Part shown: piece by piece, positions 1 to 64,000 of the stretch
How the letters are laid out: each line of letters opens with the position of its first letter
Numbering within the stretch: the first letter of the stretch is position 1
Assembly: GCF_001262015.1 (NCBI RefSeq)
Contig: NZ_CP012074.1
Location: 516,501 to 580,500, forward strand
Direction: 5' to 3'
Length of the DNA: 64,000 nucleotides
From: Prevotella fusca JCM 17724
Lineage (GTDB): Bacteria > Bacteroidota > Bacteroidia > Bacteroidales > Bacteroidaceae
Notes under the pieces: model-generated
Told to the model about the DNA's origin: nothing
What the model saw: the letters and a program-made list of their open reading frames with translations, nothing else
Databases searched by the model: none
Translations under genes and position numbers: made by a program

Positions 1-818
1 GCTTACAGGATGTCAGGAAGTTTTTTGGTTCCGTTGTCGCTGATGGAAACTTCACGCTGGAGGTAAAAGAGGCTACACCTTATTCTTATGTGATGGACTT
101 GAAGATTGGAGAAATTCATGGGTATAAAACGGAAAGAGAAAGCGAAATGAATGAAGTGTTAGATGATATGGCTGAATTCTTCCGCTCTTCTCATATTACA
201 CTTACTTTTACTACGGATATGAGTTCTTGGATCTTTACGGACTCTGACGAACTCCCTTCTCTATTTTATGATTTCAATAAGCAGATAGGAACGACTCTTC
301 TGGGGACTGAAAGTGAGTTCGGGGACAAGGAGACCTTTATGAAAAAGGCTCGAGAAGATAATAATGGAAATAATATGTTACGGGGTTTCTTTGCTGTTTT
401 CTGTCCAGGAATATTCCGTCTTCCTGCGTTTTATAATAATGGCTTCCAGCGAGGTCATATAGAGGTTGGTGCACCATTGTCAGGGAAGAGTAAGAAAGAA
501 CAGTATGTAGTGCAGGATACAAGCGTGGATAGCTTGGGCAGCATTGTACAGAAAATAAAATTCTGTTATTATCTTGACCAGTTTGATGAGTGGGGTAAGA
601 TTTCTGATAGGCTTGAAAAAGATCCTAACTTTGATGTGGATAAGTATATGCAGAAGCAGGAAGCTGTCACCAAGGTTTCAAAAGATGTCTATCCTGTGTG
701 TGTTGATATAAGCAGAAATGTGGATGCTGATGGTTGGATAAACAGTTATGATTGTACGATCACTGTCAGTAAAAATAATACTGTTGCAACATTCACGGAA
801 CGGTTGCGTCGTAAGTAA
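1..818 (+). CDS. Hypothetical protein, 5' end outside the window; paralogue of the next gene
   Basis: The frame is open from the left edge (first full codon at base 3) to TAA at 816-818, leaving about 271 residues. A GTG/ATG at 90/93 lies inside the coding run and need not be the start. I do not recognise a named family. The visible part is soluble and acidic, with no membrane segment. Its layout matches the gene that follows: a central region, an FCP tripeptide followed by hydrophobic residues (FFAVFCPGIF here, MFQTFCPAIE there), and a beta-rich C-terminal stretch ending in a basic tail. The two genes are 23 bp apart on the same strand, so they are probably a diverged tandem duplication in one operon. 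A secreted role is inferred only from the paralogue's signal peptide. Confidence 0.7.
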   Translation, partial: LQDVRKFFGSVVADGNFTLEVKEATPYSYVMDLKIGEIHGYKTERESEMNEVLDDMAEFFRSSHITLTFTTDMSSWIFTDSDELPSLFYDFNKQIGTTLLGTESEFGDKETFMKKAREDNNGNNMLRGFFAVFCPGIFRLPAFYNNGFQRGHIEVGAPLSGKSKKEQYVVQDTSVDSLGSIVQKIKFCYYLDQFDEWGKISDRLEKDPNFDVDKYMQKQEAVTKVSKDVYPVCVDISRNVDADGWINSYDCTITVSKNNTVATFTERLRRK

Positions 819-841
819 CTTTCTCTGAATATTATGGTTTT

Positions 842-2053
842 ATGTTTAAACAGTTTTTCCAAATGAAATATATCCATTTACCACTTCGTCTTGTCTTTTT
901 TGCATTAATGCTTTGCAACACCAGTCTGGTATCGAATGCACAAAGTAAGTTCCGTCCGCAGTTGGTGGTCGGTCAGGAGATTATCTATGATTTTACCAAT
1001 ATGTGGAGTTGTACATCTACGGCTGACGGTCAGAAGATTACAAACCGTTTTGCTAAATGTAGTCCGAGCTTTGAGGAAGGACTTGATATTGAAAAGTATT
1101 ATGATACGAAGAAAGACAGCGTGCATACAAGTTTTGCCGTTAAAGTCGTACATGTATCACCTTATGGTGTCACATTAAGTTTACGTTTACTGGAACCTTA
1201 TAACGACAAGAATTCTGAAGAAATGAGTGAGGAGGATGGGGAAAGAGAGAAGCAGGAAAAGATGTTTGAAGATTCTATTTCGAGCCTTTTGGGTTCTCAT
1301 CCTGTTCTTGTAACCTATACTTCGGCAATGGATAGTTATATTGTTAGTAATAACTTGGAGTTGGCATCACATCTATATCAACTTGAACAAAGATTTTATA
1401 AGAAAATAGTAAAGCCTTTTCAGTATGCTTTGATATATGCCCATCCTGATGGTGTTTATCTTCTCAACACAGGTGTTGTCGAAAAAGGTTCTGTATTCTT
1501 AGAGATGTTCCAGACATTCTGTCCTGCTATTGAGCTTGTAGTAGATGCTATGCGTAAATCCTATACTATAGGAACGACGGTGAAAGGAAAACCGCTGGAT
1601 GGCAGCAATCGGAAGGCTGAGTATCAAAAGGTAGTGGCTTCTTTGACCAAGGATGGCTTTTCACAAAGGATAGAGGGCAAACGATATGTAAGAGAGGAGG
1701 CTTTTGATGACTCCGACCAGTACAGTGAATGCTTCCTGTATGATGCTGACAGCTTTGTAGAGGAGGAAGACTCTGCTGTGGTTACGGATGGTAACTATGA
1801 CTTTGAAACGGATACTGCAGGTTCTGTCTCGGTTGATGATTATGTAGATGCAGATTCTATATATAATAATGAGGATGCTCCAAAGAAACCTAAGATTATT
1901 TCTGTCAAGGAGAATGACAGACCTTGGTGTACTGTTTCCCAGCTACGTATGAGCCTTACAGGAATCATTAAAGAATATACAGTCAATACTACAGTCAGCC
2001 TCCGTGATGCGGTCTGGGTTCGCCGTCTGCGCCTTGTAGGGCGGACGAAGTAA
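842..2053 (+). CDS. Hypothetical secreted protein, tandem paralogue of the upstream gene
   Basis: The protein has 403 residues if started at 842, or 396 from the in-frame ATG at 863. The second start gives a cleaner signal peptide: a Lys, a hydrophobic core (LVFFALML), and cleavage near SNAQ. The mature part is acidic. It contains a Glu-rich segment around residues 125-140 and an Asp/Glu-rich, probably disordered stretch around 295-350 before a beta-rich C-terminus. I know no domain for it. It shares the FCP motif and C-terminal pattern with the truncated gene upstream. Likely location is the periplasm or cell surface. It converges on the next gene with only 6 bp between stop codons. Function unknown. 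Confidence 0.75.
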   Translation: MFKQFFQMKYIHLPLRLVFFALMLCNTSLVSNAQSKFRPQLVVGQEIIYDFTNMWSCTSTADGQKITNRFAKCSPSFEEGLDIEKYYDTKKDSVHTSFAVKVVHVSPYGVTLSLRLLEPYNDKNSEEMSEEDGEREKQEKMFEDSISSLLGSHPVLVTYTSAMDSYIVSNNLELASHLYQLEQRFYKKIVKPFQYALIYAHPDGVYLLNTGVVEKGSVFLEMFQTFCPAIELVVDAMRKSYTIGTTVKGKPLDGSNRKAEYQKVVASLTKDGFSQRIEGKRYVREEAFDDSDQYSECFLYDADSFVEEEDSAVVTDGNYDFETDTAGSVSVDDYVDADSIYNNEDAPKKPKIISVKENDRPWCTVSQLRMSLTGIIKEYTVNTTVSLRDAVWVRRLRLVGRTK

Positions 2054-2059
2054 GAATGC

Positions 2060-3058
2060 TTATTTGTTACGCTTCTCCAGCTTGATAAGCAGTAAGCCGA
2101 TAGCTGTCCAGATGAGTTCGCGGATGCGGACAAGCAGAGCAACAAAGACACCTGCGCTGGCGGTAAGTCCCAAACCGGTAATAGACATGAGGAAGCCTCC
2201 TTCACGGCCACCTAACTGCAGGGGGATGAAGAAAAGCATATTGGCAAACAGAGAGGTGAAGGCAAGAATGAGAATACAGTCAAAGTAATTGACCGATGGG
2301 AGAAGGACCAGCAGGATGAAGAAAATCTCCAATGCACTGCAGAGTCGGCAGGATAATTCGAGCAGAACAACCGTAAGGAACGTGCGAGGGTTCTGATTGT
2401 GGAGCGAAGCTATCTGTGTGTCAATCCTGTCGAGTTCTTCTTTGTGATTCGCCACAAACGGCTCTGCCCACTTCTTTATGAAAGGAATATGGCGTACAAG
2501 GTTCATCACACGGATTGCCAGCCCTTTCTTATAGCCTGTGAGAAAGAACCAGATGGCAGATACACAGAACGCAAAGGTCAGTGTCAGCATCATTCCCATA
2601 AAGAGATTGACAGGCTGTGTGAGGATATAAAGGAAGATGGAAATGAGCCAGAACCAGAAATGGCTGAAGATGTGGGTCATGGCATACAGCACGACAGATG
2701 AAGTAGCACGTTCAGTCCCGATCTTTGGTGTCAGTTCCATGATGCGGTAAGGTTCGCCACCCATCAGTCCACCAGGAGTTGCATAGTTAAGTGCAAATCC
2801 CGACACGGTAACCTTATAGAGCCAGTGGAATGAAATGCTTTTCCGTTCTTCCTGATTCTTGGTCTGACTGCGTATAATGGTGAACCATGCTGCTGTGTTG
2901 AAGATATAAAGGAATGCCCACAGCACCACTACTGCAAAAAACCAGTAGCCGGCATGCTGGATCTTCTGCCATGCGTCAGCGAAGTCGAGTTGTGTCACCA
3001 TGATGATGAGTACAACCAAGCCGAAGATGAAAAAGATGTTTTGATATTTCTTGTTCAT
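2060..3058 (-). CDS. Flippase-like / lysylphosphatidylglycerol synthase transmembrane-domain protein
   Basis: This 332-residue polytopic inner-membrane protein has about seven or eight hydrophobic segments. It begins MNKKYQNIFFIFGLVVLIIM. It carries the NYATPGGLMGGEPYR region and a later GGREGGF loop, both typical of the UPF0104 / LPG-synthase transmembrane family (PF03706, TIGR00374). In MprF this domain moves lipids across the membrane. Here there is no attached aminoacyl-transferase domain, so lipid flipping or polyprenyl-linked sugar handling is an inference from the family. The gene stands alone: the neighbour on its 3' side converges, and a repeat element (3082-3384) lies upstream. Family assignment is firm, substrate unknown. 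Confidence 0.85.
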   Translation of the reverse strand: MNKKYQNIFFIFGLVVLIIMVTQLDFADAWQKIQHAGYWFFAVVVLWAFLYIFNTAAWFTIIRSQTKNQEERKSISFHWLYKVTVSGFALNYATPGGLMGGEPYRIMELTPKIGTERATSSVVLYAMTHIFSHFWFWLISIFLYILTQPVNLFMGMMLTLTFAFCVSAIWFFLTGYKKGLAIRVMNLVRHIPFIKKWAEPFVANHKEELDRIDTQIASLHNQNPRTFLTVVLLELSCRLCSALEIFFILLVLLPSVNYFDCILILAFTSLFANMLFFIPLQLGGREGGFLMSITGLGLTASAGVFVALLVRIRELIWTAIGLLLIKLEKRNK

Positions 3059-3081
3059 GAACTTCCTTAATCAATATTAGT

Positions 3082-3384
3082 ACTGTCTGGTAAACATTTC
3101 ACGCATAAGTCGGTCTTTAGCATCTTATAACACTATAATAATGAATCCATCTTCCGTTTTCAACCGATGTGTTGTTGCTCTGCACATGTGTTGTTGGTGG
3201 TAAACACCAATAGTGTCGGCTGTTGAATACCTTGCAATATATTGCCGGGGAAGAAGCAGCTTGTTGTCAGGACGGAGTTGTATTACCAAAAGCAAACAAA
3301 CCTTATTTGGTTAGGTGGCTTACTTTTCCAAAGACAATACGATATTATCTATTGAGCATACTCTGTTCAAGTTTTATCAGACGG
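3082..3384 (+). repeat. Dispersed ~300-bp element with terminal inverted repeats, copy 1
   Basis: This copy is bounded by ACTGTCTGGTA (3082-3092) and TATCAGACGG (3375-3384), which are roughly inverted. Inside is the core ACCGATGTGTTGTTG followed by a 22-bp unit ending GGTAAACAC, then GCAATATATTGCCGGG and, further on, GGCTTACTTTTCCAAAG. The same order of blocks occurs at 25825-26130, 57097-57433 and, inverted and interrupted, at 48384-50134. No ORF is conserved across the copies, so it looks like a non-autonomous (MITE-like) element. It fills the gap between pdxA and the flippase-like gene. Confidence 0.7.
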
Positions 3385-3423
3385 CAATAAATCAATGTCT
3401 GTCAATAAGCAAGGGAGACACGC

Positions 3424-4557
3424 TTAATGTGTCTCCTTTGTGTTATGATGTTCACCATGTGGCGTGCGGTCATCGCGTTTGCGTGGTATGGCAAAACGTA
3501 CCTTGTCGCTCTCGTCCCTCTTTTCCTTGTAAAGTTTTGGAAGCGGATTGCCCATTGGCTCTTCATATTCTGCACGGTTGCGGAAGATGTCAATGGCAAG
3601 GTAGATTGCATGACGGAACGGAAGTTCGTCAGCAATGCCTTTTCCTGCCAGTGACAGACTGTCAGGAATCTCTGCAGAAGTACGGACAAGAGGCAGTCCT
3701 GCTGTATAACTGATGCCATTGCATGCTGTGAGTGTGCGGAATGGTGCCAGTCCCTGCTCGTAATACATTGCCAGTATGCCGTCAAACTGTTCTGCATTGT
3801 TGCAGCCAAAGAATGTGTCGGCAGGGTAGGGACCGAAAGCCTGTATGCCATTGTCAACAAGCTCTTCGATAGCCGGAGAGATAATTTCCTGTTCTTCAGA
3901 ACCTAACAGACCGTTGTCACCAGCCTTCGGGTTCAAGCCGAGTACGGCAATGCGTGGACATGACAGGCGGAAGTCACGACGCAGGCTCTGGAAGAGAGCG
4001 TTTGCATTATTGACAATGCTTGGCTTTGAGATTGACTCTGCCACTTGGCGCAGTGGGAGGTTACGGGTAGCGAGGGCAACGCGCAGTCCTTCATTGATGA
4101 GGATAGACAGCCCTGTTCCTTCCGATTCAAGATGATCCTCGATGTATCGGCTCTGACCGCTGAAGTGGAATTGTTCGTTATTATCAATAGGAGCAGTCAC
4201 CAGAACATCAAACAGCCCTTGTTGATAATCCTCCAAAGCGCAGTCAACAGCTCTCAGACCAGCGGTACCTGACTCCTCAGAAGCTACACCCAGTTCCACC
4301 TTGATTTCATCATCGAATACCGGCAACAGGTTGAGTCGTCCCTGCTGTGCTTCCCTTGCATCCTTGATGATGGTGAAGTTTGCTTCAATATCCAGTGCGT
4401 TACGATGATACGTGGCTACTTTCGGTGAACCATAGACGATGGGAGTACAAATCTCCAGCATCTCTGGCTCGGCAAAGGTCTTGAAGATAAGTTCATATCC
4501 AATGCCATTAGTGTCTCCGTGTGTGATAGCTACACGGACTTTTCTATTCTCGTTCAT
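3424..4557 (-). CDS. pdxA: 4-hydroxythreonine-4-phosphate dehydrogenase (vitamin B6 synthesis)
   Basis: PdxA oxidises 4-phospho-hydroxy-L-threonine with NAD(P)+ in the DXP-dependent route to pyridoxal phosphate; it is cytosolic and metal-dependent. The 377-residue product starts VRVAITHGDTNGIGYELIFK, the family's N-terminal pattern. It carries the RYIEDHLES and VLGLNPKAGDNG segments and the GPYPADTFF motif, all features of the PdxA fold. It runs slightly longer than most family members because of a charged, His-rich C-terminal tail of about 35 residues. It sits 69 bp downstream of rlmN on the same strand and is probably co-transcribed with it. Assignment secure. Confidence 0.95.
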   Translation of the reverse strand: MNENRKVRVAITHGDTNGIGYELIFKTFAEPEMLEICTPIVYGSPKVATYHRNALDIEANFTIIKDAREAQQGRLNLLPVFDDEIKVELGVASEESGTAGLRAVDCALEDYQQGLFDVLVTAPIDNNEQFHFSGQSRYIEDHLESEGTGLSILINEGLRVALATRNLPLRQVAESISKPSIVNNANALFQSLRRDFRLSCPRIAVLGLNPKAGDNGLLGSEEQEIISPAIEELVDNGIQAFGPYPADTFFGCNNAEQFDGILAMYYEQGLAPFRTLTACNGISYTAGLPLVRTSAEIPDSLSLAGKGIADELPFRHAIYLAIDIFRNRAEYEEPMGNPLPKLYKEKRDESDKVRFAIPRKRDDRTPHGEHHNTKETH

Positions 4558-4626
4558 ATATTTATATCTTGTATTATTATACTATGTTCGGTTTCCTTTT
4601 TAAACTTTCTCATCCTTTCATCTTTC

Positions 4627-5691
4627 TTACCCTTTTACCTTTTTACCTTTTCTTCCTCTTTCCTCCTCAATCTTCTTTGCTGTAGAGAGCAAACCGCAGG
4701 CTGCAAAAATGTCCTGTCCGCGGCTGGCACGGATAGTTGTGAAGACCCCGTGTTGTGTCAGATAGTTTCTGAATTTCTCCATCTTGTGGTCGTCAACACC
4801 CTGCAGCGGGATGTCAGGGATAGGATGGAAGCGGATAAGATTGATGCGGCAGTCCAGTCCTTTAAGCAGTTGCACGATGGCTTTCGCATGCTCCTCGCTG
4901 TCATTAAAGTCCTTGAAGACAATGTATTCAAACGATAGACGGCGTTGATGGGAGAAATCGTAATTGCGGAGTAACTCAACAATGCTCTCGATAGACATGC
5001 CCTTTTCTGCCGGCATCAGCTCTGTGCGTTGGTCGTGCAGGGGGGTGTGCATACTGATTGCAACGTGACAGTCGCTCTCTTCGAGGAATCGTTTCAGTTT
5101 CCCTTTGACGCCGACACTGCTTACCGTGATGCGCTTTGGCGACCAGCCGTAGCCGAAGTCAGCTGTCATAACTTCTGTGGTACGCAATACATTGTCAAGA
5201 TTATCCATCGGTTCACCCTGTCCCATGAAGACAATATTCGTCAGTTTGTCACGTTCAGGGAGTGAATAAATCTGATTGAGAATGTCAGTAGCTGACAGGC
5301 TGCCTTCAAAACCCTGCTTTCCTGTCTGGCAGAAAAGGCAGTTCATCTTGCATCCCACCTGTGAAGAAACACAGAGTGTGGCACGGTCTTCGTCTGGTAT
5401 ATACACCGTTTCGACAAACTTACCGCTATCAGTAGGGAAGAGGTATTTGATGGTTCCATCCTTAGAGTGCTGTGCGTCGATAGGCTCTTTGCAGCCAATA
5501 GCATATTCAGCAGCGAGTTTCTCTCTGTTCGCTTTCGAGATGTTTGTCATCTCATCAATGCTTTTCACATGCTGTGTATAGAGCCATTTGGCTATCTGTC
5601 CGCCTGTAAAGGCTGGCATTCCGAGCGACTTGGCAACCTCTTTCAGCTCGCCAAGTGTCATCCCCAACAAATACTTCTTTGCTGTTTCCAT
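4627..5691 (-). CDS. rlmN: 23S rRNA (adenine-2503-C2)/tRNA methyltransferase RlmN, radical SAM
   Basis: RlmN methylates C2 of A2503 in 23S rRNA and A37 in some tRNAs, using a 4Fe-4S cluster and two SAM molecules. The cluster motif is visible as CKMNCLFC, with the upstream SSQVG and downstream GQGEP (SAM-binding) segments. Near the C-terminus, RASRGQDIFAACG contains the second catalytic cysteine. An alternative ATG lies at 5703. I chose 5691 (METAKKYLLG) because a TATCTTTG -7 box on this strand (5724-5717) would place the transcript start near 5711, leaving a short leader. Length about 354 residues, normal for the family. First gene of a probable rlmN-pdxA pair. Confidence 0.95.
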   Translation of the reverse strand: METAKKYLLGMTLGELKEVAKSLGMPAFTGGQIAKWLYTQHVKSIDEMTNISKANREKLAAEYAIGCKEPIDAQHSKDGTIKYLFPTDSGKFVETVYIPDEDRATLCVSSQVGCKMNCLFCQTGKQGFEGSLSATDILNQIYSLPERDKLTNIVFMGQGEPMDNLDNVLRTTEVMTADFGYGWSPKRITVSSVGVKGKLKRFLEESDCHVAISMHTPLHDQRTELMPAEKGMSIESIVELLRNYDFSHQRRLSFEYIVFKDFNDSEEHAKAIVQLLKGLDCRINLIRFHPIPDIPLQGVDDHKMEKFRNYLTQHGVFTTIRASRGQDIFAACGLLSTAKKIEEERGRKGKKVKG

Positions 5692-5716
5692 TCTCGTTCT
5701 CAATGTTTTGTTGCTG

Positions 5717-5724
5717 CAAAGATA
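5717..5724 (-). promoter_or_regulatory. Bacteroidota -7 box for rlmN
   Basis: TATCTTTG read on the minus strand, matching TAnnTTTG. No clear TTTG lies 19-21 bp upstream, so only half the consensus is present. The position favours the internal rlmN start at 5691. Confidence 0.5.
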
Positions 5725-5790
5725 ACGAAAAAATAGCTAATATTCGTGTTTTCCTTTCTTTTTTGAGTGTCGGGGTCATTAAAGGAAAAA

Positions 5791-5852
5791 GAGGGTGTGT
5801 CAAAACTTTAATGAACATGCTTTCTTTCAAATCTGAGTTTTGACGTACCCTC
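5791..5852 (-). terminator. Hairpin terminator after the 482-residue gene
   Basis: Arms of 17 bases (5791-5807 and 5836-5852) match at 15 of 17 positions around a 28-base loop. On the minus strand the hairpin is followed by TTTTTCC, as expected for a rho-independent terminator. The arm GGGTGTGTCAAAACT could also be a short mobile-element end (see findings). Confidence 0.6.
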
Positions 5853-5869
5853 TTTCCTGTTGTGCTGCA

Positions 5870-7318
5870 TTATGGTTTGTCAAAACGAGACTTCATGGCA
5901 GCGAAACGTTCGTGAACATCGAAATCGAAATAATCAAAATTGGAACTAGGGATGTTTTGGGAGATTTCTTTCTCAACAGTATCAATGCTACCACAGTATG
6001 TTTGGTCTATACACCCTGTATCATACATAGCTTTTATTTTCGGTAGAAGTTCTGAAGCACGTAAGTCAATTAAGTTAGAGGTTAAATGTGCAGCGAGCAC
6101 ACCATCAATATATTGTACTTCTGGCAGTTTCTCTATAGCAAAGGAGATGAGGTCGTCGAACCATTCTATACATGCCGGCTTCAGTTCTGGTTGTCTGAAT
6201 GCTATTAGTGACATAGTTTCAGGCACATGAGCTTTACCGAACGAATACAGTCCAGGCTCTTTCATGAAATTGAGTAACTTGTTAAAACGGTCAGCTGTTG
6301 TTAATTTATATAAAGTTGGAACAAAAACTGCATCAGCACTGTCGCTAAAATGATAATCAAGGAAGTCTTGGGATTGTCTGAGACATTCTAATACCAAGTC
6401 AAGACTGCTTTCGTTGTTCCCGACTTCTCCTAACAGCATGATGGAAGAAGCAAGTATTCCGTTATAGTTTCCATCATCAAAACCGGCAGGAATGTTACCA
6501 TTACTTGTTATTGTCATGACATAGCGGATGATTTCTTCTAAGTCCGAACGTAGTTCTTCCTTTGGCAGGGCAAGGATTCGGTTGATTAATGAATCTTCTA
6601 ACCATAAGGAATTTTCCGGCTTGTTCAGTTCCTCTACAAGCCATTCGTTATGTACGTTCAAGGTTTCGGAATACCGTTGGGGCTTGTAGGTGTACTTTGT
6701 ATTCATGCCGTAGGTAGGATGTTTCATGTATTTACTATCATCGTCTATCCAACTACTTTCAGGAACAATGTATTTGAAGTCATTACCATAAGCCTGTTTC
6801 AGTTTGGGAAGATACTTACTGGCATTGTACTGGTCGGTAGCCACAAGAAAGTGCTTGCCATCTTTACCAAATTCGTACTCAATGAGTGGTACGTCTTCAG
6901 TGTCTTCTTCCAGCATATACTTTGTGAGTTTGAAACTATCGTCTGGGGCTATGTCAATCTCTTCTGCAAAGTCTACGGCACCATAAACAATGTTATGTGC
7001 TTCCTCGTAACTGCATTCTTCTAATTCATTGGTCTTGCTGAGACATTCCAGCATATAGTCGAACTCTTCTTTTTCCGTTCTCAGCTTATATATAGAGTTT
7101 TTCACCCCTATGCAATAGGTGTCTACGAGATAGCATGCAAAGCTGATTTTACCGCCAGTATGCAATCTGGAAACTACGACATAACCTTCTCCGATGTCAA
7201 ATAAATGAGAATCTCGATAGCATTTCCCAATTTGCAAAGTCCTGGCTCTTGTCTGCATGAACTTCTCTGGTGAAAGAAACTGTTGTCCACCTTTGTTTGT
7301 TTTCTTCTTCTTAGGCAT
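5870..7318 (-). CDS. Hypothetical cytosolic protein, 482 residues
   Basis: I do not recognise a named domain. The protein starts with a Lys-rich segment (MPKKKKTNKGG), has no signal peptide or membrane segment, and looks like a soluble protein of two halves. The N-terminal ~140 residues are beta-rich (IGEGYVVVSRLHTGGKISFACYL region). The C-terminal ~270 residues are helical and Leu-rich, possibly a HEAT-like repeat fold. The sequence is full length, with ordinary composition. It stands alone between the rlmN-pdxA pair and a repeat-rich gap, and has its own terminator. Start chosen as the only ATG before the conserved-looking region. Confidence 0.7.
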   Translation of the reverse strand: MPKKKKTNKGGQQFLSPEKFMQTRARTLQIGKCYRDSHLFDIGEGYVVVSRLHTGGKISFACYLVDTYCIGVKNSIYKLRTEKEEFDYMLECLSKTNELEECSYEEAHNIVYGAVDFAEEIDIAPDDSFKLTKYMLEEDTEDVPLIEYEFGKDGKHFLVATDQYNASKYLPKLKQAYGNDFKYIVPESSWIDDDSKYMKHPTYGMNTKYTYKPQRYSETLNVHNEWLVEELNKPENSLWLEDSLINRILALPKEELRSDLEEIIRYVMTITSNGNIPAGFDDGNYNGILASSIMLLGEVGNNESSLDLVLECLRQSQDFLDYHFSDSADAVFVPTLYKLTTADRFNKLLNFMKEPGLYSFGKAHVPETMSLIAFRQPELKPACIEWFDDLISFAIEKLPEVQYIDGVLAAHLTSNLIDLRASELLPKIKAMYDTGCIDQTYCGSIDTVEKEISQNIPSSNFDYFDFDVHERFAAMKSRFDKP

Positions 7319-7451
7319 ATACTTTTCTTTTTATTTGTAGTTCATTTATAATACTTTAAGCTGTTTCCATGCCATTCCCCCCGTTGTTTCCTAAATGTTT
7401 TCAGCCATAAATGACTGCTGGTTCGGGGGTAGGATGTTCATACTCATGAAT

Positions 7452-7459
7452 CAAAAATA
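7452..7459 (-). promoter_or_regulatory. Possible -7 box for the 482-residue gene
   Basis: TATTTTTG on the minus strand fits TAnnTTTG and would give a leader of about 125 bases. No good -33 TTTG is seen. The rest of the 342-bp gap 7319-7660 holds only the palindrome array at its right end. Confidence 0.35.
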
Positions 7460-7581
7460 AGAAAAAAGATATAATTCCAAGGCTAACAGCTAAAAAAATA
7501 TCCGATGCCAATGTATTTTTATGTATCTTTCTTCAGTTATATAGCACAACCGTTTGGCTTGAGAAGGGTGTCTACAGAATA

Positions 7582-7642
7582 TTACAAAGGCTTTGTAATC
7601 TCTCTACAAGCCGCTTGTAATCTTTCTACAAAGCCTTTGTAA
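7582..7642. repeat. Array of three 13-bp palindromes at exact 22-bp spacing
   Basis: ACAAAGGCTTTGT, ACAAGCCGCTTGT and ACAAAGCCTTTGT are centred at 7590, 7612 and 7634, each 22 bp apart, with similar TAATCT(C/T) spacers. It ends 18 bp from the stop codon of the DUF6078-like gene. The first and second arms differ by compensating changes, so the palindromic structure is kept. Confidence 0.75.
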
Positions 7643-7660
7643 TGTTCTGTAATGCCACCT

Positions 7661-8089
7661 TTACCATTCCCGTTCGTCCTTGTAATTATCGAAACTGGCT
7701 CCTTCTGCGTATCCGTAAGCTATGAAGATGCTGTTAATATATTCCTGTTCAGCTGGTGTTATGCCTTTTTTGCCATTGCGGCGAACATAGTAAGAGCCGT
7801 TCCCGAAGTGCCTGACGAGCGCACCTCGAATCCTTGCAATATCGGCTGCCAGTACTTTGTCGAACGTATGTTCCATGCCGTAAGCTATGCGTACAATACG
7901 GTCTGCCTTGTAGTAGTCACAGTTTTCTCCACTGCTAACAGATGGATTTACGCATTGTACGATTTTCTCTTTATTGATGTTTTCACATGCAACTATCTGG
8001 TGCAGGCACGTCTTTGCCTTCTTGCATGTTGTGTTATAGCATAGAAGGTAGTGTTTCGGTGCATCTTGATATATGTTCTTGCTTTCCAT
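7661..8089 (-). CDS. Small Cys-containing protein of unknown function (DUF6078-like)
   Basis: 142 residues, soluble, with a cysteine-rich N-terminal half (LLCYNTTCKKAKTCLHQ, then VQCVNP and GENCDYY) that could bind metal. A helical segment follows (ADIARIRGALVRHFGNGSYYVRRNGKKGITPAEQEYI). The overall pattern is what I remember for a Bacteroidales-only family, DUF6078, but I cannot confirm the number. A TACTTTTG box at 8168-8161 on this strand gives a leader of about 65 bases. Immediately downstream is the 22-bp palindrome array. Function unknown. Confidence 0.65.
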   Translation of the reverse strand: MESKNIYQDAPKHYLLCYNTTCKKAKTCLHQIVACENINKEKIVQCVNPSVSSGENCDYYKADRIVRIAYGMEHTFDKVLAADIARIRGALVRHFGNGSYYVRRNGKKGITPAEQEYINSIFIAYGYAEGASFDNYKDEREW

Positions 8090-8160
8090 TTCGTTTGTAG
8101 TTTTGTGAAATCTTATATTATTCTCGGTTTTATCTTTTCATGTATGGGAGTTCCAGAGTA

Positions 8161-8168
8161 CAAAAGTA
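8161..8168 (-). promoter_or_regulatory. -7 box for the DUF6078-like gene
   Basis: TACTTTTG on the minus strand matches TAnnTTTG. No matching -33 element was found at the usual distance. Confidence 0.4.
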
Positions 8169-8302
8169 ATAAATTCATCTTGTATTCGGACGGATATATA
8201 GCAATAATCTTTCAGAATGTCGGAGTATTTGTTAAGGTGGCTTAATAGTAGCAGGCAGGCATACTGAAGCTGTAAAATGATGTTAAAAACAATCCCTAAT
8301 CG

Positions 8303-8333
8303 TTTGCGATATGACTACTTTGTCCTATCTTTG
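8303..8333 (+). promoter_or_regulatory. Promoter for the DoxX-like gene
   Basis: TTTG at 8303-8306, 19 bp, TATCTTTG at 8326-8333: both Bacteroidota elements at consensus spacing. Transcription would start near 8340, leaving a leader of about 135 bases that contains a GGGGGC/GCCCCC inverted repeat (8410-8415 and 8451-8456). Confidence 0.75.
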
Positions 8334-8474
8334 TAACACCTGAGAAAAATTGAAAAGATTTCTATAAAAGAAAGAATTGTAAAGGTGACTAATTAGTAGA
8401 TAGTAGATTGGGGGCGTAACACGGACGTCGGTTAATACTGGAAAGTGATATGCCCCCATTACAAAAGACGCAGG

Positions 8475-8906
8475 ATGAACAAAGTAAAGACGATTTTCCG
8501 CCTCCTTTTAGGGGCATTTATGACCTATGCCGGTGTGTCACATCTGACGTTCAACCGCTTGGAGTTTGTGGCGCAGGTGCCCATGTGGCTTCGTTTCTCA
8601 GACAGATTTACCGACTTTGTGGTTCTCTCTTCCGGCGTGGTGGAGATTGCATTGGGGCTGAGTATGCTCTTCTTATACAAGCATAAGGCGGTTGTGGGAG
8701 CGTTGCTCGCTCTTTTCTTCGTGCTTATCTTCCCTGGAAACCTCAATCAGTATTTCTATCATATTGATTCTTTCGGACTGAATACTGACAGTGCACGCCT
8801 TATCCGACTCTTCTTCCAGCCTGTACTGATTGCGTGGGCATTGTGGTCTACAGGTGGATGGCAGGTTTGCAAGGAATGGATTTCAAAGTTAAGAAGTAAG
8901 TCATAG
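8475..8906 (+). CDS. DoxX-like integral membrane protein
   Basis: 143 residues from the ATG at 8475 (MNKVKTIFRLLLGAFMTYAG). An upstream in-frame ATG at 8445 would add ten basic residues that do not belong to the family. Four hydrophobic segments, the AG(V)SHLTFNR motif after the first, and the FPGNLNQYF motif near the third resemble the DoxX/DUF417-like family of small inner-membrane proteins. Their biochemical role is uncertain; some relatives are linked to redox functions. It is followed 145 bp later by glutathione peroxidase on the same strand, which may be coincidence. It has its own strong promoter and a structured leader. Confidence 0.8.
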   Translation: MNKVKTIFRLLLGAFMTYAGVSHLTFNRLEFVAQVPMWLRFSDRFTDFVVLSSGVVEIALGLSMLFLYKHKAVVGALLALFFVLIFPGNLNQYFYHIDSFGLNTDSARLIRLFFQPVLIAWALWSTGGWQVCKEWISKLRSKS

Positions 8907-9050
8907 GGATTAGGAATAGACTTTGGAGGGGTTGAAACGTTTTCAGTTGATACTTTTCAAGTCTATGGCAGATGATGTTTCAAAATTTGATATATAGCTT
9001 TTACGGCATATAAAAAATATAGTATTGTAGAATTTAAATAGTAAAGAATT

Positions 9051-9599
9051 ATGGCAACAGTTTATGATTTTAATCTGAAAGACAAGAAAGGTAATGAGGT
9101 AAGCCTCGAGACATACAAGGGTAAGGTGCTCCTTATCGTCAATACAGCAACAGGTTGTGGCTTCACTCCACAGTATGAGGAGTTGGAGGAAATGTACCGC
9201 AGTCTGAAGGAGAAGGGTCTTGAGATTCTTGATGTTCCATGTGACCAGTTCGGTCATCAGGCACCAGGTACAGACGAGGAGATTCATGAGTTCTGTACAG
9301 CAAAGTTCGGTACTGACTTCCCACAGTTCAAGAAGAGCGAGGTAAACGGTGCTAACGAGCTTCCTCTCTACACATGGTTGAAGAGCGAGAAGGGCTATGC
9401 TGGCGGTGCTTATGAGGAGAAGTTGGCTGCTATCATGGAGGACCTTTACAACAAGGCAAACACAGAGCCACGCAAGCAGAACGACATCCAGTGGAACTTC
9501 ACTAAGTTCCTCGTTAACCGCAATGGTGAGGTTGTTGCACGCTTCGAGCCAACAGTTGACCTCAAGGAGGTTCAGAAGGCTGTTGAGGCTGCGCTCTAA
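9051..9599 (+). CDS. Glutathione peroxidase family thiol peroxidase
   Basis: 182 residues, full length. The peroxidatic residue is Cys36 in NTATGCGFT, a cysteine rather than selenocysteine. The second motif PCDQFGHQ (usually PCNQFG) and the WNFTKFL motif near residue 145 complete the active site. Bacterial Cys-type members usually take electrons from thioredoxin rather than glutathione and detoxify hydroperoxides in the cytosol. No signal peptide is present. Codon use looks like a highly expressed gene (many GAG, AAG, CGC). It would help an anaerobe survive oxygen exposure. No promoter with both elements was identified upstream. Confidence 0.93.
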   Translation: MATVYDFNLKDKKGNEVSLETYKGKVLLIVNTATGCGFTPQYEELEEMYRSLKEKGLEILDVPCDQFGHQAPGTDEEIHEFCTAKFGTDFPQFKKSEVNGANELPLYTWLKSEKGYAGGAYEEKLAAIMEDLYNKANTEPRKQNDIQWNFTKFLVNRNGEVVARFEPTVDLKEVQKAVEAAL

Positions 9600-9954
9600 T
9601 AAGTACTGACATACCTCTCCTGTTGGGGAAAACCGCATAGTTTGCTGATTGGCAGAAGGCATGGTATTCCGTCTGAAAGGCTGTGTGGATATGGGAAAAT
9701 GGCAATGGAAACTTGATGAATAAGTTTCTGTTGCCTTTTTTCTATTCTCACCTGAGTGTACGGAACACCTCGGTATAGCTGTAGTCTGCTAATGAGCCAC
9801 GCTGTCCGAATGATTGGTTGATAATAGGACATACGACCAACATGTGCCTTTCCAATTTAGGAAATATTCCTTCAATAATGGTGAATTTATCGGATATTAT
9901 TTGTACATTTGCCATTGTCCGTTGTTTATATTAATATCTAAGTTAAAGGTCTAT
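9600..9954. other. Intergenic region without a supported gene
   Basis: 355 bp between the peroxidase and the AT-rich insert. Apart from the -7-like box near its right end, I see no repeat, RNA or convincing ORF. The longest frames lack codon bias or a start context. The base composition falls sharply after about 9840, which may mark the left boundary of the insert. Confidence 0.5.
9904..9911 (+). promoter_or_regulatory. -7 box for the glycosylase-like gene
   Basis: TACATTTG matches TAnnTTTG. Transcription would begin near 9918, which excludes the upstream ATG at 9814 and supports translation from 9955. No good -33 TTTG is visible. Confidence 0.5.
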
Positions 9955-11139
9955 ATGACAAAAGAAGACTTATTACTATGGGGAGAAAAGACGGTTCAGC
10001 TATATAATAAGATAGCAGACGACCGTGGTAGGGAAAATACTCCTGCATTCTATACTCAATCTGATTTAAACAAAATGATAGGAGTAGATTCTGTTGATAT
10101 TTTAATAGCGGGTATTAACCCAGGGTCTGGTGGTACTTACCAGCAAATGATTGAGAATCCAAATTGGGGAATAAGCTCAGCTACGGGGATGACAGCAGAA
10201 CAACTAATATCAGGGAACTTCGGTAGAGACCCTCTGCATGAGAACTGTACAAGCTGGAGTCGTCATCGCACTTGGCCTTATTTTATGAGATTAAAGAGCT
10301 ACTTTAAGGATATAGAGGGACCTAATATTCTTGATGATGAAAGTAGATTTGTCTTGACAAATGCTACTTTCTTCAACACTGTTAAAGAGAAAGAATTGGA
10401 CCAATCACTGTTAAAGGCAACGTTCCCACAGACAATAGATTTAGTCAGAAGAGTTAAGCCCAAGATGATAGTCTGGTTAAGTGGAAGAAAGGTATTTAAC
10501 AGATTGGTCTCTATCTCAATAGATGGCTTTTCTTTTGTGTGCGTTAAAAAACATAACCCGATAATGGCGCATATATATATGGGCACATTTAATGGAATAC
10601 CATGCTTTGGTGTTCCCCATCCTTCTGCACCCCTAACAACAGAAGAAAGAACTCTAATCGCTAAATTCTTTTCTTATGTTTATAATTATAAAAGTATTGA
10701 AGAGATTGATCTTAATGGTTTGGAGTCTTTCTGTATAAATGAAATCCAAGCATATCATAAACGTTTAAATGGGAAGAAAGCTGTTTCTGTAAAAAGCAAT
10801 ATTCATATAAAAAATATAGAACAATCTATCCTCGAAAAGAAAAAAAGCTATATTTACAATAATGGAAATAGGATACGCAAAGATGAAAATGCCCAATATG
10901 GAATTACAATCGCTAATGGTTGTATTTTTGTTCGTCAAGCTTATGAAGATAAGCATAAGGAACCTCAAATAAATCCTAATGATGGCGTTGTCATAGAGAA
11001 ACTAAAAGGAAAAGGGTATAAAAGCAGGGATAAATGGCTTGGTTTTCGGAAACTTACGGACTTTGGTAGCACTGAGGAGGAAATAGAACAGAATGTTATA
11101 AAAGAGATTGATGACCTATTTGAGCTATTGGATGTTTAA
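9955..11139 (+). CDS. Uracil-DNA-glycosylase-superfamily protein with a C-terminal extension
   Basis: 394 residues from ATG 9955 (MTKEDLLLWG). The N-terminal ~240 residues show the two signature loops of the uracil-DNA glycosylase superfamily. Motif A is GINPG (residues 53-57), as in the MUG/TDG branch; motif B is HPS (222-224, in GVPHPSAPL). The Asn of GINPG is the catalytic position in MUG. An additional ~150 residues (about 245-394) form a Lys-rich linker and then a mixed domain (YGITIANGCIFV, KWLGFRKLTDFG) that I do not recognise. Most glycosylases of this superfamily lack such a tail. The gene is much more AT-rich than its neighbours (14 G/C in 10681-10740, for example), suggesting acquisition. 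It lies 14 bp before a partner gene. Base-excision activity is likely; repair versus anti-phage use is open. Confidence 0.7.
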   Translation: MTKEDLLLWGEKTVQLYNKIADDRGRENTPAFYTQSDLNKMIGVDSVDILIAGINPGSGGTYQQMIENPNWGISSATGMTAEQLISGNFGRDPLHENCTSWSRHRTWPYFMRLKSYFKDIEGPNILDDESRFVLTNATFFNTVKEKELDQSLLKATFPQTIDLVRRVKPKMIVWLSGRKVFNRLVSISIDGFSFVCVKKHNPIMAHIYMGTFNGIPCFGVPHPSAPLTTEERTLIAKFFSYVYNYKSIEEIDLNGLESFCINEIQAYHKRLNGKKAVSVKSNIHIKNIEQSILEKKKSYIYNNGNRIRKDENAQYGITIANGCIFVRQAYEDKHKEPQINPNDGVVIEKLKGKGYKSRDKWLGFRKLTDFGSTEEEIEQNVIKEIDDLFELLDV

Positions 11140-11153
11140 TTTATACTATTGTT

Positions 11154-11807
11154 ATGGAAGAAGTTTTCTTGTTGTCTGTAAGACTAATATCTACCGATAA
11201 GGAAAGTGAACAAATTGTAGAGAGACTTAAACTTGATGGAATATCTTGTTCGGAGGATGCCGACACTGTTCTTTTGAGTATAGTCTTAGTGTCTTCAGAG
11301 GATAGCTTGAAGTATCTTGATGTGTCTTCATTGGTTCAAGATCATAGACAGAAATTGGTTCTTCTCCAGACTTCTGGAGTGTTCGATGTTGGTGAACAGC
11401 ATTTTTTCAATGCAATACTCTCGTTTCATCAGAATGATGATGCTTACAGTCAAATAAAGTCTTTCTTATATTGTTCTTATAATTTTATTGAGTTTCATTC
11501 GTTAATATCTGTTGATTTCTGTGATTTTTATTCCATTATAAATGGACGAAATATAATCTCTATGCAGCGATATGTTTATGCAACAGACGTAGAAGAGGCT
11601 TTGTCTCAATTGAAGTACGATAGTACCAACAAGCAGGATAAGTATATTTATGCTATCAGGGGAGCACAAAGTATAGAAGAGGAAGGAAGACTGTTGAAAG
11701 CATTTGCCAAGCATATATCAGCAAAACTATGTAGTGATGATTTCAGATTTAACATTGTATCTGGAGGAACAAGACAAGTCGTGTTACTGACAGCAACTCC
11801 TTATTGA
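11154..11807 (+). CDS. Protein resembling an FtsZ/tubulin C-terminal domain, no GTPase motif
   Basis: 217 residues, soluble, AT-rich like its partner 14 bp upstream. From about residue 105 onward it follows the FtsZ pattern after the core helix: a helix, then HSLISVDFCDFYSII (compare GLINLDFADV in FtsZ), then a regular helix, a YIYAIRGAQSIEEEG strand-helix unit, and a final FRFNIVSGGTRQVVLLTAT strand (compare RVTVVATG). The FtsZ GTP-binding loop (GGGGTGTG) is absent, and the first ~100 residues are too short for a full Rossmann GTPase domain. This is a distant resemblance judged by eye. A role as a non-hydrolysing partner or sensor for the glycosylase-like protein is inference from the tight operon only. 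Confidence 0.55.
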   Translation: MEEVFLLSVRLISTDKESEQIVERLKLDGISCSEDADTVLLSIVLVSSEDSLKYLDVSSLVQDHRQKLVLLQTSGVFDVGEQHFFNAILSFHQNDDAYSQIKSFLYCSYNFIEFHSLISVDFCDFYSIINGRNIISMQRYVYATDVEEALSQLKYDSTNKQDKYIYAIRGAQSIEEEGRLLKAFAKHISAKLCSDDFRFNIVSGGTRQVVLLTATPY

Positions 11808-12145
11808 TTAATAATAAATGGTGTCCAGTAAAACAAATGGAAAGTTTTACATGTCCTTGTTTGTTGATAATACAGGCACATTTAGCCAGTGAGGGTTTAC
11901 TTTTTGTTTTAAACAGTAATCGTTACTGAAAATCATTATTAGAGTGACTTTTAGCTGATAGTTCAGAGAGTAATACTACAGCTGATACCTTTATAGGTCT
12001 TCTTTGTTGTAACAAATTGGAGCAGAAAAGTTCTGTTAGATATTGCATAATACAAAGTAAACCCTTTTCTTTTTGATTTATGTTCGTCATTCCTTTGCAG
12101 ACTGAAATAAAAGCATTAATTTTGTAGGCATAAAAAGAAAAGCAA
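11808..12145. other. Intergenic region with a promoter at its right end
   Basis: 338 bp following the AT-rich pair. Apart from the promoter at 12094-12124, I found no gene. A GGTGTCC-GTAAAAC-like string near 11820 faintly resembles the end of the dispersed element, but no second end or core is present. Confidence 0.4.
12094..12124 (+). promoter_or_regulatory. Promoter for the nucleotidyltransferase-guaA operon
   Basis: TTTG at 12094-12097, 19 bp, TAATTTTG at 12117-12124. The start codon is at 12146, so the leader is about 15 bases. Confidence 0.7.
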
Positions 12146-12952
12146 ATGCAGGCAATGATTTTTGCAGCCGGACTCGGTACACGTTTGAAACCACTTACTG
12201 ACACAATGCCAAAAGCATTGGTAAGGGTGGGAGGTGCGCCACTACTTGAGCATGTTGTCAGAAGGTTGATAGATGCTGGATGCAGTCGTATGGTTGTCAA
12301 TGTGCATCATTTTGCTGACCAGATAACAGACTATTTGGATGCGCACAACTATGGAGTGGATATCCATGTGTCTGATGAAACAGAGCAGCTCCTTGATACT
12401 GGTGGTGGTATCAAGCGAGCTGCTTCGCTTTTTGATCAGCATCAGCCAGTGCTGATTCATAATGTTGACATATTAAGTAATGTGGATTTGGCTGCCTTCT
12501 ATCGTCATTCTCAGGAGGCAAAGGCTGATGCTATGCTGCTGGTAAGCCGTCGGATTACCCAGCGCTACTTAGTGTTTGACAGCAATATGCGCTTAGTAGG
12601 TTGGACGAATGTGGATACAGGTGAGGTGAAGTCGCCTCATGCCGAGATACGTCAGCTGCATTTTGTTTCGCCAACAGAGGAAGATAGTTCTTATTATCAG
12701 AACAACTGCTACCTCTGTGCCTTCTCAGGTATTCACGTACTGGCATCCTCTGCGGTGCAGGCTGTTGAAGCTGTTGATGCGGAGAAGTTCCCGATTATGG
12801 ACTTCTATCTCAACAATTGCGACAGACTTGATATCCGTGGAGAACTGAAAACCGACCTTCATCTGCTTGATGTAGGCAAACTTGACAGCTTGCAAGCTGC
12901 TGAAGACTTTATAGCAAATTCAGAGTATCGAAACTCCAAGACGGAGAACTGA
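12146..12952 (+). CDS. Sugar-1-phosphate nucleotidyltransferase, MurU-like
   Basis: 268 residues. The N-terminal signature MIFAAGLGTRLKPLTD...MPKALVRVGG is the nucleotide-binding loop of the NTP_transferase family. NVDIL at about residue 110 gives the metal-binding Asp. The closest function I can suggest is MurU, which activates N-acetylmuramate-1-phosphate with UTP in cell-wall recycling. Mannose-1-phosphate guanylyltransferase is the main alternative. In MurU systems the AmgK kinase gene is often adjacent, but here the upstream neighbour is the AT-rich insert, and no kinase is visible. It is followed 24 bp later by guaA, so the two are likely co-transcribed. Cytosolic. Confidence 0.8.
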   Translation: MQAMIFAAGLGTRLKPLTDTMPKALVRVGGAPLLEHVVRRLIDAGCSRMVVNVHHFADQITDYLDAHNYGVDIHVSDETEQLLDTGGGIKRAASLFDQHQPVLIHNVDILSNVDLAAFYRHSQEAKADAMLLVSRRITQRYLVFDSNMRLVGWTNVDTGEVKSPHAEIRQLHFVSPTEEDSSYYQNNCYLCAFSGIHVLASSAVQAVEAVDAEKFPIMDFYLNNCDRLDIRGELKTDLHLLDVGKLDSLQAAEDFIANSEYRNSKTEN

Positions 12953-12976
12953 TATTCTTTAAATACATTCATTTAC

Positions 12977-14521
12977 ATGCAACAGAAGATTATCATTTTG
13001 GATTTCGGCTCACAGACAACACAGCTTATCGGCCGTCGTGTGCGTGAGTTGGATACCTTCTGCGAGATCCTCCCTTACAACAAGTTCCCGAAGGATGACC
13101 CGTCGGTGATTGGTGTAATCCTTTCTGGTTCACCTTATTCCGTACATGACCCGGAGGCTTTCAAGGTAGACCTCAGTCAGTTCGTCGGTAAGATTCCGGT
13201 TCTCGGTATCTGTTATGGTGCTCAGTACCTTTCCTATTCAAATGGGGGTAAGGTGGAGCAGACGGGTACACGTGAGTATGGTCGTGCCAATCTGGAGACT
13301 ATCAACCTTGAGAACCGTCTCTTTGCAGGCTTTGAGAAAGGCTCGCAGGTGTGGATGAGTCACAGTGATACGATTACAGCAATCCCAGAGGATTATGAGA
13401 TTATTGCCTCTACCGGTGACGTTAAGTATGCTGCCTTTGCGTCAAAGACACAGCCTGTTTGGGCTGTCCAGTTCCATCCGGAGGTTTACCACTCATTGCA
13501 AGGCAAGCAGCTGCTGGAGAACTTTGTCGTGAATATCTGCGGTAGCAAGCAGGAGTGGAGTGCAGCTTCATTCGTTGAGAGTGCTGTTCAGGAAATTCGC
13601 GAGCAGGTGGGTAGCGACCGTGTTATCCTTGGTCTTTCCGGCGGTGTTGACTCTTCTGTATGTGCAGTATTGCTTAACAAGGCAATCGGCAAGAACCTTA
13701 CTTGTATCTTCGTAGACCACGGTATGCTTCGCAAGAACGAGTTTACGAAGGTGTTGGAGGCTTATAAGGTACTTGGACTGAACGTAATCGGTGTTGATGC
13801 TTCAGACAAGTTCTTCAAGGATCTTGAAGGAGTAACCGACCCAGAGCAGAAGCGTAAGATTATCGGTCGCGACTTCGTTGAGGTGTTCAATGCTGAGGCA
13901 AAGAAGATTACGGATGCCAAGTGGCTTGCACAGGGTACGATTTACCCGGACCGTATTGAGAGTCTGAGCATTACAGGTATGGTTATCAAGAGTCACCATA
14001 ACGTGGGTGGTCTTCCAGAGGAGATGCATCTTCAGCTCTGTGAGCCACTTCGTTGGCTTTTCAAGGATGAGGTTCGCCGTGTAGGTTATGAGCTTGGAAT
14101 GCCTGAGCGGCTCATCAAGCGTCACCCGTTCCCAGGTCCTGGGCTTGCTGTCCGAATCTTGGGAGACGTCACCCGAGATAAGGTTCGTATCCTTCAGGAT
14201 GCTGATGATATTTACATCGAGAAGATGCACGGTTACACAATGCCTGACGGTACAAGCCTTTACGACCATGTCTGGCAGGCTGGTACGGTACTGCTCTCTT
14301 CCATCCGTTCGGTAGGAGTGATGGGTGATGAGCGCACCTATGAGCACCCGGTTGCACTTCGTGCCGTTACATCAATGGATGCTATGACAGCCGACTGGGC
14401 ACACCTCCCTTACGATTTCATGGCAGATGTTTCCAATGAAATCATCCGTAAGGTGAAGGGAGTCAACCGTGTATGTTACGATATCTCTTCAAAACCACCT
14501 TCAACAATCGAGTGGGAGTAA
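12977..14521 (+). CDS. guaA: GMP synthase (glutamine-hydrolysing)
   Basis: 514 residues, normal length. Converts XMP to GMP using ATP and glutamine. The N-terminal class I amidotransferase domain has the catalytic Cys in [10 protein letters not shown] and the His-Glu pair in QFHPEVYHS. The ATP-pyrophosphatase domain has the P-loop GLSGGVDSS near residue 217. The C-terminal dimerisation domain ends in the expected KPPSTIEWE. It forms an apparent operon with the nucleotidyltransferase upstream and is closed by a strong terminator at 14547-14577. Confidence 0.98.
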
Positions 14522-14546
14522 GATAGAAAACAGACAAAATAGAAGG

Positions 14547-14577
14547 ACAGGGGCGCAAAAGTGCGTCCCTGTTTTTC
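14547..14577 (+). terminator. Terminator of guaA
   Basis: Arms ACAGGGGCGC and GTGCGTCCCTGT pair with one bulge around an AAAA loop, followed by a run of T. Typical rho-independent form. Confidence 0.85.
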
Positions 14578-14723
14578 TTTATGTAATATTATATAGGAGT
14601 AAGAGAGGACAGGCTGTTGGCTTGTATGTTAGCTGCAAAATGCTGTTTGTAGTGTTGATAATCAGCGCATAAATCCTCGTATGAGTTGACAGGTTCTGTC
14701 TTGATTTCTTGTCTGCTGCGAAT

Positions 14724-14803
14724 TATTTTCGTGAAAAGAAATATTTTTCTTCATGAAAGTAAATATTTCTTTTCATGAAAATAATTCTTTCTTTTCATGA
14801 AAA
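14724..14803. repeat. 22-bp-phased TTTTCATGAAAA array, copy A
   Basis: Four palindromes of the form TTTTC(A/G)TGAAAA are centred at 14731.5, 14753.5, 14775.5 and 14797.5, exactly 22 bp apart, with AT-rich spacers containing AATATTT. The same array occurs at 34604-34683 and 43085-43164. It lies in the gap between guaA and mscL. Apart from this array and the two terminators, the gap 14522-15027 shows no gene. Confidence 0.85.
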
Positions 14804-14964
14804 TGATTCGCCAGCATTACCTTGTTTGCTGTAGGAATGATAATGTCAGTGAATAGGAGAAGGTGAGTCCTGTCGCTTCTATAGGCTGATATAGGGAAGA
14901 CATCTGATGTTATTTCATGGTTGTCAGATGATGAACAATGATACAGGCTATAGTGGCTGGTAAT

Positions 14965-15000
14965 AAAAAAGTCCGAAGGCTCATTACGAATCTTCGGACT
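14965..15000 (-). terminator. Terminator of mscL
   Basis: AGTCCGAAG and CTTCGGACT arms (9 bp) around a 13-base loop; on the minus strand followed by a run of T. Confidence 0.8.
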
Positions 15001-15027
15001 TGTTGTGTTTGTTTTTCAGAGAGTTGC

Positions 15028-15453
15028 TTACTTGTTTTTCAGCAAGTCGCGAATCTCAGAGAGCAGTTTCTCCTCGTTAGTAGGCTCTGGTTCTGGTGCT
15101 GGAGCAGCTGGCTCCTCTTCTTTCTTTTTAGAGAGCTTGTTGATGCCCTTTACCATTAAGAACACACAGAATGCGATGATGAGGAAGTCAAGCAATGTCT
15201 GCAGGAAGTTACCATAGTTGATGGTTGCCGGTTCTGCAGCAGCCATACCAGCAATATCCACTGAAGGCAGTGTCCATTTCAAGTCAGTGAACTTAACGCC
15301 ACCGATAAGCCATCCGATAGGAGGCATGATGATGTCGTCAACGATAGATGAAACGATCTTGCCGAATGCACCACCGATGATTACACCGACAGCCATGTCA
15401 ATGGCATTACCCTTTACTGCAAATTCCTTGAATTCTTGAATAAGTTTGCTCAT
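15028..15453 (-). CDS. mscL: Large-conductance mechanosensitive channel
   Basis: 141 residues. MscL opens when membrane tension rises after osmotic downshock and releases small solutes. The N-terminal amphipathic helix and first transmembrane segment ([26 protein letters not shown]) match the pore-lining helix. The DDIIMPPIG segment follows, then a periplasmic loop, a second membrane segment around residues 88-110 ([18 protein letters not shown]), and a Glu-rich cytoplasmic bundle at the C-terminus. Inner-membrane homopentamer. A monocistronic unit with its own terminator, divergent from gapA. Assignment firm. Confidence 0.96.
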
Positions 15454-15635
15454 AATTATTGTTGTTAATTTGTTTGTTTACCCTGTGCTTCTATATCCTA
15501 AATACCTTCCTTTTGTCATATAGACGTTGCAATCTTGGTTTATAGCGTTGCATCTAACTCGCCTATGTGCGTGACATGTGTCTTTTTTTATAATATTTAA
15601 TACGCAAAGCGTCTGCAAAAATAAAAAAAAAATTG

Positions 15636-15643
15636 TATCTTTG
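15636..15643 (+). promoter_or_regulatory. -7 box of gapA
   Basis: TATCTTTG matches the Bacteroidota -7 consensus and precedes gapA by about 80 bp. The -33 region is a poly-A tract rather than TTTG. An AGGAGG-like sequence at 15671 is too far from the start codon to act as a ribosome site. Confidence 0.6.
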
Positions 15644-15724
15644 CAATCGTAACAAAGAAAATGTTTCATTAGGAGGTAAAAAGAAAATCGTTTTTATAAA
15701 CTTTCATAAATAAATCAAAGTAAA

Positions 15725-16753
15725 ATGGTAAATGTAGCTATTAACGGCTTTGGCCGTATTGGTCGTCTCGCATTCCGTCAGATGTTCGAGGCTGAAGGTT
15801 ATGAGGTTGTTGCAATCAACGACTTGACAAGTCCTAAGATGCTCGCACATCTGTTGAAGTATGATACCGCTCAGGGTGGCTTCGCTGGCAAGTTCGGTGA
15901 GGGTAAGCACACTGTAGAGGCTACTGAGAATTCAATCATCGTTGATGGTAAGGAAATCAAGATCTCTGCTGAGATGGACGCTGCTAACTGCCCATGGGCT
16001 GCTAACAACGTAGACGTAGTTCTCGAGTGTACTGGTTTCTACACATCTAAGGAGAAGGCTTCAGCTCACCTCAAGGCAGGTGCTAAGAAGGTAGTTATCT
16101 CTGCTCCGGCAGGTAACGATCTTCCTACTGTTGTTTTCAATACAAACCACAAGACTCTGACTGCAGCTGACACTGTTATCTCTGCAGCTTCTTGTACGAC
16201 AAACTGCTTGGCTCCTATGGCAGCTGCTTTGAACGGTTACGCTCCAATCCAGTCAGGTATCATGTCAACAATCCACGCTTACACAGGCGACCAGATGATC
16301 CTCGACGGTCCACAGCGCAAGGGCGACCTCCGTCGTTCACGTGCAGGTGCTTGTAACATCGTTCCTAACTCAACTGGTGCTGCTAAGGCTATCGGTCTCG
16401 TTATCCCAGAGTTGAACGGTAAGTTGATTGGTTCTGCACAGCGCGTTCCAACTCCAACAGGTTCTACAACAATCCTCGTTGCTGTTGTTAAGGGCAAGGA
16501 TGTTACTGTTGAGGGTATCAATGCTGCAATGAAGGCAGCTACAACTGAGAGCTTCGGTTACACTGAGGATCAGATTGTTTCTTCTGACATCATCGGTATG
16601 CGCTTCGGTTCATTGTTCGATGCAACTCAGACAATGGTAAGCAAGATTGACGACGATACATATCAGGTACAGGTTGTTTCTTGGTATGACAATGAGAACT
16701 CTTACACTTCTCAGATGGTTCGTACAATCAAGTACTTCGCAGAGTTGAAGTAA
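15725..16753 (+). CDS. gap: Glyceraldehyde-3-phosphate dehydrogenase, type I
   Basis: 342 residues, full length. Glycolytic enzyme that oxidises glyceraldehyde-3-phosphate with NAD+ and phosphate. The N-terminal NAD fold begins [18 protein letters not shown]. The catalytic cysteine is Cys157 in SCTTNC; the substrate-loop region [13 protein letters not shown] and the C-terminal WYDNENSY motif are intact. Strong codon bias (CTC, AAG, GGT, CGT) marks it as highly expressed, as expected for a central glycolytic gene. The leader is about 75 bases long and AT-rich. It is followed by a strong terminator, so transcription is largely independent of miaA. Confidence 0.98.
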
Positions 16754-16818
16754 TACCAACCGAAAGGTCATCTGCAATCCTCTCTTGCGTAGAGAGTCAT
16801 TGACGGATAAAATAATAG

Positions 16819-16849
16819 TCCCTGTCAGCTTGCTGGCAGGGATTTTTTT
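16819..16849 (+). terminator. Terminator of the GAPDH gene
   Basis: TCCCTGTCAGC and GCTGGCAGGGA arms with a very short loop and seven T residues. It directly abuts the promoter box of the next gene. Confidence 0.85.
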
Positions 16850-16851
16850 GT

Positions 16852-16859
16852 TATCTTTG
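16852..16859 (+). promoter_or_regulatory. -7 box of miaA
   Basis: TATCTTTG right after the terminator T-run, with CTTG 19 bp upstream as a weak -33 element. It ends four bases before the ATG at 16864, so that ATG would be at or upstream of the transcript start. Confidence 0.55.
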
Positions 16860-16920
16860 CGACATGAAGAACGAACATACAGGTGAGGGAACGGCTGCAG
16901 GCGCAGCTTTCGGTAAGCGT

Positions 16921-17832
16921 ATGATAACCATTCTTGGACCTACCGCCTCGGGTAAGACCGACCTTGCTGCGCATCTGGCAGCCCGTCTCGGTGCTGAAAT
17001 CATCAGTGCTGACAGCCGTCAGGTGTATCGTGGCATGGACATCGGTACAGGAAAGGACTTGGCTGATTATACGGTTGAGGGGCATACGGTGCCTTATCAC
17101 CTTATAGATATATGTGAACCCGGGACGAAATATAACCTCTTTCGCTATCAGCAGGACTTCCTTGACTGTTATGAAGATATACGGAATAGGGGAGTGTTGC
17201 CTATTCTCTGTGGCGGTACAGGTCTTTATATTGAGGCGGTACTGAAGGGTTATAGCCTTTCACCAGTGCCGCAGAATCCTGGACTTCGCAAAGCGTTGGA
17301 GGATAAGTCGCTTGAGGAACTGACAGCAATGCTCGTTGAGCTGAAGGCAAAGAATCATTCCGTCATGCACAATAAGACGGATGTTGACTCCTGTCAGCGT
17401 GCTATCCGAGCAATAGAGATTGAAACCTATAACCTCACAAAGCCAACGGAAGAACGGCAATGCCCGCCGATTGACTCATTGATAATCGGTGTGGACATCG
17501 ACCGTGAGGCACGAAGGCGGAAGATAACAAGCCGTCTGAAGGCTCGTCTTGAAGAGGGGATGATAGCCGAGATAGCCGGACTTCTGAAGCGGGGCATCCC
17601 TGCAGAGGACTTGATTTACTATGGTCTGGAGTATAAGTTCGTGACAGAGCATCTCATCGGGAAGCTGTCCTACGACGAGATGTTCCGACAGTTAGAGATT
17701 GCCATTCATCAGTTTGCCAAGCGGCAGATGACATGGTTCCGTGGTATGGAGCGTCGTGGCTTTACGATACATTGGGTAAATGCTGCGCAGAAGATGGAAG
17801 ATAAAGTAGAAGAAATAATGAACTTATGGTAG
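16921..17832 (+). CDS. miaA: tRNA dimethylallyltransferase
   Basis: MiaA transfers a dimethylallyl group to A37 of tRNAs reading codons that start with U. The P-loop ILGPTASGKTDLAA opens the protein. The SADSRQVYRGMDIGTGK segment binds substrate, and CGGTGLYIEAVL is the second signature. About 303 residues from the ATG at 16921. An earlier in-frame ATG at 16864 adds 19 unrelated residues but overlaps the presumed transcription start, so I prefer 16921. Its 3' end overlaps the next gene by 7 bp, indicating translational coupling. Cytosolic, monomeric. Confidence 0.92.
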   Translation: MITILGPTASGKTDLAAHLAARLGAEIISADSRQVYRGMDIGTGKDLADYTVEGHTVPYHLIDICEPGTKYNLFRYQQDFLDCYEDIRNRGVLPILCGGTGLYIEAVLKGYSLSPVPQNPGLRKALEDKSLEELTAMLVELKAKNHSVMHNKTDVDSCQRAIRAIEIETYNLTKPTEERQCPPIDSLIIGVDIDREARRRKITSRLKARLEEGMIAEIAGLLKRGIPAEDLIYYGLEYKFVTEHLIGKLSYDEMFRQLEIAIHQFAKRQMTWFRGMERRGFTIHWVNAAQKMEDKVEEIMNLW

Positions 17833-18764
17833 AGGAAGGAAGATGGGGCATCATTTATTGCCCTAAAGGCGGATTGCTTATCAATCCTGTAAAGCGTTGG
17901 GAGCAGGCAGAACGCTGTCTGCAGGAGCACAACATACAGTATGATATGGTGCAGAGCGAGAATCCCCGAAGTGTGGAACGGCTGGTGCGTATGCTGATTG
18001 GCAATGGTTACAAGACCATCATCATCTACGGCGGAGACTCGGCACTGAACGATGCAGTCAATTATCTTATGCTCTTAGAGCCTGAAGAGCGTGAGCGTAT
18101 TACGTTGGGTGTAATTCCGAATGGAGTACTGAATGACTTTGCCCACTTCTGGGGTTTTGATGAATCACGTCTGGAACAGACCGTCGGATGGCTCAAGCAG
18201 AAGCGTGTAAGACGGATAGATATTGGTTGTATTCGCTATGAGAACAGGAAGAACGAACGCTGTCGTCGGTATTTCCTTAACTGTGTGAACATTGGTATGG
18301 TGGCAAGTATCATGAGCCTGCGCCGCCGTATGCGCCACCTTTTCATATCCCGTACCGTTTCCTTTCTCCTCTCCTGTTTCCTACTTCTGTTCCAGCGTAT
18401 GGACTATATGATGTCACTGAAAATCAATACTGACAGTATCAAACGGCGTCTGATGACGGTTTGTATAGGCAATGCGCAGGGCTATGGTCAGACACCGAAC
18501 GCCGTTCCCTATAACGGACTGTTGGATGTCTCCATTGTCTCTCAGCCAAAGATGCTGCAGGCAATGGAAGGAATGTATCTCTTGATGCGGGATAAGATAT
18601 TGAATCATCGCAGCGTAATGCCTTACAGAACAGCGGAAATGAATGCACAGATAGCCACGCATACGCCTGTCAGCATTGATGGCCGGCTCCTGAACGGTAC
18701 ACCTGTCGGCACGTTCACGGTTAGCGTGGAGAAAGAAGTAATTAACTTTATCATACCAAGTTAA
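17826..18764 (+). CDS. Diacylglycerol/lipid kinase family protein
   Basis: 312 residues. The order of motifs is that of the DAGK catalytic family: LLINPVKRW near the start, a glycine-rich loop YGGDSALNDAVNYL around residue 65, then GVIPNGVLNDFAHFWG and, in the C-terminal beta domain, IGNAQGYGQTPNAVPYNGLLDV and SIDGRLLNG. The usual loop is GGDGT, so the Gly-Thr to Ser-Ala change stands out; whether catalysis survives is unknown. Substrate could be diacylglycerol or another lipid. It overlaps miaA by 7 bp and is followed by a terminator. Confidence 0.85.
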   Translation: MVEEGRWGIIYCPKGGLLINPVKRWEQAERCLQEHNIQYDMVQSENPRSVERLVRMLIGNGYKTIIIYGGDSALNDAVNYLMLLEPEERERITLGVIPNGVLNDFAHFWGFDESRLEQTVGWLKQKRVRRIDIGCIRYENRKNERCRRYFLNCVNIGMVASIMSLRRRMRHLFISRTVSFLLSCFLLLFQRMDYMMSLKINTDSIKRRLMTVCIGNAQGYGQTPNAVPYNGLLDVSIVSQPKMLQAMEGMYLLMRDKILNHRSVMPYRTAEMNAQIATHTPVSIDGRLLNGTPVGTFTVSVEKEVINFIIPS

Positions 18765-18783
18765 ACAGTATATATATAATGTT

Positions 18784-18818
18784 TGACGTGATATGCAATC
18801 GTGTATCACGTCATTTTT
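18784..18818 (+). terminator. Terminator of the miaA-lipid kinase operon
   Basis: TGACGTGAT and ATCACGTCA arms (9 bp) around a 12-base loop, then TTTTT. Confidence 0.8.
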
Positions 18819-19334
18819 ATGATGTTATGTGGTATTATTATCTTTCTGTATGTATAGGGTATGATGCAGGTTTTAGGTTTTGTAGTATGAAGAAATATTT
18901 GTAGTACTCTTTTATATCATCTGTATTGCCCTTTATCGTGTAGATATAATAAAGTACACTCTCCTGCACCTACAACGTCTCAAATCGCCCCATTTACCCT
19001 CCTATGTGACATTATCGGCTCAAACACCATTCAAACGCCCCTCGAATGTAACGCAAATGTAACACGATTGTAACATTTCGTTTTGCATCTCATTCACCCT
19101 CCAATATTCTATAACTCTCTGATATACAAACAATCTAATCACGTCCACCCATACATTGTATTTACACATTTTGTTTTACCCCCCTTAGGAAGAGGGGGAG
19201 ACTCAGATAGAGCCTCTCCCTCTTTGCTTAAAATTAATCAGCCTAATAGTTTCCTCCTTGTCTTATATGGTTGTCTAATTTTCTTTTCCTCGTCCTCGCT
19301 TTTGACTGTAACTGTTTATGAGAGGGGTGAGTAT
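18819..19334. other. Intergenic region with three GTAAC repeats
   Basis: About 515 bp between two convergent transcription units. No ORF has coding character. GTAAC occurs at 19048, 19059 and 19070, exactly 11 bp apart, on one face of the helix. A short G/C-rich palindrome-like stretch lies near 19180-19205. No terminator with a clear T-run was found for clpB. Confidence 0.45.
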
Positions 19335-21923
19335 TTAGTTCCTAAAAACTAAGCCATCACCAAAGCTATCAATAATCACAGGCTTGTCACGGTTGACAGT
19401 GCCTGCAAGCAATGACTTACTAAGGTCATTCAGCACGTAACGCTGGATAGCTCGTTTGACAGGACGTGCTCCGAACTCTGGATCATAGCCAACTTCAGAA
19501 AGATAGTTGATGGCTGGGTCAGTCCATTGAAGTTCAATACCCTGTGGCGTAAGCATCTCCTTGACTCTCTCAAGTTGCAGACGAACAACACCACCAATCT
19601 GCTCCTTTGTTAGTGGCAAGAACATGATAGTCTCGTCGATACGGTTGAGGAACTCCGGTCGGATGGTCTTTTTCAACATATCCATTACTTCAAGTTTTGT
19701 CTTGTCGATTACTTCCTCACGGTTAGCATCGTTAAGATGTTCAAACTGTTGCTGGATATATTGTGAACCAAGGTTAGACGTCATGATGATAATCGTATTC
19801 TTGAAGTTCACCGTTCGTCCCTTATTGTCTGTCAGGTGACCATCGTCCAATACCTGCAAGAGGATGTTGAACACATCCGGGTGTGCCTTTTCAATCTCAT
19901 CGAAGAGCACGACAGAGTAAGGCTTACGGCGTACAGCCTCGGTAAGCTGACCGCCCTCGTCATAACCGACGTATCCTGGAGGAGCACCGATAAGGCGCGT
20001 CACACAGAACTTCTCTTGATACTCGCTCATGTCGATTCGGGTCATCATTGACTCGTCATTGAAGAGATAGTCAGCCAATGCCTTTGCCAATTCGGTCTTA
20101 CCTGTACCCGTAGTACCTAAGAATATGAAAGAAGCAATAGGCTTCTTCGGGTCTTGCAAGCCAGCACGTGAGCGTCGAACAGCATCTGCTACGGCCGTGA
20201 TAGCCTCGTCCTGTCCGATGACACGCTTGTGCAGTTCATCCTCTAAGTGAAGCAGTTTGTCCTTCTCGCTCTGCAACATTCGTGTGACAGGAATACCCGT
20301 CCAGCGACTTACAACCTCTGCGATATCGTCTGACGTAACCTCCTCGCGTACCATTGCCTGTCCATCCTGTGTCGCCTGCAACTGCTGTTGGATGTTCTTG
20401 ATGTCGTCTTCCAATTGCTTCAGTCGTGAGTATCTAATCTCGGCAACACGTTCATAATTACCCTCACGCTCGGCGCGGTCAGCCTCATACTTGAGCTGTT
20501 CTATCTCCTGCTTGTCCTGCTGAATCTTATTTACCAGTCCACGCTCACCTTCCCATTTAGCACGGAAGCCATGTTCCTGCTCCTTGAGTTCGGCAATCTC
20601 CTTGTCAAGTTGTGTGATTTTTTCCGTATCATTCTCACGCTTGATAGCCTCCCGCTCAATCTCAAGCTGCTTCAATCTGCGACTGATTTCATCCAGTTCC
20701 TCTGGTACAGAGTCACGCTCCATCCGCAGCTTTGCAGCAGCCTCATCCATCAGGTCGATAGCCTTGTCAGGCAGGAAACGGTCTGAGATATAACGCTCAG
20801 ACAGCTTGACTGCTGCAATACAGGCATCGTCTTGGATACGTACCTTGTGATGATTCTCATACCGTTCCTTCAATCCACGGAGGATAGAGATGGCATCCAG
20901 CTCGTCAGGTTCATCCACCATGACAGTCTGGAAACGGCGTTCCAGTGCCTTGTCTTTCTCGAAGTACTTCTGATATTCGTTCAGAGTTGTCGCACCGATA
21001 GCTCTCAATTCTCCACGTGCCAATGCTGGCTTTAGGATATTAGCTGCATCCATTGCACCCTCACCACCGCCTGCTCCGACCAGTGTATGGATCTCATCAA
21101 TGAAGAGAATGATGTTGCCATCAGCCTGCATTACTTCTTTGATAACGCTCTTCAGACGCTCCTCAAACTCACCTTTATACTTAGCTCCAGCGAGCAAGGC
21201 ACCCATATCTAATGAATAGAGCTGCTTATGCTTCAGGTTTTCTGGTACATCACCACGGACGATTCGTTCTGCCAGTCCCTCAACAATGGCAGTCTTACCT
21301 GTACCCGGCTCACCAATAAGAATAGGGTTGTTCTTTGTGCGACGGGAGAGAATCTGCAATACCCGACGGATTTCCTCATCACGACCAATCACGGGGTCGA
21401 GCTTTCCGGCACGTGCATCTTCTACAAGATTGCGTGCGTATTTCTGTAGCGACTGATAGTTTTCGTCACCACTCTGCGTCTGCACCTTCTGTCCCTGTCT
21501 GAGGTCATTGATGGAAGCTGTCATTTCCTTCTCTGTACACCCCGCATCTTTCAGAATACGGCTTGCTGTTGAGTTCACGGCAAGCAAGGCGAGCAGCATC
21601 GGTTCGACGCTGACGAATTCGTCACCCATCTTCTGTGAAATCTCCATAGTGCGCTGTATCACCTGGTTGGTGTCTGACGAGAGGTAAGGCTCACCTCCCG
21701 AAACTTTCGGCAGGTGTCCCATCTCATTTTGAACAGCATTCTCTACAGCCACTGTGTTCACGCCCAGTTTTTGGAAGACGTAGTTTGTAACGTCCTTTCC
21801 TTTATCCATTACACCTGCGAGTATGTGCAATGGCTCAATGGTTTGCTGTCCGTTACGCTGTGCAATGTTTATCGCACTCTGAACAGCCTCTTGTGCTTTG
21901 ATTGTAAATTTCTCAAATGTCAT
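19335..21923 (-). CDS. clpB: ATP-dependent disaggregase ClpB
   Basis: 862 residues, the standard length. ClpB is a hexameric AAA+ machine that, with DnaK, resolubilises aggregated proteins after heat stress. The N-terminal Clp_N domain begins [17 protein letters not shown]. The first AAA+ module has Walker A GEPGTGKT near residue 204 and Walker [11 protein letters not shown]. The coiled-coil M domain spans roughly residues 405-530. The second module has GTTGTGKT and the arginine-finger region, and lacks the ClpP-binding loop of ClpA/X. Single gene with no neighbour on the same strand nearby. I saw no CIRCE-type inverted repeat upstream. Confidence 0.97.
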
Positions 21924-22123
21924 CGTATAATCTCCTTTCTTTAGTTCCTTTTTCTTGATAGTAGGGTTGGGAACTTATTGTTAATTTTATTTCTATAGGC
22001 TATATTTCAAACCTTGTGCCTATAGTATGTTGGTGACAAAGTGGCATCTGTTGTGGACAGAATGGCAGTCTTTGCCTTCATGGAAAGGAGGGGTGGGAGA
22101 CGTAGGAAAATAGTTTTCTACGC

Positions 22124-22465
22124 TCAGCTCTTTTGCTGTTTTAGGTAGATAAACTCACTGACATAGATGCTAATGCCCCAAAGAATGTAGAAAATTCTTT
22201 CATAAGGCATATTCGATTGTTGCATCCAAAGATAAATGTAGTAGAGTAAGGATAAGGAGGAAGTAGCTAAAAAGATGTATTTTCGTTTCTTGTTTCCTCC
22301 GAATATTGAGGATGAAATTATAAAACTAATAACATAGAGCAAGGTGCTATAAAGGTATAGTATACCTGTTCCCACATCGTGACCATTCCTGAAGATAATT
22401 TGTACAAAACTTACTCCAAGGATATAGATTACAGTGAAAACAGATATTGATACAGCTTTATTCAT
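22124..22465 (-). CDS. Small four-helix membrane protein, unknown function
   Basis: 113 residues with four hydrophobic segments separated by short charged loops (NGHDVG, GGNKKRK, QQSNMPYE). No family recognised. Its ATG overlaps the stop of the radical SAM gene by 4 bp, so translation is probably coupled and the gene is likely real. Inner membrane. Its composition is a little more AT-rich than the neighbours. Confidence 0.65.
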   Translation of the reverse strand: MNKAVSISVFTVIYILGVSFVQIIFRNGHDVGTGILYLYSTLLYVISFIISSSIFGGNKKRKYIFLATSSLSLLYYIYLWMQQSNMPYERIFYILWGISIYVSEFIYLKQQKS

Positions 22466-23373
22466 GTGTCTGATTGAGCCTTATTGTTCAAATTCTCCTT
22501 CATATAGTTGTGAAGAAGGTGGGTAAACTCATAGTTCTTCAGTCCCCACTTTGGAGCGATGAGAAGGTCAGGAGGACTCTGGCTGACGAAACGTTCGAGC
22601 ACAAGGTCGGGGCGAAGAAGGCGGATGTATGCAGCAATGAGCTTGATATACTCTTCAACTGTATAAAGATGAAAGGGATTCTCAGCGTACATCTTTGCAA
22701 GACGGGTACCACGGATAATCTGCAGCTGATGGATCTTCAGCGTTGTTAGTGGAAGAGAAGAGATGATTGGTGCTTGTCTTAGGCTCTCTTCGGCATCTTC
22801 ACCAGGTAGTCCGAGGATGATATGTGCACCAACACGTATGCCACGTCGGGCAGTCTCCTCAATAGTCTTGCGAGCACAAGCAAAGTCATGCCCACGATTG
22901 ACGAGTCGTAGCGTTTCATCATTGCAGGTTTCAACACCATATTCAACGATGAGAAAGGTGCGGCGGTTGAGTTCTTCAAAGTAGTCTAAGAGGTCGTCAT
23001 TGATGCAGTCGGGACGTGTACCAATCACGAGTCCGACGACATCTTCCACGGCAAGTGCCTCTTCATAGAGTTTCTTGACGTGGTCGTTTGTGCCGTATGT
23101 GTTGGTATAGGCTTGAAAATAAGCAAGATATTTCATCTCAGGGTATTTCCCAGAGAAGAATCGTTTGCCGTCTTCAAGCTGTTGAGTTACGCTTTTCCCA
23201 TTATCACAATAGGCAGGATTAAAGGTTTGATTATTGCAGTAGATGCAACCACCACGCCCTATTCTTCCGTCTCGGTTAGGACAGGTAAAGCCTGCGTTGA
23301 CCGATATTTTCTGTACTTTATAGGGGAATTGGGAGCGGAGCCATTTCCCGAAGTCGCAATAATATTGTTCCAT
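22462..23373 (-). CDS. Radical SAM protein of the TIGR01212/YhcC type
   Basis: 303 residues. The iron-sulfur cluster motif is spread as CPNRDGRIGRGGCIYC, the hallmark of this family (three Cys). The rest follows the radical SAM barrel: YFQAYTNTYG, GTRPDC, VEYGVET, and the SAM-contact GAHIILGLPGE. The substrate of the family is not established to my knowledge. The start codon sits only 8 bases beyond a TATATTTG -7 box, and no later Met precedes the cluster motif, so the mRNA may be leaderless or nearly so. Divergent from DPP IV, with overlapping promoters. Operon with the small membrane protein. Confidence 0.88.
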   Translation of the reverse strand: MEQYYCDFGKWLRSQFPYKVQKISVNAGFTCPNRDGRIGRGGCIYCNNQTFNPAYCDNGKSVTQQLEDGKRFFSGKYPEMKYLAYFQAYTNTYGTNDHVKKLYEEALAVEDVVGLVIGTRPDCINDDLLDYFEELNRRTFLIVEYGVETCNDETLRLVNRGHDFACARKTIEETARRGIRVGAHIILGLPGEDAEESLRQAPIISSLPLTTLKIHQLQIIRGTRLAKMYAENPFHLYTVEEYIKLIAAYIRLLRPDLVLERFVSQSPPDLLIAPKWGLKNYEFTHLLHNYMKENLNNKAQSDT

Positions 23374-23376
23374 TCT

Positions 23377-23408
23377 TTTGCAAATATACAGAATATTTTA
23401 TATTTTTG
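23377..23408 (+). promoter_or_regulatory. Promoter of the DPP IV gene
   Basis: TTTG at 23377-23380, 20 bp, TATTTTTG at 23401-23408. Start would be near 23416, giving a leader of about 13 bases before the ATG at 23429. The -33 element adjoins the -7 box of the divergent gene. Confidence 0.75.
23381..23388 (-). promoter_or_regulatory. -7 box of the radical SAM gene
   Basis: TATATTTG on the minus strand, overlapping the DPP IV promoter. The start codon follows after only seven bases. Confidence 0.6.
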
Positions 23409-23428
23409 TGCTGTTAAAACTTGAATTT

Positions 23429-25618
23429 ATGAAACGAATATTACTTATGTGTGCAACAGTGCTGACCGCACTTCAGTTGATGGCTGGAGAGCCCATCTCT
23501 TTGAAAGACATCACCAATGGCGTTTTTGCAGCTAAGCGTATCTCGGGTGTTAATCCTCTTGAGGGAACTTCGGAGTATGCACAGATTTCGGCTGACAGGC
23601 GGCAGGTAGTTAAGTATTCCTTTAAGACGGGTAGTCCTACAGGAGTTATCTTTGACCTTGCTGATGCTAAAGGCGAACAATTAAGTTCATTTGATGATTA
23701 TCGGATTTCGACTGATGGAAGTCGACTGTTGTTGCAGACGAATACAAACCGTATCTATCGTCGCTCGTTCACAGCAGACTTCTATCTTTATGATGTGAAG
23801 ACCAAACAGTTGACGAAGCTGTCCAAAGCAGGTGCGGAACAGATACCTACCTTCTCGCCGGATGGCAGGCAGATTGCTTATGTCCATCAGAATAATATTT
23901 ACATTACAGATGGTGAGAATACAAAGCAGGTTACTACGGACGGTGAGTTCAATAAAGTAATCAACGGTTTGCCTGACTGGGTGAACGAAGAGGAGTTCGG
24001 CTTTAACAATGCTCTTGCCTGGAGCGCAGACAGCAAGACGCTGAGCTGGATAAGGTATGACGAGAGTGAGGTAAAAACTTTCACTCTGCAGTTTTATAAA
24101 GGCTCTCATCCTACGTTGGAAAAGTTTGATACTTATCCCGGAGATTACAGCTATAAGTATCCGAAGGCAGGTGAAGCAAACTCAAAGGTGAGTGCGTGGT
24201 CTTATAATTTGACAGATGGTGCGGTGCGTAAGTATGACTTGCCATTGGCTGCTGATGGTTATATCCCACGCGTCAAGACTACTTTTGATGCGAACAGAAT
24301 TATCCTTTATACAATGAATCGTCATCAGGATGAGTTGAACCTCTATGCTGCTAATCCGCTTACGGGTGCTTGTAAGTTGCTGATTAAGGAGAGTGTGTCT
24401 AAGTATGTCAAGGAAGAAGCGATGGAAGGTATAAGTATTATGAAGGACTATATCCTTTTGCCTTCAGACCGTGACGGCTATATGCACCTCTATCTATACA
24501 ATAAGGATGGAAAATTTTTACGTCAGATTGATAAAGGAAACTATGACGTGACTGATATTTACGGATATGATGAGAAGACCGGTAATACTTACTTTCAGGC
24601 TGCAGCCCGCAAACCGGTGCAGCGTGAGATATATGTTGCTGACAAGAAGGGTAAGCTGACTTGTCTTTCTGCTCGTGCTGGTTGGAATGTGGCTTCGTTC
24701 TCTGGTGATTACAAATACTTCCTCAACACGTGGAGTGACAGCAATCATCCGTACGTCTATGCCATTTATGACAACAAGGGAAAGGAGGTGCGTGAGGTCC
24801 TTAATAATGATGAACTGCAGTCAAAGATGGCGAAGTATGGTAACGGTGGTGTTGAGTTCTTCACGTTTACAACCTCTGAAGGTGTGAAGCTCAATGGCTG
24901 GATGGTGAAGCCGGCTGACTTTGATGCAACCAAGAAGTATCCTGTTATTATGCACCAGTATAGCGGTCCGGGCAGTCAGCAGGTGGTTGACAACTGGAGC
25001 GTTGGTTCAATGGGTACAGGTGGAATGTATGATTACTACCTGGCTCAGAAGGGTTATATCGTTGTTACTGTAGATGGAAGAGGAACCGGTGCACGTGGAG
25101 CAGAGTTCGAGAAGTGTACTTATCTGAAACTTGGTGATCTTGAGTCGAAAGATCAGGTTGAGGCAGCTTTGTGGCTGGGTAAGCAGAGTTATGTCGATGC
25201 TTCACGTATCGGAATCTGGGGATGGAGCTTCGGTGGCTTCAATACCTTGATGAGTATGAGCGAAGGTCGTAATGCATTCAAGGCTGGTGTTGCTATTGCC
25301 CCACCGACTGACTGGCGTTTCTATGATACAGTCTATACCGAACGTTATATGCGTACACCACAGGAGAATGCTACAGGTTATGCTATCAACCCGATTAACC
25401 GTGCCGGGAAACTACACGGCAAGTTGTTGATTTGTCACGGTACGGTGGACGATAACGTTCATCCACAGAACGCCTTTGAATATTCAGAAGCATTGGTTCA
25501 GGCAGATAAGGATTTCAAGGAGAATCTTTACACCAACCGTAATCACGGAATCTATGGTGGAAATACACGTCATCATCTGTTGAGACAGGTTGCTGAATGG
25601 TTTATGGAGAACTTGTAA
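23429..25618 (+). CDS. Dipeptidyl peptidase IV, S9 family
   Basis: About 729 residues from ATG 23429 (MKRILLMCATVLTALQLMAG), which starts with a signal peptide; an upstream in-frame ATG at 23378 would lie before the transcript start. The enzyme removes X-Pro dipeptides from peptide N-termini in the periplasm, serving amino-acid and peptide nutrition of asaccharolytic or proteolytic oral Bacteroidota. An N-terminal beta-propeller (TFSPDGRQIAYVHQNN, LPDWVNEEEFG with the substrate-binding Glu pair) precedes the alpha/beta-hydrolase domain. The triad is Ser600 (GWSFGG), Asp674 (HGTVDDN) and His706 (NRNHGIYG). Full length. Followed by a strong terminator. Confidence 0.95.
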   Translation: MKRILLMCATVLTALQLMAGEPISLKDITNGVFAAKRISGVNPLEGTSEYAQISADRRQVVKYSFKTGSPTGVIFDLADAKGEQLSSFDDYRISTDGSRLLLQTNTNRIYRRSFTADFYLYDVKTKQLTKLSKAGAEQIPTFSPDGRQIAYVHQNNIYITDGENTKQVTTDGEFNKVINGLPDWVNEEEFGFNNALAWSADSKTLSWIRYDESEVKTFTLQFYKGSHPTLEKFDTYPGDYSYKYPKAGEANSKVSAWSYNLTDGAVRKYDLPLAADGYIPRVKTTFDANRIILYTMNRHQDELNLYAANPLTGACKLLIKESVSKYVKEEAMEGISIMKDYILLPSDRDGYMHLYLYNKDGKFLRQIDKGNYDVTDIYGYDEKTGNTYFQAAARKPVQREIYVADKKGKLTCLSARAGWNVASFSGDYKYFLNTWSDSNHPYVYAIYDNKGKEVREVLNNDELQSKMAKYGNGGVEFFTFTTSEGVKLNGWMVKPADFDATKKYPVIMHQYSGPGSQQVVDNWSVGSMGTGGMYDYYLAQKGYIVVTVDGRGTGARGAEFEKCTYLKLGDLESKDQVEAALWLGKQSYVDASRIGIWGWSFGGFNTLMSMSEGRNAFKAGVAIAPPTDWRFYDTVYTERYMRTPQENATGYAINPINRAGKLHGKLLICHGTVDDNVHPQNAFEYSEALVQADKDFKENLYTNRNHGIYGGNTRHHLLRQVAEWFMENL

Positions 25619-25644
25619 TATGCTGTTCTGAACTGTATATAAAG

Positions 25645-25686
25645 AACTCGGGCGCTGAACTATCATGTTCAGTGCCCGAGTTTTGA
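25645..25686 (+). terminator. Terminator of the DPP IV gene
   Basis: A 16-bp stem (AACTCGGGCGCTGAAC with its complement), 6-base loop and following T residues. Confidence 0.85.
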
Positions 25687-25824
25687 TTTTATAGGTTTCT
25701 TCCTGTTTTATTCTTTCTTTTCTTTTTTGCTTCAATAGAAAGAATACGGGGAGAGGAGTTGGTTGATAATCCCAAGTCGGTTCATTAAATCACAGCATAC
25801 ATCGAATCTTATTAATTTTTACTA

Positions 25825-26130
25825 GTGTCTGACAACCCTTTTCCCATATACTTTATTCATTAGTGTCCTAATTATATATTGTTGTAATGACCTTAATAAA
25901 CTTCTCTTCCCATTTCCTACCGATGTGTTGTTGCCCATCACACATGGTGTTGTTGGTAAACACGTATGGTGCTGTTGGTAAACACACATGGTGTTGTGTG
26001 CTTAATACGTGACAATGCGTTACTGGAATAGAAGCATCTTGTTGATAGAAAAGAGTTGTGTTACTGGATATCAATAAATTAAAAGAGTTTCCGTATGGGA
26101 AAGTATATTGTTTGTAGTTATGTCAGACAG
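25825..26130 (+). repeat. Dispersed ~300-bp element, copy 2 (extra 22-bp unit)
   Basis: Ends are GTGTCTGACA (25825-25834) and TGTCAGACAG (26121-26130), inverted with one mismatch at the outer base. The core has ACCGATGTGTTGTTG and then units of exactly 22 bp with the pattern ATGGTGTTGTTGGTAAACAC. This copy has one more unit than the others. It occupies the 580-bp gap 25619-26198 together with two terminators. Confidence 0.75.
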
Positions 26131-26141
26131 TAATAATAAAG

Positions 26142-26185
26142 AAAAAATCGGACACTGATCATGTTAATCCTGTATCCGATTTTTT
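26142..26185 (-). terminator. Terminator at the end of the rpoD-PqqD cluster
   Basis: AAAAAATCGGA and TCCGATTTTTT arms (11 bp) around a 22-base loop. The symmetric A/T runs make it usable on both strands. Confidence 0.75.
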
Positions 26186-26198
26186 ATATCTAATTCTC

Positions 26199-26648
26199 CT
26201 AAACGTGCTCTTTATCCGAAGAGACGCTTAAAGAAACACTTTTTTTAGGCTTTTCTTCTGTTGTAAAACTCTCCGTTTGTGTAGAGCTTGTTGTTCCAAA
26301 TGCCTCTGTTTGGGTAGAACTTGTTTCTTCAGTGATAATCTCCTTTTCAGTAGTTGAGTTCTCTTTTGGTATATCTTCTCCCTCGATGATGCCGGCAACA
26401 CCCCATTGAACAGCAAGCGTTTTGGCATCTTCACGGGCAGTGTTCTCATCAATCTCATACTGTTCACAGATTAATTCCACAAGATTGTCAACTGTAAAGG
26501 AATCCATCTTCTGCACCTCTTCCCACAGATATGCAGAGCTTTCATTCATAGATATAATATTGCTGAAGTCGATGTTTTCGTCTCCTTCAGCAACGATGAT
26601 ATGTTCTCCGCATACTTCACGGAGGTTAAAACCATTTTTTACTTTCAT
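26199..26648 (-). CDS. PqqD-like protein with a Ser/Thr-rich tail
   Basis: 149 residues. Residues 1-92 follow the PqqD fold: beta strands (EHIIVAEGDENIDF), NESSAYLWEEV, then VDNLVELICEQYEIDENTAREDAKTLAVQW. This winged-helix fold acts as the leader-peptide binding element (RRE) in ribosomal peptide pathways. Residues 93-149 are a low-complexity acidic, Ser/Thr-rich tail with the 9-residue sequence TSSTQTEAF/TSSTQTESF repeated at 109-117 and 120-128. Such a tail is not part of the PqqD domain. It is the last gene of a same-strand run with an S24/S26 peptidase and an HPr-kinase-like protein. Binding partner unknown. Confidence 0.75.
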   Translation of the reverse strand: MKVKNGFNLREVCGEHIIVAEGDENIDFSNIISMNESSAYLWEEVQKMDSFTVDNLVELICEQYEIDENTAREDAKTLAVQWGVAGIIEGEDIPKENSTTEKEIITEETSSTQTEAFGTTSSTQTESFTTEEKPKKSVSLSVSSDKEHV

Positions 26649-26692
26649 TCTTATTGGTTGTTTGTTTTATAGTCAAAGTAGTATTGGTGGAT

Positions 26693-27178
26693 CTAAATCG
26701 GACCGAAGAGCGGAATCCATAGACGCCGATAGACACCGAGAAGGTATCTGCGGATAGGGAGAAGTCGCATCCAAAAGAAACTGTACAGCTTCCATTTCCG
26801 CCCGTCAGTACGGTCTATTTGTGTCCGTCCCTTACGGTAGAATCCGATTACACTTCCTACTATGTCCTCTTTTTTACAGTGTTCAACGGCAAGGTTACCG
26901 TCACCCCGTAATGTTACGTTGTCGCCTTCTATCCTGTCAATACGGTGAAGAACATAGTGGTGTGGGGCTATCTCTGCCAGGACAGGGTCGCCTGCTTTCA
27001 CCGTTGTTGGCTTTCTTAGCAGCGCCTTGTCACGGTCGTTTTCCAGAAAAGGACGCATGGAATAACCACGAAGACGCAGCGTGACGGTATGCCCTTCTTT
27101 CAGCATCTTGACAACTTCAGGCAGGAAGTCAGCATTGGCAAACTGAACTTCAGAAGTAGTAAGGATGGTTTTTGACAT
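26693..27178 (-). CDS. S24/S26-type peptidase
   Basis: 161 residues from ATG 27178 (MSKTILTTSEVQF); an upstream ATG at 27226 overlaps the preceding gene and is less likely. The segment LRGYSMRPFLENDRD carries the nucleophile Ser-Met of LexA and type I signal peptidases, and VLHRIDRIEGDNVTLRGDGN matches the HR...GD-N box of the S26 branch. The catalytic Lys is not identified with confidence. A single hydrophobic, basic C-terminus (FFWMRLLPIRRYLL) may touch the membrane. It lies 5 bp after the kinase-like gene and 44 bp before the PqqD-like gene. A processing role for a cluster-encoded or distant peptide is inference. Confidence 0.75.
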   Translation of the reverse strand: MSKTILTTSEVQFANADFLPEVVKMLKEGHTVTLRLRGYSMRPFLENDRDKALLRKPTTVKAGDPVLAEIAPHHYVLHRIDRIEGDNVTLRGDGNLAVEHCKKEDIVGSVIGFYRKGRTQIDRTDGRKWKLYSFFWMRLLPIRRYLLGVYRRLWIPLFGPI

Positions 27179-27183
27179 AAGTC

Positions 27184-28086
27184 TTATTTTTGTAAGTCGT
27201 GTCCTTTCGTTACGGCTTGATAGCATACTTCAGCCGCTTCCTGGTTGGGTAAGCAGTGTAAAGTGAATATTCTGCCTGTCTCCACAATCTTTGTTATTGT
27301 ATCACAGATGCCGTTGTAAATCTCCGAATCCCATTTCATGCTGGAGCAAGAGGGCAGGAGAGAGGCAAAGGCAGAGATAGGGTTTAGTTTCTCAACCGAG
27401 TTTTCTGTTGCACGGTCAATACGTGTGATAGCCCCTAAGCGTGCCTTTACATTACGGTAGCATGGTGTCTTACCACTCCATGGGCTGCCATAAATCCACG
27501 CTTCGTTGTCAATGATTCTCACAATAGGATTGTCATCATTCATGAGGTCACTGCCCGGAATATAACGTAGCCACATGCTGACCTGTGTAGACTTGCCTGT
27601 CCCACTCTTTGCGATGAAGGCATATCCATAGTCGTTGTTACGAACGAGAGAAGCATGAATCAGCAATGTTTTCTTGTGTGCACCGGCAAAGGCAAAGATG
27701 AGCATCAGTGCATTGTTAAGTCCGAAAGTGCGCATGTTCATGTTGCCGTTGAGTGCACATCGACAGTCAGAGAAGTCTTTGTTGCTCTGTACCAGGCAGC
27801 AGTCGGCACCGTTAATGTCCTTGATGACATACTGATAGCTGCCGTCATCCACACGATCAACAATCGTATCACCATTCCCTGTGTCAAAAGCCCGGATACG
27901 CTGCCTTCTTTCCTTGGGGATAGGTTGAAGCGTATCGTCGACAGTCAGTCGGAAAAAGAGTTTGTCTGAAACCTCGCTGACTCTGAAAGGTTCAAAGGAG
28001 GGTAACAGGTGCATTCCATTGACGTTTGTGTCACGGAAGATAATCTGTAGGTCAAAGTCAGCTACTCTAAAGTTATTTATTTCCAT
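27184..28086 (-). CDS. HPr-kinase-like P-loop protein
   Basis: 300 residues. Walker A is AKSGTGKST at residues 159-167, placed in mid-protein as in HPr kinase/phosphorylase and PEP-carboxykinase-like folds. LMNDDNP about 20 residues later supplies acidic metal ligands. SPWSGKTPCYRN is a further conserved-looking loop. Relatives of this kind accompany PqqD-like proteins in ribosomal peptide gene sets, where some phosphorylate the peptide. There is no HPr protein or lactose-type regulator nearby. It overlaps the upstream secreted-protein gene by 14 bp. ATP use is likely; the substrate is unknown. Confidence 0.75.
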   Translation of the reverse strand: MEINNFRVADFDLQIIFRDTNVNGMHLLPSFEPFRVSEVSDKLFFRLTVDDTLQPIPKERRQRIRAFDTGNGDTIVDRVDDGSYQYVIKDINGADCCLVQSNKDFSDCRCALNGNMNMRTFGLNNALMLIFAFAGAHKKTLLIHASLVRNNDYGYAFIAKSGTGKSTQVSMWLRYIPGSDLMNDDNPIVRIIDNEAWIYGSPWSGKTPCYRNVKARLGAITRIDRATENSVEKLNPISAFASLLPSCSSMKWDSEIYNGICDTITKIVETGRIFTLHCLPNQEAAEVCYQAVTKGHDLQK

Positions 28087-28573
28087 CTTTTGCTGCTTGT
28101 GCTTTCTTCGACTTTACCACTGTTTTTTTACTTACTTGTGGTTCTGTGTATGAAGTAATATCGTCCGGCTTAATTGTATTGTAGCTGAACTGATTCTCAG
28201 AAACAGGCTTGATAAAGTATTTCTTCTTGGCTTTCTCGTACCTGTTCTTTAGTTTCACATATTTCTTCATTGCACTCTTCTCGTTTTCTGCAAACATAGT
28301 AATACAGGTCGGATAGCTTACCAGACCATTGCTCTGCAGATAAGAACGAAGCTGATAAGAGTAATCCTCACGGTTGGCAAGGAAGTGTGTGCGGTCGTCT
28401 ACAAGGTAAGCATCAACCTTCTGTATATTAGTCATATAGACCGTTGAGTCGTTGAAAGAAGCTGCAAAGCCGAACATGTAGACCTTTGCGGGCTTGTATC
28501 CTTTTGCGTTGCTGTTATTTACCCATCCCAGCAGAAGTGCTGTGATAATTAATACCTGGCGAAGTTTCATCAT
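28073..28573 (-). CDS. Hypothetical secreted protein, 166 residues
   Basis: An N-terminal signal peptide (MKLRQVLIITALLLGWVNNSNA) precedes an alpha/beta mature part starting KGYKPAKVYMFGFAASFNDSTVYMT, ending in a Lys-rich tail. No family recognised. It starts 30 bp downstream of rpoD and overlaps the HPr-kinase-like gene by 14 bp. No separate promoter was found in the short gap, so it may be read from the rpoD promoter. Location periplasm or surface; function unknown. Confidence 0.7.
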   Translation of the reverse strand: MMKLRQVLIITALLLGWVNNSNAKGYKPAKVYMFGFAASFNDSTVYMTNIQKVDAYLVDDRTHFLANREDYSYQLRSYLQSNGLVSYPTCITMFAENEKSAMKKYVKLKNRYEKAKKKYFIKPVSENQFSYNTIKPDDITSYTEPQVSKKTVVKSKKAQAAKDGNK

Positions 28574-28602
28574 TTATTATAAATATCTTAACTGTGTTAA
28601 TG

Positions 28603-29466
28603 TTATTGTCCTAAGTAAGCCTTCAATACCTTACTGTTGGTTTGTTGGCGCAGACGTCGAATAGCCTTTTCCTTTATCTGTCTTACCCGTTCACGCGTAA
28701 GGTTGTATTTACTGCCTATTTCCTCCAGCGTCATTTCACGTTGGTTGATTCCGAAGTAAGCCTCTATCACTTTCTTTTCCCTGTCTTCAAGAATTTGTAA
28801 GGCTCGTCCAATCTCCTCACGCAGACTCTCTTCAACCAGTCTCCTGTCAGTAGAGGGAGTGTTGTCATTGGGAATGACATCAAGTAGGCTGCTTTGTTCG
28901 TCATCATAGAACGGGGCATCTACTGATACATGGCGTGAGTTGACTTTCATTGCGTCAACAATCTTTTCTTCTGGGATGTCAGTGTTCTGTGCAATCTCGT
29001 CAATGCTTGGGCGACGCTCATTCTCCTGCTCGAACTGGTTTAATACCTTGTTGATTTTGTTGACAGAACTGACCTGGTTCAGCGGCAGGCGGATGATGCG
29101 GCTCTGTTCTGCGATAGCTTGCAGGATACTCTGCCTAATCCACCATACAGCGTATGATATGAACTTGAAGCCACGGGTTTCATCAAACTTTTCTGCAGCC
29201 TTGATCAATCCTAAGTTACCCTCGTTGATAAGGTCGGGCAGGGACAGTCCCTGGTTCTGATACTGCTTTGCGACTGAGACAACGAAACGCAGATTGGCTT
29301 TTGTCAGGCGTTCTAAAGCCTTTCGGTCACCTTTCCGTATTCGTTGAGCAAGTTCTACTTCCTCTTCAATACTAATCATTTCTTCGTGACCGATTTCTTG
29401 CAGATACTTGTCGAGAGAGGCACTCTCCCGATTTGTAATCGATTTTGTGATTTTCAATTGTCTCAT
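28603..29466 (-). CDS. rpoD: Primary RNA polymerase sigma factor
   Basis: 287 residues from ATG 29466 ([22 protein letters not shown]). The short form without region 1.1 is normal for Bacteroidota. Region 1.2 ([15 protein letters not shown]), region 2 ([28 protein letters not shown] with the melting stretch [16 protein letters not shown]), region 3 and region 4.2 ([20 protein letters not shown]) are complete. It recognises the TTTG/TAnnTTTG promoters listed in this window. A full promoter lies upstream at 29493-29524. The upstream ATG at 29523 is outside the probable transcript. Confidence 0.97.
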
Positions 29467-29492
29467 GTGCGTGGCATTATGTAAAGTGACGG

Positions 29493-29524
29493 CAAATTTA
29501 CACAAATTCAATGAGTTGAACAAA
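29493..29524 (-). promoter_or_regulatory. Promoter of rpoD
   Basis: On the minus strand TTTG (29524-29521), 20 bp, TAAATTTG (29500-29493). Both elements match the consensus. Confidence 0.75.
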
Positions 29525-29704
29525 TAAAAAGGTGAAAAAGTAGCCTTGGGGATATACTGATTTTAAGTTTCTTATTAAGTTTTTAGAGTACAGTCTGTTT
29601 ACTGCCAACCAGCCGTCAGATATTTGCACAAGTATTAGCAATCGCAGGTAATGATGTTGCCAAGATTTGGTATAATGAATCTCTCTTCCCGTTTTTTAGG
29701 TTCT

Positions 29705-30291
29705 TCCGTTAAATGCGTAGATTGGAAACAGAATAAAGGCTTATACATCTGCATGGTATGACTATCCAAAATCAGACGGTCTCACAAAAAGGGATAAAGC
29801 ACAAGATAAAAATGCAGAAAAGGCAAACAGACACCATGTCTTTCCGCCTTCAACAAACAACTTATTCCCATATCAACCAATGTTTGTAAACTATTTTCAT
29901 GCAATTCAAAACCAATACATGGTCTATTGGCTTCTAAAAGACGCCCAATTGACTTGCAATAGATGCCCTTTTGAGGTCTAACTAACGCCCTTTTGAAGTC
30001 CAATTAAGCACCTTTTCTTGCACTGCTTTATAACCAACTGATTTACTGTTGGTTGCAAACTTGCTTTTTACACGTATTTTTGCCTTTATCTGTAGGTGTT
30101 TTATCCGAAATTATGTCATGATTTTTCAATCTGTTGCCTGCTGTTTCAAAGTATTGATATGAAAAGGTTTTCTGCATCGGAAGACAATAATAAAGTAGGT
30201 AGCCAAGACCGTCTTGGCTATGTTTATATTTAATAAATAACTTCGGCTCATCCGTTAAAGCTATACGAAAAACATCCACGCATTTAACGGA
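29705..30291. repeat. 587-bp segment bounded by perfect 14-bp inverted repeats
   Basis: TCCGTTAAATGCGT at 29705-29718 is the exact inverse of 30278-30291, and the match continues imperfectly for four more bases inward. Between them are two small ORFs (29782-30003 and 30043-30279, minus strand) without coding character and a 22-bp-phased array. It looks like a non-autonomous or decayed mobile element. It occupies most of the 960-bp gap between rpoD and the DUF1266 genes. Confidence 0.55.
29943..30016. repeat. 22-bp-phased GCCCTTTTGA array
   Basis: GCCC-type units begin at 29943, 29965, 29987 and, more diverged, 30008-30009, with 22 bp between them. The two best units are GCCCTTTTGAGGTCTAACTA and GCCCTTTTGAAGTCCAATTA. 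Confidence 0.65.
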
Positions 30292-30387
30292 TAAACCTTT
30301 TTATGCACCAGTTTCAAGGCTGTGTGTGAATAGATGTAGTGTAAATCTAAAAAATACAATATTAGGGAATAATTAAAGGTTTTTGTT

Positions 30388-30395
30388 TATCTTTG
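30388..30395 (+). promoter_or_regulatory. -7 box upstream of the DUF1266 genes
   Basis: TATCTTTG, full match to TAnnTTTG; no clear -33 element. It precedes the 36-codon ORF and the first DUF1266 gene. Confidence 0.5.
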
Positions 30396-30428
30396 TTCCA
30401 TTATTCACAATTTTAAAAGAAATCGCTT

Positions 30429-30539
30429 ATGAAAGTATTTTCCTTATGTATGTTCATTGCCGTTCCTTATATGTTGGGTGTATCATCGGCAATGGCACAG
30501 TTTAATATCAAGAAAACAGTCAGTGGTACTGCAGTTTAA
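30429..30539 (+). pseudogene. 36-residue orphan signal-peptide ORF, probable gene remnant
   Basis: ATG at 30429, TAA at 30537-30539. The product is almost all signal peptide (MKVFSLCMFIAVPYMLGVSS, cleavage near AMAQ) followed by FNIKKTVSGTAV. It has the proper promoter and leader but no mature domain. It is probably the 5' stub left when a larger secreted-protein gene was deleted and the DUF1266 gene came to lie behind it. A short functional peptide is the alternative. Confidence 0.5.
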
Positions 30540-30558
30540 CCTTAAACAGAACGTTAAT

Positions 30559-31458
30559 ATGAAAAAGAAAACAACGGCAATCATCGTGATGATGTTGTGT
30601 CTTACTGCACAGTATGCAGAGGCCTTTAAGATAACTGCCAAGAAAGCTCCTGTACCTGAAAGTGATGATAATACAACACTTTGGTTTATTCTTGCTTTTG
30701 GTGGAGTGATCCTTTTGATATTCTTATACAATAATTGGTCCAAGATCAAGTCATTCTTCAGTTTTATTAGTGGTAGTTTCCGTGTGGATAAAAGCACTGA
30801 CTTGAGTGAAGAACAGCAGCGTAAAATCCTTCTTAGTGGTGTTTTTTCAGCTCAGAAGGGAGCTTTTATGAATGTTGTCAAGACAGGGATAGACAGGGGT
30901 GACCGGCAGGGTATCTTTGTAAAGGGTTGGGGAATAACGGATAAGGGGTCTGCATTAGATAAACTTGAGTATCTGAAGTTGAAAGGCACACGTCGTTACT
31001 TCCGCCAAGTGGTGGAGTCTCTGAAACTTAAGAACAAGCAGGATATCAAACAATATATATCCTCTTCCTTTGAAGAAGAGGAAGATATGTGTAACTGTTG
31101 GGAGCAGGTTCAATTAGCCTTTGAGTCTATAGGACCACTGCTTAAAGAAGGAATGATAAAAGATGAGGCGGATTTTGCACGCATAGGAGCAGATGCCTGG
31201 GATGCCGGCAGACTTGTTTTCATGGCAAGATTGTGTCGTGAGCATGATTATATTGATGATGAAACAATGTGGAAATACATTGATTCGGCAGACGAAATAG
31301 CCCATCATTCGCTCACATCCTGGGAAGATTTTGGAAAGAGTTACATCATCGGGCGTTGTCTGTGGTGTGGTACTGCCAACTATTTTGAGGTGATGGCTGG
31401 ACATGCTAAGCGTATGTACTCAAAGGCAGAGAGTCCTTGGAAGAGTTTTTCCTTTTGA
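30559..31458 (+). CDS. DUF1266-domain membrane protein, first copy
   Basis: 299 residues from ATG 30559 (MKKKTTAIIVMMLCLTAQYA), a signal peptide followed by a membrane segment at about 40-60 (LWFILAFGGVILLIFLY). The C-terminal ~200 residues have the DUF1266 pattern: a helical region, then RIGADAWDAGRLVFMARLC, and SWEDFGKSYIIGRCLW. The function of DUF1266 is unknown; relatives include the YbeU/YbeR proteins of enterobacteria. The domain probably faces the cytoplasm or periplasm behind one anchor. The next gene is a close paralogue, 52 bp away. Confidence 0.8.
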   Translation: MKKKTTAIIVMMLCLTAQYAEAFKITAKKAPVPESDDNTTLWFILAFGGVILLIFLYNNWSKIKSFFSFISGSFRVDKSTDLSEEQQRKILLSGVFSAQKGAFMNVVKTGIDRGDRQGIFVKGWGITDKGSALDKLEYLKLKGTRRYFRQVVESLKLKNKQDIKQYISSSFEEEEDMCNCWEQVQLAFESIGPLLKEGMIKDEADFARIGADAWDAGRLVFMARLCREHDYIDDETMWKYIDSADEIAHHSLTSWEDFGKSYIIGRCLWCGTANYFEVMAGHAKRMYSKAESPWKSFSF

Positions 31459-31510
31459 AAGTAAAGTCGTTTTAGGAATATACTGATGAAAGATAACAAT
31501 AGTATCAAAG

Positions 31511-32431
31511 ATGAAAAGTATTATGAAGAAAAAAGCATTGATTTGCATGGCACTGATGTTGTGCATGGTTGCACAAGAGGCAATGGCATTAAGAATTCGT
31601 ATTAAAGTTCCTTCAGGTTCATCTGGTGATGAAAACGGTGTGGTTAATTGGATTATTTTTGCAGTTGTTGCTGTGATTATTTTGGTTGGAGCATATTACT
31701 ATCTGGGCGAATTTAAAACCACTTTACGCTTGGTTTTTGGTGGAATGCGTGTGGATAGTAAGACGACATTGAGCAAGGACCAGCAGCGTAAGATTCTTTT
31801 GAGTGCTCCCTATTCTGTCCAAAGCAAGTTGCTGATGAACAGTGTTAAGACAGGAATGCAGAAGGAAGAACGCTATTTTACTCTGAGTAAAGAGTGGGAT
31901 ATATGGAATCATGAAACAGCTACCCGTGTTCTGAACGAACAGAAGGTAGCTGGAGTAAACCGCTACTTCGAGCACATTGCTGAGGCTTTCAAGCTCAAAG
32001 AGCAGCAGGCTGTACAGCAGTATCTTGACAACACCTTTGTACTTAAAGAGGATGCACAGGCATGTGGAAAGCAGATAGAGTATGCTTTTAAGGAAGTTGG
32101 CAATTTGGTTAAGTTGGGAATCATAAGGGATGATGCTGACTTTGTCCGTATCGGTGCAGCTGCCTGGGATGCTTCCCGCTTGGTTTATTTGGCAAGATTG
32201 TGCTTTGAATCAAAGTATATCAGTGAAGAGGAGATGTGGCAGTTTGTAGATGCAGCAGATGAAATGGCACATAAGTCAATTACTTCCTGGGAAGATTATG
32301 GTAAGAGTTATCTGATTGGATGCGTTCTTTGGGGCGGTGGACGGCTCCAGGTTAAGATGCAGTCGCGTGAAATCAAGAAGTTGACGGATAACCCAAAGAG
32401 TCTCTGGAATAGCATCCCATTTGCTAAGTAA
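31511..32431 (+). CDS. DUF1266-domain membrane protein, second copy
   Basis: 306 residues (302 if started at the ATG at 31523, MKKKALICMALMLCM). Same design as the preceding gene: signal peptide, one membrane segment (IIFAVVAVIILVGAYYYL), and a DUF1266 domain with RIGAAAWDASRLVYLARLC and SWEDYGKSYLIGCVLW. About half the aligned residues look identical by eye, so this is a tandem duplication with retained signature residues. A terminator follows at 32663-32697. Function unknown. Confidence 0.8.
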   Translation: MKSIMKKKALICMALMLCMVAQEAMALRIRIKVPSGSSGDENGVVNWIIFAVVAVIILVGAYYYLGEFKTTLRLVFGGMRVDSKTTLSKDQQRKILLSAPYSVQSKLLMNSVKTGMQKEERYFTLSKEWDIWNHETATRVLNEQKVAGVNRYFEHIAEAFKLKEQQAVQQYLDNTFVLKEDAQACGKQIEYAFKEVGNLVKLGIIRDDADFVRIGAAAWDASRLVYLARLCFESKYISEEEMWQFVDAADEMAHKSITSWEDYGKSYLIGCVLWGGGRLQVKMQSREIKKLTDNPKSLWNSIPFAK

Positions 32432-32662
32432 GGCGTCTTGTTGAGAAAGATTGATAACATTGCAGGTTCTGATAACATCTCCCTTGATGTGTTTTCTCTC
32501 CGTCAGACAGGCTGTTCTGGCCTTCTTATTGGTGAGCATGACGAACTGTCCGACTGAAAGGGGTGGCAAAAAGATGCTTCGTTAAAGAGGAAAATAGAAT
32601 GAGCTGACTGCTTTCTTGAATTGAATCTTTCAGCATGGGTTCAAGAATCTGCCATATAATAA

Positions 32663-32697
32663 CCCCCATCCTTGCACTGACAGGCAAAGGATGGGGG
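32663..32697. terminator. Hairpin between DUF1266 and htrA genes (convergent)
   Basis: CCCCCATCCTTGC pairs with GCAAAGGATGGGGG with one bulge, followed by ATTTT on the plus strand. It can serve the DUF1266 unit and perhaps the convergent protease gene. Confidence 0.7.
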
Positions 32698-32736
32698 ATT
32701 TTATGCGTCAGCTTTTCAGCTGGAAATTACCTGATG

Positions 32737-34200
32737 TTAGTCCGCAAGAGGTACAGCGAAGTAAGCCTTTTTGCCAGTAGGGTAGATACCCTGTATGTAG
32801 AGAACAGGGTCCTTGCTGGTTGAAGCCTTTCTCACGAGGTTCTGCAGGTCGTCGATGCTCTTCACCATGTTGTCGTTTACATTCTGAATGATGAAGCCAC
32901 GGTTGATGCCGGCAGACTTCAATGCGCCGCTGTTAACCTTCAGGACTTCAAGACCATAGCTGATGTTCAGCTGTTTCTTCAAGGTATCAGAAACCGGACG
33001 GTACTGACCACCGAGGACATCAATGTCAGCCTGCTCGATTACCTTTGTCGTACCCTGTGCATTCTTCAGTGTGATAGTCTTTGCAAGCTCTTTCTTGTTA
33101 CGGATGTAGGTCACGGTAGCCTTATCGCCCGGACGCTTGCTGTTGAGTGCCTGCTGAAGCTCTGACATGCGTGTCACCTTCTGTCCGTCGAACTTGGTAA
33201 TTACGTCACCCTTCATCAAGCCTAAAGCAGCACCATTGCCTTCCTCAGACACTTCGCTGACATAAACACCTTCGTTTGTGCCGAGGTCAGTGTTCTTGCC
33301 CTCTTCCTTCTGTGCGTTGATGAAATTCAGGACATCACCACCCTGGATGCCGAGCATTACACGCTGTACGCTACCATATTTCTTTATGTCATCAACCACC
33401 TTGTTCATAATGGTTGTAGGGATAGCAAAGCCGTAGCCGCTGTATGCACCAGTCTGTGAGTAAAGCATGGCATTGATACCTACCAGTTCACCCTGTGTGT
33501 TGACCAATGCACCACCAGAGTTACCTTGGTTGATGGCAGCGTCAGTCTGAATAAAGCTCTCGATGCCATTGCGTGTCGCCCCCAAGCCACGTGACTTTGC
33601 ACTTACGATACCTGCGGTAACAGTAGAGTTGAGGTTATAAGGGTTGCCGACTGCAATTACCCATTCACCTACTTTCAGATTGTCAGAGTCACCGATGGAC
33701 ATGGTGGGGAGGTTTGTAGCATTCACCTTCAGTAGGGCAAGGTCTGTCTGTTTGTCAGTTCCGACGATGCGGGCAGAGAATTCGCGGTTGTCGTTCAGTG
33801 TGACAGTCAATTCGTCAGCACCCTCAACAACGTGGTTGTTGGTTACGATGTAGCCGTCAGATGAAATGATGACGCCGCTTCCCGTAGCCTCTCTCTTTGG
33901 AGTCTGTACCTGCTGGCGGCGTGATCCGCCGTTGCCAGGGTTGCCGAAGAATCCAAATGGGTCGAAGAAACCTCCGAATGGGCCTTCCTGAACTTCAACG
34001 GTCTTAGTCTTTGAGTTCTGCACGTACTTGATATGCACTACTGCAGGCAGAGCCTTTGCGGCAGCATAAGTAAGGTCAACAGGCTGACCGGGAGCTACGA
34101 CAGGTGCCTCGGCTGCATAGACTTTGATAAAGGCACCAGTAGAAAAGGCAAGGGCAGTAACACATGCTGCGCCTACCAGATACTTTGATAAATTCTTCAT
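32737..34200 (-). CDS. Periplasmic serine protease of the Do/HtrA (DegP) family
   Basis: About 487 residues from ATG 34200 (MKNLSKYLVGAACVTALAFS), with an N-terminal signal sequence. The trypsin-like domain has His in NNHVVEG, Asp in TDLALLKV and Ser in NQGNSGGALV, so the triad is complete. Two PDZ domains follow (about residues 280-375 and 400-485). A Gly/Phe-rich loop (FGGFFDPFGFFGNPGNGG) precedes the catalytic domain, as in other Do proteases. It degrades or refolds misfolded envelope proteins. A -7 box lies at 34284-34291. Single gene, convergent with the DUF1266 pair. Confidence 0.95.
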   Translation of the reverse strand: MKNLSKYLVGAACVTALAFSTGAFIKVYAAEAPVVAPGQPVDLTYAAAKALPAVVHIKYVQNSKTKTVEVQEGPFGGFFDPFGFFGNPGNGGSRRQQVQTPKREATGSGVIISSDGYIVTNNHVVEGADELTVTLNDNREFSARIVGTDKQTDLALLKVNATNLPTMSIGDSDNLKVGEWVIAVGNPYNLNSTVTAGIVSAKSRGLGATRNGIESFIQTDAAINQGNSGGALVNTQGELVGINAMLYSQTGAYSGYGFAIPTTIMNKVVDDIKKYGSVQRVMLGIQGGDVLNFINAQKEEGKNTDLGTNEGVYVSEVSEEGNGAALGLMKGDVITKFDGQKVTRMSELQQALNSKRPGDKATVTYIRNKKELAKTITLKNAQGTTKVIEQADIDVLGGQYRPVSDTLKKQLNISYGLEVLKVNSGALKSAGINRGFIIQNVNDNMVKSIDDLQNLVRKASTSKDPVLYIQGIYPTGKKAYFAVPLAD

Positions 34201-34283
34201 ATACATAATTATTTGTTCGTTGATTTCGTTTATGTGTCAAGTCGTCATTATTTATAAATGTCTCGCTGACATCTTTCAAGATG

Positions 34284-34291
34284 CAAATATA
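34284..34291 (-). promoter_or_regulatory. -7 box of the htrA gene
   Basis: TATATTTG on the minus strand, about 85 bp upstream of the start codon. No matching -33 TTTG. Confidence 0.5.
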
Positions 34292-34603
34292 GACGCAAAA
34301 ATCGTAAAACCGCCATTTTGTCAGTTATCTTTATCCGATTTTAACAATTCGTTTTTGCTCCTTAACGGCTCTTAATCAGAAGTGCGGATAAATTTACATT
34401 CGTTCAGTTTATGTGTTTCTTTTGTTTTCATCTCGTACATTTCGACCTGTATGGGTGGTATGATGAAAGGAAAAGATGGACGTATTACCGCAATTCTGAT
34501 GCCTGACGGGATAGCAGTGATACGTTTTCTGACAGACTGTCATTCTCCGACCATGTCATTTGCAGGCATGATGTTGGCTTCTTGATTTACAGTGTGGGGA
34601 ATT

Positions 34604-34683
34604 ATTTTCATGAAAAGAAATATTTATTTTCACGAACAAAAATATTTTTTTTCATGAAAAGAAATGTTTATCTTCATGAAAAG
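34604..34683. repeat. 22-bp-phased TTTTCATGAAAA array, copy B
   Basis: Four palindromic units centred at 34610.5, 34632.5, 34654.5 and 34676.5. One unit has CACG in place of CATG. The remainder of the 720-bp gap 34201-34924 shows the htrA promoter and a TAACTTTG box at 34861-34868 that could serve the next gene; I see nothing else. Confidence 0.85.
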
Positions 34684-34924
34684 AATCCTGTCAAGGTATG
34701 GTCTGGTGAACGTAAAGTATAGTGCTGCAGCTTGTAAACCATAGGTTTGAAAGGTGCGAAGAGCCCGTTTTGCAGCCTGCTGTTGTAGGAAGAGGTTGTG
34801 AAAAGTCCCATTGTGTATAAAAAACATGGATGAAGCACCTTCTGTTTATAAAATGTTTTGTAACTTTGTCTTTCATAATCTGTATTCACATGGGTTGTTG
34901 ATTTAAGAATCTATCTATAATGTT

Positions 34925-35650
34925 ATGTTTGTTTCTTCTACATTCTTCTGCTTTGTTTTTATAATTCTATTTGTACTTTTGGCATTTCTGCTTCTTCTGC
35001 TTTTGAATAAGAAGTTGCGTAAGTCTTGGCAGGATTATTTCAGGGATTTGTCTTATCGTAGATTGAAATCGAGTTGTGTAAGATGGAATGGCAGGGTATA
35101 TTGGACTTTCACTGTCAATACGAGGCATCCTCTTCAGGCTTTTGTCTGGGCTGTCATCTTGGTTGTAGCTTTATATGTCAACTTCTTCACGTCTGGCACA
35201 AAATATAGTTTAGTAGCGCATTCCTTGACAGAGTTGACATGGGATGTGTGGGTTACACTGTTGTTCTTCGTGTTAGTCTTTGTATGCCTGATGTATAATG
35301 TCTACCTCGGTCTTGTTCGTGACTGGGCTGTAGGCATTGTGATGCGTGCTGATAGTTTTACCATAGAGTATAGAAGTGGGAAAAGTGAGGAACATTCTTA
35401 TTCTGAGATAAAGAAAATAAAATTCAAGCTGTGGGATTCAGGCGGTGATGTCAAGAAAAACTTTTTCCCGATTTTTTATTTTTATGATGTTACCCGGAAA
35501 TTAATATGTAAGGGAGAGGTGATTGATAAGGAAAGTTATCTGCTTGTTTCCCGTGAGCTTAAGATGCATGGTCTTTCTTACATTGAACCGGATGATACAA
35601 TGGAGACTTTTGACGACCCTCCCATGCTACATGGTAGATGCAGGAAATGA
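34925..35650 (+). CDS. Hypothetical membrane protein, 241 residues
   Basis: Three strong hydrophobic segments: residues 5-27, about 72-90, and about 107-128. The C-terminal ~110 residues are soluble and beta-rich (VGIVMRADSFTIEYRSGKSEEHSYSEIKKIKFKLW), compatible with a PH-like or bPH domain as in many small bacterial membrane proteins. No catalytic motif. It is followed by rnpB after about 140 bp. Start chosen at the first ATG after the TAACTTTG box at 34861. Function unknown. Confidence 0.65.
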   Translation: MFVSSTFFCFVFIILFVLLAFLLLLLLNKKLRKSWQDYFRDLSYRRLKSSCVRWNGRVYWTFTVNTRHPLQAFVWAVILVVALYVNFFTSGTKYSLVAHSLTELTWDVWVTLLFFVLVFVCLMYNVYLGLVRDWAVGIVMRADSFTIEYRSGKSEEHSYSEIKKIKFKLWDSGGDVKKNFFPIFYFYDVTRKLICKGEVIDKESYLLVSRELKMHGLSYIEPDDTMETFDDPPMLHGRCRK

Positions 35651-35750
35651 CGGAAGGGTATAGATGTAATGACTGTACGGCTAAGGATGATTATATGTTT
35701 TGCCATGTTATGTGTTTCATGGCTCTTTACTTAGATAATCAGTGAAATAT

Positions 35751-35781
35751 TTTGGCTTTTCCATGTTTTCCATTATCTTTG
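35751..35781 (+). promoter_or_regulatory. Promoter of rnpB
   Basis: TTTG at 35751-35754, 19 bp, TATCTTTG at 35774-35781. Transcript start near 35788, which matches the 5' end of the RNase P RNA. Confidence 0.8.
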
Positions 35782-35787
35782 CATTTT

Positions 35788-36176
35788 AATAAGGCAGTGT
35801 TCCGGCTCTGTCGCTGGCATCTGTAATGGATGCGAGAGGAAAGTCCGGGCAGCATAGGGCATCCTGCTTCCGAAAATAGAAGCTATTGGTGACAGTAGAT
35901 GTAGGCAGAAGAAAATAACCGCCATTCAGCAATGTGTGGTAAGGGTGAGAAGGTGGTGTAAGAGACTACCGGCAGGCGGGCGATCGTCTGGCTGTGCCGT
36001 TCAGGAGCTGCAAGTTCATGTAAACCGTTGTTTGAGGGCTGCCCGCCCGAGCGTATGCACAACGGAGGGTAGAATGCTTTAATTGCAGGGTGACCTGCAA
36101 TATAGATAAATGACAGGCGTCTTCCTATTATCGAAAGATGAGGAAGAGACAGAACCCGGCTTATAGGAGCACTGTT
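35788..36176 (+). ncRNA. rnpB: RNase P RNA, bacterial class A
   Basis: The RNA cleaves 5' leaders from pre-tRNAs together with the RnpA protein. Conserved blocks are in the right order: GAGGAAAGTCCGGGC near the 5' end (P4 strand and J3/4), then GGTAAGGGTGAGAAGGTGG, GTAAGAGACTACCGGC, and the 3' block AGACAGAACCCGGCTTAT. The 5' GCAGTG and 3' CACTG close helix P1, and a T-run follows. Boundaries are estimates from the promoter and P1. Confidence 0.93.
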
Positions 36177-36272
36177 TTATTTTTCTTTCATTCATGCCGT
36201 CTTCCCATATTCTGTTTGGAATGATGCGGGGGTAGGGGGTATGGCTTTTATGGATAAAAACTTTGGATAGTC

Positions 36273-36701
36273 ATGAAAGATTTAGAAGAGCGGTATGTTA
36301 CTGTGCTGGACGATTTTCAGCATACGGTAGAAAACAGAATCAGAAACCATAAGGATGAGGCTGGTTTCCCACAGCTGCCAGCCAATGTCAGTGAGGAGGA
36401 ACTTTCGGATTATCTCTTCGATTATCAGGCAGCTCTGGACAGCGAGGGTACGGAACGTTCGCGTTATACGATTGCTGGTATTCTGCTTTGCCTGCCAATA
36501 TTGGTCATGTCGGGATTTCCGGATGACTCGTTGCCTTTCGAGGGGGTGTTGAATGTGCTGGTGGCTATCGGTGTGGGGCTGATACTCTTCCTTCTTTATA
36601 GAGTGTTGATGAAGGCTTTGGTTCGTAGTAAGATTCGCCGTGCAAACCGTGATTATCCGGAAGCAAAGGCTTATGTTGACCGTGTGCTGGCTTTCAAGTA
36701 A
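36273..36701 (+). CDS. Small membrane protein, unknown
   Basis: 142 residues: an acidic, helical N-terminal half (MKDLEERYVTVLDDFQHTVE) and two hydrophobic segments around 66-82 and 88-112, followed by a basic end (RSKIRRANRDYPEAKAYVDRVLAFK). No family recognised. It is 24 bp upstream of the DUF1232 gene and probably the first gene of a three-gene operon of small membrane proteins. Function unknown. Confidence 0.65.
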   Translation: MKDLEERYVTVLDDFQHTVENRIRNHKDEAGFPQLPANVSEEELSDYLFDYQAALDSEGTERSRYTIAGILLCLPILVMSGFPDDSLPFEGVLNVLVAIGVGLILFLLYRVLMKALVRSKIRRANRDYPEAKAYVDRVLAFK

Positions 36702-36725
36702 GTGTCGTTAAAAAGTTAATAGTTT

Positions 36726-37133
36726 ATGGAATTACCTGATTTGCAGAAATATAAGGACAAGTTCACCCAGCAGGGATTCTTTGATAAGATACAGCGTATT
36801 GCAAAGCGTGCTGGTGCGAAACTGGTTTATGTGGCATTGATTCTGTATTATATGATACAGAGTGACAAGGTGTCATTGAAGGATAAGGCTATTATTATCG
36901 GTGCTTTGGGCTATCTCATTTCGCCGCTTGATGTTGTGCCGGATGCTATTCCTATCGCTGGACTTACGGATGACCTTACTGTTTTGCTTTACGCATTGGG
37001 CAAGGTGTGGACGTCTGTTGACGATGAAATGAAGGAGCAGGCACATGAAAAGCTGTCGAAGTGGTTTGATGATGATGAGGTCAACATTGCAGAAGATCTT
37101 TTTGCAGAAGACACTACTGATACACCCGTTTGA
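36726..37133 (+). CDS. YkvA family protein (DUF1232)
   Basis: 135 residues. The central stretch LKDKAIIIGALGYLISPLDVVPDAIPIAGLTDDLTVLLYAL is the DUF1232 signature, including the conserved SPxDxxPD and GxxDD motifs. Small, partly membrane-associated family of unknown function. The acidic C-terminus (DDDEVNIAEDLFAED) is ordinary. It ends at the point where the next small gene begins. Confidence 0.85.
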   Translation: MELPDLQKYKDKFTQQGFFDKIQRIAKRAGAKLVYVALILYYMIQSDKVSLKDKAIIIGALGYLISPLDVVPDAIPIAGLTDDLTVLLYALGKVWTSVDDEMKEQAHEKLSKWFDDDEVNIAEDLFAEDTTDTPV

Positions 37134-37150
37134 TGGTGAAGGAGGTTCTT

Positions 37151-37336
37151 ATGTGGCAGTATGTAGTCTTGGGCATAGTACTTCTTTCGGCTTTAGGATA
37201 TGTTGTTTATCGGATATGGCAGTCATTTCAGGCGGCAAGTGACCCTTGTCACGGCTGTTCAGGTTGTGCCATTCATGACCAGTTGAAGGCGAAGCAGAAA
37301 CTGGAGGGGCGCAAGAAGCCAGTTTGTTTCAAGTAG
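37151..37336 (+). CDS. FeoB-associated Cys-rich membrane protein-like
   Basis: 61 residues from ATG 37151, preceded by AAGGAGG at 37138-37144, an unusually strong Shine-Dalgarno sequence for this phylum that decides the start; an earlier TTG/ATG at 37130/37133 overlaps the previous stop. One N-terminal membrane segment (WQYVVLGIVLLSALGYVVYRIW) is followed by a Cys cluster (CHGCSGCAIH) and a further Cys near the end. Family members often lie next to feoB, but no feoB is visible here. Iron-related role is inference. Confidence 0.7.
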   Translation: MWQYVVLGIVLLSALGYVVYRIWQSFQAASDPCHGCSGCAIHDQLKAKQKLEGRKKPVCFK

Positions 37337-37466
37337 TTCTCTGTGAAGTTATTTGTCAAAACAAACACTTCCGTAACTATTTTGTCCGATGTTTCATGAG
37401 AAGTTCTTGAAATGGTTTTGGAAAAGAGTTCACACAATTTTTCTCGAAAAAAAAGTTCTTGAAATG

Positions 37467-37498
37467 TTTGGTTAAACCGATTTTATTGATTATCTTTG
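37467..37498 (+). promoter_or_regulatory. Promoter of tRNA-Cys
   Basis: TTTG at 37467-37470, 20 bp, TATCTTTG at 37491-37498. Confidence 0.75.
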
Positions 37499-37535
37499 CA
37501 CTCGCAAATCACAAATATGCTTTGCAGATAATAAT

Positions 37536-37606
37536 GGTGCTTGGGCCGGGAGGTTAGGCAATGGTCTGCAAAACCATGTAGAGCGGTTCGATTCCGCTAG
37601 GCACCT
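37536..37606 (+). tRNA. tRNA-Cys (GCA)
   Basis: 71 bases. The acceptor arms GGTGCTT and AGGCACC pair, the anticodon arm ATGGT/ACCAT encloses CTGCAAA with anticodon GCA (37568-37570), and the T arm has GGTTCGATTCC. CCA is not encoded. It has its own promoter and a terminator directly after. Confidence 0.95.
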
Positions 37607-37611
37607 CAAAG

Positions 37612-37639
37612 AAGACTCTCAATTATGAGAGTCTTTTTA
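37612..37639 (+). terminator. Terminator of tRNA-Cys
   Basis: AAGACTCTCA and TGAGAGTCTT arms with a 4-base loop and a T-run. Confidence 0.85.
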
Positions 37640-37770
37640 TATCCATTTCATTCTTCTCCTGGAAGATAAAGTTTATATTTATGAAGTGGTTTAAACTAAT
37701 AGGGGTATTCAATTTAATAGTCTGCTAATACTTTTTCTTCCAGGGAATGGGGATGCTGATCTTTCTTGTC

Positions 37771-38172
37771 TTATCCAATCCCAAACAGCTCAACTTCAAA
37801 CACCAGTGTGGAGAAAGCTGGAATTTCACCGTCACGCTTCGTGCCATATCCATCCTGATAAGGGATGTGGATACGCCAATGGTCACCCTTGCGCATGGCA
37901 CAGAGCGCAATCTGGAAGCCTGTGATAAGTTCGTTTACACGGAAAGCCTCGGGGATTCCTCTCTGCCAGCTGTCATCGAACACCTTGCCTGATATGAGAC
38001 TGCCACGATAATGACAGGTGACAATGGAGCGTGCAGAGACTTTTCCTTCACCAGTACCTTCCTTTATCACTTCGTAGAGAATACCATGCGGTAGAGTTCT
38101 GATTCCGTCTTTCTGACTTAGTTCCTTGAGATACTCTTCGTTCTTTAACTTGTATTCCTGCTTCTTTCCCAT
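37771..38172 (-). CDS. FKBP-type peptidyl-prolyl isomerase
   Basis: 133 residues. The FKBP core runs from about residue 33 to the end: GTGEGKVSARSIVTCHYRGSLISGKVFDDS, then PEAFRVNELITGFQIALCAMRKGDHWRIHIPYQDGYG and a closing strand TLVFEVELFGI. The Phe/Asp/Trp-pocket residues can be recognised, so isomerase activity is likely. No signal peptide or lipobox, so a cytosolic form is likely. A TAATTTTG box lies at 38205-38198 on this strand. Divergent from the MATE operon. Confidence 0.9.
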   Translation of the reverse strand: MGKKQEYKLKNEEYLKELSQKDGIRTLPHGILYEVIKEGTGEGKVSARSIVTCHYRGSLISGKVFDDSWQRGIPEAFRVNELITGFQIALCAMRKGDHWRIHIPYQDGYGTKRDGEIPAFSTLVFEVELFGIG

Positions 38173-38197
38173 ACACCTTATATTATATTAATAGCCG

Positions 38198-38205
38198 CAA
38201 AATTA
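38198..38205 (-). promoter_or_regulatory. -7 box of the FKBP gene
   Basis: TAATTTTG read on the minus strand, about 25 bp before the start codon; -33 element not clear. Confidence 0.45.
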
Positions 38206-38215
38206 GCTAATATCT

Positions 38216-38246
38216 TTTGAATTCACAATTAATTCAATTACTTTTG
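38216..38246 (+). promoter_or_regulatory. Promoter of the 46-residue ORF and MATE gene
   Basis: TTTG at 38216-38219, 19 bp, TACTTTTG at 38239-38246. The start codon of the small gene is at 38288. Confidence 0.7.
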
Positions 38247-38287
38247 CTTCGGCATAGTATTTGTTTCACAGTCAATAAACGAATGAT

Positions 38288-38428
38288 ATGAATTTTGATA
38301 GAACAGAGAATGATACACGTCGGGCAGAGCTGATTCGTGTACTGGAACATTCGATAGAGCGTTTGTCGCTGGCAGAACTGGAGGCTTTGTATTACGACCT
38401 TGTGGCCAAGGACTATATTCGGGAGTAG
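38288..38428 (+). CDS. Small conserved-looking ORF, 46 residues
   Basis: ATG 38288 to TAG 38426-38428, below the usual size limit for gene calls. The product is fully helical and charged (TRRAELIRVLEHSIERLSLAELEALYYDLVAKDYIRE) with no membrane segment. It has a complete promoter of its own, sits 5 bp before the MATE gene, and its codon use resembles neighbours, so I judge it real. It may be a small regulatory or chaperone-like peptide; no function can be assigned. Confidence 0.65.
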   Translation: MNFDRTENDTRRAELIRVLEHSIERLSLAELEALYYDLVAKDYIRE

Positions 38429-38433
38429 GTGGA

Positions 38434-39786
38434 ATGCAGTTAATGGATAACTGGAACAAGGAGATTCTTCGCCTTGCTATTCCCTCTATCATTAGTAATG
38501 TGACGGTTCCACTGTTGGGACTTGTGGATCTGGCGGTGGTGGGGCATATTGGTAATGAGGCATATATCAGTGCGATTGCAGTCGGTTCGATGATATTCAA
38601 TGTGATGTACTGGCTGTTAGGCTTTCTTCGTATGGGTACGAGCGGAATGACATCGCAGGCGTGTGGACGGCAAGACGGGCAGGAATGTGTGGATATTCTT
38701 GTTCGTACACTGATAATAGGTGTAGGTATAGGCTTGTTGTTTATCGTGGCACAGCGTGGAATAGAATGGGGGATGCTTCGGCTGATGAATACGCCAGAAG
38801 GCTCTTGGCAGTTTGTTGCTGCCTATTTCAGAATTGTTATATGGGGGGCACCTGCAATGTTGGGACTTTATGGTCTGACTGGATGGTTTATTGGAATGCA
38901 GGACACCCGTACACCGATGGTGGTAGCAGTGTTGCAGAATGTGGTCAATATCCTTGCTTCCCTATTCTTCGTTTTTGTGTTTAACTGGAAGATAAGTGGT
39001 GTTGCAGGAGGTACAGTTCTGGCTCAATGGACAGGTTTTATCGTGTCCTTGTTTGCGGTATATAGGCGGATGAAGAAGGAAGGTGAACTGGAATTGGTAA
39101 CTGGTCAAAATATTTGTGCGGGTCTGCAGATGACCTTCAGGCATATACTGACAGTGAAGAGTGGATGGGGAGAGTTCTTCCGTGTGAATAAGGATATCTT
39201 CCTGCGCACTCTTTGTCTGGTGGCTGTGAACTTCTTTTTTACCTCAGCTGGTGGAAAGCAGGGCGCAATGATGCTGGCAGTCAATACGTTGTTGATGACG
39301 TTGTTCACGCTTTTCTCTTATATGATGGATGGTTTTGCATATGCTGGTGAGGCACTCAGTGGTAAATTCTACGGTGCAAGAGACATGGCAGGGCTACGTA
39401 TAACGGTTCGTCGATTGTTTGGCTTTGGTATCATTATGGTATTGATGTTCACGGCGGTTTACGTCTTTGGAGGTGTCGGTTTCCTACATCTTCTCACGGA
39501 TGATACGGCAGTTGTGACAGCAGCACGTCCCTATCTGTTCTGGGCTTATTTGATACCCGTGGCAGGAATGGCTGCTTTCGTGCTGGATGGAGTCTTTATT
39601 GGGTTAACAGCAACCAAGGGAATGTTATTCTCAACAGCTGTGGCAATGGTAACATTCTTCGCAGTTTATTATCTGCTTTGGGGTAGTTTTGGTAACAATG
39701 CATTATGGATAGCCTTTCTGTCGTTTCTTTTTATGAGGGGAGTGGCTTCTGTTCTGTGGGCACGTCGGTACTCGACGATATTTTAA
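38434..39786 (+). CDS. MATE family multidrug/sodium antiporter
   Basis: 450 residues with about twelve hydrophobic segments. The N-terminal pattern (NKEILRLAIPSIISNVTVPLLGLVDLAVVGHIG) is that of the DinF branch of MATE exporters, which pump cationic drugs or metabolites out using Na+ or H+ gradients. The two halves repeat the pattern (REFFRVNKDIFLRTLCLVAVNFFFT in the second). Start at 38434 or at the in-frame ATG at 38443. Second gene of a small operon with the 46-residue ORF. Substrate unknown. Confidence 0.9.
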   Translation: MQLMDNWNKEILRLAIPSIISNVTVPLLGLVDLAVVGHIGNEAYISAIAVGSMIFNVMYWLLGFLRMGTSGMTSQACGRQDGQECVDILVRTLIIGVGIGLLFIVAQRGIEWGMLRLMNTPEGSWQFVAAYFRIVIWGAPAMLGLYGLTGWFIGMQDTRTPMVVAVLQNVVNILASLFFVFVFNWKISGVAGGTVLAQWTGFIVSLFAVYRRMKKEGELELVTGQNICAGLQMTFRHILTVKSGWGEFFRVNKDIFLRTLCLVAVNFFFTSAGGKQGAMMLAVNTLLMTLFTLFSYMMDGFAYAGEALSGKFYGARDMAGLRITVRRLFGFGIIMVLMFTAVYVFGGVGFLHLLTDDTAVVTAARPYLFWAYLIPVAGMAAFVLDGVFIGLTATKGMLFSTAVAMVTFFAVYYLLWGSFGNNALWIAFLSFLFMRGVASVLWARRYSTIF

Positions 39787-39859
39787 TGTGTTTCGGAAAA
39801 ATAACGAGGAGGATATGTTTAGTCTTAGGGCCAATATCTAAAAGAAAAACAGATATTAG

Positions 39860-39891
39860 TTTGCGGTTATCAGAAAATAGTTGTATTTTTG
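39860..39891 (+). promoter_or_regulatory. Promoter of the export lipoprotein gene
   Basis: TTTG at 39860-39863, 20 bp, TATTTTTG at 39884-39891. Leader is about 100 bases. Confidence 0.75.
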
Positions 39892-40000
39892 CAAAGAATA
39901 TATTTCGACCGATGAAATAAGGATAGAAGCTCCTTTGTTTTCGTTCGTTTTTATTTTGCTAAAATTAATGTTGATAGTTGACTACACGTTATTTATTTAA

Positions 40001-40801
40001 ATGAAAAAGATTATTTTCTCCCTCATAGTTACGGCTATGATTATGACCATGACGGGATGTGGCTCAAGTAAGGGCTTTACTTACTTAGAGAATGCTGATT
40101 CTATTAGCCTTGCTGCTTCACGTGGCTTGTATGATGCACGCATCATGCCAAAAGACGAATTGACGATTACGGTAAACACTACCGATCCTGATGCTGCGGC
40201 TCCTTTTAATTTACAGGTGCGCAATCAGTTGGGTAGTGGCAAGCAGGTTGGATCTGGTGGCGGTTCTTTGCAAGGTTATCTGGTTGATAACTCTGGTTTC
40301 ATCAATTTCCCTGTCATTGGTAAGATTCATGTCAGTGGCTTGACCAAGCCTGAGTGTGAAGACCTGATCAAGAGCAAGATTCAGCCATATCTGGCTCGTA
40401 CGGAGAATCCAATCGTAACAGTTCGTATGAGTAGTTATCATGTGACGGTTCTCGGTGAAGTGGGCAGCCCTGGTGTTATCCCGGTTTCAACGGAGAAGAT
40501 GAGCGTGATGGAAGCTATAGCACAGGCCGGTGACCTTGGAGTTTACGGTAAGCGTAATAACATTATGTTGATTCGTGAGGATGCTACGGGTGAGAAGCAT
40601 GTTGTACGTTTGAATCTCAACGATGCAAACCTGTTGAATTCACCTTATTATTATCTTCAGCAGAATGATGTCCTTTATATTGAACCAAATACTGTAAAGG
40701 CTAAGAACTCTGGTATTGGTAGTTCTACTACCCTTTGGTTCTCGTTCATTGGCATTGTGACATCAGTTGCTTCACTGCTGGTAAACGTGTTGAGAAAGTA
40801 A
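40001..40801 (+). CDS. Polysaccharide export lipoprotein, Wza-like
   Basis: 266 residues. The N-terminus is a lipoprotein signal (MTMTGCGSS, with Cys at the lipobox). A poly_export domain follows (YDARIMPKDELTITVN), and then SLBB-like beta domains (YHVTVLGEVGSPGVIPVST). A C-terminal membrane-type segment (WFSFIGIVTSVASLLVNVL) would make the outer-membrane pore. It is the outer-membrane step of a Wza-type capsule or exopolysaccharide export pathway. Unusually, no tyrosine kinase or glycosyltransferase genes adjoin it here, so its partners must lie elsewhere. Confidence 0.9.
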   Translation: MKKIIFSLIVTAMIMTMTGCGSSKGFTYLENADSISLAASRGLYDARIMPKDELTITVNTTDPDAAAPFNLQVRNQLGSGKQVGSGGGSLQGYLVDNSGFINFPVIGKIHVSGLTKPECEDLIKSKIQPYLARTENPIVTVRMSSYHVTVLGEVGSPGVIPVSTEKMSVMEAIAQAGDLGVYGKRNNIMLIREDATGEKHVVRLNLNDANLLNSPYYYLQQNDVLYIEPNTVKAKNSGIGSSTTLWFSFIGIVTSVASLLVNVLRK

Positions 40802-41162
40802 TATTCTGTCCTTGGAGACTGTTACAAAGGTCCTCCTGTGGATAAAACATAAGTGGAATGAGAATATCTTTGACATCCATGTCTTGGATAGTAACCTTTG
40901 AGGGACTATCAGAAAGAGAGGGTGTGAGAGATGTTCTCTTTTTTCAAATACGGTAAAGGATTGTATTAGGGATATGTGTTGTATAGCTGAATACATCAGG
41001 GGAAGCGTGAAAGTTCCCTATCCTAATCAGATGCTTGGAACGCCTTGCATGAGGAGGCAGGTACAGATACAGGAGTTTTGATAGCAATTTTCTCTACAAA
41101 TGGGATAGCCTGCAAAAGAGATAGACTAATTTAAAAGTAAAAGATAGACAGAAATCTTATTA
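40802..41162. other. Intergenic region or long leader before purF
   Basis: 361 bp with no supported ORF. A TATCTTTG box at 40865-40872 could start a purF transcript with a leader near 290 bases. The following sequence has short complementary stretches but no riboswitch pattern that I recognise. Confidence 0.4.
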
Positions 41163-43067
41163 ATGGAAAAGAACATTCATGAAGATTGCGGTGTGGCAAT
41201 GATCCGATTGCTGAAGCCGCTGGAGTATTATCAGGAGAAGTATGGCACGTGGATGTATGCACTCAACAAGCTCTATCTGATGATGGAGAAACAGCATAAC
41301 CGTGGGCAGGAGGGAGCAGGTCTTGCTTCCGTAAAGCTGGCTTCTGTGCCTGGTAATGAATATATGTTCCGTGAGCGGGCAGAGGGCAAAAATGCTGTCT
41401 CTGAAATCTTTGCCAACGTTCATAAGCATTACAAAGACTTCTCGCAGGAGCAGTTGTATGATGTTTCTTTTGCAAAAACGAATCTTCCCTTTGCGGGAGA
41501 ACTTTATATGGGCCACCTCCGGTACTCAACTACCGGCAAGAGTGGCCTTTCTTATGTCCATCCCTTCCTGCGCCGGAACAACTGGAAAGCAAAGAATCTC
41601 TGTATGTGTGGCAACTTCAATATGACCAACATCGGTGATGTCTTCGACAAGCTGACTGCGCAGGGACAGTGTCCGCGTATCTACAGCGACACTTATATCC
41701 TGTTGGAACTGATGGGGCACAGACTTGACCGTGAGGTGGAACGTAACTTTGTTGATGCGCAGAAGTTAGGGCTGGAGAACCGTGCGATAACAAACTACAT
41801 TGAAGAGAATGTACAGATGAGTAATGTCCTCAAGACCACGATGCAGTACTTTGATGGCGGTTACGTTATCTGTGGGCTGACTGGTTCGGGTGAGATGTTC
41901 TCTATCCGTGACCCGTGGGCAATCCGTCCGGCTTTCTACTATAAGAATGATGAGATTGTTGTTCTGGCAAGTGAACGCCCGGTTCTGCAGACCACTTTCG
42001 ATCTTGAGTGTGACGATATTCAGGAGTTGAAGCCTGGGCAGGCTCTGATTGTCAATAAGCGTGGTGAGTTCTCATTACAGCAGATTCTCGAACCTAAGAC
42101 TTATTCTGCATGTTCGTTCGAACGCATCTACTTCTCCCGTGGCTCAGACCGTGATATATATAAGGAACGGGAGACGCTTGGACGGCAGCTGACCGAGCCT
42201 GTGTTGAAAGCAGTTGGTTATGACACCAAGCATACCGTTCTGTCGTATATCCCCAACACGGCAGAGGTTGCTTTCTATGGTCTCGTCCATGGTTTCAAGG
42301 AATGGATTGATAAGAAAAAGGTGGAACAGATAGCCGCTTTAGGTCCTAATGCTTCAGCAGAGGAAGTCTATCGTGTCATTCATCAGGATGTACGCTCGGA
42401 GAAGGTGGCATGGAAGGATATTAAGTTGCGTACTTTCATTACTGAGGGTAATTCCCGGAACGACCTTGCGTCACACGTATATGATGTAACGTATGAGTGC
42501 ATCAAGCCCTATGAGGATAATCTTGTCATCATAGATGATTCTATTGTTCGTGGTACAACACTGCGTGAGAGTATTCTCCGCATCCTCGACCGCCTACATC
42601 CTAAGAAGATAGTTGTTGTATCCAGTGCACCACAGATTCGCTTCCCCGACTACTATGGAATTGATATGTCAAGTCCTGAAGAGTTCTGTGTCTTCCGTGC
42701 TGTTATCGAGCTGATTCGTGAACGTGGAATGGAAAGTCTCCTTCATGAAATCTATGCGAATTGCAAGAAGGAGCTGGAAAAGTCCAAGGGAGAGCCTGTG
42801 TTCAATGCTATCCGTGCCATTTACAAGCCTTTTACGGTGGAAGAAATCAATCGTAAGATTATAGATATGCTGCGTCCAGAGGGCATGACGACTCCTGTCG
42901 AACTTGTTTTCCAGAGCGTGGAAGGCTTGCATAATGCTATTCCCAACCATCCTGGTGACTGGTATTTCACAGGAAACTATCCGACTCCAGGTGGCATGAG
43001 GCTTGTCAATGAAGCCTTCATCAAATATTATGAGCGTGAGCATCCGCATGCTGCAGAAGCCGAATAA
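41163..43067 (+). CDS. purF: Amidophosphoribosyltransferase, long form
   Basis: 634 residues, longer than the ~470-500 of the classic enzyme but usual for Bacteroidota. First committed step of purine synthesis: PRPP and glutamine to phosphoribosylamine. A short propeptide MEKNIHED precedes the catalytic N-terminal Cys (CGVAM), the class II amidotransferase nucleophile. RGQEGAGLAS and CMCGNFN-type segments follow. The phosphoribosyltransferase domain has the PRPP motif VIIDDSIVRGTT around residue 455. It is followed, after an array repeat, by carA and carB. Confidence 0.93.
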   Translation: MEKNIHEDCGVAMIRLLKPLEYYQEKYGTWMYALNKLYLMMEKQHNRGQEGAGLASVKLASVPGNEYMFRERAEGKNAVSEIFANVHKHYKDFSQEQLYDVSFAKTNLPFAGELYMGHLRYSTTGKSGLSYVHPFLRRNNWKAKNLCMCGNFNMTNIGDVFDKLTAQGQCPRIYSDTYILLELMGHRLDREVERNFVDAQKLGLENRAITNYIEENVQMSNVLKTTMQYFDGGYVICGLTGSGEMFSIRDPWAIRPAFYYKNDEIVVLASERPVLQTTFDLECDDIQELKPGQALIVNKRGEFSLQQILEPKTYSACSFERIYFSRGSDRDIYKERETLGRQLTEPVLKAVGYDTKHTVLSYIPNTAEVAFYGLVHGFKEWIDKKKVEQIAALGPNASAEEVYRVIHQDVRSEKVAWKDIKLRTFITEGNSRNDLASHVYDVTYECIKPYEDNLVIIDDSIVRGTTLRESILRILDRLHPKKIVVVSSAPQIRFPDYYGIDMSSPEEFCVFRAVIELIRERGMESLLHEIYANCKKELEKSKGEPVFNAIRAIYKPFTVEEINRKIIDMLRPEGMTTPVELVFQSVEGLHNAIPNHPGDWYFTGNYPTPGGMRLVNEAFIKYYEREHPHAAEAE

Positions 43068-43084
43068 TCGCTTGACTGTTAATT

Positions 43085-43164
43085 ATTATCATGATGATAA
43101 ATAATTATTTTCATGAAAGAAAATATTTCTTTTCACGAAAGAAAATATTTATTTTCATGAAAAG
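43085..43164. repeat. 22-bp-phased TTTTCATGAAAA array, copy C
   Basis: Units centred at 43091.5, 43113.5, 43135.5 and 43157.5. It lies in the 133-bp gap between purF and carA, ending about 37 bp before the carA start, so it could affect carAB expression. Confidence 0.85.
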
Positions 43165-43200
43165 AATTTGGAAACAATCAATCCAACAATACTATAAGCA

Positions 43201-44277
43201 ATGAGGAACGTAACTTTAGTCCTAAGTGACGGAACAAAATTCCATGGAAAGTCGTTTGGATACGATACCCCGGTGGCTGGTGAAGTAGTCTTCAATACAG
43301 CTATGATGGGTTATCCAGAGAGCTTGACAGACCCTTCATACGCAGGTCAGCTGATTACAATGACCTTCCCGTTGGTGGGTAACTATGGAGTGCCACCATT
43401 TACCATTGAGGAAAGTGGCATCCCAACCTTCATGGAGAGTGATAAAATCTATGCCTCAGCCTTGATCGTGTCTGACTATACAGAGGAGCATTCCCACTGG
43501 AATGCCGTGGAGAGTCTGGCTGACTGGCTGAAGCGTGAACACGTACCGGGCATTACTGGTATTGATACACGTGAGCTCACCAAGGTGCTGCGTGAGCATG
43601 GAGTGATGATGGGTAAGATACTCTTTGATGATGAACCAGATAATATTCCTGAGGCTGACTACGAGGGTGTAAACTTCGTAGATCGTGTTTCAACAAAGGA
43701 GATTATCCGCTACAATGAGGGTGCTGGTAAGAAGGTTGTACTTGTTGACTGTGGTGTAAAAGCCAATATTATCCGCTCACTTATTACCAGAGGTGTTGAG
43801 GTTATCCGAGTGCCTTGGAACTATGATTATACAGGAATGGACTATGATGGCCTTTTTCTTGGCAACGGACCTGGCGATCCTGATATGTGCAACGATGCTG
43901 TTGAAGTCATCCGCAAGCAGATGTGTTTGAGTAAGAAACCAATCTGTGGTATCTGCATGGGTAACCAGTTACTGTCAAAGGCAGCAGGAGCAAAGATTTA
44001 CAAGCTGAAATACGGTCATCGTGGACACAATCAGCCAGTGCGCATGGTGGGTACGGACAAGTGTTACATTACCTCACAGAATCATGGTTATGCAGTTGAT
44101 GCAACAACTCTGGACAAGGATTGGCAGGAACTTTTCGTCAACATGAACGATGGAAGTAATGAAGGAATCCGCCACAAGGAGAATCCTTGGTTTACCTCTC
44201 AGTTCCATCCAGAGGCTTGCTCTGGTCCGGTTGATACTTACTTTATGTTTGATAAATTCGTAGAAACACTGAAATAA
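43201..44277 (+). CDS. carA: Carbamoyl-phosphate synthase small subunit
   Basis: 358 residues. The glutaminase subunit supplies ammonia to CarB for carbamoyl phosphate, used for pyrimidines and arginine. The C-terminal class I amidotransferase domain has catalytic Cys in CGICMGNQLL and His-Glu in SQFHPEA. The N-terminal domain (FHGKSFGYDTPVAGEVVFNTAMMGYPE) is typical. Its stop overlaps the carB start by one base (TAATG), so the two subunits are translationally coupled. Confidence 0.97.
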   Translation: MRNVTLVLSDGTKFHGKSFGYDTPVAGEVVFNTAMMGYPESLTDPSYAGQLITMTFPLVGNYGVPPFTIEESGIPTFMESDKIYASALIVSDYTEEHSHWNAVESLADWLKREHVPGITGIDTRELTKVLREHGVMMGKILFDDEPDNIPEADYEGVNFVDRVSTKEIIRYNEGAGKKVVLVDCGVKANIIRSLITRGVEVIRVPWNYDYTGMDYDGLFLGNGPGDPDMCNDAVEVIRKQMCLSKKPICGICMGNQLLSKAAGAKIYKLKYGHRGHNQPVRMVGTDKCYITSQNHGYAVDATTLDKDWQELFVNMNDGSNEGIRHKENPWFTSQFHPEACSGPVDTYFMFDKFVETLK

Positions 44278-47200
44278 TGAAAGACGAGTCAATAAAGAAA
44301 GTCCTGATACTTGGTTCAGGCGCATTGAAGATTGGTGAGGCAGGTGAGTTTGATTACTCTGGTTCACAGGCGTTGAAGGCGTTGCATGAGGAAGGTGTTT
44401 CTACGGTTCTGATCAATCCAAACATTGCTACGGTACAAACATCCGAAGGTGTTGCGGACCAGATTTACTTCCTTCCTGTTCAGCCTTATTTTGTTGAGCG
44501 TGTCATAGAGAAGGAACGCCCTGATGGTATCCTACTGTCTTTCGGAGGACAGACTGCATTGAACTGTGGTGTTGAACTGGATAAGACAGGAGTTTTGCAG
44601 AAGTATAATGTAAAGGTTTTGGGAACTCCGGTCAAGGCAATCATGGATACTGAGGACCGTGAACTCTTTGTGGAGCGGTTGGATGAGATTGATGTAAAGA
44701 CCATCAAGAGTGAGGCTTGTGAGGATATTCAGCAGGCACGTATGGCTGCCAAGAACCTCGGTTATCCTGTCATCGTTCGTGCAGCATACGCATTGGGCGG
44801 TCTTGGCAGTGGCTTTGCTGATAACGAAGAAGAGTTGAATACACTCTGTGAAAAGGCTTTCTCCTTCTCTCCACAGGTGCTGGTTGAGAAGAGTCTGAAG
44901 GGTTGGAAAGAAATTGAATATGAAGTTGTACGTGACCGTTATGACAATTGTATCACGGTTTGTAACATGGAGAACTTCGATCCGCTTGGAATTCATACAG
45001 GTGAGTCTATCGTTATTGCACCGTCTCAGACGCTTTCAAACAGCGAGTATCACAAGTTGCGTGCACTGTCTATCAAGATTGTTCGCCATATTGGTATTGT
45101 CGGTGAATGTAATGTTCAGTATGCTTTCGACCCGGAGAGCGAGGACTATCGTGTTATTGAGGTCAATGCCCGTCTGTCACGTTCTTCAGCTCTTGCCAGC
45201 AAGGCGACAGGATATCCGCTTGCTTTCGTTGCAGCCAAGCTGGGTATGGGCTACGGGCTCTTTGAATTGAAGAATTCTGTAACAAAGACAACCTCAGCTT
45301 TCTTTGAACCGGCACTCGACTATGTAGTCTGCAAGATTCCACGTTGGGACCTCAGTAAATTCCGTGGCGTTGATAAGGAGTTAGGTTCAAGTATGAAGTC
45401 TGTCGGTGAGGTAATGGCTATTGGCCGTAACTTTGAGGAGGCTATTCAGAAAGGTCTTCGCATGATAGGGCAGGGTATGCACGGCTTTGTTGAGAACAAA
45501 GAGTTACAGATTGACGACCTTGATGCAGCCCTGCGTGAGCCGACTGACAAGCGTGTATTCCTTATTTCCAAGGCAATGCACAAGGGATATACGGTTGACC
45601 AGATTCACGATCTGACTAAGATTGACCGTTGGTTCCTCAACAAACTCAAGCATATTATTGACATTGATGAGGAGCTGAAGCGTAAGAATATCAATACTCT
45701 TGATAAAGAACTCCTGCGAACAGCCAAGGTTTATGGCTTTACCGACTTCCAGATTGCACGCGCTGTAGGCTTGGAAGAGGAATGTCAGAACATGCACCAG
45801 GCGATGAGGATTGTCCGTCGTTTACGCAAGGGCTTTGGCATTCTTCCCGTTGTCAAGCAGATTGATACGCTGGCAGCAGAGTATCCGGCACAGACCAATT
45901 ACCTCTATGTTACCTATGCTGGCGTAGCTTCTGACATAACCTTCTCTAATGACCGTAACTCGGTTATCGTACTCGGTTCAGGTGCTTACCGCATTGGTAG
46001 TTCTGTTGAGTTTGACTGGTGTGGTGTTCAGGCATTGAATACAATTCGCCGTCAGGGTTATCGCTCTATTATGATTAATTATAATCCAGAGACTGTTTCA
46101 ACGGATTACGACATGTGCGACCGTCTCTACTTTGATGAGTTGACCTTTGAGCGTGTAATGGATATTATTGATGCAGAGAATCCACATGGTGTGATTGTGT
46201 CAACTGGTGGTCAGATTCCTAACAATCTTGCGATGTATCTTGATGAGGAGAATGTGCCTATTCTTGGAACATCAGCAAAGGATATTGATAATGCTGAAGA
46301 CCGTGCCAAGTTCTCATCTATGCTCACGGAGAACGGTATCAACCAGCCTGAATGGAGCGCACTGACAAGCATGGACGACATTGATAAGTTTGTCGACCGT
46401 GTCGGTTTCCCTGTTCTTGTCCGTCCGTCTTATGTCCTTTCAGGTGCTGCGATGAACATCTGTTCTAACAAAGACGAGCTTACCCGCTTCCTTCAGCTGG
46501 CAGCTAATGTCAGTGTTGACCACCCTGTTGTGGTAAGTAAGTTCATTGAATATGCCAAGGAGATTGAAATGGACGCTGTTGCACAGGACGGTGAGATTAT
46601 GGCATACGCTATTTCTGAACATATTGAGTTTGCCGGTGTTCACTCTGGTGATGCTACAATCCAGTTCCCACCGCAGAAGCTCTATGTTGAGACGATGCGC
46701 CGTATCAAGCGCATCAGCCGTCAGATAGCAAAGAAACTGCATATTAACGGACCGTTCAATATTCAGTTCATGGCACGTGACAATGATATTCTTGTTATCG
46801 AGTGTAACCTCCGTGCGAGCCGTTCATTCCCATTCGTAAGTAAGGTTTTGAAGCTCAATCTCATAGACTTGGCCACGAAGATTATGCTCGGTGCGCCTGT
46901 CGAGAAGCCTAACAAGAACCTCTTTGACCTTGATTATGTGGGTATTAAGGCTTCCCAGTTCTCTTTCAACCGCTTGCAGAAAGCTGATCCGGTGCTGGGT
47001 GTTGATATGAGTTCTACAGGCGAAGTCGGCTGTTTGGGCGATGATACCTCAACTGCCTTGTTGAAATCAATGCTCTCAGTGGGGCATCGTATTCCGAAGA
47101 AGACTATCCTACTCTCGACAGGTGGTGCAAAGCAGAAGGCTGAAATGCTTGATGCTGCAAAGATGTTGAAGCAGCATGGCTATGAACTTTATGCAACAGT

Positions 47201-47501
47201 TGGTACGTCAAAGTATCTCACAGAGAATGGTATAGAGAACACACTTGTCTATATGCCTTCAGATGAAGGACAGCAGCCACAGGCTCTTGACCTCCTGCAC
47301 GAGAAGAAGATTGACATGGTGGTGAATATGCCAAAGGACCTTACTCCACGTGAGTTGACCAATGGTTACAAGATTCGCCGTGCAGCCATTGATCTCAATG
47401 TTCCGCTGATTACGAACAGCCGACTGGCAAGTGCTTTTATCTCGGCCTTCTGCAATGTCAGCTTGGATGACATTGATATCAAGGCTTGGGGAGAATATTA
47501 A
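44277..47501 (+). CDS. carB: Carbamoyl-phosphate synthase large subunit
   Basis: 1074 residues, full length. Two homologous ATP-grasp halves: the first with VLILGSGALKIGEAGEFDYSG near the start and the second with VIVLGSGAYRIGSSVEFDWCG around residue 560. The last ~130 residues (STGGAKQKAEMLDAAKML) form the MGS-like allosteric domain, where UMP or IMP acts in known enzymes. It makes carbamoyl phosphate from bicarbonate, ammonia and two ATP. Forms a heterodimer with CarA. Confidence 0.97.
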   Translation: MKDESIKKVLILGSGALKIGEAGEFDYSGSQALKALHEEGVSTVLINPNIATVQTSEGVADQIYFLPVQPYFVERVIEKERPDGILLSFGGQTALNCGVELDKTGVLQKYNVKVLGTPVKAIMDTEDRELFVERLDEIDVKTIKSEACEDIQQARMAAKNLGYPVIVRAAYALGGLGSGFADNEEELNTLCEKAFSFSPQVLVEKSLKGWKEIEYEVVRDRYDNCITVCNMENFDPLGIHTGESIVIAPSQTLSNSEYHKLRALSIKIVRHIGIVGECNVQYAFDPESEDYRVIEVNARLSRSSALASKATGYPLAFVAAKLGMGYGLFELKNSVTKTTSAFFEPALDYVVCKIPRWDLSKFRGVDKELGSSMKSVGEVMAIGRNFEEAIQKGLRMIGQGMHGFVENKELQIDDLDAALREPTDKRVFLISKAMHKGYTVDQIHDLTKIDRWFLNKLKHIIDIDEELKRKNINTLDKELLRTAKVYGFTDFQIARAVGLEEECQNMHQAMRIVRRLRKGFGILPVVKQIDTLAAEYPAQTNYLYVTYAGVASDITFSNDRNSVIVLGSGAYRIGSSVEFDWCGVQALNTIRRQGYRSIMINYNPETVSTDYDMCDRLYFDELTFERVMDIIDAENPHGVIVSTGGQIPNNLAMYLDEENVPILGTSAKDIDNAEDRAKFSSMLTENGINQPEWSALTSMDDIDKFVDRVGFPVLVRPSYVLSGAAMNICSNKDELTRFLQLAANVSVDHPVVVSKFIEYAKEIEMDAVAQDGEIMAYAISEHIEFAGVHSGDATIQFPPQKLYVETMRRIKRISRQIAKKLHINGPFNIQFMARDNDILVIECNLRASRSFPFVSKVLKLNLIDLATKIMLGAPVEKPNKNLFDLDYVGIKASQFSFNRLQKADPVLGVDMSSTGEVGCLGDDTSTALLKSMLSVGHRIPKKTILLSTGGAKQKAEMLDAAKMLKQHGYELYATVGTSKYLTENGIENTLVYMPSDEGQQPQALDLLHEKKIDMVVNMPKDLTPRELTNGYKIRRAAIDLNVPLITNSRLASAFISAFCNVSLDDIDIKAWGEY

Positions 47502-47699
47502 TAGCTCTTGGAGTTGAAGGAGCCAAGGGAGTTAGAAAGAGTTACGGTAACAGCAGGCATTTTAGTTGCTTCCTATAAGCTACAATATTTTTTGGTTAAC
47601 TCCCTTGGCTTCCTCAAATGGAATCGGGAGAATAGTCTTGACAGCTTCTGACTTCCCTGACTCCTTGAACTTCCTCCAGACATCTTAACTCCTTAAAAA

Positions 47700-48281
47700 A
47701 TGAAACTACATTCTATGATGTTGTTGCCTTTAGGTTTTGTGGCTATGGCAGCAACGGCATTCTCTTCCTGTTCCGGCTGTTCGTCACGTGGAGTAGGGCA
47801 TTATGATACAACACAGATTGACACAATGATTGCAGTCGACCTCGATAGTGCCTCATCTGGTGACGGGACATACGTCTCTTCATGGACCTATCTCAACGAT
47901 TCTGCTATTGCCAAGATGCAGAGTGCACCGAACAAGAAGTCGCAGATAACAGCTTCCAATCGTATGACCATCCGTGTCCGTTATCTTGGACGTGTGGGTG
48001 TAGAGGTGTGTATGATTCTCGGCGATGGAGAGCAGTTTGCAGGCAATAGTTATGACACAACCAACTTCGTCCGTGTCTATGCACATGGGGATGAGGTGGG
48101 ACGCTTCACTTATAAGCCTGGTGTCAGTAAGCAGACAGACTCTGCTTTTGTCCAGAATCCTGAAGCCTTTGTTGATTGTCTTCGTAAGAACAGCTCCCTC
48201 AAGATAGAGACAACCACCTTTACCAGTGGGACGCTTGTTTATAGTTTTGATGCTATAGCTGCGTTGGCAAAGAGGAAATAG
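47700..48281 (+). CDS. Hypothetical lipoprotein or secreted protein, 193 residues
   Basis: Hydrophobic N-terminus (LLPLGFVAMAATAFSSCSGC) with the Cys after FSS as a probable lipid-attachment site. The mature part is Thr/Ser-rich and beta-type (RMTIRVRYLGRVGVEVCMILGDGEQF). No family recognised. It follows carB after about 200 bp that contain a 13-bp inverted repeat (47522-47534 and 47597-47609). It lies just before the mobile-element cluster. Location outer membrane or periplasm; function unknown. Confidence 0.7.
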   Translation: MKLHSMMLLPLGFVAMAATAFSSCSGCSSRGVGHYDTTQIDTMIAVDLDSASSGDGTYVSSWTYLNDSAIAKMQSAPNKKSQITASNRMTIRVRYLGRVGVEVCMILGDGEQFAGNSYDTTNFVRVYAHGDEVGRFTYKPGVSKQTDSAFVQNPEAFVDCLRKNSSLKIETTTFTSGTLVYSFDAIAALAKRK

Positions 48282-48402
48282 AATTCTGAATACTATGTTT
48301 TACAGTGAAGGACGGTGGTAGTAAGAATCATCTTGTCAGTCGGTAAGATTTGTTTTCATAGGACTTGATAAATATTTTTTTGTTGTCTGATAAAACTTAA
48401 AT

Positions 48403-49832
48403 AGTCGTTCCTTAAAAAGCCCATTTTGTCGAAAAGTCAACCAAAACTGACTTTTCGATGATAGTTTTTGTAAAGCACAAAAGAGCTCTCATAGCTCTTC
48501 TGAAGTTATATGCTGCAGCTGCCAGCATTATATTCATAGCATCCCCTTTCACACCTTTATAAAAGTTGCGAGATAATCTGTAATCACTTTTAAGATGTCC
48601 TATGGTAGGCTCTATTCCTGCCCGCTTGCAAAACAGTTTGTGTTTCTTTTTCTTTTGATAGTAACTATCTTTGTCTTTAGGGGCTTGTGGTATGAGTATT
48701 TTTGTTGTTCCAACCAGATCTGTTCCTCTATATCCTCTGTCTCCTGCCAAGTTATCAATGCGCTTGCCTGTCATTCTTTCGGTTTGTTGTAAGGATGCTT
48801 CTATGGTATGCCCATCATATTCATTCCTAAAAGAAACGGCAGCAAGAATAATTCCTGATAGCGAACGGATAAAGGAAGCTTTGTTGCCAAACTCATACTT
48901 CTTATGTTCCTTACCCTTACTGATGCATTGTACTTCAGGCTCGTGAAGAGAATATATCTTATTACGACTGTTACGTTTTTGAGAAAGGACCTTATAGAAG
49001 AGCTCAAACATCTTTTCATAGCCTTTCCTGTCAGGAAGATTACGGTCAGGTTCTCTGACCAAACGACCGGCTATGGTGCGCAGACTCCGGTCAGCCTTGA
49101 CAGCCTTCCTGTGACTCCTGGGGTGATTGCGAAAACGTTGGTTGCGAGAGATTGCTTTCAGTGTCCTTTGGTAGCTCTGACGTAAAGGAAGTTTCTTCTC
49201 ACGAACGATTTTGAGCACTCGATTGATTATCTTTTTATGCAACTTCGCATCCGTTGGGTAAGTGATATTCTTCTCCTGTACCGTAGAATCTATAAAAGCT
49301 GTGTTAAAATGATCCTCATTATCATTCTCAGTATTGACACGGATGCTCTCAGCAAGAATGACTTCAATTCCTTCTTCGCCTATACGATTGCGGAAGTGAA
49401 CCAAATCAGAAGCTTCGCAAGGTTCTTTAGGAAGAAACTCCAGTTGACCACAGAAATACTGATAATAAGCATTTTCACTCCACTGTAAAACAACACTTTC
49501 GTCAGAGATATTACGCAAGTGTTTCAAGATTAAAAGTCCGCACATCAAACGAATAGGATGCGCAGGGCGACCATTTGTACTACAATACAAACGAGAGAAG
49601 GAGTCTTCAAATCTACGCCAGTTGATTTTATTACCAAGCGTATAAAGGGGGTGATTGTGATTGAGCATATCCTCTAAGGAAGAGAATAATGATAATTGAT
49701 TAGAGGTCCTTTTTAACATATATTTCTGCAAGTTTTATACTGTAAAGGTACAAAAACTTGCAGAAATATACAAATAAATAGAGAGATAATTAACTGTAAA
49801 TCAGTATAATATAATGTATTTAAGGAACGACT
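48403..49832 (-). mobile_element. IS5-family insertion sequence, complete
   Basis: 1430 bp with terminal inverted repeats AGTCGTTCCTTAAA (left 48403-48416, right in reverse 49832-49819), and a 4-bp target duplication AAAT on both sides (48399-48402 and 49833-49836). It contains one intact transposase gene whose stop codon lies inside the left inverted repeat. Intact ends and ORF suggest a recent insertion. The target is a copy of a dispersed repeat. Confidence 0.9.
48412..49731 (-). CDS. IS5-family DDE transposase
   Basis: 439 residues. The N-terminal domain (LYTLGNKINWRRFEDSF, RPAHPIRLMCGLLILKHLRNISDE) is the DUF772-type region, followed by the catalytic DDE core: FIDSTV, then LAGDRGYRGTDL, and the C-terminal acidic residue in the RAGIEPTIGHLKSDYRL box. 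This is the pattern of the IS5 group. No frameshift. Long basic insertion between the first two acidic residues (RNHPRSHRKAVKADR). Cytosolic; mobilises only its own element. Confidence 0.93.
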   Translation of the reverse strand: MQKYMLKRTSNQLSLFSSLEDMLNHNHPLYTLGNKINWRRFEDSFSRLYCSTNGRPAHPIRLMCGLLILKHLRNISDESVVLQWSENAYYQYFCGQLEFLPKEPCEASDLVHFRNRIGEEGIEVILAESIRVNTENDNEDHFNTAFIDSTVQEKNITYPTDAKLHKKIINRVLKIVREKKLPLRQSYQRTLKAISRNQRFRNHPRSHRKAVKADRSLRTIAGRLVREPDRNLPDRKGYEKMFELFYKVLSQKRNSRNKIYSLHEPEVQCISKGKEHKKYEFGNKASFIRSLSGIILAAVSFRNEYDGHTIEASLQQTERMTGKRIDNLAGDRGYRGTDLVGTTKILIPQAPKDKDSYYQKKKKHKLFCKRAGIEPTIGHLKSDYRLSRNFYKGVKGDAMNIMLAAAAYNFRRAMRALLCFTKTIIEKSVLVDFSTKWAF

Positions 49833-50165
49833 AAATAGCTTACTCTTCCATGCTTTCATTTAAGTAGATAACATTTGTATCGTCTTTGGGAAAGTAAGCC
49901 TCTTTTATCAGATAAGTCTTGTTTGGGTAATAGAACTCTTTTCTAACAACAAGTTGCTTCTGCTTCAGCAATATATGGCAATGTATTTAGCACTCAGCAC
50001 CATTGGTGTTTACTAACAACACCAATGGTGCTGAGCAACAACACATTGGTAGAATATGGAATAATAGGATTATTATAATGATATATAGTAAGGTTCTAAT
50101 AACTATCTTATAAGGGAAAGTCTTATCAGTCGGTGAGATTTATTTTCATATAACGTAATAGATAT

Positions 50166-50217
50166 ACAACGTATCGCCGTGAAGCGTAGTTCATACAGCT
50201 TCACGGCGATACGTTGT
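50166..50217 (-). terminator. Hairpin with a perfect 20-bp stem after the DKNYY gene
   Basis: Arms 50166-50185 and 50198-50217 pair without mismatch around a 12-base loop, one base after the stop codon. No true T-run follows on the minus strand, so it may act as a terminator or a 3' stabiliser. Confidence 0.65.
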
Positions 50218-50218
50218 T

Positions 50219-51658
50219 TTAATGTGCATATCCTTCTTCATAATCTCTTTCCATTTCGCTTTCATTCTTAAGTTTTCCTTTCCGGAATTTCTGAATGAGC
50301 GGTGTAGAATGTCCTTCATAGAAGCGATGCTTATCGTAGGCAAAGGCAATCTTTGCCTGTGAGTCCCAACCATATACAAAACTTGCTAAGTCTGCATCTT
50401 TAAGCATCTTGTCCCTATAGAATATGTGATAAAGATCTGCTCCGTAATCGCCGGTATCAGTACCATTATCGTAGACTACTTTTTCGGTCAGACAGATAGA
50501 AGTCAGAGGAGCAAAACTTTTAGGGTCGGCACCCAGTACAACCAGGTTCCGCCAATAGACATTTTTTGTATCAGTAATCCAATCTGTGAGATAATCTATA
50601 TAGGAAAGTTTCAGCGTATCAACTCCGTCTGGCATCTTCAGCAAGTTCCTGGTATAGACACCAGCATTATCCTTGTAAAAATCGGAAGCATCCGTTAATG
50701 TAGATAATTTATCATAGTCTTTCACATCTGTGAGTATATCCATATAGTAAATACCATTCTTGTCCTTACCTATAGGCTCATAGTCTTCGATAAGGTTGAA
50801 AGTGGCAGCATCAGCCCCTTTAATGATTTTGTTTTTGTAATACACCTGACGGCTGTCATGTGCATACGTGTCATTTATGGGTGAAAAAGACTTATAATCA
50901 CCCAAAGAAACTTTCAGGACTCCGTAAAAATCAACCTTTGTATCTATATAATAGGCGTAATTCTTGTCTATACACCAATGTTCATCTTTAAGTCGGAATG
51001 ATTTATAATCTGATACACAGAAAGGGAGTCCAGAGGTATAATAATCTTTTCCGTCACGTGCTATCTGATCATTGACCATCACAAATGTCTTTGGTTTTGC
51101 TCCCTCTAAGACATATCCTCTATAATAGACGTGGTTTTTGTCTGTTGCATAATCTGTGTTCTTTTCCATGACCTGGAATGTTGCAGCGTCAGCCCCTTCA
51201 AGAGGTTCAAATGCATAATATACCCGGAACTTATCCCATCCATAAGACCGGTGCCCATAATCCTTGTAAGTGAACGGGTCTGCTCCTTTAGGTCGTGCAT
51301 TTGCAAGTGGACTGATGTAAAGGAGGTTACTACAGATAATGATATAGAACGGAACTGTTGCTATGATATAGAATAGATAAGGATTCTTGTAGTGTAGTGC
51401 TATCTTACGCGAAAAGATTAGTAGTGGCAGGAGGTAAATCGGGTAGGGTAATACGAATAATGCCATGGTAAGTCTTATGGTATTTGATACCCATAAAACC
51501 TCAGCACCAGAGAGTGCAGTTTTAAACAATATTATAGCTGCTACCGGCCAAACCAGCAACAGGAGAAAAAGGACTTGACAGAAGGATTTTTCAACTGTTG
51601 TCAATTTTCCTCCCATTATTTTCTCTATCCATGAGAGCTCATAGTCTGTTTCATTCAT
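50219..51658 (-). CDS. DKNYY-repeat membrane protein
   Basis: 479 residues from ATG 51658 (MNETDYELSWIE); the longer frame from 51766 starts before the TAAGTTTG box at 51771-51764 and is less likely. Four hydrophobic segments in the first ~140 residues (FLLLLVWPVAAIILF, TMALFVLPYPIYLLPLLIF, YLFYIIATVPFYIIICS). The rest carries at least five DKNYY-type repeats, each with a xxDKxxVYYxxxxLxGAxxxTF pattern (ATDKNHVYYRG, AHDSRQVYYKN, GKDKNGIYYMD, ITDTKNVYWRN, GADLYHIFYRD). The repeats probably form a beta-rich extracytoplasmic domain. Function of the family is unknown. Confidence 0.8.
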   Translation of the reverse strand: MNETDYELSWIEKIMGGKLTTVEKSFCQVLFLLLLVWPVAAIILFKTALSGAEVLWVSNTIRLTMALFVLPYPIYLLPLLIFSRKIALHYKNPYLFYIIATVPFYIIICSNLLYISPLANARPKGADPFTYKDYGHRSYGWDKFRVYYAFEPLEGADAATFQVMEKNTDYATDKNHVYYRGYVLEGAKPKTFVMVNDQIARDGKDYYTSGLPFCVSDYKSFRLKDEHWCIDKNYAYYIDTKVDFYGVLKVSLGDYKSFSPINDTYAHDSRQVYYKNKIIKGADAATFNLIEDYEPIGKDKNGIYYMDILTDVKDYDKLSTLTDASDFYKDNAGVYTRNLLKMPDGVDTLKLSYIDYLTDWITDTKNVYWRNLVVLGADPKSFAPLTSICLTEKVVYDNGTDTGDYGADLYHIFYRDKMLKDADLASFVYGWDSQAKIAFAYDKHRFYEGHSTPLIQKFRKGKLKNESEMERDYEEGYAH

Positions 51659-52059
51659 CTGAAAAAATGCTTTAATTCTTACTACCAGATTGCAGCCGCT
51701 GTTTAATCTATAAATTATGTGCAATGATTTTGCGTTCAGATTGTCAGGTACTGCTTTATTCTGCAAACTTATATAAAATTCTGCAATTATACATCAGTTG
51801 GGTAAAGATTTTCTTTCTTTTCTGGTAAAAAGCGTGTTGGTGTCAGCGATTCTTTGTCAGTGGCTGCCACATTATGTTTTTTGGTATAATAATCCAGCAT
51901 GGAACGGTGCACGAAGAGTAAGGCTTTACTTGATTTCATGTGTTTATATACGATACGAAGCAGGGAAACACAAGCTGTGCTTCCCTGCTTCATAATGATA
52001 GATATGTTTTCCCTGTTCTGCCGACAAGCTGCATTATTCAGGTGAATACTTTGTATTGA
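51659..52059. other. Gap between the DKNYY gene and nrdD
   Basis: About 400 bp. It contains the -7 box for the DKNYY gene (51764-51771) and a hairpin at 51957-51991 with an 11-bp outer stem (GAAGCAGGGAA) and a 4-bp inner stem. No T-run follows. No nrdG or other gene could be found. Confidence 0.5.
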
Positions 52060-54219
52060 TTATACCTTCAGAGGTTCTGCAACTGTTTCTTTTAATTGCT
52101 TTTCAGCAGTTGCTCCGACAGTGTATTTATCTCCTCCTGCATAGAAACGATGGTGTGCTTCTTCCTGACGAGGAGCAGAGAAGTTGCTGACACGCTTCAT
52201 GTAGCCGATGATGCGAGTGAGATAATCAACGTTTGTTGAATGGCAATGCGGACATTCGTGTAGGTAACGCTTGTCAATATGACCGCAGTCGTTGCAGACA
52301 GTGTTGGGTATATTGAATGTAAAATAGTTGCATCCTTCCTGTGCGGCAACACGCAGAAGCTGGCGATACTGTGGCTCAGAGAGGTGTTCCTCGAGGTTTA
52401 TGTGAAGTGCTGAACCACCCGTCAGATGCTCGATGTAAGGTGCACCGTGCAGCTTGAACTTGTCGAGAATTGTCAGTGAGTTGTCTTCTACACGATAGAA
52501 ATAGCTGTTGTAACAGTTTCGAGGAACGAAGTATCCATCCTCGTGGTCCCATTTCGCATGTTTTACTCCCACATTCTCGGCAGGAATCATCTCACAGTTG
52601 AACATTGCTTCCTTGGTGCGGAAAGCCTTGTTCTGTGTCTCGATGAGCCCGAGGACAGTCTGCACGAACTTTTTGTAGTCTTCATTAGGAGTAATGTCAA
52701 GTCCCATGAATTCTGCTGCTTCCACAAGACCGTTGATACCAATGGTGAGGTATTGGCGGTCAATGTTGATGTACCCAGCATCAAAGAGTGGCAACATGTG
52801 ATTGTGCATAAGTTCTTTAAGGTTCTCATTGTAAGCCAACTGGACCTTATGACACAATTCGATGACATGGTTTAAATATTCCTTGTAGTCAAGGTTGTGG
52901 TTGACAGCATACTGGATGCAGCGATTGAGGTTGATGGTTAGTACACTCTTTGAACCTGTTGAAACGCCACCAGCTCCGAGAGTATAGGAGAAGCCATTGT
53001 CTTGGATTTCATTGCGCAGGCGGCAGCATGAACTGAGTGAGTCAGCATTGTCACTCATATAGGTGAAGAAGCTATGTCCTTCTGAGTACATCTTGGCTGC
53101 AAAGTCGCCCCATTCTTCATCCTTGCAGTCGCCGTTTTCGGCTAAAAGTGCCATTGTTTCAACCGGGAAGGTTAGGACAGTCTTGAGACGTTCCTGGTTG
53201 AACCAGCTCATGAAACGTTTCTGTAACCATGACAGACTCTCCCAATCGGGCTGCGAACCATCAGGAAAATAGAAGTTGCCAAAGAGCGACTCGAAGTAAG
53301 GGCGGTCGTAATAAGATATGTTCCAGAATACAGCCTGATAGTTGCGGGCACCAGTCGGCTGGTTCAATGAGTAGACAATCTGCTCGAAGTTGTCGGTAAT
53401 CATCTTGTCTATCGTACGTTTTCTTAGACTGAGGTCTACTACTTCGTCAGCTCGTTTCCAATAGTCCTTACCATATTCTTTCTGAATGAAATAGTTCATG
53501 TACATCAAGAACTCAGGTGTGGCGCAGGCACCGGCAAGCATGGATGAAACCATGAATACCATATTGATGAAGCCGCCACAGAAACTCTTCAGATTGGTTG
53601 GTGCGGTAGAGTTGCCGCCAATAGAGGTTGTTCCACCGATGAGCCAAGGATACATTGTGATGGAAGCACAGTAGTTGGCGAGGTTTGTCTCATCGTTCTT
53701 ATATATAAAATGGTGGGTGAGGAGGTCAATATACTCGTCAGCCAAATCCTTGCCATACATTTTCTTGATGCGGTCAACAAGTAAGCGGCGGTTCAGGCGG
53801 ATGAATCCCTGCTTAGGCAGTTCTCCTATGAGTGTTGCAATGTTCTTGTGTTCAACGTTGGCATTGGCGTCAAACTTTGAGCCCGTTGCAGCGTTCGTGG
53901 CTACGCAATAGTCAGAGAGAAACTTCATCTTTTCAAGCGTCTCGCGGTCTTCAGTGTGCTGCTGACGGTAGACGATGAAGCTCTTTGCCACATTGTAGTA
54001 GCCCTCTTTCATCAGTGCCATCTCAACCTGGTTCTGAATATCCTCTACCTTGATGTCGTTCTGTATGTCCAGGTCGGAGAGAATTTTCGACACCGTACCT
54101 AAATCAGTAGGCTCGTTGACACTCTCGAATGCCTTGAGGATGGCATTCATAATCTTGTCGAGGGAGAATCGTTCCTTCGACCCATCACGTTTGGTGATCG
54201 TGAAGTTCTTCATTTCCAT
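52060..54219 (-). CDS. nrdD: Anaerobic ribonucleoside-triphosphate reductase
   Basis: 719 residues. Reduces ribonucleotides without oxygen using a glycyl radical, supplying dNTPs for anaerobic growth. The N-terminal ATP-cone (ITKRDGSKERFSLDKIMNAILKAF) senses dATP/ATP. The C-terminus has four zinc-binding Cys in CNDCGHID and CPHCHS, and the glycyl-radical loop LTRIIGYM. It therefore looks functional. The usual activase gene nrdG is not found downstream. A full promoter lies at 54369-54399 with a leader of about 145 bases. Confidence 0.97.
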   Translation of the reverse strand: MEMKNFTITKRDGSKERFSLDKIMNAILKAFESVNEPTDLGTVSKILSDLDIQNDIKVEDIQNQVEMALMKEGYYNVAKSFIVYRQQHTEDRETLEKMKFLSDYCVATNAATGSKFDANANVEHKNIATLIGELPKQGFIRLNRRLLVDRIKKMYGKDLADEYIDLLTHHFIYKNDETNLANYCASITMYPWLIGGTTSIGGNSTAPTNLKSFCGGFINMVFMVSSMLAGACATPEFLMYMNYFIQKEYGKDYWKRADEVVDLSLRKRTIDKMITDNFEQIVYSLNQPTGARNYQAVFWNISYYDRPYFESLFGNFYFPDGSQPDWESLSWLQKRFMSWFNQERLKTVLTFPVETMALLAENGDCKDEEWGDFAAKMYSEGHSFFTYMSDNADSLSSCCRLRNEIQDNGFSYTLGAGGVSTGSKSVLTINLNRCIQYAVNHNLDYKEYLNHVIELCHKVQLAYNENLKELMHNHMLPLFDAGYINIDRQYLTIGINGLVEAAEFMGLDITPNEDYKKFVQTVLGLIETQNKAFRTKEAMFNCEMIPAENVGVKHAKWDHEDGYFVPRNCYNSYFYRVEDNSLTILDKFKLHGAPYIEHLTGGSALHINLEEHLSEPQYRQLLRVAAQEGCNYFTFNIPNTVCNDCGHIDKRYLHECPHCHSTNVDYLTRIIGYMKRVSNFSAPRQEEAHHRFYAGGDKYTVGATAEKQLKETVAEPLKV

Positions 54220-54368
54220 TGTTTATGTTTTATACTTTTTTAGGCGTTTATAATCGTTTGTAAGTTGTAAGATAATTTATATTGTGGCTGAGTATAAGTT
54301 GTCAGTTTTGGATAACTTTTTTCGTTTTCTTTCTTCCTAAGTTTTCTATTTTGAAAAACTTTATGGTG

Positions 54369-54399
54369 CAAATTTAAGTAAAAGTATTCATTTCTCAAA
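54369..54399 (-). promoter_or_regulatory. Promoter of nrdD
   Basis: On the minus strand TTTG (54399-54396), 19 bp, TAAATTTG (54376-54369). The ~145-base AT-rich leader before nrdD contains no ORF and no obvious NrdR box. The rest of the gap to 54650 is plain. Confidence 0.7.
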
Positions 54400-54650
54400 G
54401 AATAATTTGACTTAAATTTATTGGATAAATTACTCATTAACTGCATTTTTTGAGTGTAAATATCAGTAATATAAAGGTTTAAGACTTATAGTTGTAGTTG
54501 AACTTTATTTTAAATATTGATTATGTTTTCAGGATAATATTGAATGTATGGGATGAGAGTTCACGATACACAGGTTTGTTTTATTTTTATTTTGAGGTTT
54601 GCGAGACATGATGTTGTCAATGAGTAAGGAGGATTATTTCTTTGATGTTT

Positions 54651-54682
54651 TTTGTTTTACAAAGATAAAAGGCGTACTTTTG
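54651..54682 (+). promoter_or_regulatory. Promoter of the HAD gene
   Basis: TTTG at 54651-54654, 20 bp, TACTTTTG at 54675-54682. Transcription from about 54690 rules out a start at 54652 and supports ATG 54703. Confidence 0.75.
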
Positions 54683-54702
54683 CAGCTCAAAGCGATAAGA
54701 TT

Positions 54703-55392
54703 ATGACTGATATATCATTGATAGCCTTTGATGCTGATGATACTCTATGGGTGTGTCAGACCTATTTCGAGGCAGTAGAGAAGGCATATTGCGAGCTGCT
54801 TGCATCTTATGCTTCTGCGGACGAAATATCGAAAGCCCTCTTTGCTACAGAGACGGCAAATATGCCGCTTTTCGGTTATGGCAGCAAGGCTTTCATGCTT
54901 TCTTTGCTGGAGAATGCCACACGGGTGAGTGATGGGTTGTTGACGGCTGAGGAAGTGATGAAGATTATCAATCTGGGCAAAGGGCTGTTGCAGTTGCCAG
55001 GTAAACCGATTGAAGGTGTGGAGGAGACGTTGAAACAGTTGCGCAATTCTGGCAAGTATCATTTAGTGGTGTTCACAAAAGGTGAACTGCTTGACCAGGA
55101 AAACAAGTTTGACCGTTCAGGGCTGCGTCCCTATTTTGATGACATTGTTGTTGTGTCAGATAAGACCGAGGAGTCCTATTACCGTTTGTGTGAACAGTTT
55201 GGTGTGAAGGTTGACCAGTTGTTGATGGTTGGAAACTCTTTCCGTTCGGATATTGAGCCAGTATTGAAACTTGGAGGCTGGACGGCATACATACCTTTCC
55301 ACACAATATGGCAGCATGAGGTGGTAGATGAATATGATCATTCCCACTTGTTGAAACTTGATGAGTTTACGCAGTTGAAGGGGCTTTTGTAA
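54703..55392 (+). CDS. HAD-superfamily hydrolase
   Basis: 229 residues from ATG 54703. Motif I is FDADDTLW, with the nucleophile Asp; motif II is VVFTKG; the Lys of motif III is in the DKTEESYY region; motif IV is VGNSFRSDIEP. A helical cap lies between motif I and II, typical of C1-cap phosphatases. It probably dephosphorylates a small metabolite; the substrate is unknown. Alone, convergent with the epimerase gene, with a shared hairpin between them. Confidence 0.9.
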   Translation: MTDISLIAFDADDTLWVCQTYFEAVEKAYCELLASYASADEISKALFATETANMPLFGYGSKAFMLSLLENATRVSDGLLTAEEVMKIINLGKGLLQLPGKPIEGVEETLKQLRNSGKYHLVVFTKGELLDQENKFDRSGLRPYFDDIVVVSDKTEESYYRLCEQFGVKVDQLLMVGNSFRSDIEPVLKLGGWTAYIPFHTIWQHEVVDEYDHSHLLKLDEFTQLKGLL

Positions 55393-55452
55393 GGTTTTTA
55401 TTAGCCTTTTTTGCCTAATTGGGCTAATTAGCCCAGAAAGACTTATAAGAGA

Positions 55453-55493
55453 ATCCCCCATAACATGCCGTCACAAGCAATGTTATGGGGGAT
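55453..55493. terminator. Bidirectional hairpin between HAD and epimerase genes
   Basis: ATCCCCCATAACAT and ATGTTATGGGGGAT arms (14 bp) with a 13-base loop. T-rich only on the plus side. Confidence 0.75.
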
Positions 55494-55537
55494 TTCTTCG
55501 TATCTATATTCCTTCACCTTCGTGAAAGGAATTTATT

Positions 55538-56725
55538 TTATTCCATAGTCTTCAGTATCTCCTGACAGAGCATATATCCCTTGATCATCATACGAGGAAC
55601 ATGAAACGGTCCCTTGAAGATATTGCCCTTTGCTGGCTGTGCAACTGTTCCGTCACGATGGAGGTAGCCATACCACTCTGGATAGTCTTGGTCAGGGAAG
55701 TGGGCGTAGGTCCACTCACTGATTCGCTGATGGCGATAAAGATATTCTTCATCACCAGTTCCAAGGTAAGCATAAAGAGAGGCAATGATAGTCTCGCACT
55801 GTGGCCACCAGAACTTCATGTCCTGTGAATAATCCTGTGGCGGGAGATTACGGCAGTCGCAGAAATTGATGATGCCACCGTACTGCTTGTCCCATCCCCA
55901 GTCCCATGACCAGTCAAAGATGGTGAGAGCAGTATCGAGCAGTTCCTTGTCCCAGTTGCGCAGCTTTGCTTCCTCCATGATGAACCATGCTGTTTCGATG
56001 CAATGACCAGGGTTGATGGTACGTGCAGCGTTGGTGTCAATGAATTCTCCCTTTGGACCAACCGTTTCAAGTAGTGCTTTGAATTCCGGGTGCATGAAAT
56101 AGCGACGGAGCAATGAGATTGACTCGTCAATCTGCTGGGTCAATGTCAGGTCGTCAATTACCGCACGGAGACGTGACCCTACATTGATGAGAATCATAAT
56201 GATGGAATGACTCTGCATCTCTACGCCAGCTTCATATTTAGCTGGAAGGAATCCCAGAGTAGAGAGGAAACGCTGTGCGTCATGGAATACCTGCAATGCT
56301 CTTTCCGCATAATGCTTGTCGCCCGTAGCCAAAGAGTATTCGGCGAAAGCTATTGCAGCGAATGTCTCTGAGAAAACATAACGACGCTTACGCAATGGCT
56401 TTCCTTCAGCTGTGACCTCAAAGTACATGTGTCCGTCCTCATCAAAGCAATATTTCTCGATGAAGTCAATGGTAGATTTGGCTGCATCGAGCCATTCCTG
56501 ATTCTTCTCTACATTATTATATGCGAAAGAGCAGATGAATGCCCATCGTCCCTGGAACCACACCGACTTTGTTGTGTCCATCAATGAACCGTCACGATTC
56601 AGACAGGTGTATATACCGCCATTCTCCTTGTCCCATCCATGGTTCAACCAGAAAGGCATAATGTTGTTTGTAAGGTCGTTCTTGTAGGTCTCAGCCCATG
56701 AACGTAAATATTCTTTTTTATCCAT
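55538..56725 (-). CDS. N-acylglucosamine 2-epimerase family protein
   Basis: 395 residues from ATG 56725 (MDKKEYLRSWAETY); a longer frame from 56746 adds seven residues. The (alpha/alpha)6-barrel family pattern is clear: FWLNHGWDKENGGIYTCLNRDG, KSVWFQGRWAF, then HCIETAWFIMEEAKL and FWWPQCETI. Members interconvert N-acetylglucosamine/mannosamine or, in the cellobiose 2-epimerase branch, epimerise the reducing sugar of disaccharides. The exact substrate cannot be set from sequence by eye. A promoter lies at 56827-56858. No sialic-acid genes adjoin. Confidence 0.9.
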   Translation of the reverse strand: MDKKEYLRSWAETYKNDLTNNIMPFWLNHGWDKENGGIYTCLNRDGSLMDTTKSVWFQGRWAFICSFAYNNVEKNQEWLDAAKSTIDFIEKYCFDEDGHMYFEVTAEGKPLRKRRYVFSETFAAIAFAEYSLATGDKHYAERALQVFHDAQRFLSTLGFLPAKYEAGVEMQSHSIIMILINVGSRLRAVIDDLTLTQQIDESISLLRRYFMHPEFKALLETVGPKGEFIDTNAARTINPGHCIETAWFIMEEAKLRNWDKELLDTALTIFDWSWDWGWDKQYGGIINFCDCRNLPPQDYSQDMKFWWPQCETIIASLYAYLGTGDEEYLYRHQRISEWTYAHFPDQDYPEWYGYLHRDGTVAQPAKGNIFKGPFHVPRMMIKGYMLCQEILKTME

Positions 56726-56826
56726 AATTTTAGGTGATATAGACAATGTGTTGATTTTCAGATGGATAGTATGATAAACGGGGTGTCTACACTTTTGTAT
56801 AGCTGTTCTTTACCATTGTGCTTTGG

Positions 56827-56858
56827 CAAATTTAGGACTAATTTGTCAATTATCCAAA
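56827..56858 (-). promoter_or_regulatory. Promoter of the epimerase gene
   Basis: On the minus strand TTTG (56858-56855), 20 bp, TAAATTTG (56834-56827). The gap from here to the repeat at 57097 shows nothing more. Confidence 0.7.
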
Positions 56859-57096
56859 GAAAAGAAATGAAAAATCATTCTTCTTTGTTACAGGTAGTCA
56901 GATGTTGTTGAGTTGTTTTGTTGCTATTTTGCGTGTAGTCCTCAGATTATGTTGTTTTACCGAGGGTGTAAATGATTTCGCCAACCCTTGGGCGTTGTCT
57001 TGCCAATGCCTGGCAACACCATAAGTATATGGTTAGGGCAATATAACCTGTTGCCATAAAGATCCGTTTCTCCGATAGCTGTTGTGTTATTTTATA

Positions 57097-57433
57097 GGTG
57101 TCTGATATTTTTCCCCATATAAGTTAGTCATGAGAGTCTCTTACTATACCTTGATTATAATGACAATAATAAACCTCTCTTCTCATTTTCTACCGATGTG
57201 TTGTTGCCCATCACGTGTGGTGCTGTTAGTAAACACCAATGGTGTTGAGTGCTAAATACAAAGCAATATATTGTCGGGATAGAAGCAGCTTGCTGTCAGG
57301 AAAGAGTCTTACTGCCAAAAGATAATTAACCTTGTTTGATGGAGAGGCTTACTTTTCCAAAGTCAATACAGTCTTGTCTATCTAAAAGAGGTTCCGCATC
57401 GGAGCGTATGCCATTGAAGTTTTATCGGACACC
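57097..57433 (+). repeat. Dispersed ~300-bp element, copy 4, best-preserved ends
   Basis: Ends GGTGTCTGATA (57097-57107) and TATCGGACACC (57423-57433) are inverted with one mismatch. Block order: ACCGATGTGTTGTTG core, one 22-bp unit, GCAATATATTGTCGGG, GGCTTACTTTTCCAAAG, GTTTTATCGGACACC. It ends seven bases before the uvrA stop codon. Confidence 0.8.
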
Positions 57434-57439
57434 AATAGT

Positions 57440-60268
57440 TTATTTCAACACTTTGACAAGGAAGCGGGAGGTGTAGCTTTCCTTGTTCTTGGCAACAACC
57501 TCTGGTGTTCCACAGCTCAGCATCCTGCCACCACTGCGGCCACCTTCAGGTCCCATGTCGATGATGTAATCAGCAAGTTTGATGACATCGAGGTTATGTT
57601 CGATGATGATGACAGTGTTACCACGGTCAACGAGCTTTTGCAAGACATCCATAAGGATGCGGATATCTTCAAAGTGAAGACCTGTTGTCGGCTCGTCGAG
57701 AATGTAAAGTGTCTTACCAGTGTCACGCTTTGCGAGTTCTGTCGCCAGCTTGACACGCTGACTTTCACCGCCTGAAAGGGTGGTGGAGCTCTGTCCGAGC
57801 TTGATGTAACCCAGTCCTACATCCTGCAAAGCCTTTATCTTCGGCAGAATCTGTGGTACATTCTCAAAGAATTCTACAGCCATGTTGACCGTCATGTCCA
57901 GCACGTCAGCAATGGATTTGCCCTTGAAACGTACCTCAAGAGTCTCTCGGTTATATCGTTTGCCGTGGCAGACCTCGCAAGGTACCATCACATCCGGCAG
58001 GAAGTTCATTTCGATGGTTTTATAACCATTGCCGCCACAGGTTTCACAGCGTCCTCCTTTCACGTTGAAAGAGAATCGCCCCGGTTTGTAACCGCGAATC
58101 TTGGCTTCGGGAAGATTTACGAATAGTTGGCGTATGTCAGAGAAAACACCTGTGTAAGTTGCAGGGTTACTTCGAGGTGTACGACCAATAGGACTCTGGT
58201 CAACATTCACCACTTTGTCTATATTGTCAATACCTTCAATTGTCCCGTAAGGCATCGGACGTTTCAAGGAACGGTAGAAATGCTGTGAAAGAATAGGTTG
58301 CAGGGTTTCGTTGATAAGCGTACTCTTGCCCGAACCAGATACGCCGGTAACGACAATCAGCTTGCCAAGTGGGAAGGTTACATCCACATTTTTCAGGTTA
58401 TTGCCTTTACAGCCAGCGAGCTGAATGAACTTTCCATTACCCTCCCGGCGTTCCTTAGGGATTTCAATAGCACGTTCACCATTCAGGTACTGTGCGGTGA
58501 GTGTGTGTGTCTTGAGCATATCCGCAGGCTTACCTTGGAATACAACCTCGCCTCCTTTGCGTCCTGCTTTCGGCCCGATGTCCACAATCCAGTCGGCAGC
58601 GTGCATCATGTCTTCGTCGTGTTCAACGACAATCACAGTGTTGCCCATATTGCGCAACTCCTTCAAAGAGTTGATAAGTCGCTCGTTATCACGCTGATGA
58701 AGACCTATGGACGGCTCGTCAAGGATGTAAAGTACATTGACAAGTTGAGATCCAATCTGTGTTGCAAGTCGGATGCGCTGGCTCTCACCGCCTGAGAGAG
58801 TGGCACTCTGACGGTTCAATGCAAGATAATCAAGTCCCACGTCAAGCAGGAAATCTATGCGTTTGCGGATTTCCTTTACGATTTCAACGGCAATTGTTCG
58901 TTGTTTCTCGTTCATGTGTTCCTCAACGTGGTCAATCCACTCTTTCAGTTCGGTAATGTCCATTTCTGCCAGTTCGGCAATATTCTTGTCCCATATTTTA
59001 TATGACAAAGCCTCACGATTCAGACGGTGTCCGTGACATTCCGGGCATTGTGCTTCGGCAATGAACTGGTCAGCCCACTTCTTTCCTGCCGTAGAGTCAT
59101 CGTTCTCCATAACGGTACGGAGATACTTAATGATACCATCAAAGGACACGAAATAGTCAGAGGTGGTATGCACAAGTTCCTTGGCAATCTTCAGTTTCTC
59201 CAGGGAACCGTATAAAACCTCGTCCATAGCCTCCTTGGGAATATCTTTGACAGGCGTCTTGAGGTTGCATTCATACTTCTTCAACAGTGCATCTATCTGC
59301 CAGAAGATCATCTGGTTCTTGTATTTTCCTAAAGGAATAATTGCACCACTATAGATGTCCTGCTTGTCATCCGGAATCACCTTCTTCAAGTCAATCTCAT
59401 CAATGACACCCAAGCCTTTACAATGTGGACAGGCCCCCTCGGGCGAATTGAATGAAAAGATGTTCGGTGCAGGGTCTTTATAGGCAATGCCCGTGACGGG
59501 GTCCATCAGTCGTTTGGAGAAGTATTTGGCTTCATTGCGTTCGTTGTCAAGAATCATGATCAGACCTTCTCCTTGTTTCATGGCAGTCGACACCGTCTTT
59601 GCCAGTCGCTCACGTAGTGTGTCGTTCTCCGTGCCACCGAGCTTCATCTTGTCGATAACTACTTCGATGTTATGGTTCTTGTAACGGTCAACCTTCATGC
59701 CGCGTGTAAGCTCTTCTATCTTTCCATCCACACGGATGTACAGATAGCCTTTGCGGCGCATCTGCTCAAAGAGTTCACGGTAATGACCTTTGCGGTTGCG
59801 GACGAGCGGAGAAAGAATGTATATCTTTTGGTCCTGATAATCGGACATGATCATATCCACCACTTTCTCCTCGGTGTATTTCACCATCTTTTCACCACTC
59901 ATATAAGAGTACGCTTCGCCTGCACGGGCATAGAGTAAGCGGAGGTAATCATATATCTCGGTGGTTGTGCCGACAGTAGACCGTGGGTTTTTGTTGGTTG
60001 TCTTCTGCTCAATGGAGATGACAGGAGATAATCCAGTAATCTTATCCACGTCAGGACGTTCCATGTTTCCAAGGAAGTTGCGGGCGTATGCAGAGAAGGT
60101 CTCGATGTAGCGGCGCTGACCTTCAGCGAATATTGTGTCGAAGGCAAGCGAACTCTTTCCCGAACCGGATAGTCCTGTAAAGACGGTGAGTGAGTTGCGT
60201 GGGATGGTTATGTCTACATTCTTCAGATTATGCACTCTGGCTCCGAAGACTTCTATCTTTTCGTTCAT
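57440..60268 (-). CDS. uvrA: Excinuclease ABC subunit A
   Basis: 942 residues, full length. UvrA recognises bulky DNA lesions for nucleotide excision repair. Two ABC ATPase modules: the first with GLSGSGKSSLAFDT near residue 33, the second with GVSGSGKSTL near 640. ABC signatures LSGGESQRI and LSGGESQRV are both present, as are two zinc-finger clusters (CPHCKG region and CETCGG...CEVCHG). Cytosolic; works with UvrB and UvrC. The gene is monocistronic, with a G-rich repeat just upstream. Confidence 0.98.
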   Translation of the reverse strand: MNEKIEVFGARVHNLKNVDITIPRNSLTVFTGLSGSGKSSLAFDTIFAEGQRRYIETFSAYARNFLGNMERPDVDKITGLSPVISIEQKTTNKNPRSTVGTTTEIYDYLRLLYARAGEAYSYMSGEKMVKYTEEKVVDMIMSDYQDQKIYILSPLVRNRKGHYRELFEQMRRKGYLYIRVDGKIEELTRGMKVDRYKNHNIEVVIDKMKLGGTENDTLRERLAKTVSTAMKQGEGLIMILDNERNEAKYFSKRLMDPVTGIAYKDPAPNIFSFNSPEGACPHCKGLGVIDEIDLKKVIPDDKQDIYSGAIIPLGKYKNQMIFWQIDALLKKYECNLKTPVKDIPKEAMDEVLYGSLEKLKIAKELVHTTSDYFVSFDGIIKYLRTVMENDDSTAGKKWADQFIAEAQCPECHGHRLNREALSYKIWDKNIAELAEMDITELKEWIDHVEEHMNEKQRTIAVEIVKEIRKRIDFLLDVGLDYLALNRQSATLSGGESQRIRLATQIGSQLVNVLYILDEPSIGLHQRDNERLINSLKELRNMGNTVIVVEHDEDMMHAADWIVDIGPKAGRKGGEVVFQGKPADMLKTHTLTAQYLNGERAIEIPKERREGNGKFIQLAGCKGNNLKNVDVTFPLGKLIVVTGVSGSGKSTLINETLQPILSQHFYRSLKRPMPYGTIEGIDNIDKVVNVDQSPIGRTPRSNPATYTGVFSDIRQLFVNLPEAKIRGYKPGRFSFNVKGGRCETCGGNGYKTIEMNFLPDVMVPCEVCHGKRYNRETLEVRFKGKSIADVLDMTVNMAVEFFENVPQILPKIKALQDVGLGYIKLGQSSTTLSGGESQRVKLATELAKRDTGKTLYILDEPTTGLHFEDIRILMDVLQKLVDRGNTVIIIEHNLDVIKLADYIIDMGPEGGRSGGRMLSCGTPEVVAKNKESYTSRFLVKVLK

Positions 60269-60475
60269 TGTAGGGTGTCGGGTGTTTAATGTTGGGTGTT
60301 GGGTGTTGGGTGTTGATGGAATGTTGGGTGTTGAGTGTTGAATGTTGGGTGCTGGATGTTGATGGATTGCTTAATTTTGCTGGTTGATGATTTTCCGTAA
60401 TACAGACAAGTAAACACGATTCGTCAATCATAACAAACTAATCATCAACACCCATCACCCATCACCCAACACCCA
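60269..60475. repeat. GGGTGTT-type satellite with a complementary C-rich tract
   Basis: 60271-60365 is built of GGGTGTT-like 7-bp units, some grouped as AATGTTGGGTGTTGAGTGTTG. The tract 60447-60479 is the inverted complement (CACCCATCACCCAACACCC-type). The two could pair as a long imperfect hairpin between uvrA and the type IX gene; the G-rich strand might form a quadruplex. Confidence 0.6.
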
Positions 60476-61159
60476 TCACCTCGTGTTCTGTGTATAGCCT
60501 CTCAGCAGGTTTACATCTCGTCTGATGCGGAACTCTTTGCCGTCAGCTCCTTTGGCAGTAACGTTGACAAAGTACGTTCCTTGTGCAACGTCTTTTCCTT
60601 TGTACTTGCCATCCCAGCCACCGGTAGGGTCGTCCCATTCGTATAGTTTCTGTCCCCAACGATTGAAGATGACAGCTTTAAACTCAACAATACTCTTATA
60701 GCCAGGCTTGGCACGATATATGTCATTGATGCCATCCCCGTTGGGAGAGAAAGCATTTGGCATCTGAAGACTGCTCTCGCTGATGGACAAACTGATGGCA
60801 TTATAGCGTGTGGTATCACCATTGAGAATCTCATACAGCACCACTCTTGTGGTTCCTGCCTCCGTGAAAGTATATTCAGTATTTTTGTCGTAACGTATGA
60901 GATAGGCCGATCGTGGGTTACTTTGGTTAAAGAAATGCCACTCGTAATTTGTGGCAGAGTTGTTTGTAGCTGGTGGGTTGGCTGTAAAAGCTACCGTCAA
61001 TGGAGCCGAACCGGCATAAGTTTCACCAGTAGCTATCGTGTTTGTTTCACCGTTTGCATCGGTATATTTACCTGTTGGCTGGCAGTTCTGTGCCTCTATT
61101 GCTATGGTAGACAGCATCGCCAGCATTACTGTAAGTATTCTGATTCGATTTTGTTTCAT
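60476..61159 (-). CDS. Secreted protein with a gliding/type IX secretion C-terminal domain
   Basis: 227 residues. Signal peptide (MKQNRIRILTVMLAMLSTIA, cleavage near EAQN). A PKD-like beta domain follows (APLTVAFTANPPATNNSATNYEWHFF). The last ~90 residues match the gliding motility-associated / type B CTD: NAFSPNGDGINDIYRAKPGYKSIVEFKAVIFNRWGQKLYEWDDPTGGWDGKYKGKDVAQGTYFVNVTA. This domain directs export by the type IX system and surface anchoring. It is a very short carrier with no enzyme domain. Surface protein or cargo stub. Confidence 0.88.
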   Translation of the reverse strand: MKQNRIRILTVMLAMLSTIAIEAQNCQPTGKYTDANGETNTIATGETYAGSAPLTVAFTANPPATNNSATNYEWHFFNQSNPRSAYLIRYDKNTEYTFTEAGTTRVVLYEILNGDTTRYNAISLSISESSLQMPNAFSPNGDGINDIYRAKPGYKSIVEFKAVIFNRWGQKLYEWDDPTGGWDGKYKGKDVAQGTYFVNVTAKGADGKEFRIRRDVNLLRGYTQNTR

Positions 61160-61304
61160 CCCTGTTGTTCGTTTTATACTTTCTGTAAATAGTACATTCG
61201 TGCAAATTTACATATTTTTTCTCATACAAACAAGCAAAAGTACTTACCAGTACAATATATGTAATATGAAGTAGTGTTTTTGCGTTTTTTTCATTCTAAC
61301 TCCT

Positions 61305-61333
61305 TTTGGTTACAGAATTCTTTTGTATATTTG
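61305..61333 (+). promoter_or_regulatory. Promoter of the LysM gene
   Basis: TTTG at 61305-61308, 17 bp, TATATTTG at 61326-61333. The spacing is shorter than usual. Transcription from about 61340 supports ATG 61380 rather than 61323. Confidence 0.5.
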
Positions 61334-61379
61334 CACTTGTAATTTTATTTTGTTGCTGTTTGAAATCAAAAATAAGAGT

Positions 61380-62768
61380 ATGAAAAATTATTTGAAATAT
61401 CTTCTGTTATTCTTTGCTATGACTTTTAGTTGTAGCGTATTGGCACAAAGTATCCAGTGGCGTGACCAGCATAAAGTGAAGCGTAAGGAAACAATTTTTG
61501 GTATCGCAAAGAGTTATGGCGTAACGATACCACAGCTTCTGGATGCTAACCCTGTCATGAAGCAGTCGGGCTACGAATTGAAGAAAGGTGACATTATCTT
61601 TGTTCCTTATTCAAAGGAGGGCGACATTCTTCCTGATGGTTCTGTGAGGGGTAAGTCGGACAAGAAGTCTGCTTCAAAGACATCTGTTGCCCAAGCAGCC
61701 AAGGCTGTGAATGCAATCCGTGTTGGTGTGATGCTTCCTTTGCATAATCAGGATGGTGATGGAAAGCGTATGGTTGAGTATTATCGTGGTGTACTCTTGG
61801 CTCTCAATCAGTTGAAGAGTGAAGGGATAACAACAGACGTGCATGCCTGGAATGTGCCGAAGGGTGCTGATATTCGTACTACGTTACTTGAACCGAACGC
61901 ATCGAAGTTAGATATTATCTTCGGTCCTCTTTATTCAGAACAGGTAAAACCATTGGCTGATTTCTGTCGTGCCAATGATATAAAGCTCGTCATTCCGTTC
62001 TCTATAACGGGCGATGAGGTTGAGACGAACCCTAATATATTCCAGGTTTATCAAACTGATGCTTCGCTCAACAACAAGGCGATTGCTTCTTTTCTGGAGC
62101 GTTTCCAAAGAACACACCACCCGGTGTTCATCAACTGCAAGGATCCAAATAGTCTGGTTGGTAATTTCACTGCAACTCTGAGGAAGCAGCTTGACCTACA
62201 GAAGATAAAGTATGATTTGACAAGCACCAAGTCTTCAGCGGCAGACTTTTCAAAGCACTTTGATGCCACCCGTCCTAATGTTGTGATTCTCAACTCGGAG
62301 AAGAGTCCACAACTCAATGAGGTGTTTGCCAAGCTGGAACAGATGAAGAAGTCACGTCCAGGCATAGCCATCAGTCTTTATGGTTACAACCAGTGGTTTG
62401 TTTATCAGGATTATGACCTTGACCAGTTCTTCAAGTATAATACCTATATTCCGTCCACCTATTATTATAATAAGTCTGCCGACAAGACGAAGGATTTGGA
62501 AGCAAAGTATATTGAACAGTATGACGAACCTATGTCAAAGCAGTATATTCCACGTATGGCAATTACAGGCTACGACCAGGCACAGTTCTTTGTACGTGGT
62601 TTGAAATTACATGGAAAGAACTTCACAGGTACTGCGTCAGAGGTGAAATACCGTCCGTTGCAGACACGTTATAACTTTGTTCGTGTAGGACAGGGCGGAT
62701 ATATCAATGACAACTTCCAGCTGGTTCACTTCAAGACAGACCAGACCATGGAGAACCTTGTCTACTAA
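61380..62768 (+). CDS. LysM domain plus periplasmic-binding-like protein
   Basis: 462 residues from ATG 61380. Signal peptide (MKNYLKYLLLFFAMTFSCSV, cleavage near LAQ). LysM domain at about 30-78 (HKVKRKETIFGIAKSYGVTIPQLLDANP...LKKGDIIFVP), which binds peptidoglycan. Then a type 1 periplasmic-binding fold (IRVGVMLPLHNQDGDGKRMVEYYRGVLLALNQL, DIIFGPLYSEQVKPLADFC) as in LIVBP/amino-acid ABC receptors. Probably a periplasmic receptor anchored to the cell wall. It is 25 bp before the PorT-like gene and may function with it. Confidence 0.88.
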   Translation: MKNYLKYLLLFFAMTFSCSVLAQSIQWRDQHKVKRKETIFGIAKSYGVTIPQLLDANPVMKQSGYELKKGDIIFVPYSKEGDILPDGSVRGKSDKKSASKTSVAQAAKAVNAIRVGVMLPLHNQDGDGKRMVEYYRGVLLALNQLKSEGITTDVHAWNVPKGADIRTTLLEPNASKLDIIFGPLYSEQVKPLADFCRANDIKLVIPFSITGDEVETNPNIFQVYQTDASLNNKAIASFLERFQRTHHPVFINCKDPNSLVGNFTATLRKQLDLQKIKYDLTSTKSSAADFSKHFDATRPNVVILNSEKSPQLNEVFAKLEQMKKSRPGIAISLYGYNQWFVYQDYDLDQFFKYNTYIPSTYYYNKSADKTKDLEAKYIEQYDEPMSKQYIPRMAITGYDQAQFFVRGLKLHGKNFTGTASEVKYRPLQTRYNFVRVGQGGYINDNFQLVHFKTDQTMENLVY

Positions 62769-62793
62769 GACAAGCGAAGGAGACCTTGTTTAA

Positions 62794-63546
62794 ATGATGA
62801 AGAATATAATCTCTATAATATTATTCACTGTCCTGCTTGTGTTGCCGCATACTGCTGCTGCACAAGTGGGACAGCATCGTAACGACCTCTCTATAGGTGT
62901 GAATGGTGGTTATGTCCTTTCCAACGTAGGATTCAATCCGAGTGTAACACAGTCACTGCATGGTGGCATAAGTGGTGGATTGAGCGTGCGTTACGTGTGT
63001 GAGAGGTATTTCAATACCATCTGTTCAATTTATGGTGAGGTAAACTATGCCTCTGTCGGATGGAAAGAGAAGATTCTGACGGGTACTGACCAGCCGGTAA
63101 TCAATTCCAATGGTTTGGCAGAGGAGTATTCACGCACGGTCAATTATGTTCAGATTCCTGTCTTTGCACATCTTGCATGGGGACGTGAACATGACGGATT
63201 CAGCTTTTTCTTCCAGACTGGTCCACAGATTGGAATCTATCTGAATGAGTCTACTTCTAAGAACTATGATACTCCAAATCTTGCAACTGACGGTACAGGA
63301 CGAAGCAATGTCACCGTAGCACAGGAATCAATGCCAGTAGAGAAGAAACTTGATTATGGCATTGCAGCAGGTCTGGGCATGGAATACAGCAACCGCCGTG
63401 TAGGTCATTTCCTGCTTGAAGCCCGCTATTATTATGGGCTCGGTAATATCTATGGAAGTTCAAAGAAAGACTATTTTGGTAAGTCTAACTATGGTAATAT
63501 AGTTGTCAAGGCTACCTATCTTTTTGATATAACCAAAACTAAATAA
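62794..63546 (+). CDS. Outer-membrane beta-barrel protein, PorT-like
   Basis: 250 residues. Signal peptide (MMKNIISIILFTVLLVLPHT, cleavage near AAAQ). The mature protein is a series of alternating beta strands (LSIGVNGGYVLSNVGF, GGISGGLSVRYV, GEVNYASVGWKE, YVQIPVFAHLAW, FSFFFQTGPQIGIYL, GIAAGLGMEYS, FLLEARYYYGLGNI, IVVKATYLFDI), as in the PorT/OMP_b-brl_2 family. PorT itself assists type IX secretion in Porphyromonas; this one could be any porin-like member. Same operon as the LysM protein and the transporter. Confidence 0.85.
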   Translation: MMKNIISIILFTVLLVLPHTAAAQVGQHRNDLSIGVNGGYVLSNVGFNPSVTQSLHGGISGGLSVRYVCERYFNTICSIYGEVNYASVGWKEKILTGTDQPVINSNGLAEEYSRTVNYVQIPVFAHLAWGREHDGFSFFFQTGPQIGIYLNESTSKNYDTPNLATDGTGRSNVTVAQESMPVEKKLDYGIAAGLGMEYSNRRVGHFLLEARYYYGLGNIYGSSKKDYFGKSNYGNIVVKATYLFDITKTK

Positions 63547-63554
63547 GATAAGCT

Positions 63555-64000
63555 ATGTTTAAAAATCACCCAAAAGGATTGCTTCAAGCAGCCTTCAGTA
63601 ACATGGGCGAACGCTTCGGTTACTACATTATGAATGCGGTTCTCGCATTATTCTTGTGTTCTAAGTTCGGTCTTTCAGATGAAACGTCAGGTCTGATTGC
63701 ATCCCTTTTCTTGGCTGCAATCTATGTCATGAGCTTGGTAGGTGGTGTTATTGCTGACCGCACACAAAACTATCAGCGTACTATTGAAAGTGGTCTCGTC
63801 GTGATGGCACTGGGGTATGTGGCATTGTCTATCCCTGTTCTCGCTACACCTGAAAATAATTCCTATCTGCTTGCCTTCACTATCTTTGCTTTGGTATTGA
63901 TTGCAGTTGGTAACGGCTTATTTAAAGGTAATTTACAGGCAATCGTCGGTCAGATGTATGATGATTTTGAGACTGAAGCGGCAAAAGTTTCACCCGAGCG
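63555..64000 (+). CDS. POT-family peptide transporter, 3' end outside the window
   Basis: Open frame from ATG 63555 to the right edge, about 148 residues. Begins MFKNHPKGLLQAAFSNMGERFGYYIMNAVLALFL, containing the ERFGYY motif of proton-coupled oligopeptide transporters (POT/PTR2). The first four membrane segments and GGVIADR loop are visible. Imports di- and tripeptides with protons, which fits the DPP IV-based peptide diet. Eight bases after the PorT-like gene. Truncated by the window only. Confidence 0.9.
   Translation, partial: MFKNHPKGLLQAAFSNMGERFGYYIMNAVLALFLCSKFGLSDETSGLIASLFLAAIYVMSLVGGVIADRTQNYQRTIESGLVVMALGYVALSIPVLATPENNSYLLAFTIFALVLIAVGNGLFKGNLQAIVGQMYDDFETEAAKVSPE

Follow-up and report, generated by a model that had tools for sequence, protein, structure and literature searches.

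Defense glycosylases are a young field and have few members. In the accessible text of the two reports, Brig1 cuts alpha-glucosyl-hmC, and Brig3, which comes from a two-gene operon, cuts 5hmC (PMC11078745, PMC13160076). In that text the authors of Brig3 hold that both enzymes arose from repair enzymes (PMC13160076). CapRel-Ebc is a defense protein that monitors the state of FtsZ when a phage attacks. According to the accessible part of its report, the complex of FtsZ with phage T7 Gp0.4 triggers CapRel, and Gp0.4 is predicted to bind the C-terminal region of FtsZ with the T7 (synergy) loop, like SulA and MciZ; this loop reaches into the nucleotide pocket of the adjacent FtsZ (PMC13423816). FtsZl1 and FtsZl2 are divergent FtsZ relatives that occur beside ordinary FtsZ and are recognized by their GTPase domain, and FtsZl1 is reported to lack a recognizable T6-H7 and C-terminal domain (PMC2875224).

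The gene pair analyzed here, P1 and P2, shares some properties with each of these systems. It lies in a stretch of 64,000 nucleotides of Prevotella fusca JCM 17724, called the window below. P1 resembles the anti-phage DNA glycosylases Brig1 and Brig3-BapA in its predicted UDG-superfamily fold and in being an accessory gene, a likeness based on fold and motifs, and like Brig3 it is the first gene of a pair. The partners differ: BapA is a glucosyl hydrolase, as far as the accessible text of PMC13160076 describes it, while the partner of P1 is a putative FtsZ relative. By sequence P2 does not belong to FtsZl1 or FtsZl2, as it has no recognizable tubulin-type GTPase domain. It appears to be the reverse of FtsZl1 as portrayed in PMC2875224, with the GTPase loop absent, and its family keeps exactly the part of FtsZ that FtsZl1 is missing. 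The FtsZ region bound by Gp0.4 is the part that P2 keeps. Unlike P1-P2, CapRel-Ebc is described in the accessible text as using host FtsZ itself as the sensor, with no encoded FtsZ fragment and with a toxSAS-type toxin as the effector. A search of open-licence papers named no DNA glycosylase-FtsZ module among the matches listed. Similar parts occur together or fused in relatives. This points to a new module for attacking DNA, perhaps one directed against phages.

Setting of the gene pair

A preliminary description of the locus had pointed to two tightly packed genes that are more AT-rich than their surroundings, and both points held. According to the list of open reading frames, P1 and P2 are on the same strand with 14 bases between them, and P2 is 3' of P1 (Table 1). 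The G+C content is 35.5% for P1, 35.2% for P2, and 35.2% for the pair, versus 43.3% for the whole window. None of 1169 segments that do not overlap the pair (1853 bases each, step 50) is as low in G+C, and the lowest value elsewhere is 36.6%. P1 may have a longer form beginning at a TTG at 9814. The ATG at 9955 is preferred because the relative in HJM029, which is 83% identical to P1, starts at the equivalent position.

Table 1. Coordinates of features in and around the P1-P2 pair, numbered from the first base of the window.
Feature	Position	Strand	Basis
Terminator-like hairpin between the peroxidase gene and P1	9701..9735	+	15 pairs, then T-rich tail
P1, UDG-superfamily protein (predicted), 394 aa	9955..11139	+	ORF; Pfam UDG in relatives; AF2 model
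P1 motif 1, GINPG, residues 53-57	10111..10125	+	9/9 aligned relatives
P1 motif 2, HPS, residues 222-224	10618..10626	+	His in 9/9 aligned relatives
P1 C-terminal domain, residues 251-394 (~144 aa)	10705..11136	+	Common to L007, L008, L028, L030
P2, putative FtsZ relative without GTP-binding loop, 217 aa	11154..11807	+	ORF; profile matches to FtsZ
FtsZ-aligned part of P2, residues 49-204	11298..11765	+	hhalign vs 30 FtsZ
P2 T7-loop region, residues 112-131, ...HSLISVDFCDFYSII...	11487..11546	+	Asp121 in 8/8 members
Homology edge vs relatives without the pair	12078..12145	.	BLAST: G003 from 12078, G026 from 12092

A peroxidase-type gene is found upstream of the pair, and a nucleotidyltransferase-type gene and guaA are found downstream (names from the sequence and from the preliminary description). 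The hairpin is weak evidence for a terminator, with one found versus 1.1 expected in shuffled sequence. Sequence comparison places the pair at a variable site. BLAST homology to G003 and G026 stops 68 and 54 bases ahead of the nucleotidyltransferase, respectively, and upstream of these points neither genome matches the window. The nucleotidyltransferase was found in 51 of 60 genomes of the genus; 30 of its loci were fetched and seven of these were read as ORFs. A kinase-like ORF is directly upstream of it in four of the seven (G003, G026, G017, and G052). A tblastn search of the 64-kb window with the kinase of G003 found no match. The homology edge and the kinase at the equivalent place in relatives, with no match to the G003 kinase in the window, are the reasons for considering the site variable. 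Repeats flanking the pair gave no clear insertion ends.

Relationships of P1 and P2

Sequence family, predicted fold, and motifs place P1 in the UDG superfamily, as had been proposed from its GINPG and HPS motifs. Eight of the nine members of the P1 family match Pfam UDG (PF03167) at E<=1, the best at 4.7e-7. The HJM029 copy matches it at E 6.5e-4, under the curated cut-off, and the P1 of the window has no Pfam UDG match when searched alone. A profile of the family finds the UDG structure 4zbx among PDB sequences (E 0.0014). The AF2 model of P1 has a pLDDT of 62.7, and its structural matches are to the UDG superfamily; the best are 4zby, 3ufj, 1mug, and 5h98 (family 4 UDG, TDG/MUG, SMUG1), with identities of only 11-17% in the structural alignments shown. 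Motif 1, here GINPG, together with a motif 2 containing the catalytic histidine is what we take to be the superfamily signature. The residues after this histidine vary among relatives, giving HPS, HPA, or HTA. P1 has the same fold as these enzymes in the model, and it differs from them in the extra C-terminal domain already noted in the preliminary description, from about residue 251 to the end. This domain is modeled with a pLDDT of mostly 70-88. It has no match among PDB sequences up to E 5, and in Pfam it gives scattered single-member lines only (best E 0.017), none of them convincing.

The kinship of P2 to FtsZ rests on sequence profiles. A profile of the P2 family aligns with one of 30 FtsZ proteins at an hhalign probability of 95.6% (E 1.3e-8), and ten column shuffles reach at most 0.74%. 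The first test of the family, against 12 FtsZ proteins, gave 93.4%, compared to 0.29% for the reversed profile and at most 1.02% for 12 shuffles. The match is to the second half of FtsZ, containing the T7 loop and C-terminal part, and P2 is about half the length of FtsZ. The GTP-binding loop GGGTGTG is absent in all eight members and the aligned part begins after it, in agreement with the pattern first reported for this protein. P2 is not classed as FtsZ because the loop is absent throughout the family; a true FtsZ is present separately.

Single-sequence searches are less informative. P2 alone has no match in Pfam or NCBIfam, and among PDB sequences it gives only a chance line (E 1.7). Pfam has no FtsZ match for any of the eight members, and the family profile finds no FtsZ among PDB sequences; its two lines there, to Cas10 (E 1) and ferritin (E 7.1), are chance matches. 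Low-scoring lines to RT_III-A and RVT_1 were also judged to be chance. The single-sequence model of P2, with a pLDDT of 37.5, was too poor to use. Profile searches bore out the UDG assignment for eight of nine P1 family members and the FtsZ assignment by family profile, but not by Pfam. Since none of the eight proteins matches an FtsZ model of Pfam and NCBIfam has no match for P2, the family appears to be a branch of FtsZ relatives that is not yet catalogued.

The reverse test used an HMM of the C-terminal part of FtsZ against 648 ORFs from the window and other loci. Ranks 1 to 11 are the eight P2 proteins and three proteins labeled 'CGSTRF', and the next ORF has an E-value of 0.76; the P2 of the window is at rank 10 (E 0.14). 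An HMM of full-length FtsZ gave a less clean result, with P2 relatives at ranks 1-6, 'CGSTRF' proteins at ranks 7-8, and the P2 of the window at rank 9 (E 1.9); L012, another P2 relative, is missing from the lines shown. In the T7 region, residue 124 of the motif is acidic in seven of eight members and not in one. Conservation of this region is 0.41, barely above the family mean of 0.37 and below the 0.47 of the N-terminal 48 residues.

The P2 profile also detects FtsZ itself. It matches in 19 of 299 genomes of the genus, seven with full-length matches (eight copies) and 12 with partial matches, and all 12 partial matches are FtsZ. Partial matches are found in 51 of 126 genomes of the family, the best at E 2.2e-9; the 18 loci that were opened all hold FtsZ, and one of the other 33 matches is in the own genome (E 6.5e-6). 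With the same eight-sequence profile, FtsZ matches of about E 1e-6 or better are found in 10 of the 126 family genomes, none of 198 order genomes, and none of 296 phylum genomes. The appearance of strong matches at the level of the family, and not of the order or phylum, hints that P2 was derived from the FtsZ of its own bacterial family.

Distribution and neighbors of relatives

P1 and P2 are accessory genes with a patchy distribution in the genus. Relatives of P2 are found in seven of the 299 genomes and relatives of P1 in nine, two of which have single-domain versions. This agrees with the accessory status first suggested and excludes a universal syntenic occurrence. In smaller samples that include the own genome, P2 relatives are found in 4 of 100 genomes and P1 relatives in 2 of 100. 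P1 and P2 proper are present together only in the own genome (1/299), and since about 0.2 such genomes are expected by chance, co-occurrence at the genome level carries little information. One genome on the P2 list, G003, also has a P1-family gene that is too distant for the P1 search of the genus. At E<=1e-6, the 198 order genomes have P1 in G651 and the own genome and P2 in the own genome only, and in the 296 phylum genomes both are limited to the own genome. A P1 relative at 30% identity is found in a 7.9-kb faecal record named 'Bacteriophage sp.' (record unverified), and another at 26% in one viral contig. The plasmid searches gave neither protein, phages gave no P2 match, and viral contigs gave nothing for P1 or P2 as single-sequence queries. 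The nearest P1 relative, in HJM029, has a different neighbor from that of the window's P1, and no P2 relative is present in the 17 kb fetched.

Relatives of both P1 and P2 are tied by their gene neighborhoods to deoxyribosyltransferase-type genes, which is new here. G003 encodes a single polypeptide in which a predicted deoxyribosyltransferase domain (PF05014, E 3.1e-13) precedes a P2 relative that is 50% identical to P2. Two small genes and the P1-family gene of G003 are on the same strand as this fusion, the P1-family gene at a distance of 1.1 kb; hhalign supports its assignment at 98.6% (E 5.7e-16), compared to at most 0.42% in five shuffles. The PF05014 domain of G003 has 47% identity to Apilactobacillus plasmid proteins with the name DNPH1 and 57% identity to a Segatella copri protein with the name nucleoside 2-deoxyribosyltransferase. 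The P1 relative of G267 is overlapped at its end by a PF05014 gene, and that of G225 has one about 0.5 kb upstream, with one small ORF between them. P1 or P2 relatives are present in 13 genomes, and these three loci account for all of their PF05014 matches above the cut-off. At E<=0.001 there are four matches, the fourth of which (G298) is below the cut-off and on a contig other than that of the P1 relative. Random placement of such a gene within 1 kb is estimated at about one in a thousand for each case, and islands make this less extreme. The own genome has no PF05014 match at E<=0.001, and none is beside the pair.

A second group of neighbors consists of the 'CGSTRF' proteins. In G298 and G253 the gap from their end to the start of the P1 relative is 16 and 21 bases, and in G261 the protein is fused to a P1-type UDG, giving 664 aa. 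The three proteins are 84% alike and therefore count as few independent cases. A widespread domain takes up their first ~105 residues, with matches in 101 plasmid records, 10 phage records, and 23 viral contigs. Most of the matches listed stop at the end of this domain, while one in a Deinococcus wulumuqiensis plasmid record extends further (residues 6-245), and on a plasmid of Prevotella sp. E2-28 the domain is a separate short gene. Neither hhalign (1.2%, compared to at most 0.48% in shuffles) nor Pfam or PDB sequences showed kinship of the domain to PF05014, and it is therefore labeled only deoxyribosyltransferase-like; the record of Anabaena phage A-1(L) gives a relative the name 'deoxyribosyltransferase'. 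The last ~110 residues of the 'CGSTRF' proteins appear FtsZ-C-like. Residues 166-278 of the G261 protein match the FtsZ-C model over its positions 6-117, at E 4.3e-4 when the protein is searched alone and at E 0.28 among the 648 ORFs, and the G298 protein has the T7-type string HGLISIDYHDIKEL. The hhalign result for this part of the three proteins is weak (4%, ten shuffles up to 1.14%). The G261 protein is read as a combination of deoxyribosyltransferase-like, FtsZ-C, and UDG parts, of which the middle one is probable.

Nine P1 loci were compared (own, HJM029, MT837679, G225, G253, G267, G298, G282, and G261). A deoxyribosyltransferase-type domain is adjacent, near, or fused in five and absent in four. 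The control was a set of 27 loci selected for deoxyribosyltransferase-type domains alone, and these contain no P1- or FtsZ-C-type ORF at E<=0.5. Two further proteins resembled UDG on visual inspection and were not accepted. The neighbor of the P2 relative in G250 scores 0.69% by hhalign (best of five shuffles 0.83%), with Pfam UDG lines at E 0.043 and 0.028 only, and was not counted; a 254-aa neighbor in G225 scores 1.0% (shuffles up to 0.79%). The P2 copies of G024 and G290 (two copies) have no recognized DNA-acting neighbor in the regions read. The islands of P1 and P2 relatives carry many small accessory genes. Overall the fusions and clusters of G003 and G261 support a link between P1-type and P2-type parts in relatives. 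The two-part module first proposed is partly supported by relatives, and the exact pair is present in one genome only.

A defense role is likely, on circumstantial evidence from gene neighborhoods. WYL regulators occur with defense islands, according to the accessible part of PMC9122601. In the P1-type islands of G225, G298, and MT837679, PADLOC models match a WYL regulator (WYL) and a DEDDh exonuclease (PDC-S48), and the G261 island has look-alikes of both. In G045 the P2 relative is 25 bases from a PDC-S26 protein (PADLOC, E 1e-83), and in G199 it is about 70 bases from an SMEK_N-type protein (E 1.5e-6). In the own genome, PADLOC has no match for P1 and one line for P2 (RT_III-A, E 0.015) that was judged to be chance. 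The expected proximity to defense genes was thus found in relatives and not at the locus itself, where the three window neighbors scanned have no PADLOC match.

Possible roles of the pair

We tentatively propose, at somewhat less than an even chance, that P1 and P2 form an accessory DNA-targeting module of the defense type, with an FtsZ remnant as bait or adaptor. Its parts would be a UDG-fold DNA glycosylase, an FtsZ-derived T7-loop and C-terminal domain without the GTPase, and in relatives a deoxyribosyltransferase-type domain, P1-P2 being the two-gene form. P1 would remove particular bases from DNA and produce abasic sites. P2 would display the FtsZ region bound by division inhibitors, including those of phages, and may contact P1 and couple it to attack on the division machinery, perhaps by a phage. 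A bait role would be natural for P2 because it keeps the region that the accessible text of PMC13423816 reports as bound by SulA, MciZ, and phage T7 Gp0.4. The UDG family assignment with intact motifs, the FtsZ kinship, the linkage in G003 and G261, the patchiness, and the defense-candidate neighbors argue for the module. Against it are the single occurrence of the exact pair, the HJM029 P1 without P2, the P2 copies of G024 and G290, and the failure of Pfam and PADLOC to recognize P2 or the pair, along with the weak FtsZ-C part of the 'CGSTRF' proteins, the barely conserved T7 region, and its one non-acidic residue 124.

That single occurrence also fits the view that P1 and P2 are unrelated cargo brought together by chance in a hot spot. 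P1 seems to move as a gene-sized unit, given its other neighbor in HJM029, and the islands of relatives are full of small accessory genes. The 14-base gap on one strand, the G003 cluster, the G261 fusion, and the 27 empty control loci make chance assembly a fairly unlikely account. The pair might instead serve repair of DNA and the nucleotide pool, with P1 removing a damaged base, deoxyribosyltransferase-type partners cleaning the pool, P2 as a scaffold, and no phage involved. P1 belongs to the UDG family, the G003 domain resembles DNPH1 and nucleoside 2-deoxyribosyltransferase, and Brig1 and Brig3 are themselves held to stem from repair enzymes in the accessible text of PMC13160076. The patchy distribution, the AT-richness, and the defense-candidate neighbors in relatives speak against this explanation. 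Of the 13 genomes searched, 12 also have better-scoring UDG-family genes at other places, and the own genome has two such genes. We consider a repair role unlikely.

SulA couples division arrest to DNA damage. P2 could act in a similar way as an effector, a natural capper of FtsZ filaments: its T7-loop face would dock on FtsZ and, with no GTP pocket to offer, end the filament, stopping division while P1 acts on DNA. This alternative arises because the same face of P2 would meet the next FtsZ in a filament, and the retained T7-loop and C-terminal part without GGGTGTG speaks for it. In the accessible part of PMC13423816, the synergy loop of FtsZ enters the nucleotide pocket of its neighbor. The variation at residue 124 counts against a capper, and the enzyme fusions in G003 and G261 fit an adaptor better than a free capper, which makes this role rather improbable.

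Plants have immune receptors with integrated decoys. Under the proposed defense-type module, P2 could be a bacterial counterpart, a dedicated FtsZ fragment pared down to the surface that division inhibitors seize and carried with, or fused to, effectors, although we regard this version as doubtful. The effectors would be the DNA glycosylase and the deoxyribosyltransferase-type proteins, and a phage protein that grabs P2 would release the glycosylase on DNA. If this decoy reading is true, P1-P2 would be the first defense module built on an FtsZ fragment, as far as the literature was searched. A glycosylase tied to an FtsZ fragment without a GTPase would make an attack on DNA depend on how the division machinery fares, and with these two small proteins it would become possible to test whether bacteria protect FtsZ from the inhibitors of phages.

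Site of the P1-P2 pair

A kinase-like gene lies immediately 5' of the nucleotidyltransferase-type gene in four of the seven relatives whose loci were read at this site. In the window, the position of that gene is occupied by the pair formed by P1, a UDG-superfamily protein, and P2, an FtsZ-related protein without the GTP-binding loop. The kinase of G003, a genome whose P2 relative is fused to a deoxyribosyltransferase domain, has no match anywhere in the 64 kb window. Elsewhere in the window, the IS transposase-like ORF sits within a lower-G+C stretch at 48-52 kb.

Neighbours of P2 relatives

Genome G290 has two P2 relatives, and no DNA-acting neighbour was recognised beside either of them. 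Near the second lies a gene of the peroxidase type, resembling in kind the peroxidase-type gene that precedes P1. The ORF next to the G250 P2 relative resembles a UDG by eye; it is not counted as one, with a Pfam UDG E-value of only 0.043 and a negative hhalign result.

Surroundings of P1 relatives

DUF6557-type genes recur close to P1 relatives, the assignment being confirmed by Pfam in L007 and made by eye in the other three loci. On the viral contig, a terminase-like ORF (labelled by eye) lies beyond the phospholipase-D/nuclease-like ORF. By eye, two further kinds of gene recur in both the G003 cluster that holds the P2 fusion and the G298 island that holds the P1 relative: one encodes a short repeat protein, the other a membrane protein whose tail is similar in both.

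Features at the pair's site, around its relatives and elsewhere in the window
Feature	Location	Remarks
Nucleotidyltransferase site	window 12146-12949	kinase-like gene at this site in L051, L052, L054, L055
P2 relatives, G290	L039:6538-7191; L039:12441-13133	about 5 kb apart
UDG-like ORF, G250	L040:5415-6242	by eye; 276 aa; 74 bases upstream of P2 relative
P1 relative on viral contig, then phospholipase-D/nuclease-like ORF	L049:2212-2742	labels by eye
DUF6557-type genes	L007:9290-10255; L008:5210-6214; L031; L033
P2-fusion cluster, G003	L035:11178-12152	compared by eye with G298
P1 island, G298	L044:7572-9006	compared by eye with G003
IS transposase-like ORF	window 48415-49719	by eye; 435 aa
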